The translations under genes were made by a program, and so were the position numbers. This document shows positions 1 through 64,000 of a stretch of 64,000 bases of DNA, one piece after another. How positions within the stretch are numbered: position 1 is the stretch's first letter; the number at the start of each line of letters is the position of its first letter. The notes under the pieces were generated by a model. It was not told where the DNA came from. It did not search any database and was given only the letters and a program-made list of their open reading frames with translations. Source of the DNA: Rhodothermales bacterium (GTDB lineage: Bacteria; Bacteroidota; Rhodothermia; Rhodothermales; VXPQ01). The stretch spans positions 310,001 through 374,000 of the forward strand of contig OX638293.1 of assembly GCA_951812335.1 (NCBI GenBank), in the 5' to 3' direction.

Positions 1-2
1 GC

Positions 3-1898
3 ATAACCGCCGTGGTCGACCTGTTCGAGGAAGCATACGGACCGGCAGAATCGGGCGGAAAAACCGCAAAGACGCCTCCGTCGCGGCGGAAACGTCCTGC
101 AAGCGCATCCCGCGGCGCCCCGGCGGAGAAGCGTCTCGCCTGGCTGTTCCTGTTCCTGGTCCTCGTGCGCAACCGGGGCGAAACGGAAAATATCCCCTGG
201 AATTCTTTCCGGCGGCGATTCCCCGATCTGGACGATTTTCTCGACGAGGCGAATGCAGCGGTGGCCTGCACATCCGACCTGTGCCGCATGGGCGCATCCT
301 GCATCTACCCCCGGCGCCTGCAAAAAGCCCGCGAGGCGGACATCGTGGTTACGAACCACTACAAACTGCCTCTCATGGACAGCCAGATACAGGAACCGGC
401 GCAAATATGCCTGATCGACGAGGCGGATCAATTTCCGGACAACCTGCGCAACGCCGCCACCATGACCCTGTCCACCTACCGTATCCGGCGCAGGTTTTTG
501 CAACGGGTTGCAGGCTCCGGACGCCGGCGCGGATTTGCGCACATGCTGGAAGATCGTTTTGCGAAGTCGTTGCAGGCGGCCGGCGGGCTAATAGCCGATA
601 ACGATACGCTCGGAAAAGCCGTATCGAGCGTACAGTCCATTCGCGCGGCTTGCGAGGAAATACACGTTCTCCTGGACATCATCGGCGAGATATCCAGAGA
701 CTACCCTGACCGCGAAACCCGGCGATGGGTCACGATGCACCCGACGGCCGGAGAACATTTCCGGACGCACCTGTCCTCGCTGGCCGCCCACTTCGATCAT
801 ATCGCTACATGCTGGGACGCCCTGCTGCACAGCGGACTGTACGAGGACGCCGGAAACAAGCGGATGCAACGCGAAAAAGCGCGCATCGTAAAATATATCC
901 GGTTCGCAAAGGAACTGAGTTTCGAAGCGTCGGAAATCGCAAACGATTACCCCTCGGACGATTTCGTACATATCTGCACCTTCCGCGGGGAAGGATGGAC
1001 GCTGCAAAAAATCCCCTATGACATCTCGGCGGTCCTGAAAGAAACATGCCAAAAGCACTATGCGACCACCCTTTTCACCTCGGCGACATTGTTCGTGGAC
1101 AACCGTCTCGATCTGTTTTCCGATAATCTGGGCATTCCGTTCGATGCGCATACGTCGGAGCGTATCGCCTCGCCGTTCGATTACGCCAAAAATGTCAAGG
1201 GGTTTGTAACCCATTCCATTCCACCCTATTTGTCCAACGGTTCCGCGCAACGAAAAAGCAGATGGCGCAAGGAGGCCGCAGGCGCTCTTGCCCGGCTGGT
1301 CGTGGCGCTGAACGGGCGTACGCTGGCGCTGTTCACCAGTACGGAAGAGATGCGCGACATCTTCGAACAGGTGCAGCCCGTACTGGAGCGATACGGCGTC
1401 GATCCCCTGCTGCAGGACGGGAGCAGCCTTGCCGAAATCAATGCCTTCCGCGCCACGGAGCACAGCGTGCTCTTCGGAGTGGATCGATTCTGGACCGGCG
1501 TGGATTTTCCCGGCGCAACGCTATCGCAGGTTATTGTGGTGCGTCTGCCCAATCCGAACCTCGGAGATCCGCTTATTGCGCACCGGCAAGAATGCATGGG
1601 CAATACATTCTGGGAAAGATATTACCGGCCCACCACCAAACTGAAATTGCGGCAGGGCTTCGGACGCCTGATCCGTTCGGAAAAAGACAAGGGGTTGTTC
1701 GTGGTGCTGGATCAGCGGCTGTGGTCGAACGAGCGCATGCGGAATCTGCAGGACGCGGTGCCCGTAATGCTGCATCGCTGCTCCACCGAACCGGACGGAA
1801 TGCATTGGCTGACCGGTAGCGGATTAAAACATTTGGGGCTGCATGCGGAATTTGAGAGCAGAAATGTGTATATGGAAGAAGTAAGACTTCGCGGCTGA
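3..1898 (+). CDS. DinG/XPD-type superfamily 2 DNA helicase, 5' end outside window
   Basis: The reading frame is open to the left edge, so the 5' end lies outside the window; GTG at 12 is only the first internal start. Visible helicase motifs are VVTNHY, the DEAD box in LIDEADQFPDN, FTSATL (motif III-like), and a C-terminal set with FWTGVDFPG and RQGFGRLIRS (motifs V and VI). Three cysteines (residues 86, 91 and 97 counted from GTG 12) are spaced 5 and 6 apart, matching the last three Fe-S ligands of E. coli DinG. This fits an iron-sulphur helicase that unwinds DNA with 5'-3' polarity in repair. Walker A and the first cysteine should lie upstream, and neither is seen. The first 40 residues shown (Gly/Ser/Pro/Lys-rich) look like a linker. 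It could also be a DinG-like protein with an N-terminal exonuclease domain. Confidence 0.82.
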   Translation: MTAVVDLFEEAYGPAESGGKTAKTPPSRRKRPASASRGAPAEKRLAWLFLFLVLVRNRGETENIPWNSFRRRFPDLDDFLDEANAAVACTSDLCRMGASCIYPRRLQKAREADIVVTNHYKLPLMDSQIQEPAQICLIDEADQFPDNLRNAATMTLSTYRIRRRFLQRVAGSGRRRGFAHMLEDRFAKSLQAAGGLIADNDTLGKAVSSVQSIRAACEEIHVLLDIIGEISRDYPDRETRRWVTMHPTAGEHFRTHLSSLAAHFDHIATCWDALLHSGLYEDAGNKRMQREKARIVKYIRFAKELSFEASEIANDYPSDDFVHICTFRGEGWTLQKIPYDISAVLKETCQKHYATTLFTSATLFVDNRLDLFSDNLGIPFDAHTSERIASPFDYAKNVKGFVTHSIPPYLSNGSAQRKSRWRKEAAGALARLVVALNGRTLALFTSTEEMRDIFEQVQPVLERYGVDPLLQDGSSLAEINAFRATEHSVLFGVDRFWTGVDFPGATLSQVIVVRLPNPNLGDPLIAHRQECMGNTFWERYYRPTTKLKLRQGFGRLIRSEKDKGLFVVLDQRLWSNERMRNLQDAVPVMLHRCSTEPDGMHWLTGSGLKHLGLHAEFESRNVYMEEVRLRG

Positions 1899-1948
1899 AG
1901 AGGTGGAGGATGTTCAAAAATCCATACAATGGAGTTTGAAACAGCGAC

Positions 1949-1999
1949 CCTATATGGGCCCCTCATGATTGTTAGGCAAAGCGATTCTCCCCTTGCACC
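1949..1999 (+). repeat. Relic of the 3' end and spacer of a lipoprotein-family gene
   Basis: This stretch just upstream of the first lipoprotein gene nearly matches 5716-5765, the last codons, stop and spacer between the second and third lipoprotein genes. It still reads as the family's C-terminal tail (R-P-Y-M-G-P), carries one extra A before the old stop, and continues into the common spacer (GGCAAAGCGATTCTCCCC). It is best explained as the tail of a further copy lost by unequal recombination. It also forms most of the leader of the gene at 2000. Confidence 0.7.
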
Positions 2000-3508
2000 A
2001 TGCACATCCGACCCCACATTGCGATTACGGCGCTGGCCGCACTGGTCTTTTTGGCGGCCTGTTCATCGGAAGTGCAGACGCCGGATTCCGATCCCTCTGC
2101 GTCCGCACTGCCTCCTCAGGAGGAACTGGCGCGGGATATTCGCACGATCGTGACGGGCGTAAAATCCCCCGTGCAACAGGAAGCGCTTGCGCAGGCAGCC
2201 CGCATCCCGCCGGGGCACATGAGCGACGCCTTGCGCGAGGTGCTCATCGATGCAGCGGCGTTCGCAGTCTATCTTCCCGATCAGGATAGCACGGGAAATG
2301 CACGCCGGGACAGTACCAAACACTTGCTCACCCGCGCCTTGCAGCCCCATTTTTCCGAGACAGAAATGGCCGCAGCCATTCTCTCTATCGCGAATCGTTC
2401 CGACTCTATACATGTGCGCTTTGCAACCCAGCAAGGGGCCGCATACCTGGCCATGCATATTCCTCCCGGGGAGATGGGAGAAAACCTGCGACATGCTGTG
2501 ATTGAAGGCGTGGCAGGTATCGGCAGAGAGAATTATCCCATGTATACGACCAGAAAATTACTGTTAGAGGCATTAATAAATCAGACCCCCGGAGGCCTGG
2601 AAGCGCTGGCGTCAAATCCCGAGGAAGCGATCGGCTCAGGCGTTCTGGATGCACGTCGGATGTCTTACCTGAAATCGATTGTTCGGGAAGAATCAATGAG
2701 ACGGGCACAAGCGCCGTATATCCCCCCGCCGACACCAACTTTCGACGGGCTCGTCTCCACCATACAGGCTATTGCGGAAGGAAAAAAGGGAAACCGGCAA
2801 CAAGAAGCTGCAAGGCATGTGAGGAGAATGGCAGAAACGGATCCGACACAGATAGGAGATACGCTACGTACCGCAATCATAAGAGCATTCCGCTATCTGC
2901 ATATAGAGGCCCAACAAAAAGAAGAAACGGTTTGGGAAAAAAGATACAGCCCTTTGCGATACCCTCTTGGCGCTGCCCTCGATCAACTGAAAGACCCGGA
3001 TATCGTCGAGATGTTTGTGGAAATGGAAGCGTATGGAATATGTGGCAGCGGGCACGACCTCATCTTTAGGCAATTTCCCGATCAGAGCGCGCGATTGCTC
3101 ACAGAGGCCATTTCCCGATCGACGACACGGCCCGAAAAAATGTTCGATGGCCTGCATGTTTTGACCAAAATGATAGCAGGATACAAATCGGGAAGGTTAA
3201 ATCTTGCACAGGAAAGCAGAGCCCTCTTGATTGCTACAAGCCGGCGCTTTCTCGATGGAGATCTACTTCCTTCTTTGCCAATTTCGGAAGGCGCCGATTC
3301 CTACAACCGTGAGACTATTCTGTACCCTGCCATCCTGTTTGCAGTTACACTGGATGAACCGGACTTGATACACATTGTACAGGAATTGGCGACGAACCCG
3401 GATAAGGTAATTGCTCTGGGTATTCCCGACGGACGGGTGAAATATGTTCAAGAGGATGCCAAAAGACTATTGAGTCGCCGCCCCTATATGGGCGGCGGAG
3501 ATTGTTAG
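2000..3508 (+). CDS. Predicted lipoprotein of a four-member local paralogous family (copy 1)
   Basis: This 502-residue protein starts with a lipoprotein signal peptide: MHIRPH, a hydrophobic stretch, and the lipobox FLAAC with Cys21. An acidic/proline spacer follows, then a helical module (about 38-95) with the pattern ELARDIRTIV...QQEAL..A..I.P..MSDALREVL. A second module of the same pattern lies near 248-300. The protein ends RPYMGGGDC with a C-terminal Cys, shared by all four family members (2000, 3534, 5766 and the minus-strand gene ending at 15418). No known domain was recognised; the amphipathic repeats look HEAT-like (inference). It is shorter than copies 2 and 3 because the central module is absent. 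No clear Shine-Dalgarno precedes the ATG; the start is fixed by the signal peptide. It probably faces the periplasm or cell surface. Confidence 0.8.
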   Translation: MHIRPHIAITALAALVFLAACSSEVQTPDSDPSASALPPQEELARDIRTIVTGVKSPVQQEALAQAARIPPGHMSDALREVLIDAAAFAVYLPDQDSTGNARRDSTKHLLTRALQPHFSETEMAAAILSIANRSDSIHVRFATQQGAAYLAMHIPPGEMGENLRHAVIEGVAGIGRENYPMYTTRKLLLEALINQTPGGLEALASNPEEAIGSGVLDARRMSYLKSIVREESMRRAQAPYIPPPTPTFDGLVSTIQAIAEGKKGNRQQEAARHVRRMAETDPTQIGDTLRTAIIRAFRYLHIEAQQKEETVWEKRYSPLRYPLGAALDQLKDPDIVEMFVEMEAYGICGSGHDLIFRQFPDQSARLLTEAISRSTTRPEKMFDGLHVLTKMIAGYKSGRLNLAQESRALLIATSRRFLDGDLLPSLPISEGADSYNRETILYPAILFAVTLDEPDLIHIVQELATNPDKVIALGIPDGRVKYVQEDAKRLLSRRPYMGGGDC

Positions 3509-3533
3509 GCAAAGCGATTCTCCCTTATACACC

Positions 3534-5741
3534 ATGCACCTCCGACCCCACATTGCGATTACGGCGCTTGCCGCACTGGTCTTTTGGGCGGCCTGTGCAT
3601 CGGAGGCGTACTCCCAGGACGCGTATTCCGCCGCATCTCCGGAAACGGAAACATCCGCCGCACCGGATTGCCCTGAACATGATCCGGCTGCTTCCACACT
3701 GCCTCCCCCGGAGGAACTGGCGCGGGATATCCGCACGATCGTGACGGGCGTAAAATCTCCCATTCAGCAGGAAGCGCTTACGCAGGCAGCCCGCATCGCC
3801 CCGGGGCACATGAGCGACGCCTTGCGCGAGGTGCTTGTCGATGCAACGGCTTTCGTCAACACATTGCGAGGAAGGAGAGAAACCGCCGATGCGCGCCTGG
3901 ACAGTCTTTCCCGGCTTCTGGCCTGCGCCTTACCACCCCATTTTTCCCAGGAAGAACTGACTTCGGACATTCTTTCCATTACTCGTTCCTATGAAGAAAA
4001 CGACCGCCTTGAGGCGGTGCGCTTGGCGCGTCAGGAAACGTCGGCCTGGCTGGCCATGCACATTCCTTCCGGGGAGATGGGGGAGGAATTACAAAGCGCC
4101 GTGATCGAAGGCATGCTAAGTATTCCCGGCGAATATTACGGCATGTACACAACCTGGGGGTTTTTGTCCGAAGCGCTGCTGAAGCAATATGCCGAATATT
4201 CCGATGCGGACCTTGCAGCGGAAATCCGTACGACCTGGGCGGAAGGAGAAGATCCTGACGCACTGCTTGTGGCGATACACGCGGCTATTCAATGGAGTGA
4301 TCCAGGGTTTGGCTTCGTCAGTGATCCTGAAAACATTGGTTCCGAGTCGAGGGAGGCTGTAATAGACGTTTTGGCCTGGTTGAACGAAAGAGTGAATGAA
4401 CGCGCCTGGTTGCAGGAACGCCGCGCAGTCGCCGGCGACAAGGAGGCCGAAAAAGCCCTGGAAACAGACTACTATCGGGATACATGGTACAGGGTACATG
4501 GGACGTTGGCCGAAACCGTTTTCCATCTCGCCGGACATACAGCAACTCCTGAAGTCATCGAGATGCTGGCAGGTTCAAACCAGCTGAGTCTCAACTACCT
4601 TGACGTGTTTGGCAACCGCGGCGTGGTTCCGATTATCAATGTGCTTTCCGGTAAGCATGTGCATACCCGGCTAGCAGGTGCCTGTCTGCACAATCTGGCC
4701 GGCCTCGTTCAGGAACCTCTTTCCTCCGATGATAGGGCGCTGCTTGTTAATACGGCGCATCGATTTCTTGAAAGAGAAGGCTTGAAAGATTTCCGTGGAC
4801 TGGCGGGTGCAAGACAGGTCCTGGATGGAGCCGTTGGCCTTGCGCTCGCCCTAGACGAGCCCGGCCTGATGCAGATTGTAGAAACATTGGTTTCGAGCCG
4901 CGAGGAGGTGATCGCTCGCGGCCTCCCTGCGGCAGAAGCGGCTAACTTTCTGGAAGATGTGCAACGACGAAAGAGGTGGAAAGCAGAGTCGGAAGCACTG
5001 ATTGCGCGCCTGGAAACGGGGGATGCCTACTTGTCTCAACCCGAACCGGAAACCACGCCTCTTTCGCAGGACGAACTCGTCGCGGCCATACAAGCTATCA
5101 CGGAAGGCGAGGCAGGAGACCTGCAGCTAAAAGCCGTACAGCATGTGGAAAGAATGGCAAAAACGGATTCTGTACAGATAGGAGATACGCTCCGTGCGGC
5201 GATCGTGGAGGCCTTCTTCCATATGTCCAATGAATCTAAAAAGCCAAACTGGGACGCCCCGAACGCCAATGCCTGGTACAGATTAGAGAACACCCTCGAA
5301 AGCGCTATTGTCTCCGTTGGAGATGCCGAAACCGTCAAACTGTTTGTAGAACTGGATGCGTACGACTATAAATGCGTCGGGACCGCAAGCGAATATCTCT
5401 TCAAAAAATTTCCCGACCAGAGCATTCCGTTGATCACCGAATCCATTTCCCGCCCGGATATAAATTCCGGAAAAAAGACTAACGCGCTGGCGATTCTAAC
5501 CGAAATAGTCGTCGCTTACAAGCGAGGTTTTCTGGATATGTCGCAAAATAGTCGGGATATGTTGATCGCCACGACCCGGCGTTTTCTGGAAGAAGACGGC
5601 ACAGGAATCTTGCTCGCCGTGGCGCTGGACGACCCGGACCTCATAGAGATCGTAGAAGCCCTGGCGACAGATCCCGACAAGCAGAAAGTTATCAAAGAAT
5701 TGCTGGGTTCGCGACCCTATATGGGCCCCTCTGATTGTTAG
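3534..5741 (+). CDS. Predicted lipoprotein of the local paralogous family (copy 2)
   Basis: This 735-residue member has a lipobox ending at Cys21 (FWAAC) followed by a Ser/Glu/Pro linker. Three related helical modules begin near residues 62, 225 and 508; each starts with a DIRTI/EIRTT/AIQAI-type helix and, in the first and third, ends in DALREVL or DTLRAAI. The regions between them also look all-helical. A Cys in DYKCVG and the terminal Cys of RPYMGPSDC recur in the paralogues. The gene follows copy 1 by 25 bp and precedes copy 3 by 24 bp with nearly identical spacers, so the three are a tandem duplication and probably one transcript. Function is unknown. Repetition within and between copies suggests a protein-binding scaffold on the membrane surface (inference). 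Confidence 0.8.
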   Translation: MHLRPHIAITALAALVFWAACASEAYSQDAYSAASPETETSAAPDCPEHDPAASTLPPPEELARDIRTIVTGVKSPIQQEALTQAARIAPGHMSDALREVLVDATAFVNTLRGRRETADARLDSLSRLLACALPPHFSQEELTSDILSITRSYEENDRLEAVRLARQETSAWLAMHIPSGEMGEELQSAVIEGMLSIPGEYYGMYTTWGFLSEALLKQYAEYSDADLAAEIRTTWAEGEDPDALLVAIHAAIQWSDPGFGFVSDPENIGSESREAVIDVLAWLNERVNERAWLQERRAVAGDKEAEKALETDYYRDTWYRVHGTLAETVFHLAGHTATPEVIEMLAGSNQLSLNYLDVFGNRGVVPIINVLSGKHVHTRLAGACLHNLAGLVQEPLSSDDRALLVNTAHRFLEREGLKDFRGLAGARQVLDGAVGLALALDEPGLMQIVETLVSSREEVIARGLPAAEAANFLEDVQRRKRWKAESEALIARLETGDAYLSQPEPETTPLSQDELVAAIQAITEGEAGDLQLKAVQHVERMAKTDSVQIGDTLRAAIVEAFFHMSNESKKPNWDAPNANAWYRLENTLESAIVSVGDAETVKLFVELDAYDYKCVGTASEYLFKKFPDQSIPLITESISRPDINSGKKTNALAILTEIVVAYKRGFLDMSQNSRDMLIATTRRFLEEDGTGILLAVALDDPDLIEIVEALATDPDKQKVIKELLGSRPYMGPSDC

Positions 5742-5765
5742 GCAAAGCGATTCTCCCCTTGCACC

Positions 5766-8027
5766 ATGCACATCCGACCCCACATCGTAATTACGGCGAT
5801 GGAACTGGTCTTTCTGGCGGCCTGTTCATCGGAAGTGCAGACGCCGGATTCCGACCCCTCTGTGCCCGCACCGCCCCCCCAGGAGGAACTGGCGCGGGAT
5901 ATCCGCACGATCGTGACGGGCGAAAAATCTCCCGTACAACAAGAAGCGCTTGCACAGGCAGCCCGCATCGCGCCGGGGCACATGAGCGACGCCTTGCGCG
6001 AGGTGCTCATCGATGCGGCGGCGTTTGCAGTCTATCTTCCCGAGCAGGATAGCACGGGAAATGCACACCGGGACAGCCTTTCCCGGCTTCTGGCCTGCGC
6101 TTTGCAGCCTCACTTTTCCCAGGAAGAACTGGCTGCGGACATTCTTTCCATTATTTCCTTCGATGAGCAAGGCCACTATCTGCCCGGAAACAGAGCGCGT
6201 CAAACCACAGCGGCCTGGCTGGCCACGCACATTCCTTCCGGGGAGATGGAGGAAGCATTACAACACGCCGTGACCAGGGGAATGCTGGGCATTGGGCCCG
6301 GCAATTATGGCATGCACACGGTCTGGTATCTTTTGTCCGAAGCACTGCTGAAACAATACGCCGAGCATTCCGATGCAGACCTTGCAGCGAAAATCCGTGC
6401 GATTCAAGCAGGGGAAAAAGACATATATGCACCGCTTGCAGCAATACACGGGGCGGGCCGATGGGTTCATCCAGGGTTTGGCGGCATCGGTGACCCTGAA
6501 AACATTGGTCCCGAGGCAAGGGCGGCCATGATAGAGACCTTGGCCTGGTTGAATGAAAAAATAAATGAACGCGCCTGGTTGCTCGAACGCTTTGAGGCGG
6601 CAGGCGATGAGGAAGGTAAAAGGGCTCTGGAAATGAGCGATCAAGATCAATGGCGTAGCAGAAGAATATTTCATTCGATGCTGGCAGATGCCGTTGCAAG
6701 CCTCGAAACGCCTGAAGCTATCGAAGCGCTGGCAAACGCAGTGGAGTTCCGCTCTTCTTTCATACGTATGGGCAACCGTAGCGTTGTCCCGATTGTCGAC
6801 GTGCTTTCCGGGGAGCGATTGTATACCCGGCAGGCACAGGCCCGTCTGGCCTCCTTGACCGATATCGTTCGCTATACGCCACTAATAGAGGAAACAGAAC
6901 CTCTTTCCCCTGACCACAGAGACCTGATCGTTCGTACGGCGCGCCGTTTTCTTGACAGGGAGGGGCTGAAAGATTTTCAGGGACTGGATATACGAGGGAT
7001 TTTATCCAGCGCTGTGGATCTCGCGCTCGCATTGGACGATCCGGATCTGATACAGGTCGTAGAAACATTGGCTTCGAACCGCGAGGAGGCGATTGTTCGG
7101 GGCGTTACCCCTGGAGGGGTGGAATATCTTCAGGAGAGTATCCAATACGGGCTGCAAGCTCGGCAGCGTAGCCAGGAATTTCGGGACCCGTTTAGCGAGC
7201 CCGAATTACCGCAGGACGAACTTGTTGCTGCGATACGGGCCATCATGGAAGGAGAAGAGGGGGATGCCCAATTCAGGGCGCTCCGGCAGGTATCGCGCAT
7301 GGAGCCGGAACAATTAGGGGACTCCTTGCGCACTGTTCTGAAAAAGACATTCTTGTACAAGTATGACGCGGCGATGCAGCGGAAAGAGGCGGGAGCGGAT
7401 TTTAACTTTTATGATTCTTATACCGAAAGTTATCATGAAGATGAAGTCATAATGTATCCGCTTGAAGATGCTGTCCAGCAACTGCGAGACCCGAGTCTCG
7501 TTAAATTCTTTGTGCGCATCGGCCGATACGGGGTATGCGGCAACGAGCCGGGAATGCCTTTTGATTCCGATGGAATATTCAGCCAGTTTCCCGATACAAG
7601 CGCGGTGCTGCTCACCGAAGCGATTTTTACGCCGACGACGCCGTTCAGAAAAATGGAAGATGGTCTGGTTCTTCTATCGGAATTGGCGGTTTCTCATAAA
7701 ATGGAGCGCCTGCGCTTTTCGCGCGAAAGCAGCGCATTGTTGATCGCAACCGGGCAGCGTTTCCTGGAGAAAGATTTTCTGTCCTCCCTGCCGATGCAGG
7801 ACACCACCGGCGCATATCCGGTTAGCCGTTCAGGGGTCCTGCGTGGGGCCATTTTACTCGCCGTCGCGCTGGACGACCCGGACCTCATAGAGATCGTAGA
7901 AGCCCTGGCGACGGATCCGGACAAGGTGACTGCGCTCGGCATTCCCGATGAAGAAACGAAAAATACCCAAGAGACTGCCAGAAGACTATTGAATCGGCGC
8001 CCCTATACAGGCATTTCCGATTGTTAG
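5766..8027 (+). CDS. Predicted lipoprotein of the local paralogous family (copy 3)
   Basis: This 753-residue member has the lipobox FLAAC (Cys20); relative to copy 1 its signal peptide is one residue shorter. It contains three helical modules starting near residues 36, 205 and 480. The C-terminal part holds the family motif YGVCGNEP and the terminal RPYTGISDC. Its C-terminal half aligns well with the minus-strand fourth member (15418-16815), including ALDDPDL and DPDKV.ALGIPD. It is the last gene of the tandem array; about 200 bp without a gene follow before the convergent methyltransferase gene. The inverted repeat AGGCGC/GCGCCT just after the stop is a weak terminator candidate with no T-run. 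Confidence 0.8.
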   Translation: MHIRPHIVITAMELVFLAACSSEVQTPDSDPSVPAPPPQEELARDIRTIVTGEKSPVQQEALAQAARIAPGHMSDALREVLIDAAAFAVYLPEQDSTGNAHRDSLSRLLACALQPHFSQEELAADILSIISFDEQGHYLPGNRARQTTAAWLATHIPSGEMEEALQHAVTRGMLGIGPGNYGMHTVWYLLSEALLKQYAEHSDADLAAKIRAIQAGEKDIYAPLAAIHGAGRWVHPGFGGIGDPENIGPEARAAMIETLAWLNEKINERAWLLERFEAAGDEEGKRALEMSDQDQWRSRRIFHSMLADAVASLETPEAIEALANAVEFRSSFIRMGNRSVVPIVDVLSGERLYTRQAQARLASLTDIVRYTPLIEETEPLSPDHRDLIVRTARRFLDREGLKDFQGLDIRGILSSAVDLALALDDPDLIQVVETLASNREEAIVRGVTPGGVEYLQESIQYGLQARQRSQEFRDPFSEPELPQDELVAAIRAIMEGEEGDAQFRALRQVSRMEPEQLGDSLRTVLKKTFLYKYDAAMQRKEAGADFNFYDSYTESYHEDEVIMYPLEDAVQQLRDPSLVKFFVRIGRYGVCGNEPGMPFDSDGIFSQFPDTSAVLLTEAIFTPTTPFRKMEDGLVLLSELAVSHKMERLRFSRESSALLIATGQRFLEKDFLSSLPMQDTTGAYPVSRSGVLRGAILLAVALDDPDLIEIVEALATDPDKVTALGIPDEETKNTQETARRLLNRRPYTGISDC

Positions 8028-8112
8028 AGCAGGCGCCTTTGCGCCTACTCAAGGAACTATCAGGCTGGCGTCATGCCAAAACGCTTCCGGATGAGCCGGG
8101 ACTGAAGAGGTA

Positions 8113-8152
8113 CTACCCCTCCCTCACCGCCATGCGCTCGCTCGCCGCTTCC
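8113..8152 (-). pseudogene. Relic of the ABC-F gene 3' end (att-like direct repeat)
   Basis: Positions 8114-8152 match 9699-9737, the 3' end of the ABC-F gene, at 37 of 39 bases. Read on the minus strand both encode EAASERMAVREG followed by a stop (TAG here, TAA in the intact gene). The two internal differences are synonymous (CGC/CGT and GTG/GTA). The similarity ends abruptly on both sides. The two copies bracket the methyltransferase gene in direct orientation, as expected for an insertion at the 3' end of the ABC-F gene. The rest of 8028-8223 holds no recognisable gene. Confidence 0.65.
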
Positions 8153-8223
8153 ATACTCTTCCAACCCTCATCCACTACGATACGGCATTTCCGGCAGCCG
8201 CAAGGTATGATGGAAGATTTCGT

Positions 8224-9693
8224 TTACGAACTGCGTCCATTCGTTTTCAAGATGTAATATTTCCGCGAGTACATTCGCTGCCAGTGATACACGCATTTAC
8301 GGATTTCCTGCCGACCGAATCGCCCCATCTGCTGGCTGGAATTTCCCTTGCCCCGGGGCAGAGCCCAGATCGTCTTGCAACGAAAACCCAACTGTTCGGC
8401 AAAATCGGACAGGATCAGATCCACAGGGGCCTCTTCGCCATGATAACGCACGTTGTCGTTCACCATGAAAACGTGGCCCCCAGGCGCCACGACGCGGGCA
8501 AGTTCCGCAATGACGACCGCCATTTCCGTGAAATAGTGCAGGAGCAGACCGATAACGTTGCGATTGCCGAGTTCGTCGGCGTGCGCGCGAAGAATGGTCA
8601 GAACCTCCGCCAGCGCAGCATTGGCGTCCACCATCTCGAAGATGCGGGACAATGAGTCGGACCCTCCATATATCTCCGAAAGTTCATCGCGCTTGGAGCG
8701 GTTCTCGACGGTCGCGGACAGCAAAGCTTGCCGGAGCCCCTTGAACGCCTGTTCGTCGTACCCCAGAAACGCCAGTTCAAGCGCGTACGTGCGGGTATAG
8801 TCGTACCGGTTCGCATAAGGCGGCGACGTTATGACCGTATCGAACGCTCCCTCCTCGAGATTTCGCAATTCCGTCAGGCAGGAACCCCCGATCAACTCCG
8901 GCGGCGGACCGCCATGCGTACGTTTGACAGCCGGAATATCCGCGATAATTTGATCCAGGCGGCGTTTCAGCGCAGAGCCAAGCGTTGGCAACGGCCCTTT
9001 GTCGAGGCGGGTACTGTTCGTTCGACCGGAACGAGGATCCCACCGAAGATACTGACCGTCTTTGCGGGTGTAACTGACTTCCTCGATAACCGTCATGCAA
9101 GCGAATTCAAGGACAGTCGCCAGAAACGTATCGGACAATCCGGCAATGAACGTTCGTGCTCTGGCGATCTCTTCCTCGGCCTGCTGCGAAAAAGCTCCCC
9201 TCGTGATGCGGACATGCGGGAAACGGCGTTTCGCGTCCGCTTCGCCGGACTCGATATGGCGAAGCAATCTTGCGGAGGCGTCCGTCAACGTTCCGGAGGA
9301 AAGTCCGTTGGCAACGGCGGAGATAGCGCCCGCAGCCAGATTCCCGATGGGCATGATCTCGATACCGGTAGCGCTCTTTCCCATGCGGCTGGCCGTCAAT
9401 GCGGTAGTGCCGATGCCGGAAAAGGGATCGAGAACACGGTCCCCGCCGCCGATATTCAGTAAGCGCTCGACGAGTCGCGTGGAAAACCCTTCCTTGTATT
9501 TCATCCAGCGAAAGCCCGGAGTGCTTTTGTTGCCCTGATAGGAGACAAGGCGCCGGGTCAGGTCGTAATCGATGAGGATCCGGCTTGCAAAGCGGGCAAG
9601 CAGTTCGTTGCGTGCGGAGGTCGACCCGCCATTCGGCGACAGCGCAGGCCGGGAAGCAGGTTTTGCCGCCAGAGGCAACGTGGTCTGGATCAC
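8224..9693 (-). CDS. Site-specific DNA methyltransferase (N4-cytosine/N6-adenine type)
   Basis: This 489-residue protein has the S-adenosylmethionine-binding motif DPFSGIGTT at residues 89-97 and the catalytic motif SPPY at 290-293. About 190 residues between them could hold the target-recognition region, so the order is motif I, then TRD, then motif IV. It transfers a methyl group to an exocyclic amino group of C or A in DNA; which base cannot be decided by eye. The GTG start at 9693 is supported by GGGAGGGG, which overlaps the last codons of the upstream ABC-F gene. No restriction endonuclease gene is adjacent, so it is a solitary enzyme or the remnant of a restriction-modification system. 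It lies between 39-bp direct repeats of the ABC-F 3' end, a sign of horizontal acquisition. Confidence 0.85.
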   Translation of the reverse strand: MIQTTLPLAAKPASRPALSPNGGSTSARNELLARFASRILIDYDLTRRLVSYQGNKSTPGFRWMKYKEGFSTRLVERLLNIGGGDRVLDPFSGIGTTALTASRMGKSATGIEIMPIGNLAAGAISAVANGLSSGTLTDASARLLRHIESGEADAKRRFPHVRITRGAFSQQAEEEIARARTFIAGLSDTFLATVLEFACMTVIEEVSYTRKDGQYLRWDPRSGRTNSTRLDKGPLPTLGSALKRRLDQIIADIPAVKRTHGGPPPELIGGSCLTELRNLEEGAFDTVITSPPYANRYDYTRTYALELAFLGYDEQAFKGLRQALLSATVENRSKRDELSEIYGGSDSLSRIFEMVDANAALAEVLTILRAHADELGNRNVIGLLLHYFTEMAVVIAELARVVAPGGHVFMVNDNVRYHGEEAPVDLILSDFAEQLGFRCKTIWALPRGKGNSSQQMGRFGRQEIRKCVYHWQRMYSRKYYILKTNGRSS

Positions 9694-9697
9694 TTTT

Positions 9698-11746
9698 TTA
9701 CCCCTCCCTTACCGCCATACGCTCGCTCGCCGCTTCCCACTCGGCGTACGCCTGCTCCAGGTCTTCCTTCATCCGGTCGTACTCGGTGCGCAGCGTACGG
9801 ATAAGCGCGCCGTTCTTGTAGGCGTCCGGTTGTGCCATCTGGTCCTGTACTTCCTGAAAAGCCCGTTCCTTTTCGGCGATGTCGCGTTCCAGACGGTCGC
9901 AATACGTGCGCAATTGACGGGTCGTCATCGCTTCCGGATCGACCGCACCCCCCTTCTTTATGGCCCGGTGCAGGCGGTTCCGTTCCTCGGCTTCCCGTCG
10001 CTTTTGCTCTTTTGAGCGCGGCCCGCCGGTACGCTTTCCGGGCGTTTCGGACCGGCGCTTCCGGGGCGCCTTTCGACCCGACCCGTTCGACGCCTGCTCC
10101 TCCGATCCGGAACGGGCCGCTCCGAACTCCATGCGCTCCCTGTTTTCGGAATAATTCCCGATAAACACACGTACCCCGCCCCCTCTGGCGTACCAGATGC
10201 GATTGACCACCTGATCGAGGAAATGCCGGTCGTGGCTGATGACGACGAAGGCGCCCGCGTACTGGCGCAGCGCTTCGATGAGCACCGGAATCGACGCGGC
10301 GTCGAGGTGGTTGGTCGGCTCGTCGAGAATAAGAAAATTGGAAGGGCGGAGCAACGTGCGCGCCAGCGCAACGCGGCTCTTTTCTCCGCCGGACAGCACG
10401 CGAACGCGCTTGAATACATCGTCGCCGGTAAAAAGAAAAGCGCCCAGCACCGAGCGGAGTTCGCCGTCGGTTTTGTCTCCGGCGGCGCGGCGCAAGGATT
10501 CGAGGATCGTGTCCGCAGGCTCCAGCATATCGGCCTGATGCTGCGCGAAAAAGGCGTGCTCGACGCGGTAACCCGGAGAACGCTCGCCCTCGAACGGTTC
10601 GGTCCCGTCGAGGATGCGAGCCAGGGTGGACTTGCCCGCCCCGTTTTTCCCGATCAGCGCAATCTTGTCCCCGCGTTCGACCGTGAGCGGCCCGGCGTCC
10701 CTGAAAACGCAGATGTCGCCGTTGTCCGTACGGTAGGTTTTGGAAAACGCGCCCAGTTCGAGGACGACGCGCCCGGATCTTGGGGGCTCCGGGAAACGGA
10801 TGCGCACAGCCGCCTCTTCCGACGGAGCAGGAGGAATGCGCTCCAGACGTTCGAGCATTTTCACGCGGCTCTGCACCTGCTTCGCCTTGGACGCCTTGTA
10901 CCGGAATCGTTCGATGAACCGTTCGGTAGCGACGACTTCCCGCTGCTGGTTCTCGTGAGCGGCTTGTTGCAGGGCGCGCCGCTGGATGCGCTCCTGGAGG
11001 TAAAAACTGTAGTTCCCGGCGTAGGAATGGACGCGCCCGTGCGTAAGTTCGGCAATGGCGGTCACCATCCGATCCAGGAAATAGCGGTCGTGGGAGACAA
11101 TGACCACGGTCCCCTCGTAGTTCTTCAGATGGTTCTCCAGCCAGTCGATGCTTTCGATGTCGAGGTGATTGGTTGGTTCGTCGAGAAGCAGGTAATCCGG
11201 TTGCCGGAGCAAAAGCCGGGCCAGCATGGCCCGCATGCGCCATCCGCCGGAGAAGGATTTTACGGGGCGCTCGATATCGTCGGTGGCAAATCCGAGACCG
11301 GCAAGGACCACTTCCGCCCGCGGGCGGGCCAGATGGGCCTCGTGCATAGCCAGGGCCGCATGAACGCGGTCCAGCGCATGGAGCGTATCGGCGTAATCCG
11401 ACCCCTCGTGTTCCTGCAACGCATCCAGTTCGGTGACAAGCCGCGCCTCCTCGGCCTGAAGTTCCCGGAGGTCCGCAAAGCCCTTCAGCGCCTCGTCAAG
11501 GATGGACGCTTCGGAATCGAGGGCCTGCACATCCTGTTCGAGGTATCCGATGGAGGTGCTGGCGCCGATGGCAAGCCGCCCCTCGTCCGGCTCCATATGC
11601 CCCTCGATGAGCCGGAGCATCGTGGTTTTTCCCGCTCCGTTCTTCCCGATCAGGCCGATCCGTTCTCCCGGAGGAATGCCCCACGACAACCGGTCGAAGA
11701 GCACCTGATCGCCGAAGCGGAGCGATATGTTGTGGAGCTGGATCAC
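9698..11746 (-). CDS. ABC-F family ATP-binding protein (two nucleotide-binding domains)
   Basis: This soluble tandem ABC ATPase of about 682 residues has no membrane segment. Domain 1 has Walker A GKNGAGKT (about 34-41), signature FSGGWRMRAMLA and Walker B LLLDEPTNHLD. Domain 2 repeats these as GKNGAGKST, LSGGEKSRVALA and LILDEPTNHLD. A linker of charged helices joins them, and a Lys/Arg/Glu-rich coiled-coil tail follows. ABC-F proteins of this kind (Uup/YheS/EttA relatives) act on the ribosome. I placed the start at GTG 11746, where VIQLHNISLRFGD begins the conserved fold; an in-frame start at 11836 would add 30 unconserved residues. The end of the gene overlaps the ribosome-binding site of the methyltransferase. 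Confidence 0.88.
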   Translation of the reverse strand: MIQLHNISLRFGDQVLFDRLSWGIPPGERIGLIGKNGAGKTTMLRLIEGHMEPDEGRLAIGASTSIGYLEQDVQALDSEASILDEALKGFADLRELQAEEARLVTELDALQEHEGSDYADTLHALDRVHAALAMHEAHLARPRAEVVLAGLGFATDDIERPVKSFSGGWRMRAMLARLLLRQPDYLLLDEPTNHLDIESIDWLENHLKNYEGTVVIVSHDRYFLDRMVTAIAELTHGRVHSYAGNYSFYLQERIQRRALQQAAHENQQREVVATERFIERFRYKASKAKQVQSRVKMLERLERIPPAPSEEAAVRIRFPEPPRSGRVVLELGAFSKTYRTDNGDICVFRDAGPLTVERGDKIALIGKNGAGKSTLARILDGTEPFEGERSPGYRVEHAFFAQHQADMLEPADTILESLRRAAGDKTDGELRSVLGAFLFTGDDVFKRVRVLSGGEKSRVALARTLLRPSNFLILDEPTNHLDAASIPVLIEALRQYAGAFVVISHDRHFLDQVVNRIWYARGGGVRVFIGNYSENRERMEFGAARSGSEEQASNGSGRKAPRKRRSETPGKRTGGPRSKEQKRREAEERNRLHRAIKKGGAVDPEAMTTRQLRTYCDRLERDIAEKERAFQEVQDQMAQPDAYKNGALIRTLRTEYDRMKEDLEQAYAEWEAASERMAVREG

Positions 11747-12008
11747 GGGGAGAAAGGCGGCCTCAATAAAAGAAAAACGATAGCCTGCTCGTCGGCTTGT
11801 GTAAAGTAGTTTAGGATTTATCCGACAATTCGCCAAAACAGAAGGCGAATACAGCGGCGCTCCCGCCGTGTCGGCCAGCGCCTTGGGCGACCAGGCATCG
11901 CGTCATAAGGCTTGCGCCGCCTGAAAACCCGTGCCGCGTTTGGGGAGATTTCGCTCGCTTTCTCCTGGGCCGAACTCGAATTGCATAACGATGCGGAGAG
12001 ATTAAAGC

Positions 12009-12056
12009 GCACCCCTCTCAGCCTCTGAACTTCGCGGACTTAATCAGAGTATCCTA
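12009..12056 (-). repeat. Solo end of the dispersed AAGGATACTCTGAT repeat
   Basis: On the minus strand this is AGGATACTCTGATTAAGTCC, then CGCGAAGTTCAGAGGCTG and AGAGGGGTGCG, the same order of motifs as the first 48 bases of the long copies at 46586 and 47962. Similarity stops after GGGGTGCG. The segment can fold as CTCTGA, about 15 bases, TCAGAG. Confidence 0.75.
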
Positions 12057-12065
12057 CACCGTTTT

Positions 12066-12092
12066 GAGTAAAAATTATACCGAAAAGGTATA
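12066..12092 (-). terminator. Possible A+T-rich terminator after the half-length permease
   Basis: On the minus strand TATACC and GGTATA pair around a five-base loop (12076-12092) and are followed directly by ATTTTTAC. The stem is short and A+T-rich, so the call is tentative. It lies about 80 bp past the stop codon at 12175. Confidence 0.35.
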
Positions 12093-12174
12093 GAAATGGT
12101 GCCAAAAAGGTATAAAAAATACTCAAAAGGGATAAAAGGAGATCGTCGGGGTCCGCCCCCCTTTCCCTTTTTCT

Positions 12175-12996
12175 TCACCTGCCCCGAAATCGTTCCAGCA
12201 ATTCGTACCGCCTCTTTTCCAGGCTGCGTGTAATCAAGCGGACCCAACCGGCGTGAAAAAGAAGTCCTGCCAAACCCAGCACGCCTATCGCCAGAAATAC
12301 TACGCCATGCGTTGCGGGGAAAAGGGCCGGAAGCAGCATGGGCATTCCTACCGACAGGATGAGCAGAAGTACAATCATGCCGGTAAGGCGCGAATTCTTG
12401 AATTCATCTTTTACGACAGGAGAACGGGCGCTCATTTCGGATGATTTAGCATTTAATTCAATGCGATTTGGTTCCAATGCGGATAGAAAAATAATTAAAT
12501 AATTCACTATTCCTAAAACGTATAAAAACATTGATGTTATCATAAAAATATTATTGGATTCTCTTTGAAAAAAATCTATTAAAACTGCTAACATAGGTAA
12601 CACAAAAAAACATGATACGAATATATGAAATGTCAATACAATATTATGCACAATCATAATCTGTGATACAGGCTTCGACATCAAGCCGTCATAAAAGCTA
12701 CTTCGCAAACTAACTCCCATTGCACTAAATATTATTGTGGCGGACAAAAAATATACCAAAAAATTAATAAAGAAATTTGTCGTTATATCAGTAAATATTG
12801 CAGCAAGCAGTGAAGCAACACCAAAAAATACTGAAATAACACCGAAAAAAACCAACATCCAGCGAGTTCGCCGACTTCTCCGCAAGAGCTTCCATTCCAC
12901 GGAAAGAAGCTCGCGCAGCAGCTCTGAAACCTCACGCAGTCGGGAAGTACGTTGATTCTTTTGCATAAGGGATACGGTCATGTCCGGGGCCTTCAT
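12175..12996 (-). CDS. Half-length DUF5687-like ABC permease
   Basis: This 273-residue membrane protein corresponds only to the C-terminal half of the 490-510-residue permeases at 13807, 17160, 20436 and 22795. It begins with a charged segment, then VEWKLLRRSRRTRW (the family's EWKL...RN motif), several membrane helices, FYDGLMSKP, and ends with the family tail RRYELLERFRGR. The first six or so helices of the family are missing, and no upstream remnant of them exists because the ATPase gene ends 21 bp before its start. The middle (about 12430-12850) is strikingly A+T-rich compared with its ends. It may work as a half-permease with another family member, or be a decaying copy. The start at 12996 is one of three nearby ATGs. 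Confidence 0.72.
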   Translation of the reverse strand: MKAPDMTVSLMQKNQRTSRLREVSELLRELLSVEWKLLRRSRRTRWMLVFFGVISVFFGVASLLAAIFTDITTNFFINFLVYFLSATIIFSAMGVSLRSSFYDGLMSKPVSQIMIVHNIVLTFHIFVSCFFVLPMLAVLIDFFQRESNNIFMITSMFLYVLGIVNYLIIFLSALEPNRIELNAKSSEMSARSPVVKDEFKNSRLTGMIVLLLILSVGMPMLLPALFPATHGVVFLAIGVLGLAGLLFHAGWVRLITRSLEKRRYELLERFRGR

Positions 12997-13017
12997 GGAT
13001 AGTAGCGTAGCGGCGTC

Positions 13018-13728
13018 TTATACAGCCACCGACCGGGAAAAGAATCGTTCCAGTTCCTTCAGCGTCTGCTCCGATATAAGCTCGTCCCGCTCGATCCGCC
13101 CCTGATTCATCAGCAAGATGCGCTCGCAGGCGTCCGTAACATGCCCCAGATCGTGGCTGGAGACGAAAATGGTCGCGTTCGTTTCCTTCGACATCTCGGC
13201 CAGTATCTGCTGCAGGACGTATTGCGACGTGGGATCCAGATTGGCAAAGGGTTCGTCCAGCACCAGCACAGAGGGCTTCACCAGCAGCGCGGCCAGCAAC
13301 CCGACTTTCTTTCGGTTCCCCGCCGAGAGATCGCGGATCAGCTTGCCCGTACCCAGCACTTCCTCCGTAAACAGCTTCGCGTACCGGCTTTCCGCCTCCT
13401 CGATCTCCTGCAAGGACAGCCCGTACGCCTTGCCGACAAAGCTGAAATACTCCTCCGCATTCAGAAAATCGATCAGGAAGCCTTCGTCGAGATACGAACC
13501 GGTGTGCGACTTCCAGTCGGTGGTCTTGTCCACCCGCTCTCCGCCAAGAAGCACATGCCCCTTCGTGGCCTGCACCAGGTCCAGCACAAGGCGGAGCAGC
13601 GTGGTCTTGCCCGCCCCGTTGTTCCCCACAAGGCCCACCACCTGACCGGTGGGTATCTCCAGATGCGGTACGTCCACGGCGACGAGATCGCCGTATTTCT
13701 TGACAAGGTCTTTCAGGATGATCTGCAT
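13018..13728 (-). CDS. ABC transporter ATP-binding protein
   Basis: This 236-residue ATPase has Walker A GNNGAGKTTLL, signature LSAGNRKKVGLLAALL (LSAGN in place of the usual LSGGQ), Walker B VLVLDEPFANLD and the switch histidine in FVSSHDLGHV. It powers export or lipid/protein movement by associated membrane subunits. It lies between the full-length permease at 13807-15336 (78 bp upstream) and the half-length permease (21 bp downstream), and is the only transporter-type ATPase near the five DUF5687-like permeases, so they may share it (inference). The start was set at MQIILKDL (13728); six upstream residues from 13746 are unlikely to be translated. It resembles GldA-type ATPases of Bacteroidota, but no other gliding gene is near. 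Confidence 0.85.
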   Translation of the reverse strand: MQIILKDLVKKYGDLVAVDVPHLEIPTGQVVGLVGNNGAGKTTLLRLVLDLVQATKGHVLLGGERVDKTTDWKSHTGSYLDEGFLIDFLNAEEYFSFVGKAYGLSLQEIEEAESRYAKLFTEEVLGTGKLIRDLSAGNRKKVGLLAALLVKPSVLVLDEPFANLDPTSQYVLQQILAEMSKETNATIFVSSHDLGHVTDACERILLMNQGRIERDELISEQTLKELERFFSRSVAV

Positions 13729-13806
13729 GAGCGTGGTTCGATACAAAAGGTTACAGAGTATTCCGGTCGGAAACGTAAAACGCGAAATCCGTCGGCAGGT
13801 TCGCTG

Positions 13807-15336
13807 TCAGCGGATGCGAAACCGCTCCATAACGACGTACCTCCTGGTTCGCAGGCGCCGGGCAAGGAGTCTCGTCAACCATGACTGGAGACACAGACCC
13901 GCCAGGCCCAGCGTACCCAGAGTCAGGCCAGCCCATAGGCCGGATATGGATTGCATAATCGGTACAAGAACAGGGATAACGAGAATAATTATAAATCCCG
14001 CATAAATCATTATAGACTGTGCATTCATAACGGGCAAGACAAACGATGTGTTGGGTTCCGTCATCCCGGCATTCATCTTGCGGGGAATAGGGAATAAAAC
14101 GTTCAGGAACAAGGCTGTATAATTCAGAATCCCCATAGTGAACAATATACTCCCTTGCATAAAAATCCATCCAAAAAATATTCTCACACCGAGTATTATA
14201 TTCATTATTATTGTCGCCAAGGCAAAAATGGATAGTATCAATAATATTATTCTATGAAACATAAAAAGAATTGTTCGCAATTTCGTGCTCTCAGAGATAG
14301 GCCAAACACTTAAACCATCGTAAAATTCACTTCTGAGATCAAACGCAAAAGTAAAATACCATATCGGAGGCCATAGCGACCATATTATAAAAAACCCAGG
14401 GATGTTTTTCGCACCAACCTCCATACTCACCCCGACCACCAAAACAACAATAAAAAGCGTCATGATGACAGAGGCCATCAACATCGACTGGGGTTGCCGA
14501 TTCCTGAGAATAAGCTTCCATTCGCAGGAAAGCAGTTCGGCCGTCAGGGTACGGGGCCTGCTTCTTCTGCGGGGCGCCCTTCTTTTGCCTCTAAAAAGGC
14601 GCGGCACTGCCGAATGGTCTATGTACAGGCTCCGGCTTATCCTCTTCGTGGACCCGTAAAACAGGCAGCCCGCCAGGCCTGCCAGAAGTATCGACGGCCA
14701 GACAGCGCCCCCTGCGGCCGCATCGAAAAGCGTGGCGGAGGCTCCGGACAGGATCCGGACATCGTGCCCCCATTCGAGCACCGCCAGCGCCGAAACGCAA
14801 AGTAATACGCCCAGCACCGGCAGGTATTTCTCTCCCCGCCAGGAACGAAGAATATTCGCCGCAAAGTGTATGCATACGCACAGCAGGCACAGGAGCAGCA
14901 ACCAGTTCCAGGCAAAAGCGATATCCTGGAGATACAGGTTTTTGACCCAAAACCCTGCAATGAGCGACAGCATGAACAGGTTGAATTTGCCGAACAGCGT
15001 AACGATCTGGCGAAACACGGCAAGCGTCCGCCGCGGCGTCGGGGTAATCAGGTAAGGAAAAAGGGGTACATATATCTTGCGTCCGAGAAGTAAACCATCG
15101 AAAAGGCCCCATGCGATAAGCACAGGGAGTACCGCCGGGTTCACGCTGGCGAGCAAATCGACGGAACGGTCGATCTCCAGATATCGGACGGCAGAAAAGC
15201 CTGTAAAAAAGGCGTACAGAAAAACAGGGACCCACAAACATAGGACGGCAAGCAGACTGCCCCCAAGGATCCACGTCCCGAACGGAGAGCGCAGGGTCCG
15301 TTTCAGATAATTCGACGCAAGCGAACGAATCAGCAT
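13807..15336 (-). CDS. DUF5687-like ABC permease, copy A
   Basis: This 509-residue multi-spanning membrane protein begins with the family signature MLIRSLASNYLK and contains PLFPYLITPTPRR, an Arg/Lys-rich cytosolic stretch near residue 260 (RGKRRAPRRRSR), LLSCEWKLILRN, FYDGLSVWPIS and the tail RRYVVMERFRIR. It resembles the DUF5687 family of Bacteroidota ABC-2-like permeases; the substrate is unknown. It lies directly upstream of the ATPase gene, so this pair is the most likely complete transporter. The DNA from about 14130 to 14520 is A+T-rich relative to both ends, as in copies B and C. The 15 bases before the ATG are shared with copies B and C. Confidence 0.78.
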   Translation of the reverse strand: MLIRSLASNYLKRTLRSPFGTWILGGSLLAVLCLWVPVFLYAFFTGFSAVRYLEIDRSVDLLASVNPAVLPVLIAWGLFDGLLLGRKIYVPLFPYLITPTPRRTLAVFRQIVTLFGKFNLFMLSLIAGFWVKNLYLQDIAFAWNWLLLLCLLCVCIHFAANILRSWRGEKYLPVLGVLLCVSALAVLEWGHDVRILSGASATLFDAAAGGAVWPSILLAGLAGCLFYGSTKRISRSLYIDHSAVPRLFRGKRRAPRRRSRPRTLTAELLSCEWKLILRNRQPQSMLMASVIMTLFIVVLVVGVSMEVGAKNIPGFFIIWSLWPPIWYFTFAFDLRSEFYDGLSVWPISESTKLRTILFMFHRIILLILSIFALATIIMNIILGVRIFFGWIFMQGSILFTMGILNYTALFLNVLFPIPRKMNAGMTEPNTSFVLPVMNAQSIMIYAGFIIILVIPVLVPIMQSISGLWAGLTLGTLGLAGLCLQSWLTRLLARRLRTRRYVVMERFRIR

Positions 15337-15417
15337 GGAATGGGCGGATTCAGACTACATATCGCGAGTAACTACACGCCGTGAAATACCGATCTTCTCG
15401 CAAAAAACATCCCATCC

Positions 15418-16815
15418 CTAACAATCCGATATACCCATATAAGGCCGCCAGTTCAAGTATCTTCTGGCATCCTCCTGAACATTTTTTACCCGTCCGTCGG
15501 GAATGCCAAGCGCTGCCACCTTGTCCGGATCCGTCGCCAATTCCTGTAGGATATCTATCAAACCTGGATCATCCAATGCGACTGCGAAGCCGATGGCTCC
15601 ACTTAGAATGTTTGAACGAGTGAATCCAGATGTGTCCTGCATTGGCAAAGACGACAAGAAACCTCCCCCCATGAAATACTGGGCTGTAGCAACCAATAAC
15701 GCCCGGCTTTCTTCCGAAAAACGCAGAGGTCCTCCTGGATAATGCGAGGTCCATCCCGTTTTCCAGGACGCTGCCAGTTCGGACAGAAACTCCAAGCCAT
15801 CGGACATCTTATCAAGCAGCGTTGTTGGTCTGGTAATGACCTCGGCAAGCAATGCCACGCTGGTGTCGGGAAATTGCTGAAATATCCACACGGGCGGCTC
15901 ATAACCACATATCCCATACCGACCTTCTTCCATAATGGCCCGTATCCTGGCAACGAGTTCGTCCTGTGACAAACCTGCAAGTTCCTGCGGTAAGTAGTTG
16001 GCCTGCGGCGAATCCATAACCTCCGGTTCGGAAGACGCATCTTGTGCTTCCTGCGCCGCTTTCCATTGCTTTGTTACTTCGACTATTTGCCGGATTTGCT
16101 CTACCTCGGCAGCAGGTACGCCCCGTGCAATTTCGGCTGTAAAATCGGCTTCGGAATACCCGGCATACTGCCTGAATAATGCCTCGGACAAAAAAACCCG
16201 GGCCGTGGACAGGTAATAACGATCACTGTAAATCAAAGACTCTTGGGCCTTGATTACAGCGCGACGCAAATCGTCCCCCATGTCTCCCACAGGCAGGTGC
16301 ATGGCCAGCCAGGCCGCCGTTTTCTGACGCGCGGGACGAATCGGTTCGAGGCGGCTTTCTTCCTCTTGGGAACGAATAATCGAAAGAATATCCGCCGTAA
16401 GTTCTTCCTGCGAAAAATGTGGCTGCAAGGCACAAACCAGAAAATGAGCAAGGCTGTCCAGGCGCGGATCGCCCGTGTCATCCCATTGATCCAGATGGGA
16501 TACAAACGCAGCTGCATCGACAAGCACTTCGCGCAAGGCGTCGCTCATTTGCTCCGGTGCGATCTTGCCCGCTTGAGCAAGTGCTTCCTGCTGAGCGGGG
16601 GACTTCACGCCCGTTAGCACCGTACGGATATCTCTCGCCAGATCCTGCTGGGGAGGAAGTGCAGCGGCAGGAACGGGAGTTGGGCAAGCCGGCGCAGCGG
16701 ATGCCTCCGGGCCCGTTTCGGGCTCGCGCTCCGGCGCAGGCGTCTCGGACGCGCATGCCCCCACAGCAACGGTCAGGATAAGCCCTGCGACTGCAATGTA
16801 TGCCCGGATATTCAT
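15418..16815 (-). CDS. Predicted lipoprotein of the local paralogous family (copy 4)
   Basis: This 465-residue paralogue of the three proteins at 2000-8027 lies on the opposite strand inside the permease cluster. The lipobox is AVGAC (Cys21), followed by a Pro/Glu/Thr/Ala linker. The first helical module (DLARDIRTVLTGVKS...) is well conserved. Near residue 295 the text runs ELVARIRAIMEEG straight into RYGICGYEP; in copy 3 these two stretches are separated by about 70 residues, so an in-frame internal deletion is likely. The end RPYMGISDC keeps the terminal Cys. Placement between permeases A and B suggests the lipoproteins and the transporters may act together (inference). Confidence 0.8.
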   Translation of the reverse strand: MNIRAYIAVAGLILTVAVGACASETPAPEREPETGPEASAAPACPTPVPAAALPPQQDLARDIRTVLTGVKSPAQQEALAQAGKIAPEQMSDALREVLVDAAAFVSHLDQWDDTGDPRLDSLAHFLVCALQPHFSQEELTADILSIIRSQEEESRLEPIRPARQKTAAWLAMHLPVGDMGDDLRRAVIKAQESLIYSDRYYLSTARVFLSEALFRQYAGYSEADFTAEIARGVPAAEVEQIRQIVEVTKQWKAAQEAQDASSEPEVMDSPQANYLPQELAGLSQDELVARIRAIMEEGRYGICGYEPPVWIFQQFPDTSVALLAEVITRPTTLLDKMSDGLEFLSELAASWKTGWTSHYPGGPLRFSEESRALLVATAQYFMGGGFLSSLPMQDTSGFTRSNILSGAIGFAVALDDPGLIDILQELATDPDKVAALGIPDGRVKNVQEDARRYLNWRPYMGISDC

Positions 16816-16865
16816 GTTGAACAGCCAATGTCGTTGAAAAAGGAAGGGGTGCTTACATATCGAGA

Positions 16866-16958
16866 GCCGGGGCAGATCCCGCTCGACCAGATCGTGGGGG
16901 AGATAATCCCGCGCTCTTCCGCCAATCGCAGGGCATCCTCATTCTTATCCCCTGCCGT
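16866..16958 (-). pseudogene. Truncated abiEi pseudogene (5' part only)
   Basis: This segment matches the first 30 codons of the intact abiEi gene at 19597-20235. The start codon is ACG instead of ATG (16958-16956). The frame then reads GDKNEDALRLAEERGIIS before a one-base deletion (near 16895) that shifts it. Similarity ends at CTGCCCCGGC. It is one end of a segmental duplication that also contains the downstream spacer and permease copy B. Confidence 0.75.
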
Positions 16959-17162
16959 AACGCAGGCCCGATTAGTCCCTATTATCTATAAAAAATTATA
17001 GGTTATTGCATGCTTTGGGACAAAATGCAACCCAAAATCGCCCATACAATCGGGTTGGCCACCCGTAAAATCAGATTGAGCAATTCGGCGGACCGCCAAG
17101 GGCTCAACACCCGGCCGGACGGGACATATAGCGACAAAACACCAACCGCCAAGCCCCCCTCA
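16866..17162 (-). repeat. Duplicated abiEi leader and spacer (partner at 20146-20438)
   Basis: The whole interval between the lipoprotein gene and permease B is a diverged copy of 20146-20438, the start of abiEi, its upstream region and the spacer before permease C's stop. Shared landmarks are TTTGGGACAAAATGCAACCC, GGGTTGGCCACCCGTAAAAT, and GCGACAAAACACCAA just before the permease stop. CGGGT/ACCCG forms a small hairpin in both copies. Apart from the pseudogene part, no gene is present in 16816-17159. Confidence 0.8.
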
Positions 17163-18635
17163 CCCCTTCCGAAACTCCTCCATCAGCACATAGCGCTTCT
17201 TCTCCAGATTTTTCGTAATCGCATCGACCCACCTGGAATGCAAAAGGAGCCCTGCCAAGCCCAGCACGCCTACCACCATGCCTCCCCAATGGCTCCCCGG
17301 TAGAAGCCATATGAGTAATGGGGGCGGGAATATAATCGACACTGCAAGCAAGCCAGATATCCACCCACCCTGCTTGAAATTTATTTCGCCGAATCCGTGC
17401 CGGTTTAATTCGAGTCTCGTGGCAGTAAATATCCATGTGAGCGACACAATATATTTTGCGACCCCGAGACCGTATAGCAGCATATATCCTATTAAGGGAA
17501 GGATGTGAAAATCGCGCACAAGAATAATAATTATTGCTATAATGATAAAAATCCCGATAAATATTGCATTGGAAATACGAAAAATGTATCGTATGACCAC
17601 ATTTATCAATCCAGGCCTGGACATCATCCCGTCATAAAATGTACTTCTAAAATTGAATGCCATCATAGTAAACATCACAGAACCTATAATTACCAAACCA
17701 AAGCTGAATGACAAAAAAGAATCCGAATGATCGAATGTGGAAAAAACAATCGGATTTATACCCACATAAATAAATGCCGGAAGCTGAATAAATATAAGCC
17801 GCGTACGCTTATTCCTCCATATCAACTTCCACTCGAAAGACAGCATCCCGGCCGCAAACGAGCGATCCACGCCTTTCCCGGCAACTTTCTTCCGAGGTCG
17901 GGACAGGATCGTATCGTCCACGTACAGCGCCCGGATAATCCGCCCGGTGGATGCGTACAGCGCCGCCGCACCCGCAACGAGCACCATCGCCAGCGGCCAG
18001 ACGGCGCCCCCCAGCGTCGCCTCGAACAGCGCAGTGGAGAGGACGGATAACGTCGAGATATCGTAGCGCCACTCCATTGCCGCCAGCGCAACGACGACAA
18101 GCAGCGTACACAGCAGCGGGAGGTAACGCCTGCTTAGAGACATCCGAAGCAGGTTCGTAAGCAGGTGAAAACATGCGGACAACGACAGGAACAGCAGCAA
18201 CCAGCCCCAGGCAAACGAAACATCCTTCAGGAGAAAGTTCCTGAACCAGAAGGCAAGGACGAACAAAAACGGCAGGAAGTTGATTTTCCCGAAGGCGCTT
18301 ACCGCCTGGTAAAACAGCGCGAGCCTCTGCCGGGTGATCGGGGTCGCGAGATACGGAAAAAGAGGAAGGGATATCCGGGGCCGGAAGAAAACATCCAGGC
18401 CGCTCCAGAAGACGAGGAAATACAAGACGACCCGGCTGGCGATCGCCGGTATATCGGCGTTGGGCGCCATCTCGTTGAGCGCCAGATCGATAAATAATCC
18501 CCCAAGCGTCGCATACAGATAAAACGGTATCCATATAAAAACGATGGCGAGTATCTTTGCCGTCATATTCAGCCCCGCGAAGCGGGACCGGAGAATGCTT
18601 TTCAGATAATTCGACGCAAGCGAGCGGATCAGCAT
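17160..18635 (-). CDS. DUF5687-like ABC permease, copy B
   Basis: This 491-residue multi-spanning protein has the same landmarks as copy A: MLIRSLASNYLK, LFPYLATPITRQR, the basic loop RPRKKVAGKG, LSFEWKLIWRNKR, FYDGMMSRP and the tail KKRYVLMEEFRKG. Residues 1 to about 285 and the last 45 or so are nearly identical to copy C (20436-21935). The part between (about 295-440, DNA about 17400-17820) is very different and A+T-rich, so the gene is a mosaic. It starts 22 bp after the abiEii stop. The substrate is unknown and no ATPase is adjacent. Confidence 0.78.
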   Translation of the reverse strand: MLIRSLASNYLKSILRSRFAGLNMTAKILAIVFIWIPFYLYATLGGLFIDLALNEMAPNADIPAIASRVVLYFLVFWSGLDVFFRPRISLPLFPYLATPITRQRLALFYQAVSAFGKINFLPFLFVLAFWFRNFLLKDVSFAWGWLLLFLSLSACFHLLTNLLRMSLSRRYLPLLCTLLVVVALAAMEWRYDISTLSVLSTALFEATLGGAVWPLAMVLVAGAAALYASTGRIIRALYVDDTILSRPRKKVAGKGVDRSFAAGMLSFEWKLIWRNKRTRLIFIQLPAFIYVGINPIVFSTFDHSDSFLSFSFGLVIIGSVMFTMMAFNFRSTFYDGMMSRPGLINVVIRYIFRISNAIFIGIFIIIAIIIILVRDFHILPLIGYMLLYGLGVAKYIVSLTWIFTATRLELNRHGFGEINFKQGGWISGLLAVSIIFPPPLLIWLLPGSHWGGMVVGVLGLAGLLLHSRWVDAITKNLEKKRYVLMEEFRKG

Positions 18636-18657
18636 GGGATGGGTGGGTTACGTCCGT

Positions 18658-19593
18658 TTAATCGTGCATGTCCCCGGAGACAGACTGCCATCCCTTCCCT
18701 GCAAGCCACCCGCGCGGAAACGAGCGCCCGGCGCTTACGGCCTGCGCAGGCGGCATCAAAAACGACACGAGCAGTTCTACCACCTCTTTCAAATCATTGT
18801 CGCCGAGCCTGCTTTTCTGCAGAAAAGCGCGCCACTGTCGCCGCTTGACCGTATCCTCCACGCAGACCTCCGAAAGCGCCACCGGAATCTCGTACGGAAC
18901 AAGCGTGTTGCGGCGCTCGAACGTACGCCGGATAGCCTGAACCAGAAGCTCCCCCTCGAAATCGAAGGCACCGGCCAGGTAGGCCAAATCGTAGTAATCT
19001 TTCATCCGGCTGTTAGCAATGCCGCGCTGAACCATCGTCTGGAACTTCTCCGCGACCACGGTCTCGCGCGGATATACCCGCACCCGAGGCGCCTCGAAAT
19101 CGAGAAGGGTGGGAAATGTCTCAAGCCGGGGCGATGGCGTAACGTCATCCCCGAACCCAACATCCACTCGAAAAGAAACAACGGCCGATCCGAGGTGGGC
19201 CTCGATCCTGAGGCGAATCCCTTCATACTCCTGCCCGCTTCGGATCCGCTCCGTGACAACGCTCTCGGGCGCAAACGTAACGCCGTCATCCGAAACCTGG
19301 ACAGTGCAGATGTCGAGTACGACGGCGCGGAGCGCCTCTTCCTCGATCTCCCCGTATCCGAGAAGGTCAATATCCCGTGTGACGCGATGCAACGCCCCAC
19401 TCCAGACAATAAAAAGCATAGCTCCCTTCAACACGAAACGGTTTGCATGCTCCGACCGGGCGAGCCGATAGAGGAACCGCTCGCGAACATAACGGCTGAG
19501 AACAATCTGATATTCTTCCCCTCCGGCACGCGCCAGATTCAGAAGACGCTGGCGCACAGAGACAGCAATATCCTTGCGGGGTTTTACGGGCAC
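18658..19593 (-). CDS. abiEii: AbiEii-type toxin, nucleotidyltransferase of a type IV toxin-antitoxin pair
   Basis: This 311-residue protein has the AbiEii/AbiGii nucleotidyltransferase pattern: FVLKGAMLF (helix before the active site), TRDIDLLGYG (the paired acidic residues that bind metal), RVDVGFGDDV, and the later conserved block VAEKFQTMVQRG with KDYYDLAYL. AbiEii toxins use nucleotides to block growth, some by acting on tRNA, and give phage abortive infection when paired with AbiEi. The GTG start at 19593 lies 3 bp after the abiEi stop and is preceded by GAGGGAGGA within the end of abiEi, so the two are translationally coupled. All motifs look intact. The last 25 residues are variable. 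Confidence 0.88.
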   Translation of the reverse strand: MPVKPRKDIAVSVRQRLLNLARAGGEEYQIVLSRYVRERFLYRLARSEHANRFVLKGAMLFIVWSGALHRVTRDIDLLGYGEIEEEALRAVVLDICTVQVSDDGVTFAPESVVTERIRSGQEYEGIRLRIEAHLGSAVVSFRVDVGFGDDVTPSPRLETFPTLLDFEAPRVRVYPRETVVAEKFQTMVQRGIANSRMKDYYDLAYLAGAFDFEGELLVQAIRRTFERRNTLVPYEIPVALSEVCVEDTVKRRQWRAFLQKSRLGDNDLKEVVELLVSFLMPPAQAVSAGRSFPRGWLAGKGWQSVSGDMHD

Positions 19594-19596
19594 TGC

Positions 19597-20235
19597 TTAT
19601 CCTCCCTCTGCTTCCACCGCTTCCAGATACGGTCGGAGCACATTCCGAACACGGCACACCCCGGCGTAGCGCCATAGCGCATCGATTGTCCACATCTCCT
19701 CTTCCGGCCGCCTGGTAAACCGCCGGCGACGGAACTCTCTCAATGCCTCAAGAGCTACGTCGAGACCGACAAGCCCCCTGAACTTGAAACAATCGGCCAC
19801 CGTCTTCGCCGGATCGAACACGCGAACCGAAATCTTCCCGACAGTATGTTCCTCTACCCCTTCCGTGAGCGCTTCCCGGGTCATCCGGACCACCCGCAGC
19901 GGAACCGTATCCGGACGGGGTTCCCACGCTTCGTGAGGAAGAGCAACCCATATCTCGAACGGAGCCTGCGTAGTAAGGTCGTGGAAGCGAAGCGCGGAGA
20001 GAAGGCAAACGACCGCATCCGGAAGCCGACGAGCCACTATGGCGAGATCGTGTCCCTCCGTCAATTCTCGCCCCGGCAACGCGTACAGCCCCCGCCCGAC
20101 GCGCTCCAGTGCGCCGCGCGCAGCGAGGCGGCTGAGATGTCGCCGGGGCAGACTCCGCTCGACCAGATCGTGTGAGGAGATAATCCCGCGCTCTTCCGCC
20201 AATCGCAGGACATCCTCCGTCTTATCCCCTGCCAT
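19597..20235 (-). CDS. abiEi: AbiEi-type antitoxin and transcriptional regulator
   Basis: This 212-residue antitoxin has an N-terminal winged-helix region (VLRLAEERGIISSHDLVERSLPRRHLSRLAARGALERVGRGLYALPG) and a C-terminal domain with VRVFDPAKTVADCFKFR, as in AbiEi proteins. AbiEi binds DNA at its own promoter and counteracts AbiEii. I chose ATG 20235 (MAGDKTEDVL) because similarity to the pseudogene copy spans it; a start at 20325 would add 30 unconserved residues in what looks like the promoter. It is followed at once by abiEii. The upstream 200 bp exist in a second copy at about 16959-17160, so the same operator sequence could be present twice. Confidence 0.85.
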   Translation of the reverse strand: MAGDKTEDVLRLAEERGIISSHDLVERSLPRRHLSRLAARGALERVGRGLYALPGRELTEGHDLAIVARRLPDAVVCLLSALRFHDLTTQAPFEIWVALPHEAWEPRPDTVPLRVVRMTREALTEGVEEHTVGKISVRVFDPAKTVADCFKFRGLVGLDVALEALREFRRRRFTRRPEEEMWTIDALWRYAGVCRVRNVLRPYLEAVEAEGG

Positions 20236-20435
20236 GACGCATGTCTGATTAGTCCCTTTATCTATAAGGAATTGTACATTATAGTATGTTTTGGGACAAA
20301 ATGCAACCCGAACCCATCCATACAATCGGGTTGGCCACCCGTAAAATCAGATTGTGCCGTTCTGCGAACCGCCAAAGGTTCGACACCCGTCCAGGCCGGA
20401 CACATAGCGACAAAACACCAATCGCCAAGCCCCCC

Positions 20436-21935
20436 TCACCGCTTCCGAAACTCCTCCATAAGCACATAGCGCTTCTTATCCAGATTTTTCGTGATCGCGT
20501 CGATCCATCGGGAGCGCAAAAGAAACCCTGCCAAACCCAGCGCCCCTGTCGCCATGCCTCCCCAATGGATCCCCGGCAAGAGCCCTATGAGTAATGTAGG
20601 TATGAAAGTGATTGAAACTATGCACAAAACCGATATCCACCAATTTCTACCAAACTGAAAATTTACATTGCCAAAAACATTTCCATGTAATTCAAGTCGC
20701 CTTGCCTCAAATACCCATATGCATGGTATAATATATTTTATTCCTATACCGTATAAGAGCAGGTATCCGGCTAAAGGAAGCATCGCAAAGTCCTGCATAA
20801 TAAAAAAAACTACTGCAATAAAACCAAAATATCCCAAAAGTATTATATTTGAAATATAAAAAACAGTGTTTAGAATAGTATTTTTCAATAAGGGTCTTGA
20901 TATAAGGCCGTCATAGAATACGCTTCGAAAATTTAATCCATTACCGATAAATAGCATACATGCAAAGAAGGGTGCACAAATAAGACCAAACAACAAATAA
21001 AGCAATTCGAGAATATTCGAAGTATCTGAAATAAATTCAGAAGTAAAAATAACATATATGCCATAAAATGCCATATAGGGTATAAGAATAAGCATTGCTC
21101 GCACACGCTTATTCCTCCGGATAAGCTTCCATTCGAAAGACAACATTCCGCTGGTAAAAGAGCGATCCGCCCCTTTCCCGGCAACTTTTCTCCGCGGTCG
21201 GGACAGTACCGTATCGTCTACGTACAGCGCTCGGATAATCTGCGATGTGGATGCGTAAAGCGCCGCCGCACCCGCAACGAGCACCATCGCCAGCGGCCAG
21301 ACGGCGCCCCCCAGCGTCGCCTCGAACAGCGCGGTGGAGAGGACGGATAACGTCGGGATATCGTAGCGCCACTCCATTGCCGCCAGCGCAACGACGACAA
21401 GCAGCGTACACAGCATCGGAAGGTAGCGCCTGCTTAGGGACATCCGCAGCAGGTTCGTGAGCAGATGAAAACATGCGGACAACGACAGGAACAGCAACAG
21501 CCAGCCCCAGGCAAACGAAACATCCTTCAGGAGAAAATTCCTGAACCAGAAGGCAAGGACGAACAAAAAGGGCAGGAAGTTGATTTTCCCGAAAACGCTT
21601 ATCGCCTGGTAAAACAGCGCAAGCCTCTGCCGGGTAATCGGGGTCGCGAGATATGGGAAAAGAGGAAGAGATATCCGGGGCCGGAAGAAAACATCCAGGC
21701 CGCTCCAGAAAACGAGTAAATACAAGGCAGCCCCGCTGGCGATCGCCGGTATATCGGCATTGGGCGCCAGCTCGTTGAGCGCCAGATCGATGAATAACCC
21801 CGCAGCCGTCGTATACAGATACATCGGCATCCATACGAACACGATGGCGAGTATCTTTGCCGTCATATTCAGCCCCGCAAAGCGGGACCGGAGAATGCTT
21901 TTCAGATAATTCGAGGCAAGCGAGCGGATCAGCAT
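20436..21935 (-). CDS. DUF5687-like ABC permease, copy C
   Basis: This 499-residue multi-spanning protein is the near twin of copy B in its first 285 residues (only scattered changes) and in the C-terminal tail (KNLDKKRYVLMEEFRKR). The middle (about 295-450, DNA about 20590-21110) is unrelated in detail, A+T-rich and slightly longer. Conserved landmarks are MLIRSLASNYLK, LFPYLATPITRQR, LSFEWKLIRRNKR and FYDGLISRP. Its 3' end lies about 200 bp upstream of the abiEi start. It is probably an ABC exporter membrane subunit with an unassigned ATPase; the one at 13018 is the nearest. Confidence 0.78.
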   Translation of the reverse strand: MLIRSLASNYLKSILRSRFAGLNMTAKILAIVFVWMPMYLYTTAAGLFIDLALNELAPNADIPAIASGAALYLLVFWSGLDVFFRPRISLPLFPYLATPITRQRLALFYQAISVFGKINFLPFLFVLAFWFRNFLLKDVSFAWGWLLLFLSLSACFHLLTNLLRMSLSRRYLPMLCTLLVVVALAAMEWRYDIPTLSVLSTALFEATLGGAVWPLAMVLVAGAAALYASTSQIIRALYVDDTVLSRPRRKVAGKGADRSFTSGMLSFEWKLIRRNKRVRAMLILIPYMAFYGIYVIFTSEFISDTSNILELLYLLFGLICAPFFACMLFIGNGLNFRSVFYDGLISRPLLKNTILNTVFYISNIILLGYFGFIAVVFFIMQDFAMLPLAGYLLLYGIGIKYIIPCIWVFEARRLELHGNVFGNVNFQFGRNWWISVLCIVSITFIPTLLIGLLPGIHWGGMATGALGLAGFLLRSRWIDAITKNLDKKRYVLMEEFRKR

Positions 21936-22155
21936 GGAATGGGCAGGTTGGTACTTCGCGCGGTAGCAGAGATGCGAGGAAGACGAGACCTCACTCCCGC
22001 CGCGAATTTACAAATCGGCAAAAAATTCGTTGCACGCCCTGTTCGGAATGTGCAATAAGCAGGACGGCGCCTCACGATGCGCTCCCGGCCTTGCCCGGTT
22101 CCCGCAGCGCCCCCGGCGCCGGACGACAAGTTCGTTTTCGTCGGGAAACGGCGCA

Positions 22156-22581
22156 TCAAGACGCATCCCCAACCCGGCCCGGCTCCTCGCCGGCAGCAAA
22201 GGAGAAGCCCTCGTCGGCCCAACCGGTTATGCCCCCGGTCATTTCCTTCACCGGGCGCCCCAGACGAGCCAGACGGAGCGCCGCCCGCTTCGCGCCGTTG
22301 CAATGCGGACCGGCGCAGTACACCACAAAGAGCGTATCGTCGGACCACGCTTGCATGCTGCGCTCGGTGATTTTCCCATGGGAGAGAGAAAGCGCTCCAG
22401 GGACATGGCCTGCCCGGTACAGGTCGGGGCTGCGCACATCGAGCAATACAAAATCCGTCGCGCCGCGAGACAGTGCATCATGCACGTCCCAGCAATCCGT
22501 TTCCAGGGAAAAGCTGCTGGCGAAGTATGCTACGGCTTCCTGCGAGGATGCGGCAGGAACGGCGGTAACCTGATTGGGCAT
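22156..22581 (-). CDS. Rhodanese-domain protein
   Basis: This 141-residue single rhodanese domain has FVLLDVRSPDLYRAGHVPGALSLSH (the family's entry motif) and the active-site loop YCAGPHCNGA, whose first Cys would carry the persulphide. It transfers sulphur or senses redox; the substrate is not predictable. The protein is cytosolic, with no signal peptide. It follows permease D on the same strand across about 210 bp that contain a copy of the dispersed repeat. The 220 bp between it and permease C (21936-22155) hold no recognisable gene. Confidence 0.82.
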   Translation of the reverse strand: MPNQVTAVPAASSQEAVAYFASSFSLETDCWDVHDALSRGATDFVLLDVRSPDLYRAGHVPGALSLSHGKITERSMQAWSDDTLFVVYCAGPHCNGAKRAALRLARLGRPVKEMTGGITGWADEGFSFAAGEEPGRVGDAS

Positions 22582-22663
22582 GGCGATTTCCCCTGTGTGT
22601 CAACTGCATGGGTCGGTGGGAGCAAATCACAACCAGCGGAAGCGGAGCGCGGTTCCGACCGAT

Positions 22664-22796
22664 ATTAAGGATACTCTGATCAAAACCACTTCACCCGGCA
22701 CGTTACTTTTACACGTAAAGGGCGTCATGATTTCATCGTTGAAATTAAGGATACTCTGCGGATTCGGGGCATCCCGGACTTACTCAAAGTATCATC
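22664..22796 (-). repeat. Truncated copy of the dispersed repeat
   Basis: From ATTAAGGATACTCTGATCAA it follows the right end of the long copy at 47962-48218 in reverse: shared blocks are TCATGATTTCATCGT and GCGGATTCGG, with a deletion and a second AAGGATACTCTG in between. The other end (CGGACTTACTCAAAGTATCAT) is a degenerate terminal repeat. It ends exactly at the stop of permease D. Confidence 0.65.
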
Positions 22797-24297
22797 AACC
22801 GATCCGGAAACGCTCCAGCATGACATACCGCCTTCGCCGCAACGTGGCGGCCAGAAATGCGACCCAGCGGCTGTGACATAGTAAACCCGTTACGCCCACG
22901 GCGCCTATGGCCAGGAAAGCCCAATCATGGTCCGGCATCAGGAAAAGGAGAAGACCGGCCGGAAGCCAGATGACTATTCCAATCAGGAAAACGAAAAACC
23001 TGTCCTGGCCGCCCCATTTTTTTGCGCCGAACGCATTGACATTCAGAGCCATCCGCACGGTCTGGAACATGCCTACGAGCGCATGGGCGTAATTGACCAC
23101 GCCCAATCCATAGACGAACATGCATCCTGTCCACAGAAGCATGTCGGGGTGGAGATCCTCTAACCGAATCGATAGAATAACCATTGGCATGGCCACGGCG
23201 AAACCCAGCAACGTGCCCGTATGGGACATGCGCAAGACCCCCTGCACCGTCAGGGTTTCCGATATGGGCCTCGCCTGCATCCCGTCATAGTATGCGCTGC
23301 GATAGGAAAATATCTGTCCCGTATAAAAAATCCCGACCGCGCTTATCGCCATTGCGAAGCCCATAAACTCGCCGAAACCCACGGCGCCCCCTGTATTCAG
23401 TTGATCGGGCCAGCCTCCGAGTACATACAACATTCCCCACAACGTAAATGCGGCGACCATAAACGGAGAGAAGCGGGTGCGCCGGTTCCGGGTAAGCAAC
23501 TTCCAGTCGAGAGAAACGAGATCGAACAGGCGGCCCCGGGAAACGGTAGAGCGGGAGATCTTCGCCTTGCTGGCCCGCTTCGCCCCCACATCGATATACA
23601 AACCCCGGGCTATGCGCTGCGTGGATACGTACAGCAGCCCCCCGGATAGCGCGATCAAAAGCCCGAGCGGCCAGAAAGCCCCTCTGAGAGCAGCGTCAAA
23701 AAGGGCCGCGGAGATTCCGGAAAGCATCCCCAGGTCGAACCCCCATTCCAGCGCGGCCAGCGTAGCCGCCCCAAGCAGCGCAAAAAGCGCCGACCGGTAA
23801 CTTTTCCCCCAGGATGCCCTGAGCATATTCGACACAAAGTGGACGCACAGAAACACCAGAAGAAACGACAACAACCAGAGCCAGGCGAAGGCGCCGGATT
23901 GCACATAGAAACTCTTGATCCAGAATCCTGCGACGAACGCCAGCAGCAACAGGTTGAGGGCGCCGAAAAGCGTAACGAACTGGTAAAACGAAATGAGCTT
24001 CCAGCGCGGGATCGGGGTAACGAGATAAGGAAAGATCGGCGCGTATATCTGCCCGCGAAGGAAGAGATCGACGAGCGTCCATACCACGGCGAAATACAGC
24101 ACCAGCCGATTGGCGGTGGCAAGCTCCTCACCGGACTGGACAAGCATGCCCAACCCTACTCCGGACAGGGTTACCGGCACAAAGAGCGGCCCCCAGAACA
24201 ACAGGAGAAGCAATAGCTTGCCGGTCAGGCGCAACCCGCCGAACGGATATCGCAGAAGACCTTTCAGATAATTCGAGGCAAGCGAACGGATCAACAT
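22795..24297 (-). CDS. DUF5687-like ABC permease, copy D
   Basis: This 500-residue multi-spanning protein has MLIRSLASNYLK, IFPYLVTPIPRWK, a basic loop near residue 245 (KRASKAKISR), LVSLDWKLLTRNRR, YYDGMQARPIS and the tail RRRYVMLERFRIG. It is the most divergent of the four full-length copies and, unlike A, B and C, its middle is not A+T-rich, so it may be the oldest local member. The 97 bp between it and the upstream M16 gene show no gene. Confidence 0.78.
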   Translation of the reverse strand: MLIRSLASNYLKGLLRYPFGGLRLTGKLLLLLLFWGPLFVPVTLSGVGLGMLVQSGEELATANRLVLYFAVVWTLVDLFLRGQIYAPIFPYLVTPIPRWKLISFYQFVTLFGALNLLLLAFVAGFWIKSFYVQSGAFAWLWLLSFLLVFLCVHFVSNMLRASWGKSYRSALFALLGAATLAALEWGFDLGMLSGISAALFDAALRGAFWPLGLLIALSGGLLYVSTQRIARGLYIDVGAKRASKAKISRSTVSRGRLFDLVSLDWKLLTRNRRTRFSPFMVAAFTLWGMLYVLGGWPDQLNTGGAVGFGEFMGFAMAISAVGIFYTGQIFSYRSAYYDGMQARPISETLTVQGVLRMSHTGTLLGFAVAMPMVILSIRLEDLHPDMLLWTGCMFVYGLGVVNYAHALVGMFQTVRMALNVNAFGAKKWGGQDRFFVFLIGIVIWLPAGLLLFLMPDHDWAFLAIGAVGVTGLLCHSRWVAFLAATLRRRRYVMLERFRIG

Positions 24298-24394
24298 CCT
24301 CCAGCGCCTCCTGCCCCGGGCAAATACCCCGCTCTCCGGGGTCCCGCCAGGCGTGGCTTACATCTTTCTACCCGTGGCGCCATCCCCACCCGAC

Positions 24395-27265
24395 CTAATT
24401 ATCTTCCTCGTCCGTCTCCTCCTCGACCATCTCCGCCTCGACCGTCTCCTCGGGGTACAGCACGAATTTGGCGTACCGATCCTCGAGCAGGTACCGGACT
24501 GCCGCTTCCTGGACCTGTTCCGCCGTCCAGCCCTCGATCAGGTCGTAGCTGGGGATCAGCGTCAGGTCGCGTCCTTCTTGATCCATCCTCTGTATCCGAC
24601 CGAGCCAGTATCCGTTCTCGCGCAGGTTCGTCTCCTTGGCACGCCGCTGCGATTCGCGCACCTTGTCGACGGTTTCCGCGTCGGGACCGTCGATCTTGAC
24701 CCGCTCGATCTCCTCAAAAACGACGGCCGCCAGTTCCTCGGCCCGCTCGGGCGCCGAGCCGAAGCCGATCGTGATGTCATACTCCTCGTCCGGTCTGTAG
24801 GTCAGCGAACCTCCCACGCCCACCCCGTACGTACCGCCAAGGTCCTCGCGCAACAATTCGCGAAGCCGGATTTCCAGAATACTGGCAAGCGCACCGATCA
24901 CCGTCGATTCCTCGGGCGAATACGCCCCGTCGCCGGCGAAGACGATCTGCGTCCGACTCTGGGGCTCCATGCCTTTGTACACGGTCTTTTCGATCACGCC
25001 GGGCGGCGGATCTACACCCAGATCCCGCCAGGTTTCCTCGCGGCCCAAATTCGGCAGCGCACCGAGGTATTGCTCCACCAGCGGACGAATTCCCTCCGGA
25101 TCGAAGGCCCCTACAAAGTAAAACGTGAAGTCGCTTGCATCCGCAAAGCGTTCCCGGTAAAAGTCGAAAGCACGGTCCAGATCGATCTCTTCAAGGAGTT
25201 CCTGCGTCAGCGGCCTCGACGCCCTCGGATGCCCTTGTGTCATCGTCGCCCGGATCGTATCCGAGAACGCGACATTGGGATTGGCTTCCCGATTCGCCAG
25301 TATGCCAGCCATGAGCGCCTTGTACGCCTCGAAAGCCGTTTCGTCCTTGCGCGGCGCCGAGAAATACAAATAGACGAGCTGGAACGCCGTTTCCAGGTCC
25401 TCGGGCGATGCAGACCCGCTGATTCCCTCGGTCAGCGACCCCAATCCCGGCGACACGCTCACTGCTTTACCGGCCAGTTTCTTTTGCAGGGCCGTATCGT
25501 CGAATTCACCCACGCCGGCCCGAGTCACCAGGGTGGCGGCCCTGTTGGCGCTTACGAAATGTTCGTCGGATCCCAGGGACGAACCGCCCGGACTGGTTGC
25601 CGAAAACCGCACTTCATCGTCCTTGAAGTCGGTGGGTTTCAGTAAAACGCGCACGCCGTTCTCCAGCGTCCAGATCGTGATTCCCACCTCGTCCACCGTT
25701 TCCTCGACCATCACCGGAGAACCCTCCGGAATCGCCGGCAGGAGCGGCGCATCGACCACCGCATCGTCGTAGGGGTCGATTTCCGCAGCGGCAACGGCCT
25801 CGAATAGTGCGGTCAGGTCGTCGTCGCCGGGCGTTTCCAGCCCTTCTTTCTCGGGACCGCTCGCCAGCACCACGCGCCCCTGCTCATTCAGCCACTGCCC
25901 GGCAAAGGCATTTGTTTCCTCCAGCGTGATCCCGGGCAGAAACGCATCCACCAGTTCCACTTCCGTTTCGATATCCGGATACGGCAGATCCATCAGGAAC
26001 GCCTGCACGTATCCACTGGCCAATCCGCCCGATTCCTGATTCTCGCGCTCCGCAAGACGCCGCTCGTAGCTTCTTCGCAAATCGGCCTTACGGCGCTCGA
26101 ACTCGGTAGCCGTGAACCCGTGCCGCACTACGCGCTCCGCCTCGGTAAGCAGTGCGCCGAGCCCTGTCGCAAGCCCGCCTTCCGAAACGATCGCAACGAG
26201 TTGGTACGCATCGACGCCCCGCACGAAACCGCCCTGTCCGGAAAAGGCGAACAGAAACGGAGGATCGGCCTGCTGGGTCAATTCCTGCAGGCGGGCGTTC
26301 AGCATCCCCGAATAGAGACTCTGGACAAGCCCCCGGCGGAAATCTGCAACGGTACCCTGAGAAGCTCGCGGCTGCTTGTACAATACGCCTGCCTGAGACA
26401 CCTGCGCCTCTTCGTCCGTGGCGATCGCAACAAGCGGCGCGTGATCCACAGGCACGTCGGCGAACGTCCGGGGCCGAGGATCGTCAGGCCCGGTCAACCC
26501 CCCGAACGTATCGTGTATCATGGCCTCGATCCCGGCTCCGTCGAAATCGCCAACCGCCACCACGCCCATCAAATCCGGCCGGTACCAGTCGTCATAGAAA
26601 CGCCGTAACGTCTCCGTCGGAGCATTCTCGATAATTTCCGGCTCCCCGATCGGCAGGCGCTCCGCATAAAGCGAGCCGTGAAGCATGATCGGGAGCTGTT
26701 TGTCCTGCATACGCGACGCCGCACCGCGCCGGAGACGCCACTCCTCGATCACCACACCCCTTTCCTTCTCGACTTCTTCGCTCTCGAAGAGTATCCCCCC
26801 GGCCCAGTCCTTCAGGATCTGGAAGGCAGTCGCAAGGACTTCGGGATCGTCCATAGGCGCCTGCAGCATGTAGACGGTCTCGTCGAAACTCGTATAGGCA
26901 TTGATGTCGGGGCCGAACTGCATGCCGATCGACTCCAGATAATCGACCAGCTCCTGTTTTTCGAAGTTTTCGGTGCCGTTGAACGCCATGTGCTCAACGA
27001 AATGCGCCAGTCCGAGCTGATCCTCGTCTTCGACGATAGACCCCACATCCACGACCAGACGCAATTCCGCACGGTTCTCCGGTCTGTCGTTCTCCTGCAC
27101 GAAGTAGCGCAGCCCGTTGTCAAGCTGGCCGACCACGACCGAGGAATCCGGGGGAATCGGGTCCTCGGGCGACCAGGTCTGCGCAACGGCAGGCGCTCCG
27201 GAGAAAAAAGCAATAAGGCCGGCGCACAAAGCAGCCGTTACCTGGAAACGCAAGACATGCATCAT
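24395..27265 (-). CDS. Secreted M16 family zinc metallopeptidase
   Basis: This 956-residue protein has a signal peptide (hydrophobic 8-25, APAVAQ cleavage near 29). The inverted zinc motif HFVEH lies at residues 88-92 and the third ligand, Glu168, lies 76 residues later, as in pitrilysin-type peptidases. Two M16 halves follow, the second without a zinc motif (from about 515), as usual for this family. The protein ends in an acidic tail (EEETDEEDN). It probably degrades peptides in the periplasm. Its ATG lies 2 bp after the STAS gene stop, so the two are co-transcribed. Confidence 0.9.
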   Translation of the reverse strand: MMHVLRFQVTAALCAGLIAFFSGAPAVAQTWSPEDPIPPDSSVVVGQLDNGLRYFVQENDRPENRAELRLVVDVGSIVEDEDQLGLAHFVEHMAFNGTENFEKQELVDYLESIGMQFGPDINAYTSFDETVYMLQAPMDDPEVLATAFQILKDWAGGILFESEEVEKERGVVIEEWRLRRGAASRMQDKQLPIMLHGSLYAERLPIGEPEIIENAPTETLRRFYDDWYRPDLMGVVAVGDFDGAGIEAMIHDTFGGLTGPDDPRPRTFADVPVDHAPLVAIATDEEAQVSQAGVLYKQPRASQGTVADFRRGLVQSLYSGMLNARLQELTQQADPPFLFAFSGQGGFVRGVDAYQLVAIVSEGGLATGLGALLTEAERVVRHGFTATEFERRKADLRRSYERRLAERENQESGGLASGYVQAFLMDLPYPDIETEVELVDAFLPGITLEETNAFAGQWLNEQGRVVLASGPEKEGLETPGDDDLTALFEAVAAAEIDPYDDAVVDAPLLPAIPEGSPVMVEETVDEVGITIWTLENGVRVLLKPTDFKDDEVRFSATSPGGSSLGSDEHFVSANRAATLVTRAGVGEFDDTALQKKLAGKAVSVSPGLGSLTEGISGSASPEDLETAFQLVYLYFSAPRKDETAFEAYKALMAGILANREANPNVAFSDTIRATMTQGHPRASRPLTQELLEEIDLDRAFDFYRERFADASDFTFYFVGAFDPEGIRPLVEQYLGALPNLGREETWRDLGVDPPPGVIEKTVYKGMEPQSRTQIVFAGDGAYSPEESTVIGALASILEIRLRELLREDLGGTYGVGVGGSLTYRPDEEYDITIGFGSAPERAEELAAVVFEEIERVKIDGPDAETVDKVRESQRRAKETNLRENGYWLGRIQRMDQEGRDLTLIPSYDLIEGWTAEQVQEAAVRYLLEDRYAKFVLYPEETVEAEMVEEETDEEDN

Positions 27266-27267
27266 AA

Positions 27268-27633
27268 CTACTCCGCCGCCGCAGGCGGATCGGTGCGAAA
27301 ACTCTCGGCAGCGGCAGCCACGGAATCGTAAGCGGTAAAAACCGGTCCGAGCAGGCGAGTCATCATGAACAAATTGCGAATGCGCTTCTCCAGATTTGCC
27401 AGGCGCACCTCGCCGCCCACCTTGCGCATGGTCGTCAATCCGCCGATCAGCATGCCTATGCCGGAAGAATCCATGAAATCCGTCGCTCCGAGGTCGACGA
27501 CTACATTAACCTTACCGGCCTCCTTGAGTTGATCCAGCACATCCTTCAGTTCGGAGCCGTGTACGCTACCGAGAAATTTTCCCTTGATCTGGACAACGGA
27601 CGCCTGGTACTGGTCTTGAACGCTGATGCTCAT
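27268..27633 (-). CDS. STAS-domain anti-sigma factor antagonist
   Basis: This 121-residue STAS protein reads MSISVQDQYQ, VVQIKGKFLG, VVVDLGATDFMDSSGIGMLIGG and a final alpha-helical segment. The Ser in DSSGIG is the residue phosphorylated by anti-sigma kinases in SpoIIAA/RsbV relatives. It is expected to bind and titrate a partner kinase or anti-sigma factor, none of which is nearby. I chose ATG 27633; the frame is open further up into uvrB but without STAS similarity. It is divergent from uvrB across about 118 bp. Confidence 0.85.
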   Translation of the reverse strand: MSISVQDQYQASVVQIKGKFLGSVHGSELKDVLDQLKEAGKVNVVVDLGATDFMDSSGIGMLIGGLTTMRKVGGEVRLANLEKRIRNLFMMTRLLGPVFTAYDSVAAAAESFRTDPPAAAE

Positions 27634-27708
27634 ATCGAAAAGAGTTTCGTGAGGTCCTTGAACGGAGCGACGGAGAAACACCCTAGCAATGCACATCTCC
27701 GCAACCTG

Positions 27709-27736
27709 TGCGTATGTATGGGGCGTAACATACGCA
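27709..27736. promoter_or_regulatory. Inverted repeat upstream of uvrB
   Basis: TGCGTATGT (27709-27717) and ACATACGCA (27728-27736) form a perfect 9-bp inverted repeat with a 10-base spacer. It ends 15 bp before the chosen uvrB ATG, in the divergent region shared with the STAS gene. Shape and position fit an operator, possibly an SOS-type site, but the repressor is unknown. Confidence 0.35.
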
Positions 27737-27751
27737 AAACGGCGAACATTT

Positions 27752-29839
<2,088 letters not shown>

Positions 29840-30027
29840 ATGAGGGCGAATACCTGGACGGTGCGGGCAATGCTCCTGGCTCGCAAATACGCGTCGGCGG
29901 AACCGGCGCGTCCGCCATGCGTTGACGGTCGCGCTTGTTTTTTTCGACTATCGACACTCACGGCACGTTCGAGTCGACCCGCCCCCGATTACATTTTGCC
30001 TCTTACAACTCGCAGTATGCTCTTGCG

Positions 30028-30261
30028 ATGAAAAAGAATATCCATCCGGATTACAAGAAACTCACCGTCCAGTTGGCCGACGGCACCAAATTCGAAACGC
30101 GGTCGACAATGAAGGCCGACGTACACAAATCGGAGGTCGATTCGACGAATCACCCCTTCTATACCGGACGCCGCCAGTACGTGGATACCGCCGGACGCGT
30201 CGAGAAATTCCGACGGCGCTATGGCGTCCAGGAGGACGCCCAGGAGGACGAAAAGGCCTAA
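30028..30261 (+). CDS. rpmE: Ribosomal protein bL31, cysteine-less form
   Basis: This 77-residue protein has the bL31 pattern MKKNIHPDYKKLTV...RSTMKADVHKSEVDSTNHPFYTGRRQYVDTAGRVEKFRRRYG. The zinc-binding cysteines of the standard long form are replaced (VQLADG and VDSTNHP in place of the two Cys-containing motifs), so it is a zinc-independent version. It is part of the large subunit. An acidic tail (EDAQEDEKA) follows. The 188 bp between uvrB and this gene hold the stem GGCGGA/TCCGCC and a T-run but no gene. Confidence 0.9.
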   Translation: MKKNIHPDYKKLTVQLADGTKFETRSTMKADVHKSEVDSTNHPFYTGRRQYVDTAGRVEKFRRRYGVQEDAQEDEKA

Positions 30262-30654
30262 GGGATACTCTTGCAGCCCTGCCACTCCTTGGGAGCTGAC
30301 GCCAGAGCGCATATCTTTCCAGCCCTGCCCTTCGGGCTGCCGACCCCATCTCCCCCCGCTCTGCCGTTCGCAGCCGTTGCGGCTCCGGCTACAAGAAAGG
30401 CGGACACGCTCCTCTAAGGGTAGAAGGACATCTCCCGGCCGAAGCCTTCCCGAACGGCGGGCGAGCCCCTGCTCCCCTGTTCGCGCATCGCGCACCGGAG
30501 ACAGCAAATCGCATATCGTTTCCTTCCAGCGAATCCTTCCGGGATACTTCTCGTACACCCTTGATGTATTCGCTTGGGATATTCTGAACTTCGCGGACGT
30601 AATCAGAGTATCCCATAGCAATCGCTTCCACGCATAAGCACAACCGCATACGTC
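30262..30654. other. Intergenic region with repeat ends, no gene
   Basis: Between the L31 gene and pspA, 393 bp carry no supported gene. The segment starts with GGGATACTCTT and ends with AATCAGAGTATCCC, i.e. both borders resemble ends of the dispersed repeat, but the interior does not match the long copies. AGCCC/GGGCT near 30320-30340 can form a small hairpin. Confidence 0.5.
30575..30613 (+). repeat. Short hairpin form of the dispersed repeat
   Basis: GGGATATTCTGA and TCAGAGTATCCC pair over 11 of 12 positions around the loop ACTTCGCGGACGTAA. The loop and right arm match the end of the long copies. It lies about 40 bp upstream of the pspA start, with the repeat's outer end facing pspA. Confidence 0.7.
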
Positions 30655-31431
30655 ATGTCCGTCTGGTCCCGGTTCACTCGTTTCGTCAAATCGCTCTTTG
30701 GAGGGTTCGTTTCGGCTCTGGAGGATCCCCGCCTCATCCTGGAGCAGAATATCCGGGAATTGAACGACCAGGTGCCGAAAATGAACGAGAACATCGCCAG
30801 TGTCAAGGCGAATGTGATCATGCTGCAAAAGCACCTGAAGCGAGTGGAAAAGGAGGTCGCCGACCTGATCGCCAGGGTAAAAGCCGGTATTCAGGCGGAA
30901 CGCGACGACATCGCACAGCGCTATGCGATGCAGCTTGAAAAAGCCAGAGAGTCCCTCGCCAGTACAAAAGAACAACTCAGGCATGCCTCGGCTGCCTACG
31001 ACAAGGCGCTCCAGGTCAAGAAAACCTTCATGCGGGAAAAGGATCGCAAGATTCAGGAAGCGAAGAATGCGCTACGCGATCACGAGCGAGCGCAATGGCA
31101 GACGAAGATCGCCGATACACTGGAGCAGTTCGAAGTTACGGGCATCGATCAGACCCATGACGAAATGATCCAGCGCCTGCAGGAACAAACGGCCCACAGC
31201 GAAGCCCGACTGGAAATCGCACTGGATTCCGTGGATCGGGACGCGCTCCGAATCGAGGAGGATGCGGAAGAAATCCGCGCAGCCGAGATCGTCAAGCAAT
31301 TCAAGGCGGAAATGGGCATGACGGGAGCGCCTGCAGAGGAATCAACCGGCGATAGCGACCTGGAAACGCCCGAAGAGGAAGCGCCCGGAACGGCAAAAAC
31401 CATCGGAAAACAGCGTGCCGGAACTACGTAG
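30655..31431 (+). CDS. pspA: PspA/IM30 (Vipp1-like) membrane-protection protein
   Basis: This 258-residue protein begins with an amphipathic helix (WSRFTRFVKSLFGGFVSALEDP), followed by the long coiled coil typical of PspA/IM30 (EQNIRELNDQVPKMNENIASVKANV...). It ends in an acidic, probably disordered tail rich in Glu and Thr. Such proteins oligomerise on the inner face of the cytoplasmic membrane and preserve its integrity under envelope stress. No PspF, PspB or PspC gene is nearby. It is followed by a membrane coiled-coil protein and a CorC-type protein, which suggests a membrane-stress operon. Confidence 0.9.
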   Translation: MSVWSRFTRFVKSLFGGFVSALEDPRLILEQNIRELNDQVPKMNENIASVKANVIMLQKHLKRVEKEVADLIARVKAGIQAERDDIAQRYAMQLEKARESLASTKEQLRHASAAYDKALQVKKTFMREKDRKIQEAKNALRDHERAQWQTKIADTLEQFEVTGIDQTHDEMIQRLQEQTAHSEARLEIALDSVDRDALRIEEDAEEIRAAEIVKQFKAEMGMTGAPAEESTGDSDLETPEEEAPGTAKTIGKQRAGTT

Positions 31432-31518
31432 GGAAGACAACAGGCCGCAAAAAACTCGCCGGGAGCACATGGAACGATCCCTGTCCAATACTGTCCGGCG
31501 GAGATCCGCCATGTCGCT

Positions 31519-32400
31519 GTGAACCATTCGCAGATCAATTATACGAAAGAAGCTTTCCAGAACCCGCTCAATCTCGGGTTCCTGATCGCGACGATGCTCA
31601 CTGCGTTCTTCGTGAGCGGCTCGGAAATGACCCTCAATGTCGTACTGATCATGGTCTCCGCCATCGAGCTTATGTATCTGGGCTTCGTTCCGCGTAACAA
31701 GCGATTTCGCCGAAGTATCCGGTCGCGGCGGGCCGCCGAACACGCAAAACCTCCTTCCGGTAAAGAGATTTTTCGCCTGCTAACCAAATCGAGCCAGCGC
31801 AGGTACGTGCGCCTGCGAAAACTCGAAAAAGAGATTTCCAATAATTACCGAAAACTGAGTTACGCCACCCAGGGCTTGCTGGAAAGCCATCTGCGGAAGA
31901 TCGACGGCCTGCTGACCTCGTACCTGAATATGCTGTATCAAAAACAGCGATACGAACTCTCGACAAACAGCAGCAGAGAGCGGGAAGTGATCCGGTCCAT
32001 CGCTCATCTTCGCACAGAAATGGAGGACGATTCCGAGAAAGTGCGATCCATCAAGAAGCGGCGGCTCCACATTCTCGAACAACGCCTGCAGCGTTTCGAG
32101 AAAGGCGCCGAGCATCTTGAAATTCTCGAAGCGCAAATAGAGACCATCGAGGATGTGGTCAAGTATATTCACGAGCAATCCCTGACGCTCCGCAATCCGG
32201 AAGAAATCACGTTCCAACTCGATACGCTTCTGGAGGAGGTGGGAGAAACGGAGGCCGCCATTTCAGAAATCGAGGAAGTTTTCGCTCCGGCGACATACAT
32301 CCTGGACGATATGGACAGCTACGAGCCGGAACGACAAGAACAAGGCCAGAAATCCGAGGCGGCCTTCCGCCATTCCGACAGCTCGCGCACACGAAACTGA
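31519..32400 (+). CDS. Membrane-anchored coiled-coil protein of unknown function
   Basis: This 293-residue protein has two closely spaced N-terminal hydrophobic segments (NLGFLIATMLTAFFVSG and LNVVLIMVSAIELMYLGFV). A basic stretch (RNKRFRRSIRSRR) and a long charged region predicted to be coiled coil (about 90-250) follow, with an acidic/polar tail. No domain was recognised. The GTG start at 31519 is chosen because it gives the first membrane segment; no better start is visible. It lies between pspA (87 bp upstream) and a CorC-type gene (5 bp downstream), so it probably acts with them. The basic stretch after the membrane segments puts the coiled coil in the cytosol (inference). Confidence 0.72.
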   Translation: MNHSQINYTKEAFQNPLNLGFLIATMLTAFFVSGSEMTLNVVLIMVSAIELMYLGFVPRNKRFRRSIRSRRAAEHAKPPSGKEIFRLLTKSSQRRYVRLRKLEKEISNNYRKLSYATQGLLESHLRKIDGLLTSYLNMLYQKQRYELSTNSSREREVIRSIAHLRTEMEDDSEKVRSIKKRRLHILEQRLQRFEKGAEHLEILEAQIETIEDVVKYIHEQSLTLRNPEEITFQLDTLLEEVGETEAAISEIEEVFAPATYILDDMDSYEPERQEQGQKSEAAFRHSDSSRTRN

Positions 32401-32405
32401 CGCGA

Positions 32406-33671
32406 ATGACGTTCGCGATCATTCTTCTGATGCTCGTTCTGAGCGCGTTTTTCTCGGGTTCCGAGATCGCTTTCGTGGTCGCGAACCGGTTGCGCGTGGA
32501 GGTCCTCGCCCGGCGACGGGGACTTTTGGGGCGCATCGTACGCGACTTCATGCAAAACCCGTCCGCGTTCCTGACGACCACGCTGGTCGGCAATAACATC
32601 GCGCTCGTCGTCTTTTCCACGCTAACGGCGTTTTATCTGAACCCCCCGCTCCATCGCCTCTGGCTCGCGACAGAACTGGGAAGTTCCGGCGTTGAAGTTG
32701 CCGTGCTTACTACGCAAACGCTGGCTGCCAGCGTTCTCGTGCTCGTATTCGGCGAGATTCTGCCGAAATCCATCATGCGCGAGACGGCAAACCGGGCGGT
32801 CTTCCTGCTCGCAATCCCTCTCCGCATATCGTATTACCTGCTGCTTCCCTTCGTCAAAACGGCAGCCGGAGCGGCCACGTTGACGATGCGCCTGTTTCGC
32901 ATAGAGACGGACTCGTTCGTCGGGTTTATGCGCCGTGATTTCGAGGCCATCATCCAGGAAAGTCGCGAGAGCGGCGAACTCGATCTGGATGAAGAAGAAA
33001 CCGAGATGCTCTCGAACGTTTTTGCGATGAACGCCATCCGCGTGAAGGAATCGATGGCGCCGCGTACGGAAATAGAAGCGGTCGAGGAACATACTCCCGT
33101 CGATGAGTTGCTGCACCGGTTTCTTGAAACAGGGCATTCAAAGTTGCCGGTCTATCAGAAAAACATCGACCATATCGTGGGGATGGTCTTTGCGTACGAC
33201 TTGTTTCACGGTCCGAAAACCATGCAGGAAATCATGCGTCCGGCGCAATTCGTACCGGAGGCCAAGCGATCGAAAGAACTGCTGCGCGAGTTCCTCGAAA
33301 CAAACACGTCGGTGGCTATCGTGATCGACGAATACGGCGGGACGGCCGGCCTGGTGACGCTCGAGGACTTGCTGGAAGAACTCTTCGGAGACATACAGGA
33401 CGAGTTCGACAGCGAGAAAGAAGCGCTCCGGCAAATTGGCGAGAACAAATACATCGCTGCAGGGCGCGCGGAAATCGACGAGCTTAGCGACCGGTTCGGG
33501 ATCGTGCTTCCCGAAGGAGATTATGAAACCCTTGCAGGCTATTTGCTGGACCGGATCGGCTCCATTCCCACGCAGCACGAACACTTCGCGTTCGACGGGT
33601 ACCGGTTCGACATCCTGAAAGCCGAGGTGAACCGGATCGAGTTGGTCCGCCTCGCGAAACTCGACGTTTAA
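32406..33671 (+). CDS. CNNM/CorC family protein (DUF21, CBS pair, CorC_HlyC domain)
   Basis: This 421-residue protein has N-terminal membrane segments (DUF21, about 1-190, with LSAFFSGSEIAFV). The linker GELDLDEEETEMLSNVF, APRTEIEAVEEHTPVDELL, then two CBS repeats to about 320 follow, and a C-terminal CorC_HlyC domain with SDRFGIVLPEGDYETLAGYLLDRIG. The family is linked to magnesium/cobalt resistance or efflux. The ATG lies 5 bp after the coiled-coil gene. Its stop codon TAA is part of a repeat end (TTAAGGATATTCCGATC). Confidence 0.88.
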   Translation: MTFAIILLMLVLSAFFSGSEIAFVVANRLRVEVLARRRGLLGRIVRDFMQNPSAFLTTTLVGNNIALVVFSTLTAFYLNPPLHRLWLATELGSSGVEVAVLTTQTLAASVLVLVFGEILPKSIMRETANRAVFLLAIPLRISYYLLLPFVKTAAGAATLTMRLFRIETDSFVGFMRRDFEAIIQESRESGELDLDEEETEMLSNVFAMNAIRVKESMAPRTEIEAVEEHTPVDELLHRFLETGHSKLPVYQKNIDHIVGMVFAYDLFHGPKTMQEIMRPAQFVPEAKRSKELLREFLETNTSVAIVIDEYGGTAGLVTLEDLLEELFGDIQDEFDSEKEALRQIGENKYIAAGRAEIDELSDRFGIVLPEGDYETLAGYLLDRIGSIPTQHEHFAFDGYRFDILKAEVNRIELVRLAKLDV

Positions 33672-33690
33672 GGATATTCCGATCAAAACC
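33668..33690 (+). repeat. Solo end of the dispersed repeat at the CorC-type stop codon
   Basis: TTTAAGGATATTCCGATCAAAACC includes the TAA stop of the upstream gene and matches the right-end terminal repeat (reverse strand) of the long copies. Similarity stops after AAAACCG. Confidence 0.6.
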
Positions 33691-33719
33691 GGCGGCGGGA
33701 AACGGCAAGGCGCCAGATG

Positions 33720-34295
33720 CTATACGTTCCCTTCCGCGCCGCCAGCGCTGTCCTTCTCCGAAGCTACAACATTCCGGCAGTACGCCCCTACCACCCGAAG
33801 ATGCGCCCCCAGTAATCTTGCAAGGCCCATCTTGCGTAGCCTTACGGACGGGGTCTCTGGCAATTTCGGAGGGCTGATGCGGCCCATCCAGAGTTCCATC
33901 CCGCTTGTGAGCATCTCCTCTCCGGGAAACGTCGCTTCGGGGAACTGTCCTTCGTAAAATCGCTGCTTGCGCTGCAACCGGCGGTCCACCGCCTCGACCG
34001 ATGCCGGCTCGGCCAACGACGGATCGTTGCGATCGAGCATATCCAAACCTGTGAGATAACGCCGGTAGGTGTACGGCAACGCTGCCAGCACAGGCTCTGC
34101 TGCAGCAACTGCGTCCGGCCATTCCCGAAGACCGGCCTGCGCCGCCCGCAACGTGACGATGGTCACGAGACACAACGTCTCCTCCGCCACAAGATCAGGG
34201 TCCGCCCCCTCTATATCCCGGAGAATCGCCCCGGCCAACTCCTGCGTGACGTTCAGTGCACCCAGCGAGCAAAAAGCCACAATAGAGGCGATCAT
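33720..34295 (-). CDS. Conserved-looking protein of unknown function
   Basis: This 191-residue protein begins with a hydrophobic but short helix (IASIVAFCSLGALNV) and is otherwise soluble and helical, with a Gly/Ala-rich C-terminal end. No motif was recognised. It starts 45 bp after the floA stop on the same strand, so it could be translated from the same message as floA. Codon use resembles its neighbours. It might be a lineage-specific membrane-associated partner of the flotillin (inference). Confidence 0.55.
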   Translation of the reverse strand: MIASIVAFCSLGALNVTQELAGAILRDIEGADPDLVAEETLCLVTIVTLRAAQAGLREWPDAVAAAEPVLAALPYTYRRYLTGLDMLDRNDPSLAEPASVEAVDRRLQRKQRFYEGQFPEATFPGEEMLTSGMELWMGRISPPKLPETPSVRLRKMGLARLLGAHLRVVGAYCRNVVASEKDSAGGAEGNV

Positions 34296-34340
34296 CGTGT
34301 GCTATCCGACCAGGGGTATGACACAATCTGTCCGATGCGA

Positions 34341-35330
34341 CTATTTTTTCCCGTCGTCAACACCCTCTCGACCGATGGAATCTCTCATGCGCGTGTCCGC
34401 CTCGACATTGCGCAGCGAGTAGAAATCCATGGCGCCGATATTGCCGCTACGCAGCGCATCCGCCAGGGCCTTGGGGACCTCCGCTTCGGCGGACACCACT
34501 TTGGCTCGCTGTTCCTGAACGGCCGCGCGCATTTCCTGCTCTCGAGCCACCGCCGAGGCGCGCCGCTCTTCGGCTTTCGCCCTCGCTACCTGCAGATCGG
34601 CTTCCGCCTGATCCGTCTGCAACTTGGCCCCGATATTCTCGCCCACATCGACATCCGCAATGTCGATGGAAAGAATCTCGAATGCCGTGCCTGAATCGAG
34701 CCCCTTTGACAACACCACTTTGGAAATCGAATCGGGATTTTCCAGCACAAGAGCGTGCGTTTCGGAGGAGCCGATCGTGGACACGATGCCTTCCCCGACG
34801 CGCGCAATGATGGTCTCTTCGCCGGCTCCGCCCACAAGACGCTCGATATTGGCGCGAACCGTCACACGGGCAATGGCGCGTACCTGAATGCCATCCTTGG
34901 CCACCGCAGATACAGCAGGCGTCTCGATAACCTTCGGGTTGACGGATACCTGCACGGCCTCGAATACGTCCCGGCCTGCAAGATCTATGGCCGTCGCTCG
35001 TTCGAAGGCAAGATCGATGCTGGCCTTGTCCGCCGAAATCAACGCATTCACGACCTTTTGCACATTCCCCTGGGCCAGATAATGCGCCTCGAGTTGCGGG
35101 GTATCCACGTAGATCCCCGCCTTGTGCGCCGTAATGAGTGGCCTGACGATCGAGTGGGGCGGCACCTTGCGCAACCGCATCCCGACCAGATCGCGAAACA
35201 GCTTGAGCTTCACCCCCGAGAAATAGGCGGTTACCCACAGCCCGATCGGCACGAAGTACAGAATAAGAACGCAAAAAAGAACGATCAGCGCGATAATCAG
35301 CAAGCCGAGCGTTGTAAAAAGGCTTTCCAT
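34341..35330 (-). CDS. floA: Flotillin-like membrane microdomain protein
   Basis: This 329-residue protein matches FloA/YqfA: an N-terminal membrane helix ([23 protein letters not shown]), a SPFH region with [56 protein letters not shown] and [16 protein letters not shown], and a C-terminal coiled coil rich in Ala/Glu ([26 protein letters not shown]). It forms membrane scaffolds that organise lipids and proteins. No NfeD gene is adjacent; the next gene on the strand is an unknown 191-residue protein. Confidence 0.93.
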
Positions 35331-35405
35331 GCGGGGTGCGGAATCTCGTGAAAAATGCGGGCGGCAAACAGCCGTACGGAAGTATACGACGAAACCGCCG
35401 GATGG

Positions 35406-35912
35406 TTACGCCTTGTTCGCTTTCGGAGAACGTTCGTACGCGCCGCTTGCGCCGCCATCCTTGGCCAGCAGCCGGATATCCGTGATGAGGATGTCCTTCG
35501 AAATGGCTTTGCACATGTCGTATACGGTGAGGCACGCAACGGAAACGGCGCCCAGGGCCTCCATTTCGACGCCTGTCTGGCCGACAGCCTTTGTGCAAGC
35601 CTGCACTTCTATCGAAAAATCCTCCTCGCAGAAATCAAAAGTCACCTCGACGCCCGCCAGCGCCACAGGATGACATAGCGGGATAAGGCTGGGGGTCCGC
35701 TTGGCCGCCTGTATGCCGGCCACCTGGGCCGTGCAGAGCACATCTCCCTTGGTTACGGTTCCTTCCGCCACGGCGCGGAAGGCTTCCTCGCCCAGGTGGA
35801 CACGCCCCGCCGCCGTCGCCGTGCGGACAGAGCCGGGTTTAGACCCCACATCCACCATGCGTACGCCGCCTTCGGGATCGAGATGGGTCAGGGAAGGAGC
35901 GTCGTCTGGCAT
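35406..35912 (-). CDS. moaC: Cyclic pyranopterin monophosphate synthase
   Basis: This 168-residue protein is the second enzyme of molybdenum cofactor synthesis, forming cPMP from the MoaA product. Diagnostic stretches are RMVDVGSKPGSVRTATA, GDVLCTAQVAGIQAAKRT, LIPLCHPVAL, and TGVEMEALGAVSVACLTVYDMCKA with AKDGG near the end. I chose ATG 35912 (MPDDAPSLTHLD); 12 more residues from 35948 are possible. No other moa gene lies in the window. Confidence 0.93.
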   Translation of the reverse strand: MPDDAPSLTHLDPEGGVRMVDVGSKPGSVRTATAAGRVHLGEEAFRAVAEGTVTKGDVLCTAQVAGIQAAKRTPSLIPLCHPVALAGVEVTFDFCEEDFSIEVQACTKAVGQTGVEMEALGAVSVACLTVYDMCKAISKDILITDIRLLAKDGGASGAYERSPKANKA

Positions 35913-36196
35913 GACGGCGGAAAGAAACGGTCCGGAGGAACACGACAAGCCCTGCGAAAAGGGGGAATCGAAAAATAGGGGTATACCGGCTGACCGGCAA
36001 GCGCGTTATGCGCCCTGACGGCGTTCTACCCCGCACGTTGCCGCCAAACCCCTGGCTGGCCAGCCACACAGCCGGTGCTTGGCGCACCGCCGCGTATATA
36101 TGCTTTTTGGCCACCCATAGCTGCGCGAAAACGCTTCGGGAGGTGCGGCTTTAAAGTGGCCTTTAGGGAAAGCCCCTGTTTTATGGCGCGCCCGAA

Positions 36197-37219
36197 TTAC
36201 TCGTCACATGCCGGAAGGGGAGTTTCCCCAATTCCTGCTTCAGATTCCTCCCAGGCATTTCCAGCCAAATCAAAGCGGTAGGTATTGTTGGTGAAACCGG
36301 CGAATATGCCCAGCCCGCCCTCCACGTTGGAATACACGTCAATGGGTTTCGTGAAAATGGGATCGGCCACAAACAGGTAACCGTCCTGCAGGAGAAGGGT
36401 ACGGTTGTACCGCACCTGTTCTTCGCTCAGGCCCGATACCACCAGCATGAAGCGTGGTTCGATTTCCGTTTTGAAAGTGCTCGGTTCGAAGACAATCTCG
36501 AATTCGCGCGTGGCGTTTTCAAAAAGTCGGTCCGAAAAGTAGGGAGTGAAGAAAGGAATGCTGGCATCATCCAGTGCATTTGGCGGTTCGTCCAGATCTT
36601 CCGCATCGGGATAGAAGGACGGATCGGAGCTCTCGAATGTAAGCAGCAAGTAATCGGGCACGCCCTCGGGATCGTCATGGACCGATATGTATCCAGAACC
36701 AGAAAGGCAGGAAGGCGCAACCTGACGGAGTGTCAATTGAAAGTAGGATTTGCCCGGAAGATCTGTCACGCTAAAGCGCAGGCGGTGCCGGGGATCGTCT
36801 GGCAAGTCGGCGCTTGCGGGCGCTATGCCCACGAAGCCCGTTTTCAGCTCGGGAGAGCGGGAAACGGCTCGAACGCTGCCTAGACCGGCATGAGCTGCAT
36901 CAAGCACGTACATTTCACCCTTTACGGGGCGATGCCCCTCCGTCGACCGGTAAGTACCATCCCTGGTGTGTATTAGTGCCTCACGGTAGCCCGATTCTCC
37001 CGTCACCGTCACGGCCGCGTCTTCAACAAACAGTTCCTGCGCAGGCGCTGGGTCCTCAATGGCGACGCTTCTACTGACACGGACAGTCCAAACACTGTCT
37101 GGAGTGAAAAAGCTGTTTACCGCCAGTGCCGGCGTGTAATCCCCGGGATCGCCCAGATCCAGCGGCGTCTCGCAGGCACTGAGTACACCCAGAAGCAGCA
37201 GGCAGCAACGCGTGTGCAT
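36197..37219 (-). CDS. DUF4249-type outer-membrane-associated lipoprotein
   Basis: This 340-residue protein has lipobox GVLSAC (Cys16) and the DUF4249 look: PALAVNSFFTPDSVWTVRVSRS near the N-terminus, repeated beta-rich stretches, and GGLGIFAGFTNNTYRF near the end. In Bacteroidota such proteins pair with TonB-dependent receptors and probably help bind or present a substrate at the outer membrane. Its ATG lies 3 bp after the receptor's stop, so the pair is an operon. The substrate is unknown. The 284 bp beyond its stop, up to moaC, show no gene. Confidence 0.85.
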   Translation of the reverse strand: MHTRCCLLLLGVLSACETPLDLGDPGDYTPALAVNSFFTPDSVWTVRVSRSVAIEDPAPAQELFVEDAAVTVTGESGYREALIHTRDGTYRSTEGHRPVKGEMYVLDAAHAGLGSVRAVSRSPELKTGFVGIAPASADLPDDPRHRLRFSVTDLPGKSYFQLTLRQVAPSCLSGSGYISVHDDPEGVPDYLLLTFESSDPSFYPDAEDLDEPPNALDDASIPFFTPYFSDRLFENATREFEIVFEPSTFKTEIEPRFMLVVSGLSEEQVRYNRTLLLQDGYLFVADPIFTKPIDVYSNVEGGLGIFAGFTNNTYRFDLAGNAWEESEAGIGETPLPACDE

Positions 37220-37222
37220 GGC

Positions 37223-39676
37223 TCAGAATTGCAATTGATAAGATAGGGAGGGAATCCACTGAAACAGCGACACATGCCTCACTTCCACCGGGATCGGTTT
37301 CAACAACGTAGTTCTTAAATCCTGGTCTTCAAGCTTGGTGTAAATGTAGAACGTGTTGCTTCGCCCATACGTATTGTACATTCCCACGGAAATGGTCCGG
37401 ACCGCCCATGACCAAGTCTTCCTGAAGTGAATGCTCACATCAAGCCGGTGATAGTCGGGGGCACGAGAACTGTTGAGCGGCCCAAAGTCCACCAATACGA
37501 TGGGATAGCGGTACAGGACATCTGAATCATCCCCGAGGAATCGACCGACCGGCAGCCAGACCGGGTAGCCGCTTCCATACACCCACGTTGCGGCCAACTC
37601 AATCCCGTTTGTCACCCGGTACTGGCCCACGAGCGAAATGTCATGGCGGCGATCGAATCCGTCCGGAAAAGTATTGCCTCCATTCAGGTTCGCGAACGTC
37701 CGCGTGGATTTACTTAGGGTATAGCCGAGCCACCCTGTCAACCGGCCGGTTTTCTTTTGAGCGAATATCTCCAGCCCGCGCGCGTGGCCGCTTCCTTCTT
37801 CGACCAGTTCCGCCCAATTGAGCACGGCGGAAGCGGCGGCGTTGGCATTCGTTTCATACTCGAGCAGGCGTTGCATGCGCCGCCAGTACGTTTCGAGCGA
37901 CAGTTCGTATCTGCCGCTCAGCGAACTCCATACCAGTCCCCCGGCCAATTGCTGTCCGCGCTGCGGGCGTATTCGGTCCGTACTTGGTATCCACAGATCG
38001 TTTGGAAGGCTGGCCCCGCCTTCTGTCAGCAAATGAATGTACTGCTGCATGGTAACAGCAGACGCTTTGACCGCCATGCGCCCGGACAGCCTTACACTGG
38101 CGTTTAGCCGAGGTTCTACGGACCAGTACGGACCGCCATCTACCAGATAGCCGGAGACCCTAAGGCCCACGTTGACCCGAACCCGACGGTGCAGGAACAG
38201 TTCGTCTTCCACGTACGCAGCAATAGTCCCGGACTTCAGTCTACCTGTCGGAAATTGCGTGAAGGTAACCTCCTGCTCCTCTCCTTCCCCTTCCGTTCGA
38301 ATCCGGGTGCGGCCCGGCTGAACGCGGTGCCAGATTCCCTCCGCCCCGAAACGCAGATAGTGCCGCGAGCCCGCATTATGCTCTATATCTACCTTGGCAG
38401 TACCATCCACAATCCCGGAATCCCAGCCGTTCTCCGATGTCACGGGCTCCTCATTCCTGCCGCCATCGGAGGTGGTAGTCTGCTCCAGGGCATACCGGTA
38501 GGTAGTTATGCCTACGAGGATGTTGGCGAACGTCCGATCATTGACGATGCGGTTCCACCGAAGCGCGGCCAGGCGGTTGCCCCAGCCCGTGTTCGTTTTC
38601 ACTTTATCTCTGGCTGCGTAACGCTTCCGGGGCTCCTGGCGATATGTAAGCAGGTCCCGGCCAGCATAGGCGCTCAGGTACAGGCGGTCGCGATCGGAGA
38701 CTATATAGTTGGCCTTGAAATGAAGGTCGTAGAAGTGCCCGCTGGTCCACTCTTTGGGATTCCGGAAGGGACGCAGGAGCAGGTCAATGAAGCTCCGGCG
38801 CCCGGACAGCAGAAAAGAGGCCCGGTCCTTCTTTAGCGGTCCTTCAATCAGCCCGCGCGACGATACGATACCGACAGCGGCCTCACCCCCGAACCGCTTC
38901 AGGTTTCCCTCCTTCATCGTATAATCCACAACAGAAGAGAGCCGGCCTCCGTACCGGGCCGGAAAGCCACCCTTGAGCAGTTTCACGCTCTTCATGGCCT
39001 GCGCAGGAAAGACGCTGAAAAAGCCGAACACGTGGCTGGGGTTGTACACGGGAAGGCCGTCCAGCAGTATCAGATTCTGGTCTTCCCGTCCTCCCCTGAC
39101 GTAGAGCCCGCTGCTTCCTTCCTGGCCCGACTGCACCCCGGGAAGCAACTGCAGCACTTTCTGGATATCCGGTTCTCCAAGAAGCACTGGCAGACTTTCT
39201 ATCTGAGCGATTTCAATGTTATGCTCGCTCATCTGTATGTCGTCCACGGCCCTGGAAGGATGCGCGACGATCTCTATTTCCTCAAGACGAAACACGCGCG
39301 GTACCAGGGAGATATTCAGGGTCGTGTCCTGCCGCAGGACTATGTCAAACTCTTGCGACTCGTAGCCCACATGCGAGACGATAAACCTTACCTGCCCGGC
39401 GACTGTGGCAAAGCTGTAGAAACCGTACTGGTTGGTCGTGGTCCCCCGCTCGAGCTCCGGGAAATACAGTCCCACGCCGGGAATGCGCTCGCCGCTGGAA
39501 TTATCCTCTACATACCCGCTGATCGTATGCTCCTGCGCGTAGGCCCGGCTACACGGGAGAAGTCCCAAGAACAATAATACCAACACCCTCGCATTGATAT
39601 GGATAGCGGGGACGTGAGAATCGCGGTAGGGTGTGTAGGCGATGGAGCCCTTGCTTAAGCCATTCACCATGTTCAA
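37223..39676 (-). CDS. TonB-dependent outer membrane receptor with carboxypeptidase-like N-terminal domain
   Basis: This 817-residue protein has a signal peptide (VLVLLFLGLLPCSRAYAQ) and a carboxypeptidase D regulatory-like domain (ISGYVEDNSSGERIPGVGLYF). The plug domain has LQLLPGVQSGQEGSSGLYVRGG and LLDGLPVYNPSHVFGFF, and a beta-barrel ends in an aromatic residue (YQLQF). It imports an unidentified ligand through the outer membrane, driven by TonB. It is followed by a DUF4249 lipoprotein. The start at 39676 leaves 30 residues before the hydrophobic core, so a later start is possible. Confidence 0.9.
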   Translation of the reverse strand: MNMVNGLSKGSIAYTPYRDSHVPAIHINARVLVLLFLGLLPCSRAYAQEHTISGYVEDNSSGERIPGVGLYFPELERGTTTNQYGFYSFATVAGQVRFIVSHVGYESQEFDIVLRQDTTLNISLVPRVFRLEEIEIVAHPSRAVDDIQMSEHNIEIAQIESLPVLLGEPDIQKVLQLLPGVQSGQEGSSGLYVRGGREDQNLILLDGLPVYNPSHVFGFFSVFPAQAMKSVKLLKGGFPARYGGRLSSVVDYTMKEGNLKRFGGEAAVGIVSSRGLIEGPLKKDRASFLLSGRRSFIDLLLRPFRNPKEWTSGHFYDLHFKANYIVSDRDRLYLSAYAGRDLLTYRQEPRKRYAARDKVKTNTGWGNRLAALRWNRIVNDRTFANILVGITTYRYALEQTTTSDGGRNEEPVTSENGWDSGIVDGTAKVDIEHNAGSRHYLRFGAEGIWHRVQPGRTRIRTEGEGEEQEVTFTQFPTGRLKSGTIAAYVEDELFLHRRVRVNVGLRVSGYLVDGGPYWSVEPRLNASVRLSGRMAVKASAVTMQQYIHLLTEGGASLPNDLWIPSTDRIRPQRGQQLAGGLVWSSLSGRYELSLETYWRRMQRLLEYETNANAAASAVLNWAELVEEGSGHARGLEIFAQKKTGRLTGWLGYTLSKSTRTFANLNGGNTFPDGFDRRHDISLVGQYRVTNGIELAATWVYGSGYPVWLPVGRFLGDDSDVLYRYPIVLVDFGPLNSSRAPDYHRLDVSIHFRKTWSWAVRTISVGMYNTYGRSNTFYIYTKLEDQDLRTTLLKPIPVEVRHVSLFQWIPSLSYQLQF

Positions 39677-39851
39677 GAAGAAGGAACTGAGAGCAATTAG
39701 TATAAGGATATTCTAAGGATAGCCCTGCTCCGAAAAAAGTCTACAATTGAACGCCACAACCCCCTGCCTACTGCGGAAGCCAGCCAAAGCTGACTTCCGC
39801 ACGCATGAAAAGGGCCCGTTGACGGCGCTTGGCAGAATATCGTTTGTGATC

Positions 39852-39889
39852 TACCCTTCATAGCCGTATGCATACGGCTATGAAGGGTA
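39852..39889. terminator. Perfect 38-bp palindrome after a lipoprotein gene
   Basis: TACCCTTCATAGCCGTATG is followed at once by its exact reverse complement, so both strands can form a 19-bp hairpin with no spacer. It lies 12 bp beyond the stop of the minus-strand lipoprotein gene (39902-40930), where a terminator is expected, but no T-run follows. The rest of 39677-39901 shows no gene; TAAGGATATTCT near 39702 is a weak repeat end. Confidence 0.5.
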
Positions 39890-39901
39890 AAATCTCCGAA
39901 T

Positions 39902-40930
39902 CTATCCGGATCTGGATACGACAGCGCTACAACTACGCCATACACCATCACGATTTCCAGAGTGATCAGTATCTATATTTCCTGTGATGGTTGCAGACCA
40001 TCCGCTATCCGTCATAAATATTGTCTCTATTTGGGTGCCATTGTAAACAGAATGGTCATAATCATCTTCTGATGTATTACCATCGCTGTCGGTAAGCGAG
40101 TAATCGCTCTGTATGCGTACTTGATTAATGGAGTTGCTACGCCATCCATACCACCTTTTTCTTTGGCTTTTTGTACGCGCTCCTGCTGACGCATAGAGCC
40201 AGTAGTCCGTGATCCACGACTTGCCTTGTATTCTCCTTTTTGTTGTAAAATAGCTTGTACATGTTCTATCAACCATCGATTTGCCTACCGCACCAGATGC
40301 GGCGGCGTAACCGGCCCGCTCAATCTCATATGACTCAACACCATCGCCTTGCCTGCTCAGGATGGGCGTGTGATTGGCATGCCTCAAGTCGATGTCTTTC
40401 AAAGATTCTACACTGGATTGAGGGGTTCGGTATACATAGTTACGGGTAACCTTGAATACATCCGAGCCTATCCGAATCTCCCCATCCTTGTTGAGGACTG
40501 CAGCAAAATACGGATCCTCTACTATCTCCAACTGCTCGGCTTCTTCCACATCCAGAAGTGTTTTCTCCACGCCGTCCACCAACTGCTCGGCTCCTTCCGC
40601 ATCCAAGAGTGTCTTCTCCACCTCGTCCATCAACTGCTCCGTGACGGTGCGCAGTGAAATAAACCCATCTTGAAACGGCAATTTATCCAGGGAAGCGGTC
40701 TCTGGGCTTACAAATGCCTTCATGAAATCCGAAAACGCTTCCATGTCCCTGAACGCAAGCCGACCTTCCACAACCGGGACATGCCCGCCCGCTTGCTGTA
40801 ATTGCGGGGCTGTTGCGTTATCGTTGTTTACGTGTATGGGTGACTGGTCACACGCGGCGAGCATGGACAGGAGAAACGATACCAACAATACGTTGGTCCA
40901 CAGGTTAAAAGGGCGTGATGCCGTTTGCAT
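39902..40930 (-). CDS. Predicted lipoprotein of unknown function with a tandem 17-residue repeat
   Basis: This 342-residue protein has a lipobox SMLAAC (Cys27). Residues about 99-132 contain two copies of the unit V-x-x-V-E-K-T-L-L-D-x-E-x-A-E-Q-L, encoded by 51-bp direct repeats (40534-40635). The C-terminal half has several aromatic and Gly/Asn/Asp-rich stretches suggesting a beta-rich domain (SWITDYWLYASAGARTKS, SDYSLTDSDGNTSEDDYD). No family was recognised. The ATG is preceded by GAGGT at a suitable distance. It stands alone between the TonB receptor and dtd. Confidence 0.7.
   Translation of the reverse strand: MQTASRPFNLWTNVLLVSFLLSMLAACDQSPIHVNNDNATAPQLQQAGGHVPVVEGRLAFRDMEAFSDFMKAFVSPETASLDKLPFQDGFISLRTVTEQLMDEVEKTLLDAEGAEQLVDGVEKTLLDVEEAEQLEIVEDPYFAAVLNKDGEIRIGSDVFKVTRNYVYRTPQSSVESLKDIDLRHANHTPILSRQGDGVESYEIERAGYAAASGAVGKSMVDRTCTSYFTTKRRIQGKSWITDYWLYASAGARTKSQRKRWYGWRSNSINQVRIQSDYSLTDSDGNTSEDDYDHSVYNGTQIETIFMTDSGWSATITGNIDTDHSGNRDGVWRSCSAVVSRSG
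40534..40635 (-). repeat. Two tandem 51-bp repeats inside a lipoprotein gene
   Basis: 40534-40584 and 40585-40635 are direct repeats of 51 bp (17 codons), each starting GCTCGGCT and ending CATCAACT or CACCAACT on the plus strand. They differ at several positions. Being a multiple of three, they can expand or contract without breaking the frame. Confidence 0.85.
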
Positions 40931-41478
40931 TGAGTTACCTCGTGTTTGGAGATGAAATGTGGTTTAACGATTTTGGCCAAAACCCGCGCCTCGGCCTTCA
41001 GCCAGTTCGACAGACCCAAGGCTACGCCGAAACCGCCCGTAGAGCGCGACGGGATCGCCGCGGATGCCATTCACGGCTACTCCTGAACTGGGTACGGCTA
41101 CGCTGAGCCTCCGTATACGGGTTACGCTGTTCCCACAGAGTAGTATTGCATTTGAACAATAAGTGTTTGCTAACTGAGAGGAATGCAGCTGCCGAAGAGG
41201 CAGCGCCAGGATAGCAAGAAACCCGGCTCTTATCCAAGTGCCGGTCGATGTTTTCACAAAGACTTAATGGCCCAAGAGGACCGAAGCGCCGCGCCGCGGA
41301 GCCGAGCTCGACGCGGCAGGGACAATGGATACACACGTGCGAGCCAAACGTGCCCAACCGTGGGTTGAAGATCTCAACCCGGGACATAAACGCGCCCTGC
41401 AGTCGGCCCTATCCCCAAAAACGCGCCGTCTATATCTCGCCCGGTGGAACCGGTTTGCCGCCCGCCCCGCCACCATGG
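40931..41478. other. Intergenic region without a supported gene
   Basis: These 548 bp separate the 5' end of the lipoprotein gene from the 3' end of dtd. Open frames here have no start context or recognisable product. The last bases before 40930 contain the GAGGT ribosome-binding site of the lipoprotein gene. No repeat end or strong hairpin was noticed. Confidence 0.5.
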
Positions 41479-41952
41479 CTATGGCTCCTCCCTGCCACTC
41501 CGCTTACCCTGACGGCGTTCCACCCAAAGCGTCACCGGCCCATCGTTCACGAGATGCACCTCCATCATGGCGCCGAACACGCCGGTCCGGACGGGTGCGG
41601 CGAGTTGTGCGGCCATCCGCTCCACGAACGATTCGTACAGCGCTTCGGCCTGTTGGGTAGCCGCCGCATCCACGAAGGAAGGCCGATTGCCACGCCGCAC
41701 ATCCCCATACAATGTGAACTGCGACACGACAAGCGCCTCTCCGCCCGTTTCGACGATCGAACGGTTCATCCTGCCTTGCTCGTCGGAAAAGATGCGGAGA
41801 CGGGCGCACTTGCCGGCCAGCCAATCCGCTTCCGCTTCCGTATCCGTACGGTGGGCGCCGAGAAGAATCAGCATACCGGGGCCTATGCGCCCGACCTCTT
41901 CCCCCTCGACCCGTACCGACGCTTCCCGTACCCGTTGAATCAATGCAACCAT
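41479..41952 (-). CDS. dtd: D-aminoacyl-tRNA deacylase
   Basis: This 157-residue protein removes D-amino acids from tRNA (also Gly from tRNA-Ala). Diagnostic motifs are MVALIQRV at the start, SQFTLYGD in the middle (the Ser-Gln-Phe-Thr catalytic stretch), GNRPSF and NDGPVTLWVE at the end (cross-subunit Gly-Pro motif). ATG 41952 is chosen because GAGG lies about 8 bases upstream; it follows the rdgB stop by 8 bp, so the genes are coupled. Slightly longer frames from 41964 use TTG. Confidence 0.92.
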   Translation of the reverse strand: MVALIQRVREASVRVEGEEVGRIGPGMLILLGAHRTDTEAEADWLAGKCARLRIFSDEQGRMNRSIVETGGEALVVSQFTLYGDVRRGNRPSFVDAAATQQAEALYESFVERMAAQLAAPVRTGVFGAMMEVHLVNDGPVTLWVERRQGKRSGREEP

Positions 41953-41960
41953 GTCGTTCC

Positions 41961-42545
41961 TCAACCCGCCCGGTCGTGGAGATACGCTGCAAACTGCCGG
42001 AGCGCCGCTCCCCGGTGGCTTATGGCGTTCTTTTCCTCTGCATCCAACTCCGCAAACGTACGGTTTCCGCCTTCCGGCACAAAAATACTGTCGTAGCCAA
42101 AGCCCTTGCTCCCCCGCTCTTCGTCAATGATCGTACCCGGGCAAACGCCTTCGAAAAAGCGGGCGCCCGTTTCGTCTGCAAGAGCAATCACGGTGCGAAA
42201 ACGGGCGGATCGGTCTCGGACGCCTTGCAGATCGGCGAGCAATTTTCGTCGATTCGCCGCATCGTCGGCGAACAATCCCGCAAACCGGGCCGACTGCACG
42301 CCGGGCAAGCCGCCGAGCGCATCCACTTCCAGGCCTGTATCGTCAGCCAGCGCAGGAAGACCTGCGAAAACATGAAGCGTTTCGGCCTTCTTGCGCGCGT
42401 TGCCCTCCAGCGTGTCGGCATCCTCCTCAACGAACGGCGCCCCATCTATCTCCGAAACGGAACGCAGCGTAATCGGCAAGTCCGATAATAGCAAACGCAT
42501 CTCCGCGATCTTGCCCGGGTTCCTGGTGGAAAGAAGAAGTGTCAT
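41961..42545 (-). CDS. rdgB: Non-canonical purine NTP pyrophosphatase (RdgB/HAM1)
   Basis: This 194-residue protein hydrolyses ITP, dITP and XTP to monophosphates and so protects DNA and RNA from deaminated bases. It shows LLLSTRNPGKIAEM (N-terminal nucleotide loop), DADTLEGNARKKAE, LADDTGLEVDALGG with the metal-binding Asp pair, and GSKGFGYDSIFVPEG. The ATG at 42545 starts the conserved fold. It is divergent from rpsU across about 90 bp. Confidence 0.93.
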   Translation of the reverse strand: MTLLLSTRNPGKIAEMRLLLSDLPITLRSVSEIDGAPFVEEDADTLEGNARKKAETLHVFAGLPALADDTGLEVDALGGLPGVQSARFAGLFADDAANRRKLLADLQGVRDRSARFRTVIALADETGARFFEGVCPGTIIDEERGSKGFGYDSIFVPEGGNRTFAELDAEEKNAISHRGAALRQFAAYLHDRAG

Positions 42546-42636
42546 GATACAGGAACACTCTGTGGAGAACAATGGTTTTATAAGACTGCCGCAAAAAACG
42601 GTTAGCCCAACCAACGGAATCGTAAGGAGAATAATT

Positions 42637-42831
42637 TTGTCCGTAGGAGTCAAAGTTCGAGACAGCGAATCCATCGATCGCGCCCTGCGTCGTTTCAAAC
42701 GCTCCGTGAATCGCAGCCGCATTCTTCGCATCTATCGTGCGAATATGGCTTTCACGAAGCCTTCCGAAGAACGGCGGGTTGCCCGCGAGAAATCGCATCG
42801 CATGTCCAGAAAGCATTCCAGAAGGCACTGA
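42637..42831 (+). CDS. rpsU: Ribosomal protein bS21
   Basis: This 64-residue basic protein reads VGVKVRDSESIDRALRRFKRSV, then FTKPSEERRVAREKSHRM and a Lys/Arg/His tail, the pattern of bS21. It is a small-subunit protein that helps early initiation. The start is TTG at 42637, supported by AAGGAG about 7 bases upstream; no ATG or GTG gives the conserved N-terminus. It is divergent from rdgB and convergent with the kgd-like gene. Confidence 0.88.
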   Translation: MSVGVKVRDSESIDRALRRFKRSVNRSRILRIYRANMAFTKPSEERRVAREKSHRMSRKHSRRH

Positions 42832-42859
42832 GCCCGCCTGGCGCCCAGCTCGCTATCCC

Positions 42860-45800
42860 TCACCGAAACGGTTCATAGACAGGCAGGCGGGACCTCCCCA
42901 GCACCGTGCTGAGGATGTTCTCGGTTTCGGCTTTGTGCATTTCCGCACTGCCCGTCGCCGGACTCGCACTCCCCGGACGCCCGACGTACGCCGTTCGCCC
43001 CTGTCCAACGCGACTCACCTTGTCGAGCAACGTATCGAGGCGACACTGCATGTACGTCCATGCGCCCATGTTGGCAGGCTCTTCCTGCACCCAGCATACC
43101 TCGGCGGCGTCTCCGTAACGCACCAGTTCGGCCAGAACCTCTTCTTCGGGAAACGGGTAGTGCTGCTCGATCCGGGTAATGGCGATCGACGTATCCTGCT
43201 TTTTCCCAAGCGCCTGCACCAGATCGTAGTACACCTTGCCGGTACACAGTACATGCCGCCGCACGGATCCCGGATCGGCATTGGACGGAATAACCTTCCG
43301 GAATCGCCCGTCGGCTAGCTCCGACGCCGGAGAAACAAAAAGAGGATGGCGCAACAGACTCTTCGGGGCCATCACGATCAGCGGTTTTCGGTCGCTCCAG
43401 CACACCTGCCGACGCAACGCATGGAAATAATTGGCCGGCGTCGTGAGGTTGCATACGATCATGTTCTCCTCGGCGCACATCTGCAAAAAGCGTTCGAGGC
43501 GAGCGGACGAGTGCTCGGGACCCTGTCCTTCCCACCCGTGCGGAAGCAATGCCACAAGACCGCTTTGCTGCCCCCATTTCGCTTCGGCAGCAACCAGAAA
43601 CTGGTCGAACACGATCTGTGCGCCGTTGGCGAAATCCCCGAACTGCGCTTCCCAGATAACGAGAGCTGAAGAATCGGCAACGGAATACCCGTATTCGAAA
43701 CCAAGCACCGCATATTCGGACAGGAGCGAATCGTAAATGAGGAGCTTCGCCTGTTCCTTGCGGATGTTATTCAGCGGGATATATTCCCGACCTGTTTGCT
43801 GGTCGTAGAGCGCCGCATGACGCTGACTGAACGTGGCGCGCCGTGAATCCTGACCGCTCAGCCGGACTGTAATCCCCTCCAGAAGCAGGGATCCGAAGGC
43901 CAGTGTCTCGGCGTACGCCCAGCCGACCTGCTGCTGTTCGAGGTACAATGCCTTGTTACGCTGAAACTGGCGGGCCAGCTTCTTGTGCACCCGCACACTG
44001 TCCGGAAATTCGGCCAGGGCGTGGGCCACTGCGTGCAGATTTTCCTCCGGCGTTGAGGTATCCGGCTCCGCAAACGACAAAGGAGCGGGAGCCGCTAACG
44101 CGGCAGCGAGATTCTTCGCCCGTGCGGCATCCATCGCCGTCGTTAGGTCGAAGGCTTCCTGCAATCGGTCGCGATAGTCGTGCAGAATCTCTTCCGCTTC
44201 TTCGGGATTCATTTCCCCCCGGCGCAAGAGGCGCTCCGTATACAACTTCCGGGGGGAGCGTTTCTCCTCGATCCTCCTGTACAGCAACGGCTGGGTGAAC
44301 GTCGGCTCATCCCCCTCATTGTGCCCGCGAACACGATAGCACAACATGTCGATGACCACATCCTTGTTGAAGGCATTGCGGTATTCGAGCGCAAGCTGCA
44401 CTACACGCACGCAGGCCTCCGGATCGTCCCCGTTCACATGAAAAATCGGCGCCTGGATCGTCCGGGCCACATCCGTCGCATACGTCGAACTGCGCGCATC
44501 CGAAGGCGATGTCGTGAACCCGATTTGATTGTTGATAACAATATGAATGGTCCCGCCGGTCGTATACCCGGAAAGCTGACTCAGATTGAGCGTTTCGGTT
44601 ACAACGCCCTGTCCGGCGAAGGCCGCATCGCCGTGGATAAGGAGCGGGATAACCGCATCTCGAGATTCCGCTTCGAACAAAGCCTGCTCGCCGTGCTGCA
44701 GAATATCCTGCCGAGCGCGCACCATCCCTTCGACAATCGGGTTGACTGCCTCAAGATGGCTTGGATTAGAGGCCAGCATGAGTTTCACAATTTCGCCTCC
44801 GGGCGCGGTATGCTCGCCATGAGCACCCAAGTGGTACTTGACGTCGCCCGAACCCTGCGTCGTGGCAGGATCGATGTTCCCCTCGAACTCGGAGAAAATC
44901 GCCTCGTAGGGCTTGTTGAGAATATTCGCAAGGATATTCAGGCGGCCCCGGTGCGCCATGCCGATCACTACCTCCTGAACATCGTGCTCCGCCGCCGCCG
45001 ACAACATGGCGTCGATCATCGGAATCACCGACTCGGCGCCTTCGAGCGAAAACCGCTTGTGTCCTATGTATTTCGTATGAAGGAATCGCTCGAATGCCTC
45101 CGCCGCATTCAGTTTCTGGAGAATGCGGCGTTTGGCTTCGGGACTTACCGGCTCCTCGCGCCCCGTCGGCTCGAGCCGGTCCTGTAGCCACCGTTTTTCG
45201 GTGGGACTCGATATGTGCATATACTCGATGCCGATCTTGCGGCAATAGGTATTGCGCACAATCTCCACAATATCGCGAAGCGGCAGCACATCCCGGCCGC
45301 CCATCCCTCCTGTCAAAAATTCCCGGTCCAGATCCCAAATCGTCAACTCGTACCAGAAAGGATCCAATTCGGGATGATACATCCGGTTATAGCCCAGCGG
45401 ATTGATGTCCGCCTGCAAATGCCCGCGCACCCGATGCGCCCGAATGAATTGCAGGACACGCGCTTGTTTATGCACCATATCGACATGGTCCCCGGGCTGT
45501 CCCCCGCCAATCTGCGGGGTTGTATCCGTCGAGAGCTCGTACGGCTGATACGGTATGTTCAGTTGCTCGAAAATCTGCTGATAGAATTCGTGCTTACCGA
45601 GTAAGGTGTCCGCGAGATAAAGCAAAAACGAGCCGCTTTCGGCGCCCTGGATAATGCGATGGTCATACGTCGAGGTAATGTTCATCACTGGCGAGATACC
45701 CGCTTTGCTCACCGCCTCGGGCGGATAGGAATGGTATTCCGGGGGATATCCTATAGCGCCGGCGCCGATAATCACGCCCTGACCGGGCATGAGCCGCGCA

Positions 45801-46576
45801 ACGCTCATATTGGTGCCGATCATGCCCGGATTGGTAAGGGTAGCAGTGGTGCCTTCGAAATCTGCAACGCTGAGTTTGCCGTTCCTTGCACGGCGGATAA
45901 TATCGTTGTAAATACCCATCAACTGAGGGAAATTCATGCGTTCCGCCCCCTTGACGTTGGGCACGAGCAGCGTGCGCCGGCCTCTCCGTTCGATATCGAT
46001 GGCGATACCGAGATTGATCTGCTCCGGAAACACGTGCCGGGAAACCCCGTCCTCGCGCAGAAACGTCGCATTCAGGTTGGGGAAACGGGCCAGCGCCTTT
46101 ACGAGCGCCCACATGATCAGGTGGGTGAACGAAACTTTTTCCCCACCCTGGTGCTGCTGGTAAGCATTGATAAGGATGCGGTTCTCGATCATCAGTTTGA
46201 CCGGAACGGTCCGCATGGAAGTAGCCGTGGGGACACCAAGGCTCGCCTCCATGTTTTCGACGATCTTTGCCTGCGGCCCCCGAATAATATCCTTGTCCGC
46301 CCTGGATTCGGGAGGAGAGGGCGGCGCCGGCGGCGCTTCCGGCTCGGGCGCAGCCCCGTCCCCCTGCTCGGGAGACGGCTCTACGATCACCTCGTCAGGA
46401 AGAGGCGTCGTAACCTGCCGTGCCTCCGCAACCGCGCGAAACGGCTCGTCGGGCGTATAGTCGGCAAAGAATTCCCGCCAGGCCTCGGCTACGCTTTCCG
46501 GGTTTTCAAGATATTGGTGGTAGAGATTCTCGATGTACCCCGTGTTGAATCCGAGCGCGCTCATGGTTTCGATCAT
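42860..46576 (-). CDS. kgd: 2-oxoglutarate dehydrogenase E1 fused to an E2 succinyltransferase domain (Kgd-like)
   Basis: This 1238-residue protein begins with the E1 N-terminal segment (GFNTGYIENLYHQYLENP). A Pro/Glu linker (about 60-100) and an E2-type catalytic domain (about 105-330) follow, with TLTNPGMIGTNMSVARLMPGQG and TSTYDHRIIQGAESG. In that last motif Gln replaces the Asp of the usual DHR..DG motif, as in mycobacterial Kgd. The E1 thiamine-diphosphate part follows: VVIGMAHRGRLNIL, HGDAAFAGQGVVTETLNLSQ, YTTGGTIHIVINNQIGF and the GHNEGDEPTFTQP block. It feeds the TCA cycle by oxidative decarboxylation. No lipoyl domain or separate E2/E3 is near. ATG 46576 and 46564 are both possible starts. 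A long dispersed repeat lies 10 bp upstream. Confidence 0.93.
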   Translation of the reverse strand: MIETMSALGFNTGYIENLYHQYLENPESVAEAWREFFADYTPDEPFRAVAEARQVTTPLPDEVIVEPSPEQGDGAAPEPEAPPAPPSPPESRADKDIIRGPQAKIVENMEASLGVPTATSMRTVPVKLMIENRILINAYQQHQGGEKVSFTHLIMWALVKALARFPNLNATFLREDGVSRHVFPEQINLGIAIDIERRGRRTLLVPNVKGAERMNFPQLMGIYNDIIRRARNGKLSVADFEGTTATLTNPGMIGTNMSVARLMPGQGVIIGAGAIGYPPEYHSYPPEAVSKAGISPVMNITSTYDHRIIQGAESGSFLLYLADTLLGKHEFYQQIFEQLNIPYQPYELSTDTTPQIGGGQPGDHVDMVHKQARVLQFIRAHRVRGHLQADINPLGYNRMYHPELDPFWYELTIWDLDREFLTGGMGGRDVLPLRDIVEIVRNTYCRKIGIEYMHISSPTEKRWLQDRLEPTGREEPVSPEAKRRILQKLNAAEAFERFLHTKYIGHKRFSLEGAESVIPMIDAMLSAAAEHDVQEVVIGMAHRGRLNILANILNKPYEAIFSEFEGNIDPATTQGSGDVKYHLGAHGEHTAPGGEIVKLMLASNPSHLEAVNPIVEGMVRARQDILQHGEQALFEAESRDAVIPLLIHGDAAFAGQGVVTETLNLSQLSGYTTGGTIHIVINNQIGFTTSPSDARSSTYATDVARTIQAPIFHVNGDDPEACVRVVQLALEYRNAFNKDVVIDMLCYRVRGHNEGDEPTFTQPLLYRRIEEKRSPRKLYTERLLRRGEMNPEEAEEILHDYRDRLQEAFDLTTAMDAARAKNLAAALAAPAPLSFAEPDTSTPEENLHAVAHALAEFPDSVRVHKKLARQFQRNKALYLEQQQVGWAYAETLAFGSLLLEGITVRLSGQDSRRATFSQRHAALYDQQTGREYIPLNNIRKEQAKLLIYDSLLSEYAVLGFEYGYSVADSSALVIWEAQFGDFANGAQIVFDQFLVAAEAKWGQQSGLVALLPHGWEGQGPEHSSARLERFLQMCAEENMIVCNLTTPANYFHALRRQVCWSDRKPLIVMAPKSLLRHPLFVSPASELADGRFRKVIPSNADPGSVRRHVLCTGKVYYDLVQALGKKQDTSIAITRIEQHYPFPEEEVLAELVRYGDAAEVCWVQEEPANMGAWTYMQCRLDTLLDKVSRVGQGRTAYVGRPGSASPATGSAEMHKAETENILSTVLGRSRLPVYEPFR

Positions 46577-46585
46577 TGCAAAATT

Positions 46586-46848
46586 GAAGGATACTCTGAT
46601 TTAAGTCCACGAAGTTCAGAGGCTGCGAGGGGTGCGCCGGCAAGGAATGACGAAGCAGTGTGGCGGGCCCCACACAATGAGGAATGACACGGCCAGCGTG
46701 CCCCTCGCAGCCTCCCGAAGGGCGCTTCACGTTTGCGATGCCCCGAATCCGCAGTGTTTCCCTCTGATTTCAACGATGGAACCATGACATCCTATCTTCG
46801 TGAACGTGAAGCGCTGATCGAAGTGGACTTGATCAGAGTATCCTTAAC
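46586..46848 (-). repeat. Long copy of the dispersed repeat with two stem-loops (copy 1)
   Basis: About 262 bp flanked by terminal inverted repeats (AAGGATACTCTGAT on the left, ATCAGAGTATCCTT on the right, extended by AAGTCCAC on both sides). Inner stems: GAGGCTGCGAGGGG (46619-46632) pairs with 46701-46714, and GTGTGG (46658-46663) with CCACAC (46670-46675). A second stem pairs GCGCTTCACGTT (46722-46733) with AACGTGAAGCGC (46803-46814). It ends 10 bp upstream of the 46576 start. 46849-46980 holds no gene. Confidence 0.85.
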
Positions 46849-46980
46849 ATGAAAACGGCCTTTCGTACCGTCAACGATACCGCCCGGAATCGGTTCTCCC
46901 GGCGATACCGGGAAGCATTTCTATCATTGCCGGCGCGAGGCGCTTATCGGCGCCCCTTCCGCCTCGGGTAAAACACCGCC

Positions 46981-47961
46981 TTACAACCATCCCTGCGCGC
47001 GATACCATGCAATGGCGTCCGCAACCCCTTCCTTCAACGAGATGGCGGGGCTATAGCCGAGAAGGCGCTGCGCCTTCTCGATAGAGCACATCTTGCAGGC
47101 ATACCTGATTTCACGCGCCTTTTCCCGGTGGAAGGGCGGCAGCATCCCGCCCAGCCGGGAAACCTCTTCCACAATCGCCCCCAGCATACTGACAAGAGGG
47201 GATGGTACAGATACAGTAATAGCCCCTCGACCCAGCGCCGCCATCGTTGCCTCCTTGAGATCGCGCCACGAACAGAATGCCTCGCCGCCGAGAAAAAACG
47301 TTTCCCCCACGGCAGCCGGCGCCTCCGCCGCAGCCATCATGCCTTGCACCAGATCGGCGACGTGAACCAGACTCATTGTCGGCTCGCGGGTATTTCCGAC
47401 CACCGGACAAATACACCTGTTCACTACCCGAAAAAACGTAAACAGGTCGGCTTCTCTCGGCCCATATACGGTGGGAGGACGCACGATCGTTATGGGCAAG
47501 CGATCCTGCCAGACGGATAACGCCTCCTCCATACGGGCTTTGCTTGCACCGTAGCGGCTCAAGGGCTGCAGGGCGCTTTCCTCATTGGCTATGCGGTCAG
47601 AGCACCGCCCAATGACAGCGAGGGTGCTGGTAACCACTACGCGCCGCACTCCCGGATTCACGCGAGCCAGCACCTCCATCAGGCGGAGCGTCGCCTCTAC
47701 ATTCCCCTGCCGGAAGATATCGTCGTCGCGAGCGCGCGTGACGCCGGCATTATGATACACGTAATCCACACCACGCACCGCATCGGCGATGAGCGCCTCA
47801 TCGAACAAATCGCCGCGCACCTCCCGGATCGGAAGATTCTCCAGCCATTTGCGCCGGGTTCGGACGAGGCATCGCACTTCGCCTGCACCCCGATGCAGCA
47901 ATTCCTCGACGAGATGGCTCCCTATGAACCCCGTACCTCCGGTAACGAATGCTTTCTTCAT
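46981..47961 (-). CDS. NAD(P)-dependent sugar epimerase/dehydratase family protein (extended SDR)
   Basis: This 326-residue protein has the Rossmann motif TGGTGFIGSHL at residues 8-18, the typical HNAGV and TSTLAVIG segments, a YGASK active-site motif (Tyr and Lys), and PPTVYGPRE. It is an extended SDR acting on a nucleotide-sugar or similar substrate; the substrate is not determined. The ATG at 47961 immediately follows the outer end of a long dispersed repeat (minus-strand ...GAGTATCCT then ATG), so the whole leader is repeat sequence. Confidence 0.88.
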   Translation of the reverse strand: MKKAFVTGGTGFIGSHLVEELLHRGAGEVRCLVRTRRKWLENLPIREVRGDLFDEALIADAVRGVDYVYHNAGVTRARDDDIFRQGNVEATLRLMEVLARVNPGVRRVVVTSTLAVIGRCSDRIANEESALQPLSRYGASKARMEEALSVWQDRLPITIVRPPTVYGPREADLFTFFRVVNRCICPVVGNTREPTMSLVHVADLVQGMMAAAEAPAAVGETFFLGGEAFCSWRDLKEATMAALGRGAITVSVPSPLVSMLGAIVEEVSRLGGMLPPFHREKAREIRYACKMCSIEKAQRLLGYSPAISLKEGVADAIAWYRAQGWL

Positions 47962-48218
47962 AGGATACTCTGATTAAGTCCGCAAAGCTCAGAGGCTTGC
48001 GAGGGGCGGGCTGGCAAGGAATGACGAAGCAGTGTGGTAGGCCCCACATAATGAGGAATCACGCGGTCAGCGTGCTCCTCGCAGCCTCCCGAAGGGCACG
48101 TCACGTCCGCGACGCTCCGAATCCGCAATGCTTCCCCTGATTCCGACGATGAAATCATGATAACCTGTACTTGCGAACGTGACGCGCTGAGCGAAGCGGT
48201 TTTGATCAGAGTATCCTA
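47962..48218 (-). repeat. Long copy of the dispersed repeat with two stem-loops (copy 2)
   Basis: About 257 bp with the same order of parts as 46586-46848 and the same orientation. Terminal repeat AGGATACTCTGATT on the left, ATCAGAGTATCCT on the right. The second stem is GCACGTCACGT (48096-48106) with ACGTGACGCGC (48177-48187). Compared with the other copy, the pair T-A (46726/46810) is here G-C (48100/48183), so pairing is kept. The left end touches the start codon of the SDR gene. Confidence 0.85.
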
Positions 48219-48240
48219 ATAGCGAGCAGGACAAGTATCC

Positions 48241-49698
48241 TTATGTCTTCCGGCGCAGCTTGACCACGTTTTCGATGTGGGGCGTGTGCGGAAACAGATC
48301 GACGGGCTGCACTTGCTCGATGCGGTATGCATCCCGGAGCATGCCGAGATCGCGTGCCTGCGTCCTCGGATTGCAGCTCGCATAGACGAAGCGCTCAGGC
48401 CCCAACTCGCCTATGCGCTCGACCACCTTCGGATGCAGGCCGGCACGCGGCGGATCTGCAATAAGCACATCCGCTCTCCCGTATTGCTCCGCGAAACCGG
48501 CCCCGAAAACTTCCGGCATATTCCCCTGCACGAAGGTACAGTTTCCCACGCCGTTGGCTTCGGCATTGGCGCGTGCATTACGGACCGCCTCCTCTATAAG
48601 CTCGACTCCCGTCACGCAGCGTACAGCATTCGCCACAAAGATGGAAATGGTCCCCGCGCCGCAATACAAATCGTAGACCCTGTCGTCCGGTTGCAATTCG
48701 GCAAAAGCGCGCACCGTTTCGTACAACCGCTCCGCCTGGGCGGTATTCGTCTGGAAAAAGGAATTGGAAGCAATCTCGAAAGTATGAGACCCGATCCGGT
48801 CACGAATGACGCCGGCGCCGAATAGGGTCTCGACCCGTTCTCCAAAAGCTGTCTGCGCTTTCCCTGTGTGGATCGTATTGACGAACGTGGTCACTTCGGG
48901 AAAATCCTGTCGAAGAAAAGCCGCCATCGCGGCCATCCGCTCCGCATCGAATCCGTTCGTCACCAGATTGACCATGATCTCACCGGTGCGCTCGCCGGTC
49001 CGGATCACCAAATGCCGCAGAAAACCGGTATGCTTGCGTATGTTCCAGGGGGACCAATCCCTCTCCCGGACAAAATCGCGTATTCGATTCACCATCCCGT
49101 AGCTTGCCGTCGATGGCAGATGGCATTCGCGCAAGTCAAGCACTTTGTCAAAATGCCCGGGGACATGCAGGCCCAGTGCAAATTTCGTGTCGAAAGTACT
49201 TCCCGAATCGATTTCTTCCCGCGTCAGCCAGCGATTCGTGCTGAACGAGAACTCCATCTTGTTGCGATAGAAATAACGCTTTTCCGACCCGATGGTCGGG
49301 AGCACCGAAACCTCCGCAAACCGACCGACACGCATTAGGGCATCGCGTACGCTCTCGGTCTTGGCGTCGAGTTGCGCCTGGTACTCCACATGCTGCCAAC
49401 GGCATCCGCCGCATGTCCCGAAATAGCGGCACGGCGACGCAACGCGCAGCTTGCTCGGCTCCAGCACCTCCTCGATCGCCGCCTCGGCATACCCCTTTTT
49501 CTTTTTGTAAATGCGGGCGCGCACACGATCTCCCGGTACAGCCCAGGGAACGAAGATCACAAATCCGTCCACGCGGGCGAGAGACCTTCCTCCGTCGGCG
49601 AATTTCTCGATGGATAGTTCGATATGCGCTCCACGCTCTACGATGCCGTTACCTCCTGGCTTTTTTGGCGGCAGCGCCAAAGAAGGCATGTCCGGCAA
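48241..49698 (-). CDS. rlmD: 23S rRNA (uracil-C5)-methyltransferase, RlmD/TrmA family
   Basis: This 485-residue protein has an N-terminal TRAM-like region (HIELSIEKFADGGRSLARVDGF...GDRVRARIYKKKKGYAEA), the iron-sulphur cysteines in SPCRYFGTCGGCRWQ, the SAM-binding motif VYDLYCGAGTISIF, and the catalytic site ADPPRAGLHP with ASCNPRTQARDL. It methylates U in rRNA using SAM. Bacteroidota members are annotated as RlmD or as related RlmC/TrmA proteins, so the target U is inferred. The ATG at 49698 gives a longer unconserved start; M4 at 49689 is equally possible. Confidence 0.9.
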   Translation of the reverse strand: MPDMPSLALPPKKPGGNGIVERGAHIELSIEKFADGGRSLARVDGFVIFVPWAVPGDRVRARIYKKKKGYAEAAIEEVLEPSKLRVASPCRYFGTCGGCRWQHVEYQAQLDAKTESVRDALMRVGRFAEVSVLPTIGSEKRYFYRNKMEFSFSTNRWLTREEIDSGSTFDTKFALGLHVPGHFDKVLDLRECHLPSTASYGMVNRIRDFVRERDWSPWNIRKHTGFLRHLVIRTGERTGEIMVNLVTNGFDAERMAAMAAFLRQDFPEVTTFVNTIHTGKAQTAFGERVETLFGAGVIRDRIGSHTFEIASNSFFQTNTAQAERLYETVRAFAELQPDDRVYDLYCGAGTISIFVANAVRCVTGVELIEEAVRNARANAEANGVGNCTFVQGNMPEVFGAGFAEQYGRADVLIADPPRAGLHPKVVERIGELGPERFVYASCNPRTQARDLGMLRDAYRIEQVQPVDLFPHTPHIENVVKLRRKT

Positions 49699-49850
49699 TC
49701 AGGTACATTGTCGGACCCTGAACGAAAACGAAAGCCATGCTCCATGCGGGCAGCAACGCTTTCGAGCAGGGGCGGGACAGCAAACATGGGGACAATATGC
49801 ATTACGGAAAGGGATGCGCCAGATCGAAACCCGATCGAAAAAACGAAAAT

Positions 49851-52433
49851 TTAAAAAGCGTGTCCCAGACCGAAATGCCATCGGCTTTTTTCAAGGCCGT
49901 CGGGGAATGTTCCGACGCCGGGACGACGAGGATCGTAGACCTTCACCGCCAGATCGATCCGCCCGATCAGATACGTAAAATCCAGCCGAAGGCCTATCCC
50001 GGACCCGACGCCTATCTGGCGATAGAACGAATCGAAGCGGAAGCGCCCATCCAGTTTCCCGGATACCTCCTGGCCAAAACCGGGATTGCGAGGGCCGAAC
50101 CACACGTTGCCGGCATCCACAAAGAATGCGCCGATCCAGTCCATCCCGAGAAAGGAATGAAAAAGAATGCGCCGCATCTCCACGCCCGCCTCCAGTTTGA
50201 TATCCCCGCCAAGAATATTCGTGCCTTCCCCGGAGTCCTGCACCGACCGGAATCGGGCGCCGCCAGGACCCAGTTCATGCCAGTCCCAGCCCCGCACACT
50301 CGAACCGCCGCCGATATAGAACCGCTGACCGAACGGCACCAGCTCCGTATCGCCCAGTGGATGTGCAATGCCGCCAATAAACTTCAGGGCAACGACGGAA
50401 AAAGGGTTGACGGCATGATACAAGCGAAAATCGCTTGCGAAGCGCACATATCGCCGGTACAGGAGCCGATCGGACGCCCCCCCGGAAGAAAAGCGTGAAA
50501 GACCGGGAAGATATCCTTCCACTTTACCGGGAGAATAGGCAAAACGGTCCAGCAGGTAGGGCACATTGTTGCCCAGTTCCACCGATGCCTCGATGCTATG
50601 CCCCCGGTCGCGCCGGAGCGGATTCACATTGGTCGAACGCAACGTATACCGGATCGCCGTATTGATTTGCGGCACCGTGTAATCCTCAAGAATCTGCGCC
50701 TGTTGAACCGGATCTGAGACCGGACCGAGCAGGTCGTTCAGAATCTCGTTCCGGAAATTCCGCAACGTGTCGGGGTTGCTCAGACTCACGTCCAGCACGT
50801 CCAGCAAAGAGGTCAAGGTCGCATTATGACGCAACTCCAGGCGGTACCGGGCATTGCCGCGCGCACGGATGACGAGACCGAAATCGTCGCGTCTGGCAGT
50901 GAGCAGGCTGAGTGTCAGGCGGGTTCGGACATCGTACAGGGGGAGCGCAGCGTCGAGCCCGCGAAACGGACGCATGAGGTAAGGCATCGTGAGCGATGTC
51001 ACGACCTCCGCCTGCGCCGCGGTTAAATCGTCGAAGTCGGTCGATATGGACCCGGATGTTCGTACGCGAAACGCCTCGCCCCGGCCCAGCAGATTGGCGT
51101 TCTCGTACGTGAGGGCGACGCCTGTACCCAATTCCTTGTCCGAGTTGTTGAACGGATCCACGCGCTGAAACACGGACGGCTCGAAACCGATCCGATGCCG
51201 GTCGCGGGTACGAAGATCGACACGATGCGACAAGGTCGGAACGGCATCCCCGAAGTCGCCGGTCAATGGTTGCGGAACGATATCGGTAAACAGAAATACG
51301 CCAGTGCCTTCGAGACGCCGCCGGGTAGCAAGCACCTTCGACTGCGAGTACCAATCCCCTGGCGTAAACCGAAGCGTACGAACAAGTAGCCCCGGCGACA
51401 ATTTCTTCTCGTTTCGAAACCGGAAAGACGCCGTACCGCCGGCTACGGAATCCGAAGGAGCCTTGAGCGAAAGGGTGTCGGACCGCTCCGCCACTGTCGG
51501 TTCGGGCCCCGCTATCTCGAACGAGATGTCTCCGAAACGATAACGCGGACCCGTCCCGATCTTGAAGCACACATCGAAACTGTCCGACGCCGAGTGAAAA
51601 ACCATCGCGCGAATGGAATCGCGAGTAACGGCGGGATACCCTTCGTCTCGTATAAAAGTAAGTATCCGCCGCACTTCGTTATGCAGCATCGTTTCGGAGT
51701 ACCGCTGCCGGCGTGCACGAAGATACAGGGGACGATCCGGATCGATGCGTTCGACGCGCAGTACGGCATTCTGTACCAGCCGCCCATGTTGATCGAGCGT
51801 CAGGTGGTCGATCCCGTCGTACCGCACATTCCGGATATAGGTGGGAAGACCGGGCGTCACTTGAAAGACGACAGCGGCCTTGCCTGCCGCTATCGTATCT
51901 ATCCGGGCCGCCACGTCGGCTTCGAAGAACCCTTCCTGACGATACAAAAGGCGTAGACGATCCAGATCCGCATGGAGCACATCCAGGTCGAGTATGGCAG
52001 GAGGTTCGCCGCCGGCCATCAGCGAATTGCTCAACCGGTCCCCGAGTATTCCGGAGTTCCCAAGGCGGTAAAGCCACAGCCACCAGGTCACCCCCGGAAG
52101 TTTGGCAAACCTGCGATTCGGTTGCGTGCGCACCCTGCGAGCCAACGCCGCCTTGCCAAAAAATTCGTTGCCCTCAAAGACAACACGGCGTACGATGAGG
52201 GTATCGGTATACGCCTCTCCGAGCCTTGCGCCGGAAAAAGCGCCCCGCCCGGCGTCCCGGGCGTCTGCCGCACCGGCAATCGCCAGAACGACAATAAACC
52301 AGACGGCCTGAAGAAGAACGCGATGGGATCGCCCGCAAGGGGGCGGGTCATTCTTCCTCAAAGTAAAAGTCGTCGTCCGCCGTGGGGTAATCCGGCCAAA
52401 CTTCCTCAATGCTTTCGTACGGCTCGCCATCAT
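49851..52433 (-). CDS. Omp85 family outer membrane protein (BamA/TamA-like)
   Basis: This 860-residue protein has a hydrophobic signal segment (VLLQAVWFIVVLAIAGAADA), POTRA-type repeats (RRVVFEGNEFFGKAALARRVRT; DLDRLRLLYRQEGFFEADV; YIRNVRYDGI), and a beta-barrel with the L6-type motif GGSSVRGWDWHELGPG, ending in Phe. Omp85 proteins insert barrel proteins into the outer membrane or move polypeptides through it. The presence of only a few POTRA repeats leaves BamA versus TamA open. The start is uncertain: the frame overlaps the last 86 bp of the DUF2795 gene, and no ATG/GTG/TTG lies between that stop and the signal segment. Confidence 0.87.
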   Translation of the reverse strand: MMASRTKALRKFGRITPRRTTTFTLRKNDPPPCGRSHRVLLQAVWFIVVLAIAGAADARDAGRGAFSGARLGEAYTDTLIVRRVVFEGNEFFGKAALARRVRTQPNRRFAKLPGVTWWLWLYRLGNSGILGDRLSNSLMAGGEPPAILDLDVLHADLDRLRLLYRQEGFFEADVAARIDTIAAGKAAVVFQVTPGLPTYIRNVRYDGIDHLTLDQHGRLVQNAVLRVERIDPDRPLYLRARRQRYSETMLHNEVRRILTFIRDEGYPAVTRDSIRAMVFHSASDSFDVCFKIGTGPRYRFGDISFEIAGPEPTVAERSDTLSLKAPSDSVAGGTASFRFRNEKKLSPGLLVRTLRFTPGDWYSQSKVLATRRRLEGTGVFLFTDIVPQPLTGDFGDAVPTLSHRVDLRTRDRHRIGFEPSVFQRVDPFNNSDKELGTGVALTYENANLLGRGEAFRVRTSGSISTDFDDLTAAQAEVVTSLTMPYLMRPFRGLDAALPLYDVRTRLTLSLLTARRDDFGLVIRARGNARYRLELRHNATLTSLLDVLDVSLSNPDTLRNFRNEILNDLLGPVSDPVQQAQILEDYTVPQINTAIRYTLRSTNVNPLRRDRGHSIEASVELGNNVPYLLDRFAYSPGKVEGYLPGLSRFSSGGASDRLLYRRYVRFASDFRLYHAVNPFSVVALKFIGGIAHPLGDTELVPFGQRFYIGGGSSVRGWDWHELGPGGARFRSVQDSGEGTNILGGDIKLEAGVEMRRILFHSFLGMDWIGAFFVDAGNVWFGPRNPGFGQEVSGKLDGRFRFDSFYRQIGVGSGIGLRLDFTYLIGRIDLAVKVYDPRRPGVGTFPDGLEKSRWHFGLGHAF

Positions 52434-52566
52434 CCTCCATCTCTTCGAGATTTTCTATAACCTCACGCGGAGCTCCCGTACGCTCTGCATAGTCGATGAG
52501 TTCGCCTTTGGTTGCAGGCCAGGGCGCATCTTCAAGGTAAGATGCCAATTCGAGACTCCAGTACAT
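52348..52566 (-). CDS. DUF2795 family small protein
   Basis: This small acidic protein (72 residues from ATG 52566) reads WSLELASYLEDAPWPATKGELIDYAERTGAPREVIENLEEMEDDGEPYESIEEVWPDYP, matching DUF2795: a helix that ends in a conserved P-A-T-K-x-E-L-I pattern and the YES...V element. Function is unknown in the family. A longer start at 52596 would add 10 residues. It overlaps the start of the Omp85 gene and lies 77-105 bp downstream of a likely promoter. Confidence 0.82.
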   Translation of the reverse strand: MYWSLELASYLEDAPWPATKGELIDYAERTGAPREVIENLEEMEDDGEPYESIEEVWPDYPTADDDFYFEEE

Positions 52567-52642
52567 CGGGTGCGAATTTGTTGAAGGGGCCGACAAGGCA
52601 ATCGGTGCGGATTACGCGACCGAACTTGCACATTGAGCAGGC

Positions 52643-52671
52643 ACTATAATTTCCCGAAAGGATAAAAGCAA
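52643..52671 (-). promoter_or_regulatory. Sigma70-like promoter for the DUF2795-Omp85 pair
   Basis: On the minus strand TTGCTT (52666-52671) is followed after 17 bases by TATAGT (52643-52648), close to the -35/-10 consensus with ideal spacing. It lies about 77 bp upstream of the ATG at 52566. Bacteroidota sigma factors favour other motifs, so activity is not certain. In the same 52597-52775 spacer GGCGTTA and TAACGCC form a loose inverted repeat. Confidence 0.4.
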
Positions 52672-52775
52672 GTAATGAATGGCGTTACTCTGAATATATA
52701 CACAAAATATAACGCCTGTTACCGCCAATCAGCCGAAAAATGGCTCCGTAACATGCTGTGCGGCGGGCTCCGCAC

Positions 52776-53753
52776 TCAATAATCGAGCGATCTGGTCGCT
52801 CGCTCCGAGTCCTCCTTCAATTTCGCGTACTGCACCGGCGTCATGGATAGGGACATAAAGGAAACCGGGTTTATTGCCCTTCCACCTGCGTCCCGCACCT
52901 CGAAATGTACATGGGGACCCACTGAACGCCCTGTGTTGCCACTGAGGCCAATTCGTTCGCCACGCTCGATTGCACGTCCGCGTCGTACGGTATCGTCGAT
53001 CACGGAAAGGTGCGCATACAACGTCTCGGTTTCCGATGCAGGATGCGAAATAATCACATGGTGGCCATAACTGGCATTGTATCCTCTCTTGAGGATCCGA
53101 CCGCCAGCGGAAGCAACCACCGGGGAACCCTGTCTTACGGAAATATCGATCCCGTAATGCATTCTACGGACTCCGAGCAGCGGATCGTTTCTCATGCCGA
53201 ACCCGGACACGACCAGGCCGGAAGCTGGAAGAATCGCTGGCATCTGGTCGTTCCGGTCCATTTGCTCGTTCGCAAGCGTCAGCAAATCCCGCAAACTGGC
53301 GCCCTGGAGATTGATACGGCTTTCGATTCGATCAAGCCTTTGCGCCGTCTCCTTGAGCAGCGTACCCGTTGGCGACCCCAACCGGTCAAATTCCTCGTAC
53401 GGATCGGAACCACCCACGCCCAGGCGCCGGATGTCTTCGGAAATCGGCTCCACGCCAAGAAGCGTGCGATGTAACCGACGGTCCGACTCCTCGAGCTTTT
53501 CCAATTCGCGAGCGTACAGATCCAGACGATCGCCGAATTTCATAATCCCTTCCTCAAGCGCCGTCTTCTCGGTCTTCAGGGCTACTTCCTGAGGCGTCTC
53601 GTGGACTGTGTCAATGATCCACGACAACGGAACGGCGCTCAGCAGCGCCAGCGCTGCCACCCACAATACCTGCCGGCCACTGTACAGCCCGCCCGATTTA
53701 TCCTCCACATACCGGCAAGATTTGGGGTCGTAATAGTAGCGCTTTTTCGACAT
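52776..53753 (-). CDS. M23 family zinc endopeptidase, membrane-anchored
   Basis: This 325-residue protein has an N-terminal cytosolic stretch (YYYDPKSCRYVEDK), a single membrane anchor (WVAALALLSAVPLSWIID, about 31-48), a coiled-coil region and the LytM/M23 domain from about 185. Zinc/catalytic motifs are HYGIDI, YAHLS and GPHVHFEVR. It hydrolyses peptidoglycan cross-links or activates amidases in the periplasm. Codon use resembles its neighbours. The gene stands alone between DUF2795 (opposite flank) and hprK. Confidence 0.9.
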   Translation of the reverse strand: MSKKRYYYDPKSCRYVEDKSGGLYSGRQVLWVAALALLSAVPLSWIIDTVHETPQEVALKTEKTALEEGIMKFGDRLDLYARELEKLEESDRRLHRTLLGVEPISEDIRRLGVGGSDPYEEFDRLGSPTGTLLKETAQRLDRIESRINLQGASLRDLLTLANEQMDRNDQMPAILPASGLVVSGFGMRNDPLLGVRRMHYGIDISVRQGSPVVASAGGRILKRGYNASYGHHVIISHPASETETLYAHLSVIDDTVRRGRAIERGERIGLSGNTGRSVGPHVHFEVRDAGGRAINPVSFMSLSMTPVQYAKLKEDSERATRSLDY

Positions 53754-53925
53754 ATAAAGGCGTGATTGCGTGAACGTGCACCCTGATTTACGGCGACATT
53801 ATTCTCGCCCTTAAAGTATTGGGCCCCGGAATAACGTAATGTCCCCGCACGGATGATGAACCCTGAAACGGAGGCAAAAAATTCAAGCCATGTCGGCGAA
53901 AGATAGGAATGTTCCGTCTGATTGT

Positions 53926-53975
53926 CAAGGATACTCCGATTAAGTCCACAAAGCTCAGAGGCTTAGAAGGGTGCG
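53926..53975 (-). repeat. Solo end of the dispersed repeat after hprK
   Basis: AAGGATACTCCGATTAAGTC, then CACAAAGCTCAGAGGCTT and AGAAGGGTGCG, matches the first 50 bases of the long copies in the same orientation. It ends 7 bp before the hprK stop. CTCAGAGG-type pairing with the first arm is weaker here (CTCCGA/TCAGAG). Confidence 0.7.
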
Positions 53976-53981
53976 AATCGG

Positions 53982-55043
53982 CTACTCGTAATCATGCTGG
54001 AAGTACTCGATCATGCGGGCAGGCTGGTCGGATCCCTTGGCGCGAATACGTTCGGCAAGACGCTTTGCAAACACCTTGGCAGGATCGTAGCCGGCGTTGC
54101 GAAGCAGATGATTCATGGCGATTACTTCGCAGATCACCGTAATGTTTTTGCCGGGCGTGATCGGGATCTTCACCATGGGCAACTCGACATCCAGCACGCT
54201 AAAAGTGTCACTCACCATGCCCAGACGCGTGTATTCCTCTTCGGTATCCCATAATTCCATATGCACCACAATCTCGACTCGCTTACGAAAACGAGTGGCC
54301 CGTATGCCGAACATGGCGCGAATATCTACCAGGCCAAGCCCCCGCACCTCCATAAAATGCTGGGCGAGATCCGTGCCGGCGCCCATCAGCACTTGCTCTT
54401 CCTTGCGCGTGACGATAACCACGTCATCGGCCACCAGCCGGTGCCCTCGCTCGACCAGATCCAGCGCCACCTCGCTCTTGCCGATACCGGATTTGCCGAT
54501 CAGGAGCAGGCCTATGCCGTATACGGCCACCAGGGATCCGTGAATCGTTTGCTGCAACGCAAACTGGTCATTCAGAAAATCCCGCAAAGCCGCCATGAAG
54601 TCGATGGATTGCAAGGGTGTCCGGAAAACGGGTACGCCCTGCCGCGTCGCCATACCCACCATCTCGTCGTCGAGCACGTTGTTTACGGTGAGCACAATGC
54701 AGGGCACGGGAAAGGAAACCAGTGTTTCGAATGCCTTGTGCCGGACAGCAACCGGCTGATGCCGGAGAAACTGGTTTTCCGTGTTGCCCAGCATCTGCAC
54801 ACGCTGATGGGTGAAAAGATCGGTATACCCGGCCAGCACTAACCCCGGACGGTGCAAATCGACCTCGGTCACCAATCGGTCCTCGCCGGAAACATCGTTC
54901 ACGGATTCGATATCGATCCCCACCGCCGTCCGCAACTGTTCCACCATGAAAGCCACGGTGATGGATTCTTTCTTGAAGGCTTTCGCCGTATCGGGCATGG
55001 CGTCGGGCCTGGTTCGATAAACGGATTCGTAAGGAGGCGGCAT
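53982..55043 (-). CDS. hprK: HPr kinase/phosphorylase
   Basis: This protein of about 353 residues has the HprK N-terminal domain (DRLVTEVDLHRPGLVLAGYTDLFTHQRVQMLGNTE) and the P-loop GKSGIGKSE in a region LLIGKSGIGKSEVALDLVERGHRLVADDVV. The HprK signature EVRGLGLVDIRAMFG follows. It phosphorylates and dephosphorylates a Ser of HPr in Firmicutes; in organisms without a PTS the partner is unknown. No HPr or EI gene is in the window. Two starts (55043 and M16) are possible. It follows moxR by 28 bp. Confidence 0.93.
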   Translation of the reverse strand: MPPPYESVYRTRPDAMPDTAKAFKKESITVAFMVEQLRTAVGIDIESVNDVSGEDRLVTEVDLHRPGLVLAGYTDLFTHQRVQMLGNTENQFLRHQPVAVRHKAFETLVSFPVPCIVLTVNNVLDDEMVGMATRQGVPVFRTPLQSIDFMAALRDFLNDQFALQQTIHGSLVAVYGIGLLLIGKSGIGKSEVALDLVERGHRLVADDVVIVTRKEEQVLMGAGTDLAQHFMEVRGLGLVDIRAMFGIRATRFRKRVEIVVHMELWDTEEEYTRLGMVSDTFSVLDVELPMVKIPITPGKNITVICEVIAMNHLLRNAGYDPAKVFAKRLAERIRAKGSDQPARMIEYFQHDYE

Positions 55044-55071
55044 GTATTTAACCGCTTGGTATGCAAGGCGG

Positions 55072-56052
55072 CTACGGAACCTCTACGGTTTCGAGGATCT
55101 GCCGCACCAGATCGTCGCTCGTCACCTCTTCCGCCTCAGCCTCGTACGATACCGCAATGCGGTGTCGCATTACGTCCGGGGCCAGCATGCGAACGTCTTC
55201 CGGCGTAACATAGGCCCGGCGCTCCAGAAAAGCATGGGCGCGCGCCGCAAGGTTCAGGTGAATGGTCGCGCGGGGCGAGGCGCCGAACTCGATCAGCGGA
55301 GCGATATCCGACAAGCGGTACTCCGCCGGGCGCCTTGACGCCATCACAATATCCACCATGTACTTCTCAACTCGCTCGTCCATGTAGAGTTCGTTCAGCA
55401 CAGCGCGCGCCGAAAGAATATCCTCCGGTCCAACCACTTCCCCGACCTCTTCTTTCTCGCCGGTCCGGGCCATGCGGCGCATGATTTCCAGCTCCTCGTC
55501 ACGGGTCGGGTACTCCACGCGAATTTTCAGCATGAACCGATCCACCTGCGCCTCGGGAAGAGGATAGGTGCCTTCCTGCTCTATCGGATTCTGAGTGGCC
55601 AGCACCAGAAACGGCTCCCCGAGCGGAAAGGTCGTCTCGCCGATAGTCACCTGCCGCTCCTGCATACTTTCGAGGAGGGCGCTTTGGACCTTGGCCGGGG
55701 ACCGGTTGATCTCGTCGGCCAGAATGACGTTCGCAAAGACAGGTCCCTTTTTGATGGAAAAAGATCCTTCTTTCTGATTGTATACGAGCGTACCCAGCAA
55801 ATCGGCGGGAAGCAAATCCGGAGTGAACTGAATACGCTGGAACTTTGTCCCGATTGCACGGGCAAGGGAACTGACCGTGAGTGTCTTGGCAAGACCCGGT
55901 ACGCCTTCGAGCAGCACATGCCCATCGCCGAGCAGCCCGATCAGCAGGCGCTCGATCATGTGACGCTGCCCCACAACGACCCGGCCCACCTCGTTCAACA
56001 ATTGGTCCACGAACGTACTTTCCTTGCGGATGCGGTCGCTGACCCGGGCCAT
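55072..56052 (-). CDS. MoxR family AAA+ ATPase
   Basis: This 326-residue protein has Walker A GVPGLAKT (variant of GxxGxGKT), Walker B VILADEINRSPAK, and the pattern LVLATQNPIEQEGTYPLPEAQVDRF with ESMQERQVTIGE, as in MoxR-type ATPases. These help metal insertion or assembly of protein complexes. No VWA/BatA gene is nearby, unusual for the family. ATG 56052 (MARVSDRIRKES) is chosen; a longer frame runs upstream into the galactokinase-like gene without similarity. It is part of the run fmt - GHMP kinase - moxR - hprK. Confidence 0.92.
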   Translation of the reverse strand: MARVSDRIRKESTFVDQLLNEVGRVVVGQRHMIERLLIGLLGDGHVLLEGVPGLAKTLTVSSLARAIGTKFQRIQFTPDLLPADLLGTLVYNQKEGSFSIKKGPVFANVILADEINRSPAKVQSALLESMQERQVTIGETTFPLGEPFLVLATQNPIEQEGTYPLPEAQVDRFMLKIRVEYPTRDEELEIMRRMARTGEKEEVGEVVGPEDILSARAVLNELYMDERVEKYMVDIVMASRRPAEYRLSDIAPLIEFGASPRATIHLNLAARAHAFLERRAYVTPEDVRMLAPDVMRHRIAVSYEAEAEEVTSDDLVRQILETVEVP

Positions 56053-56150
56053 ATCAAAGTTTGCTACGGTTTCCACGTGACAGAAAAAACGGATTGCTCG
56101 GATAGGTATGAAGAACGGGGTCGGGAGCGCGGTACAGGAAGCGCAGGTCG

Positions 56151-57389
56151 TCACAGAAGCATGACGCGTACGTCCATATCGAATTTTTTTTTGAGCCCGG
56201 CTTGCACTCGGTCCAGGCAACGAGGGACGACAAAAGGCCGTCCCGCCATCACCACCGCACGCCCTCGATTCATGGAAAACGCTCCGTACATGCCGTCAAG
56301 GCTCATGGCGTCCACTTCGTCCACCACACTATCCGACACATCCGTCGTGCTCCCCCAGTCTCTGCGCGTCAATGCGTCGGACATGAGAAGAAGCGCTCCA
56401 AAAAGCTGCCAGTCTTTACGCTGCACCGCTCCTACCAGTTTCGGCACGCGCTGGTTCTCCTTCACCAACCAGCGCAGAGCAGGCCGTAACCGGATGGGGA
56501 CCGCGTCGGTCGCCGCCGGTAAATCGCGGTGCTCCAGATCTCGCAGCGACGCTACCGTATCGAATCCCTTCCTGCGCAGAATGACCACCGCCTCGGACGC
56601 CATTTTCCTTTTCCTTGCAACGGCTCCGGTTGCAAAGAAGGTAGGATCTCCCGTTTCTACCAGCCCGAACGCAAGCGCATCCTCCTTGGGAGCTTCGAGC
56701 GACATCCATTCGAGCGTAGCGGCATCCACGAAGCAATACCGTTCGGGGCGCCCTTGTTCGGCCGCTATGATAAAGGCGGGGCTGAAGGAGCGGCCCATAC
56801 TCGCCTCGATCGCTTCATGGACCTGTCCGCATATCCGACGATCCTCCTGAGCGGGCAAAAAAGTTTCCCGGCATGCACGCGCCGTCGCCACGCCAAGGGC
56901 AGCAACGTATGCATCCGCACACGAAGAGGGGGCCGCGTTCGCCACGGCTACATCGGCCCGCGCATCTTCGGGCGCCAGGCGGCGGAGCGTTTCGAAAACA
57001 ATACGAACGGGCAGGGGAGCAGTATCGGGAAGCGGACGATCCGGGCCGTATGTCCATGTCCTGTCGTCGCGTCCAAACGCCAGACGGGACGCTTCGCCCG
57101 TCGAGGCGCGCATCGCCACTGCCATACCGGACGGGATGGAGAAAAACAGGGCAAACCCGTCGAAGTAATGCGTGTGCTCGGCGAGCAATCCCATGCTCCC
57201 GTATGCAAAACCTGTACCGGAGCGTACTCCTTCCACAACTTCAAAATGTCCCTGGAGTGTTGTCCGCGCACGTTCCGTGAGGCGGGACGGAGCTTCGAAC
57301 GAGCGCTCAGGGATCCCCTGTGGAACCTTCGTCAGGGAAGCCAGGCGAGAAAACGCACCGGCGCGATCGCGAATCGACTCTGACGACAT
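56151..57389 (-). CDS. Galactokinase-like GHMP kinase family protein with degenerate motifs
   Basis: This 412-residue protein resembles galactokinases: GSMGLLAEHTHYFDG (for the usual GRVNLIGEHTDYNGG) and the ATP-loop region APSSCADAYVAALGVATA (for GLSSSAALEVA). The usual catalytic Asp motif (GIMDQ) is not found; the corresponding region reads FSPAFIIAAEQGRPERY. So it may have lost kinase activity or act on another substrate. The ATG at 57389 follows the fmt stop by 17 bp, with GGGGAGA upstream. Role unknown. Confidence 0.72.
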   Translation of the reverse strand: MSSESIRDRAGAFSRLASLTKVPQGIPERSFEAPSRLTERARTTLQGHFEVVEGVRSGTGFAYGSMGLLAEHTHYFDGFALFFSIPSGMAVAMRASTGEASRLAFGRDDRTWTYGPDRPLPDTAPLPVRIVFETLRRLAPEDARADVAVANAAPSSCADAYVAALGVATARACRETFLPAQEDRRICGQVHEAIEASMGRSFSPAFIIAAEQGRPERYCFVDAATLEWMSLEAPKEDALAFGLVETGDPTFFATGAVARKRKMASEAVVILRRKGFDTVASLRDLEHRDLPAATDAVPIRLRPALRWLVKENQRVPKLVGAVQRKDWQLFGALLLMSDALTRRDWGSTTDVSDSVVDEVDAMSLDGMYGAFSMNRGRAVVMAGRPFVVPRCLDRVQAGLKKKFDMDVRVMLL

Positions 57390-57406
57390 AATGGATTCTC
57401 CCCGCA

Positions 57407-58345
57407 CTATTTAAACAGATGTCCCACCGGTAGTGCATGTCCCCGCATAAAATCCATCGCCGGGAGCCGACGACGACCTTCCTGTTGCAGTTCCAGCAAC
57501 TCTACAGCCCCTTCGCCGCAAGCCACTACGAGGCCATCCGACACATCCGTCACTTGACCCGGCATGCCCTGCACCCCCTCCTCCTGGCCTGAATCCGCTA
57601 CATGCGTCCTGTATATCTTGACCATGCTTTCGCCATCGTATGTCCAGGCCCCGGGATGCGGCGACAGTCCGCGTATACGGTTGTGAACCTGATGCGCGGG
57701 TCGATCCCACACAATGCGAGTATCTTCCTTGCGAATCCGCGGGGCCGGAGTAGCCTCTTCGTCGTCCTGAGGATACGCTTCAGCCTGCCCGCGATCAATG
57801 CGCCGCACCGTCTCCACCACAATTTCGGCGCCGATCGCCATCATCCGGTCATGCACTTCCCCGGTCGTCTCGTCCGGACCGATCGGCATGGTTTTTTGCA
57901 AGATGACATTTCCTGTATCCACAGCTTCTTTCAGGAAAAACGTGCTCACGCCCGTCTCCGTCTCCCCCGCCATGACAGCGCGGTGGATCGGCGCAGCGCC
58001 CCGGTACTTCGGGAGCAACGAGCCATGTAAGTTAAAAGCTCCCTTTCGGGCGATCCGGAACACGTCGGGAGGAAGGATGCGAAAGGCCACAACCACAATC
58101 AAGTCCGGTATTAATCGGCGTACCGCTGTCGTAAAGGCCGGATCGCGGAGCGATGCCGGTTGCAGAATCGCCTTGATACCCAGCCGTTGCGCTTCTTCCT
58201 TCACGGGCGTCGGATGCACGCGGCGGCCTCGCCCCCTGGGTTTGTCAGGGGCCGTCACCACGGCGACCGGGCCATAGCCCGACTGGGCGAGCCGTCGTAG
58301 CGACGGCACGGCAAAATCCGGCGTACCCATAAAAACGATCCGCAT
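57407..58345 (-). CDS. fmt: Methionyl-tRNA formyltransferase
   Basis: This 312-residue protein has MRIVFMGTPDFAVPSL at the start, the formyl-THF site with FNLHGSLLPKYRGAAPIHRA (catalytic Asn/His), ETGVSTFFLKEAVDTGNVI, and a C-terminal OB-like domain. It formylates initiator Met-tRNA. ATG 58345 is preferred over 58354. It lies 51 bp after ftsY and upstream of the galactokinase-like gene. Confidence 0.94.
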   Translation of the reverse strand: MRIVFMGTPDFAVPSLRRLAQSGYGPVAVVTAPDKPRGRGRRVHPTPVKEEAQRLGIKAILQPASLRDPAFTTAVRRLIPDLIVVVAFRILPPDVFRIARKGAFNLHGSLLPKYRGAAPIHRAVMAGETETGVSTFFLKEAVDTGNVILQKTMPIGPDETTGEVHDRMMAIGAEIVVETVRRIDRGQAEAYPQDDEEATPAPRIRKEDTRIVWDRPAHQVHNRIRGLSPHPGAWTYDGESMVKIYRTHVADSGQEEGVQGMPGQVTDVSDGLVVACGEGAVELLELQQEGRRRLPAMDFMRGHALPVGHLFK

Positions 58346-58396
58346 ATCCTGCATGGGAATGTCCGAAAAGCAGATTGGCGGTAGACCGGGGCATCG

Positions 58397-59353
58397 TCAC
58401 CCGAACAGGGCATCCACAAACGTGCGCCGGTCGAATATCCGCAAATCCTCGATATGCTCCCCGACTCCTATGTACTTGACGGGAATCCGGAAATCGTTGG
58501 AAATACCGATCACAATGCCTCCCTTCGCGGTACCATCCAGTTTGGTGACCACAAGCCCCGTCACCTCGACGCTACGGGTGAACTCCTCTGCCTGCCGCAA
58601 GGCGTTCTGCCCCGTAGAAGCATCGAGTACCAGCAGCACCTCGTGAGGCGCCCCGGCAACGCGTTTGGACATTGCACGCCGGATCTTCGCCAATTCATCC
58701 ATCAACCCCCCGCGAGTATGGAGACGTCCCGCCGTGTCGATAAGCGCTACGTCCGCACCCCGCGAGTTGGCCGAGGCTACCGTATCGTACGCCACCGAGG
58801 CCGGGTCGCTCCCCTGGGCTTGCCGAACGATAGGCACATCGGCGCGTTCGGCCCAGATCGAGAGTTGCTCCACCGCGGCAGCGCGAAACGTATCGGCAGC
58901 GCCGAGCAACACGGATTTGCCCGCGTCCTTGTACCGGTGCGCCATCTTCCCGATGGTGGTCGTTTTACCGACCCCGTTAACGCCAACGACCATGATTACA
59001 TGCGGACGATTCGGGAACGGTGCATCAAACCCTCCGGGAGCATCCGGGGGATTGTCGAGAAGCAGCAAAGCAATCTCGTCCCGAATCAGTCCATGCAGTT
59101 CCGCCGTCGACACGTAGCGATCCTCGGCTACTCGCTTCCCGATGCGGTCGATGATGTGGAGTGTAGTGCCGACGCCTACATCGCTGGTAACCAGTACTTC
59201 TTCCAACTCGTCCAGCACCTGCTCGTCCACGGTTTTTTTTCCGCGGACGATCCGGCGGATCTTGCCAAGAAACCCCGTTCTGGTTTTGTCCAGCCCCTTG
59301 TCAAGCCCTGCAGGTGGCGCTTCGCCTGCCTGGAAACCATCAAAAAAAACCAT
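58397..59353 (-). CDS. ftsY: Signal recognition particle receptor FtsY
   Basis: This 318-residue protein has the SRP GTPase NG domain: GVNGVGKTTTIGKMA (G1), LGAADTFRAAAVEQL (insertion box), LIDTAGRLHTRGGLMDEL (G3), TKLDGTAKGG (G4) and IGVGEHIEDL at the end. A short acidic N-terminal stretch replaces the long A domain. It docks SRP-bound ribosomes at the membrane. ATG 59353 (MVFFDGF) was chosen; frames further up run into a hairpin repeat. The next gene upstream on the strand is pgsA-like. Confidence 0.95.
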   Translation of the reverse strand: MVFFDGFQAGEAPPAGLDKGLDKTRTGFLGKIRRIVRGKKTVDEQVLDELEEVLVTSDVGVGTTLHIIDRIGKRVAEDRYVSTAELHGLIRDEIALLLLDNPPDAPGGFDAPFPNRPHVIMVVGVNGVGKTTTIGKMAHRYKDAGKSVLLGAADTFRAAAVEQLSIWAERADVPIVRQAQGSDPASVAYDTVASANSRGADVALIDTAGRLHTRGGLMDELAKIRRAMSKRVAGAPHEVLLVLDASTGQNALRQAEEFTRSVEVTGLVVTKLDGTAKGGIVIGISNDFRIPVKYIGVGEHIEDLRIFDRRTFVDALFG

Positions 59354-59392
59354 GCTCCGTCCTGTGCAATAACAGAAATTTCCCACTAAGGA

Positions 59393-59435
59393 TAAGGATA
59401 TTCTGATCGAAACCGCTTCGATCAGAATATCCTTA
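59393..59435. repeat. Perfect hairpin form of the dispersed repeat
   Basis: TAAGGATATTCTGATCGAA (59393-59411) and its exact reverse complement TTCGATCAGAATATCCTTA (59417-59435) flank the loop ACCGC. The arms match the terminal repeat of the long copies with no interior. The TAA stop of the pgsA-like gene lies inside it, so it may act as a transcription terminator or RNA stabiliser between pgsA and ftsY. Confidence 0.85.
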
Positions 59436-60074
59436 ATCCATTGAATCGGGCTCTGCACCCATCGCACCATTCGCTGCGCCCGGCGCAGCCGCCAAAGGCG
59501 ACTCGCTTTGCTTGATCAGTCTCGCATATCTGAACCCGTACGTTGCGAAAGACCCTGCCAAAAACCCCGTCGTCGCATATAAACAGAATCGCATCACCGG
59601 CTCGTCGGCCCGCATAAGCGCCGCAAGCAGGGTAACTGTCACAGCCCCTGCGGCTATCTTGCCCCACCAATCACTCATTTCCACACGCCCTGTGCGATGC
59701 GCGAGCATTCCCGACCCCATCAGAATGAGCAGATCCCGCGCGACCAGCACAATCAGAAACCATACAGGAAGCATTCCCCGGAGAACCAGCGCAAGCACGA
59801 TGGCCATACCGGCCATCTTGTCGGCCAGCGGATCCAGTATTTTTCCCCAATCCGACACCCTGCCCGACCAGCGCGCTATCCGCCCGTCGAACCAGTCGCT
59901 CGCAATCGTAACGGCAAGCAGCGCAAAAATCCAGCGGAGCGGACCGTCGACCAGGATCAGCCATACGACAGGAACCGCCAGAAGGACCCGCCCCATGCTG
60001 AGTACGTTCGGGACGGTCCATACATTCCCGTCGGGGCGAAAGCGCCCGAACCTACGGGGTAGCATCATCGGCAT
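59433..60074 (-). CDS. CDP-alcohol phosphatidyltransferase (PgsA-like)
   Basis: This 213-residue protein has six or so membrane helices and the CDP-alcohol motif from SDWFDGRIAR through GKILDPLADK (D-x2-DG-x2-AR-x8-G-x3-D-x3-D), all key Asp residues present. It likely makes phosphatidylglycerophosphate or a related phospholipid in the membrane. The first ATG at 60074 overlaps the ispG end by 23 bp; later ATGs at 60068 and 60065 are also possible. Confidence 0.87.
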   Translation of the reverse strand: MPMMLPRRFGRFRPDGNVWTVPNVLSMGRVLLAVPVVWLILVDGPLRWIFALLAVTIASDWFDGRIARWSGRVSDWGKILDPLADKMAGMAIVLALVLRGMLPVWFLIVLVARDLLILMGSGMLAHRTGRVEMSDWWGKIAAGAVTVTLLAALMRADEPVMRFCLYATTGFLAGSFATYGFRYARLIKQSESPLAAAPGAANGAMGAEPDSMD

Positions 60075-61140
60075 CGTCCTCCCAGGCGTCGATGGCCTCC
60101 ATCACCGCCTCCACGATATTTTCGGATGGCACGGTACCCACCACCTCGCCCCGCTTGAAAAGATGCGCCCGTCCACGCCCAAGCGAAATCCCCAGATCCG
60201 CGCCGGCGGCCTCCCCCGGCCCGTTCACCGCACAGCCCATGAGCGCTACGTTGAGATCCTTCTCGAAACGGGCTTCCTGGACCGCTGCCTCCACCTTTTC
60301 CACGATCGAGAACAAATCGCCTTCCATGCGGCCGCATGTGGGGCAGGCAATCACGTTTACGCCCGGACGCCCCAATCGGAGCGACTTCAGAATGCGGTGT
60401 CCTACCTCGACTTCCCGTACGGAGGGCGTCGCCAGCGAAACGCGGATCGTGTCCCCGATCCCGTCGGCCAGAAGCGCCCCGATTCCTATTGAACTCTTGA
60501 CGGAGCCGCTATCGAAAGTACCTGATTCGGTGACGCCGAGATGCAGCGGAAAATGGGTTTTCTCCGCCAGCAGGCGGTAGGCCTGGATCATGAAAAACAC
60601 GTCCGAGTGCTTGACCGAAATAACCAGGTCCTCGAACCCGTGCTTCTGGCATATCTCCACATGCCGCATAGCACTCTCGAAGAGGGCCTCGGGCTGCGGG
60701 TAGCCATATTTGTCCAGCAGATCCTTTTCCAGCGACCCGGAGTTGACCCCGATGCGAATAGGAATGCCGGCTTCCTTTGCGGCAAGCAGTACTTCCTTCT
60801 CCCACTCCTCCTTGCCTATATTGCCGGGATTGATGCGGACTTTGGCCACGTTCGATTCGATGGCCTTCAGAGCGTACTGGTAATTGAAGTGAATATCGGC
60901 GACGATCGGCACGGGAGCGCCCTGTACGATATCCGCCAGCGCTTCGGCATCCTCGGGGCGCGGCACCGCCACGCGCACAATGTCGGCCCCGGCCTCGGCA
61001 AGTTCGCGAACCTCGTTAAGAGACGCCTCTACGTCATGCGTTTTGGAGGTGTTCATCGACTGCACCGATATCGGGGCGCCGCCGCCGATTTGTACGGGGC
61101 CGACCTGTACGGACCGTGATTCTCGCCTAAATCGTTTCAT
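60052..61140 (-). CDS. ispG: (E)-4-hydroxy-3-methylbut-2-enyl-diphosphate synthase
   Basis: This 362-residue enzyme of the MEP isoprenoid pathway has the TIM-barrel segment SVQSMNTSKTHDVEASLNEV, the long SIGIGALLADGIGDTIRVSL block, and the [4Fe-4S] cysteines in VIACPTCGR and LMGCAVNGPGEA. The C-terminal acidic tail (WEDDADDATP) is short. It makes HMBPP from MEcPP. The ATG at 61140 starts the conserved fold; no partner of the pathway is nearby. Confidence 0.95.
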   Translation of the reverse strand: MKRFRRESRSVQVGPVQIGGGAPISVQSMNTSKTHDVEASLNEVRELAEAGADIVRVAVPRPEDAEALADIVQGAPVPIVADIHFNYQYALKAIESNVAKVRINPGNIGKEEWEKEVLLAAKEAGIPIRIGVNSGSLEKDLLDKYGYPQPEALFESAMRHVEICQKHGFEDLVISVKHSDVFFMIQAYRLLAEKTHFPLHLGVTESGTFDSGSVKSSIGIGALLADGIGDTIRVSLATPSVREVEVGHRILKSLRLGRPGVNVIACPTCGRMEGDLFSIVEKVEAAVQEARFEKDLNVALMGCAVNGPGEAAGADLGISLGRGRAHLFKRGEVVGTVPSENIVEAVMEAIDAWEDDADDATP

Positions 61141-61239
61141 GATTGCCGATCAAGATGATGAAGGGGTATTCCTGTAACGAAGCCGGATGTTCTTGTGTTG
61201 CACGGAACGAGTTCACACAAAGGAGTATTCGGAAATTTG

Positions 61240-62310
61240 TCAATCCCGGAAACGCACTTTCACCAGAAGCGGCAAATGGTCGGAAAGATTCGCTTCCTGC
61301 ACTCGCGCAGCGGCGACCTCCCATTCCTCGCTCACGAATACGTAGTCGATCCGCACCGCGGGCAATCGCGCATGGTAGGTCATTCCCCACCCCTCGCCCG
61401 CCTCCGCAAAGGCGTCGCGTAACCGGCCCGACAATGTGCGGTACACCCGGTTGTTCGGGGTGCTGTTCAGATCGCCGCACAGAATGACGGGCAGGGTTTC
61501 CTTGTCGATCATCGTCACGATCCCGTCAATCTCCCGGGCGCGGACCCGGTATGCGGCGCGGTACTGCCTGAAGTAGCGCATGACATATTCGACATCGAAA
61601 ACGGACGAACGCGTTTCCTCCCAGGGCTTCTTCTCCCCAAACGTGCGCAAGTGCACATTATACAGTACGAAATCCCGGTCTTGCCAGCGTATCCGGGCCC
61701 TTATTACATGCGATGTACGATTGTCCGACGAATGCAAACGACGCCGGGAAACATGCACGACTTGTGGTTTGCTAAGTACGGGTTGTTGCGTCCATGAGGC
61801 ATTATCGGGACGCACGGTTGCAAAACCCAGCGTGTCGAACAAAATCGAAACATACGGGTCGGTCCGGATAAAAGGTGCCTCGTCATACCAGGCGATGGAG
61901 GCTTCCTGCAACCCGATAATGTCCGGGCGACTTTCCTCGACAAGACGAGCCATGTGCGCGGGGCGCGCCGGCGTGGCGTCGCGCCAGATGGCGGGGGCGT
62001 TGAACGTAAGCAGAGCGAGGGCATCGTCCGGGACGTCCGGGGAGGTATCGAAGCGGTCGAACGGATTCGCACGGATCAGAAAAAGCGCCAGCAACACGCC
62101 GTTGACAACAAGGATCCGCCGGCTTCCCGCCAGCACAAGCAATACCGTCATCCCAGCAAGAACCAGCGCAATGTACGGCAAGAAGACGGCGACGAGTTCG
62201 AACCACCAGAAAACACCGAAAGGCACGTAATACGCAAGGTACCCGGCCAGAAAAAGTAGCGCGATCGGGAGATTGACTGCAGAGAGAATTTTTTGCGCAA
62301 GCCGTTTCAT
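61240..62310 (-). CDS. Endonuclease/exonuclease/phosphatase family membrane protein
   Basis: This 356-residue protein has three N-terminal membrane helices (NLPIALLFLAGYLAYYVPFG, LVAVFLPYIALVLAGMTVLLVLAG, ILVVNGVLLALFLI). The EEP hydrolase domain has LTFNA near its start, IGLQEAS, LYNVHLRT, CGDLNSTPNN and a final SDHLPL. Family members cleave phosphodiesters of nucleic acids or lipids; the membrane segments suggest an outward-facing role. Its ATG lies 9 bp after the rhomboid stop, so they are co-transcribed. Confidence 0.85.
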   Translation of the reverse strand: MKRLAQKILSAVNLPIALLFLAGYLAYYVPFGVFWWFELVAVFLPYIALVLAGMTVLLVLAGSRRILVVNGVLLALFLIRANPFDRFDTSPDVPDDALALLTFNAPAIWRDATPARPAHMARLVEESRPDIIGLQEASIAWYDEAPFIRTDPYVSILFDTLGFATVRPDNASWTQQPVLSKPQVVHVSRRRLHSSDNRTSHVIRARIRWQDRDFVLYNVHLRTFGEKKPWEETRSSVFDVEYVMRYFRQYRAAYRVRAREIDGIVTMIDKETLPVILCGDLNSTPNNRVYRTLSGRLRDAFAEAGEGWGMTYHARLPAVRIDYVFVSEEWEVAAARVQEANLSDHLPLLVKVRFRD

Positions 62311-62319
62311 CGCCGATGC

Positions 62320-62985
62320 TCACCAGGACATCGTCCTGCCGGGGCGGATCGGGAGTTTGCCCCGCCAGTATTGTATCAGCAGGAAGCCGAACAACATGCC
62401 TCCGAGGTGGGCAAAATTGGCGACGCCAGCCTGGGTGCCTGTCACGGCGGCCCACAATTCCAGCAGGCCGTAGACGATCACGAACCATTTGGCCTTGACC
62501 GGGAACAGAAAATAAATGTAGATGAGCTGGTTGGGAAACATCATGCCGAAGGCGAGCAGGATGCCGAATACGCCGCCCGATGCGCCCACCGTCGGATACA
62601 CTTCACCGCTGGAAGAAGCGACAATCAGTTGAATCAGACCCGCACCGACGACACAGACGAAATAAAACAGGGCGAACCGGCGGCTGCCACACGTATTCTC
62701 GATCTGTACGCCAAACAGCCACAGCGCAAACATATTGAACAAAAGATGCGTGAAGCCGCCGTGCAGAAAAGAATACGTCACGAGTTGCCACGGCAGAAAC
62801 GACGCAAAACCGCCCGAGAACTGCGGGTTTCCTATCGGCCACAGGGCGAACCACTGCAAAAGCACCCGACTTATGGGGGGCGTCATCGTGGCGAGAAATA
62901 CCAGCCCGTTCAGAATCAGCAGATTCTTGATGACCGGCGGAAACATCGAAAATTGCGTGAGGGGTCGGTAAGAATTCTGATACAT
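62320..62985 (-). CDS. Rhomboid family intramembrane serine protease
   Basis: This 221-residue protein has six membrane segments, the Ser in GASGGVFG and the His in ANFAHLGGMLFG, the expected Ser-His dyad. It also shows the HGGFTHLLFNMFALWLFG element. It cleaves transmembrane substrates inside the bilayer. ATG 62985 was chosen; longer frames extend into the promoter region shared with the PBP gene. It is followed by the EEP gene on the same strand. Confidence 0.9.
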   Translation of the reverse strand: MYQNSYRPLTQFSMFPPVIKNLLILNGLVFLATMTPPISRVLLQWFALWPIGNPQFSGGFASFLPWQLVTYSFLHGGFTHLLFNMFALWLFGVQIENTCGSRRFALFYFVCVVGAGLIQLIVASSSGEVYPTVGASGGVFGILLAFGMMFPNQLIYIYFLFPVKAKWFVIVYGLLELWAAVTGTQAGVANFAHLGGMLFGFLLIQYWRGKLPIRPGRTMSW

Positions 62986-63137
62986 CGTCCGATGTGTGCG
63001 TGCAATAACGGTATTCCTGCCCTGGATAATAGGATAACACCCCCTCTTAGGGACAAACGTCCATAAAGTTGCGTTCCCCTGCGGAACGAACCGTCTAAAA
63101 TCGGCATTCAAGGAGTATTGTCCTGCTTTTAGCATTC

Positions 63138-64000
63138 ATGTCGGATTCGCGATATTCCAAGGAAGAGCTGGAACGCTATTTCAGCGATCCGGCAGCGCGT
63201 CGCGCAGCCCCTCTCCGGTCATCCACCGGAAAGCGGCGAGGTTATTTCTCCCGCCTTTTGCGCAACGAAAAAAAGACGCAGGCCGCGTTCCTGCTTTCTG
63301 TAATCGGCGGCGGCGTAATCGCCTTTTCCTTGTTCCTCGGCGGATGGGCCCTGCTTCTCTCCGATGAACTGCCGGATTTCCGGCAACTGGACAATCCCGA
63401 CTTGCAGCTTGCAACGGTCGCCTATACCGCCGACGGCAAGGAACTCGTGCGTTACGCCTTCCAGAATCGTTCCTGGACCAACTACGACGATATTTCACCC
63501 CACGCAGTCAACGCCCTCGTCGCTACAGAGGATCGGCGCTTTCATAGTCACTGGGGCATTGACTCGCGCGGCCTCGCTGCCGCTGCCGTGGATGTGGTTC
63601 GGAAAGGCGAACTGCGCGGCGCCTCGACGATTACCCAGCAGTTGGCTCGAAACCTGTACAACCAGGACATCGGTTTCGAGGTATCCATTTCCCGCAAACT
63701 CAAGGAAATGATCACGGCGGTGCAACTCGAACGCCGCTACACGAAGCGGGAAATCATCGAAATGTATCTCAACACGGTGCCCTTCAGCAACAATGCGTAC
63801 GGAATCGAAGCGGCGGCCCGCACCTATTTCAACAAAACGGCAGAGGAGTTATCTCCTCTCGAAGGAGCCACGTTGATTGGGATGCTGAAAGCAAATACCT
63901 ATTACAATCCCTATCGGAATCCCGAGAATGCCCGTCGCAGGCGGAACGTCGTGCTCAACCAGATGGCGAACCAGGACTTCATTCCGCGCGCATTCTATGA
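63138..64000 (+). CDS. Class A penicillin-binding protein, N-terminal part (window ends inside gene)
   Basis: The ATG at 63138 starts a protein that runs off the right edge (287 codons seen). After a charged cytosolic stretch, one membrane helix (AAFLLSVIGGGVIAFSLFLGGWALL, about 49-73) is followed by the glycosyltransferase-51 domain. Its motifs are ATEDRRFHSHWGID (catalytic Glu), GASTITQQLARNL, and LKEMITAVQLERRYTKREIIEMYLN. These polymerise glycan strands; a transpeptidase domain is expected beyond the window. It is divergent from the rhomboid gene across about 150 bp. Confidence 0.92.
   Translation, partial: MSDSRYSKEELERYFSDPAARRAAPLRSSTGKRRGYFSRLLRNEKKTQAAFLLSVIGGGVIAFSLFLGGWALLLSDELPDFRQLDNPDLQLATVAYTADGKELVRYAFQNRSWTNYDDISPHAVNALVATEDRRFHSHWGIDSRGLAAAAVDVVRKGELRGASTITQQLARNLYNQDIGFEVSISRKLKEMITAVQLERRYTKREIIEMYLNTVPFSNNAYGIEAAARTYFNKTAEELSPLEGATLIGMLKANTYYNPYRNPENARRRRNVVLNQMANQDFIPRAFY

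Follow-up and report, generated by a model that had tools for sequence, protein, structure and literature searches.

A new MITE family of probable IS5 origin, with a conserved and probably single-stranded fold, in an uncultured Rhodothermales genome

The closest described systems are short structured repeats of other bacteria and insertion sequences of the IS5 family. BrickBuilt, MITE293 and MITE700 of Porphyromonas gingivalis are short, have IS5-family ends and predicted stem-loops, and occur in several copies per genome (PMC4596501). According to the portion of PMC2229807 drawn on here, the enterobacterial ERIC, or IRU, is an intergenic structured repeat of 127 bp with inverted ends and TA termini, for which orientation to genes matters and which is co-transcribed with genes in Yersinia, and the Correia or NEMIS repeat of Neisseria is a MITE with 24-bp ends and TA termini whose transcript folds and is a proposed RNase III substrate; no three-way junction is described for NEMIS in that portion, in which respect it differs from the element reported here. 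In the IS5 group of ISXfu2 the ends read GGA..(G/C)TCTGAT(C/T)AA and are bordered by 4-bp repeats, and ISXfu2 itself, an annotated IS5 relative, has the ends GGAAGGTCTGATCAA and GGATGGTCTGATTAA with CTAG flanking both sides. The element that we describe shares the ends and the 4-bp bordering repeats of this group, and transposase relics in a sister genome fall within the IS5 family, whereas the element has no transposase gene and its interior shows no likeness to the IS relics beyond the ends when compared by eye. In contrast to ERIC, it is ~255 bp long and uses 4-bp TWWA targets. BrickBuilt lacks a target duplication of constant length, whereas here the duplication is constantly 4 bp, and a three-way junction shared among copies, covariation over 136 copies and other end sequences further distinguish the element from the BrickBuilt group (PMC4596501).

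We analysed a window of 64,000 nt (the whole stretch of DNA under study), in which two repeats represent one short, non-coding bacterial MITE. The original prediction had described two copies sharing terminal inverted repeats and two stem-loops, all of which are present by repeat search and RNA folds, but it did not identify the elements as IS5-related MITEs. In the repeat search of the window, the copies align over 139, 84 and 24 nt with identities of 87%, 80% and 88%, respectively, the 32-nt end arms of copy 2 are 81% complementary, and the copy 1 stem 46619-46641/46692-46714 is 87% complementary. The exact element bounds, GGATAC to GTATCC, are 46589-46843 for copy 1 and 47963-48216 for copy 2. 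Both copies are intergenic with neighbouring genes on the minus strand: copy 1 lies 12 nt upstream of the gene for a 1238-aa protein, which we take to resemble the E1 component of 2-oxoglutarate dehydrogenase, and copy 2 adjoins the start codon of the gene for a 326-aa protein, presumably similar to an NAD-dependent epimerase. The target duplication of copy 2 is imperfect (CATA on the left, TAAT on the right). The family members and their parts in the window are as follows.

12007-12055, minus strand: left-end fragment of the MITE family
22665-22779, minus strand: partial copy of the MITE family
30583-30614, minus strand: left-end fragment of the MITE family
46585-46588, no strand: left target-site duplication of copy 1 (TGAA); 4-bp duplication genome-wide, uninterrupted sequence in sister genomes
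46589-46843, plus strand: MITE copy 1 (GGATAC...GTATCC); site empty in OX638295.1 (L061) and JANQSQ010000525.1 (L062)
46589-46617, plus strand: 5' arm of the copy 1 outer stem P1, the left terminal inverted repeat; partner 46816-46843
46619-46714, plus strand: copy 1 arm P2, with covarying tip hairpin 46658-46675 (GTGTGG...CCACAC); reference pairs 75-90, 76-89, 42-123, 47-118
46721-46815, plus strand: copy 1 arm P3, including the pair 46726-46810, with tip hairpin 46765-46784; reference pairs 142-226, 182-199
46816-46843, plus strand: 3' arm of the copy 1 outer stem P1, the right terminal inverted repeat
46844-46847, no strand: right target-site duplication of copy 1 (TTAA)
47959-47962, no strand: 4-mer to the left of copy 2 (CATA), which overlaps the start codon of gene 46981-47961
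47963-48216, plus strand: MITE copy 2; site empty in L061 and L062
47992-48088, plus strand: copy 2 arm P2, from the RNA fold
48095-48188, plus strand: copy 2 arm P3, including G48100-C48183, from the RNA fold and copy alignment
53927-53975, plus strand: left-end fragment of the MITE family
59393-59436, no strand: 44-bp end-to-end palindrome, a deletion derivative; site empty in a sister genome

The two structured repeats were thus correctly seen, but the family is far larger: a covariance model built from 30 copies gave at least 150 matches in the 2,686,407-bp genome, and at least 116 near-full-length copies (250 nt or more) were found in this way. The end motif GGATACTCTGA, with at most one mismatch, had 502 matches compared with 10 for the reversed control. 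When genomes were partitioned by taxon, the family was present in 6/6 genomes of one Rhodothermales genus and absent from 34 further genomes of the order and, with stricter filters, from 239 other genomes of the class. Viral contigs contained no exact match to the MITE core, and a literature search found no paper on this MITE.

Most copies carry the terminal inverted repeats GGATACTCTGAT...ATCAGAGTATCC. Across 136 copies, the 4-bp direct repeats beside them are identical at 383 of 544 positions, as opposed to 257 ± 9 in shuffles (z = 13.8), with no positive signal for a duplication of 3 or 5 bp. The targets are AT-rich, mostly TTAA, TATA and TTTA, and belong to the broad class TWWA. At both window sites the sequence is uninterrupted in two sister genomes (at the copy 1 site, L062 reads GCAAAATTAGCATGA), and across 404 kb of synteny numerous further copies, along with derivatives of 40-80 bp, face empty counterparts. 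Additionally, some syntenic sites hold a full copy in one genome but, in the other, a deletion form of 82-84 bp or a tandem form. We assign MITE family status because the element is multicopy, with shared ends, a 4-bp duplication, empty sites and IS5 relics bearing the same ends. No copies were found inside called genes. The copy length ranges from 246 to 274 nt over the modelled span, with lengths falling in all three phases, and no three-base periodicity of substitutions was found in the element, for which reason a coding role of the open minus-strand frame was rejected. Minus-strand frame 2 is fully open in 53/136 copies, with a median open run of 81 codons. Two other identities were discarded: an IS630 or Tc1-mariner origin with a TA duplication, suspected early from the flanks, because the duplication is 4 bp and none of the six genomes contains PF13358 (DDE_3, the IS630-type transposase), and a REP/RAYT identity because there is no Y1 transposase partner (no PF01797 in the six genomes).

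Upon examining the sister genome G004, we observe broken DDE_Tnp_1 elements that bear the MITE's own ends; one of them (L176) has the ends GGATACTCTGATTTAATCC...CCGGATTGATCAGAGTATCC and an internal deletion, and its right end recurs in two others (L169, L173). The window's own genome also has a decayed right end, at 2685034, accompanied by a transposase remnant. The transposase relics match the NCBIfam IS5 model NF033581 (E 2e-40) and PF01609. YTAR is the target of this IS5 group, and the MITE departs from it: YTAR accounts for 29/136 left sites among the listed 4-mers, with TTAA the commonest and TWWA the broader class. No multi-copy transposase was recognised in the 404-kb and 460-kb stretches and no intact IS5-type transposase was found in the six genomes; because of the latter, mobilisation by such an enzyme is something that we infer, and, given the broken IS5-family elements with the same ends, such a transposase very likely moved the MITE. 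These findings suggest that the family outlived its transposase in this uncultured Rhodothermales genus.

Both window copies fold as a three-way junction, with an outer stem P1 formed from the ends and inner arms P2 and P3 with tip hairpins. The RNA fold of copy 1 has −133.1 kcal/mol (z = −10.2) and that of copy 2 −119.4 kcal/mol (z = −7.0), with no shuffle as stable in either case. The compensatory change on which the original prediction rested, T46726-A46810 in one copy and G48100-C48183 in the other, is real and also varies between TA and GC across the family: its column pair holds UA in 18, GC in 7 and unpaired bases in 5 of 30 copies, and TA in 86, GC in 33 and GA in 17 of 136 copies, ranking 3 of 33,411 column pairs by the APC-corrected G statistic. 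In the 30 copies, 97% of the cells are paired, compared with 32-44% after sliding the partners, and 13 pairs have changes on both sides, compared with 7.3 ± 1.7 in shuffles. In the 136 copies, structure pairs make up 4/10 and 7/20 of the top covarying column pairs (0.02 and 0.04 expected). The outermost reference pair, 4-260, is among the top covarying pairs and belongs to the target duplication rather than to the element, so its covariation was rejected as structural and the pair was omitted from the 30-copy pairing test and the terminal-branch counts. Reference positions 31 and 234 (window 46615 and 46818) form a strongly covarying, non-standard junction pair, C-G in 67 copies and T-T in 43, at rank 4 among all column pairs. 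An R-scape-style null, in which substitutions were redistributed on the tree, gave no significant pair; its null scores exceeded all observed ones and it was poorly calibrated, and covariation was judged by rank among all 33,411 column pairs in its place. As the tree null gave no significant pair, we make no formal claim of covariation beyond phylogeny. The earlier suggestion of a selected structure accordingly holds in part: pairing is kept over many copies, covaries and favours G-U over A-C, but the tree-based covariation null was not passed.

Departures on the plus strand of the 136 copies are G-U in 943 cells and A-C in 183. On terminal branches, we observe 180 G-U, 102 A-C and 101 other mismatches, compared with 271, 293 and 325 expected from loop rates; loop columns may evolve faster for other reasons, and the absolute depletion is therefore less certain than the contrast between G-U and A-C. 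Use as double-stranded DNA, or template switching, would leave G-U equal to A-C, so the inequality points to a single-stranded fold of the plus strand; it favours selection acting on that fold, and the selected form would probably be RNA. The pairing of a MITE could instead be kept by mutation, with template switching in replication copying one hairpin arm onto the other while the fold goes unused. Switching between hairpin arms is a documented mechanism that can yield double changes (PMC8794818), and pair 75-90, which is TA in 124 copies or CG in 12 with no intermediate, fits it, as do several double changes that are transversions without a G-U step. It is nevertheless blind to strand, and is weakened by the 943 against 183 cells, by the terminal events, and by G-U pairs kept at many positions in most copies, which leaves it rather unlikely. 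Strong folding and covariation would also be expected of a stand-alone, non-mobile family of structured non-coding RNA genes (riboswitch-like or sRNA), but target duplications and empty sites refute this as the sole explanation, and the ends common to IS5 relics, the genome-wide scatter of at least 116 near-full-length copies and the lack of any Rfam match above the gathering threshold (best E 0.67, chance level) make it highly improbable.

A further alternative concerns what becomes of copies in place, for which the comparison covers two single-contig genomes, G000 and G004. The 11 full copies common to both differ at 28/2877 sites (~1%), compared with a divergence of 12.0% for the remaining intergenic DNA, 4.0% for codon positions 1 and 2 and 14.7% for third positions; the 25 bp immediately beyond these copies differ by 5.6% and the flanks by about 7%, and the drop in divergence is abrupt at the ends of the element. 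Shared copies include L205/L278, L012/L256 and L014/L044. The nearest paralogs of shared copies are 86-98% identical, so paralog mixing does not account for the ~1% divergence, and the choice of G004 copies among those with the best scores, a bias towards conserved copies, cannot yield 0-8 differences where ~30 are expected. When genes are called from the flanks only, 77 left ends point towards a gene start and 31 towards a gene end (p = 1e-5), the figures for right ends being 52 and 60, respectively; in tandem gene pairs, 42 copies are antisense and 18 sense. This slow change in place and the bias towards gene starts are what a domesticated regulatory RNA or leader would produce, each copy serving its adjoining gene under purifying selection, but most sites are not common to both genomes (12/53 sampled G004 copies have a G000 counterpart), the elements and fragments aligned in the 404-kb stretch diverge by 10%, and the comparison rests on two genomes, so that domestication is possible though doubtful.

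The reading that we prefer, to which we give a probability of about three in four, is that an IS5-type transposase moved the MITE, that the plus-strand fold has been selected, and that copies with the left end towards a gene start have been preferentially kept. Recognition of the ends GGATACTCTGATNAA by the transposase would lead to insertion of the MITE between genes into AT-rich 4-bp targets, with duplication of the 4 bp. Copies would then diverge while the plus-strand three-way junction is kept by selection on the single-stranded form, most likely RNA, and after insertion those with the left end towards a gene start would be preferentially retained. A copy so placed is read on the minus strand when co-transcribed with that gene; in the preferred orientation it is the less stable strand that enters the mRNA of the left neighbour. 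A search for promoter and terminator motifs found none that accounts for the orientation bias, and an outward promoter at the left end, which gave no clear signal, was rejected as its cause. Orientation-dependent effects are shown by ERIC, in the portion of PMC2229807 drawn on here, and by BrickBuilt (PMC4596501), and by analogy these would be the closest precedent for the bias towards gene starts. As a guess from the parallels with ERIC and NEMIS, the effect on neighbouring genes may be that of a leader, of a processing site or of mere tolerance.

MITEs of this kind are known, and it is the one-strand fold signal and the near-stasis of shared copies that are unusual. More than 100 diverged copies with empty sites in relatives offer a test of selection against template switching as the source of arm complementarity; the strand asymmetry of G-U and A-C provides one, and its outcome favours selection. 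If conservation in place holds in more species, MITEs would have been recruited genome-wide as regulatory RNA. It is also conceivable, although we consider it unlikely, that the spread of the family, or else the host, depends on its folded plus-strand RNA, given the ~10% differences among copies, the near-stasis in place, the one end facing gene starts and the same-site, same-orientation hits across species; if true, the genome would contain, across its whole length, a set of mobile RNAs that are domesticated and selected for structure.

Same-site copies in G005 and G003 are mostly nearer to other paralogs. At certain sites, different species carry different family copies in a shared orientation (L058/L017, L039/L273, L150/L164), which suggests repeated insertion at what may be insertion hot spots. 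Palindromes of ~40-45 bp (window 59393-59436, G000 452798-452840, G004 463760-463793) resemble left and right ends fused at a common TCAGAG, and some of their sites are empty in the other species; they appear to be deletion derivatives and are perhaps mobile themselves. Tandem or nested MITE copies are present in G000 at 563528-564050, 565433-565955, 1303982-1304676 and 206724-207243, and the unit at 563528 is flanked by a perfect duplication of CATA and has its site empty in G004. Finally, window positions 36031-41506, ~5.5 kb in G000, are missing between aligned flanks in OX638295.1.
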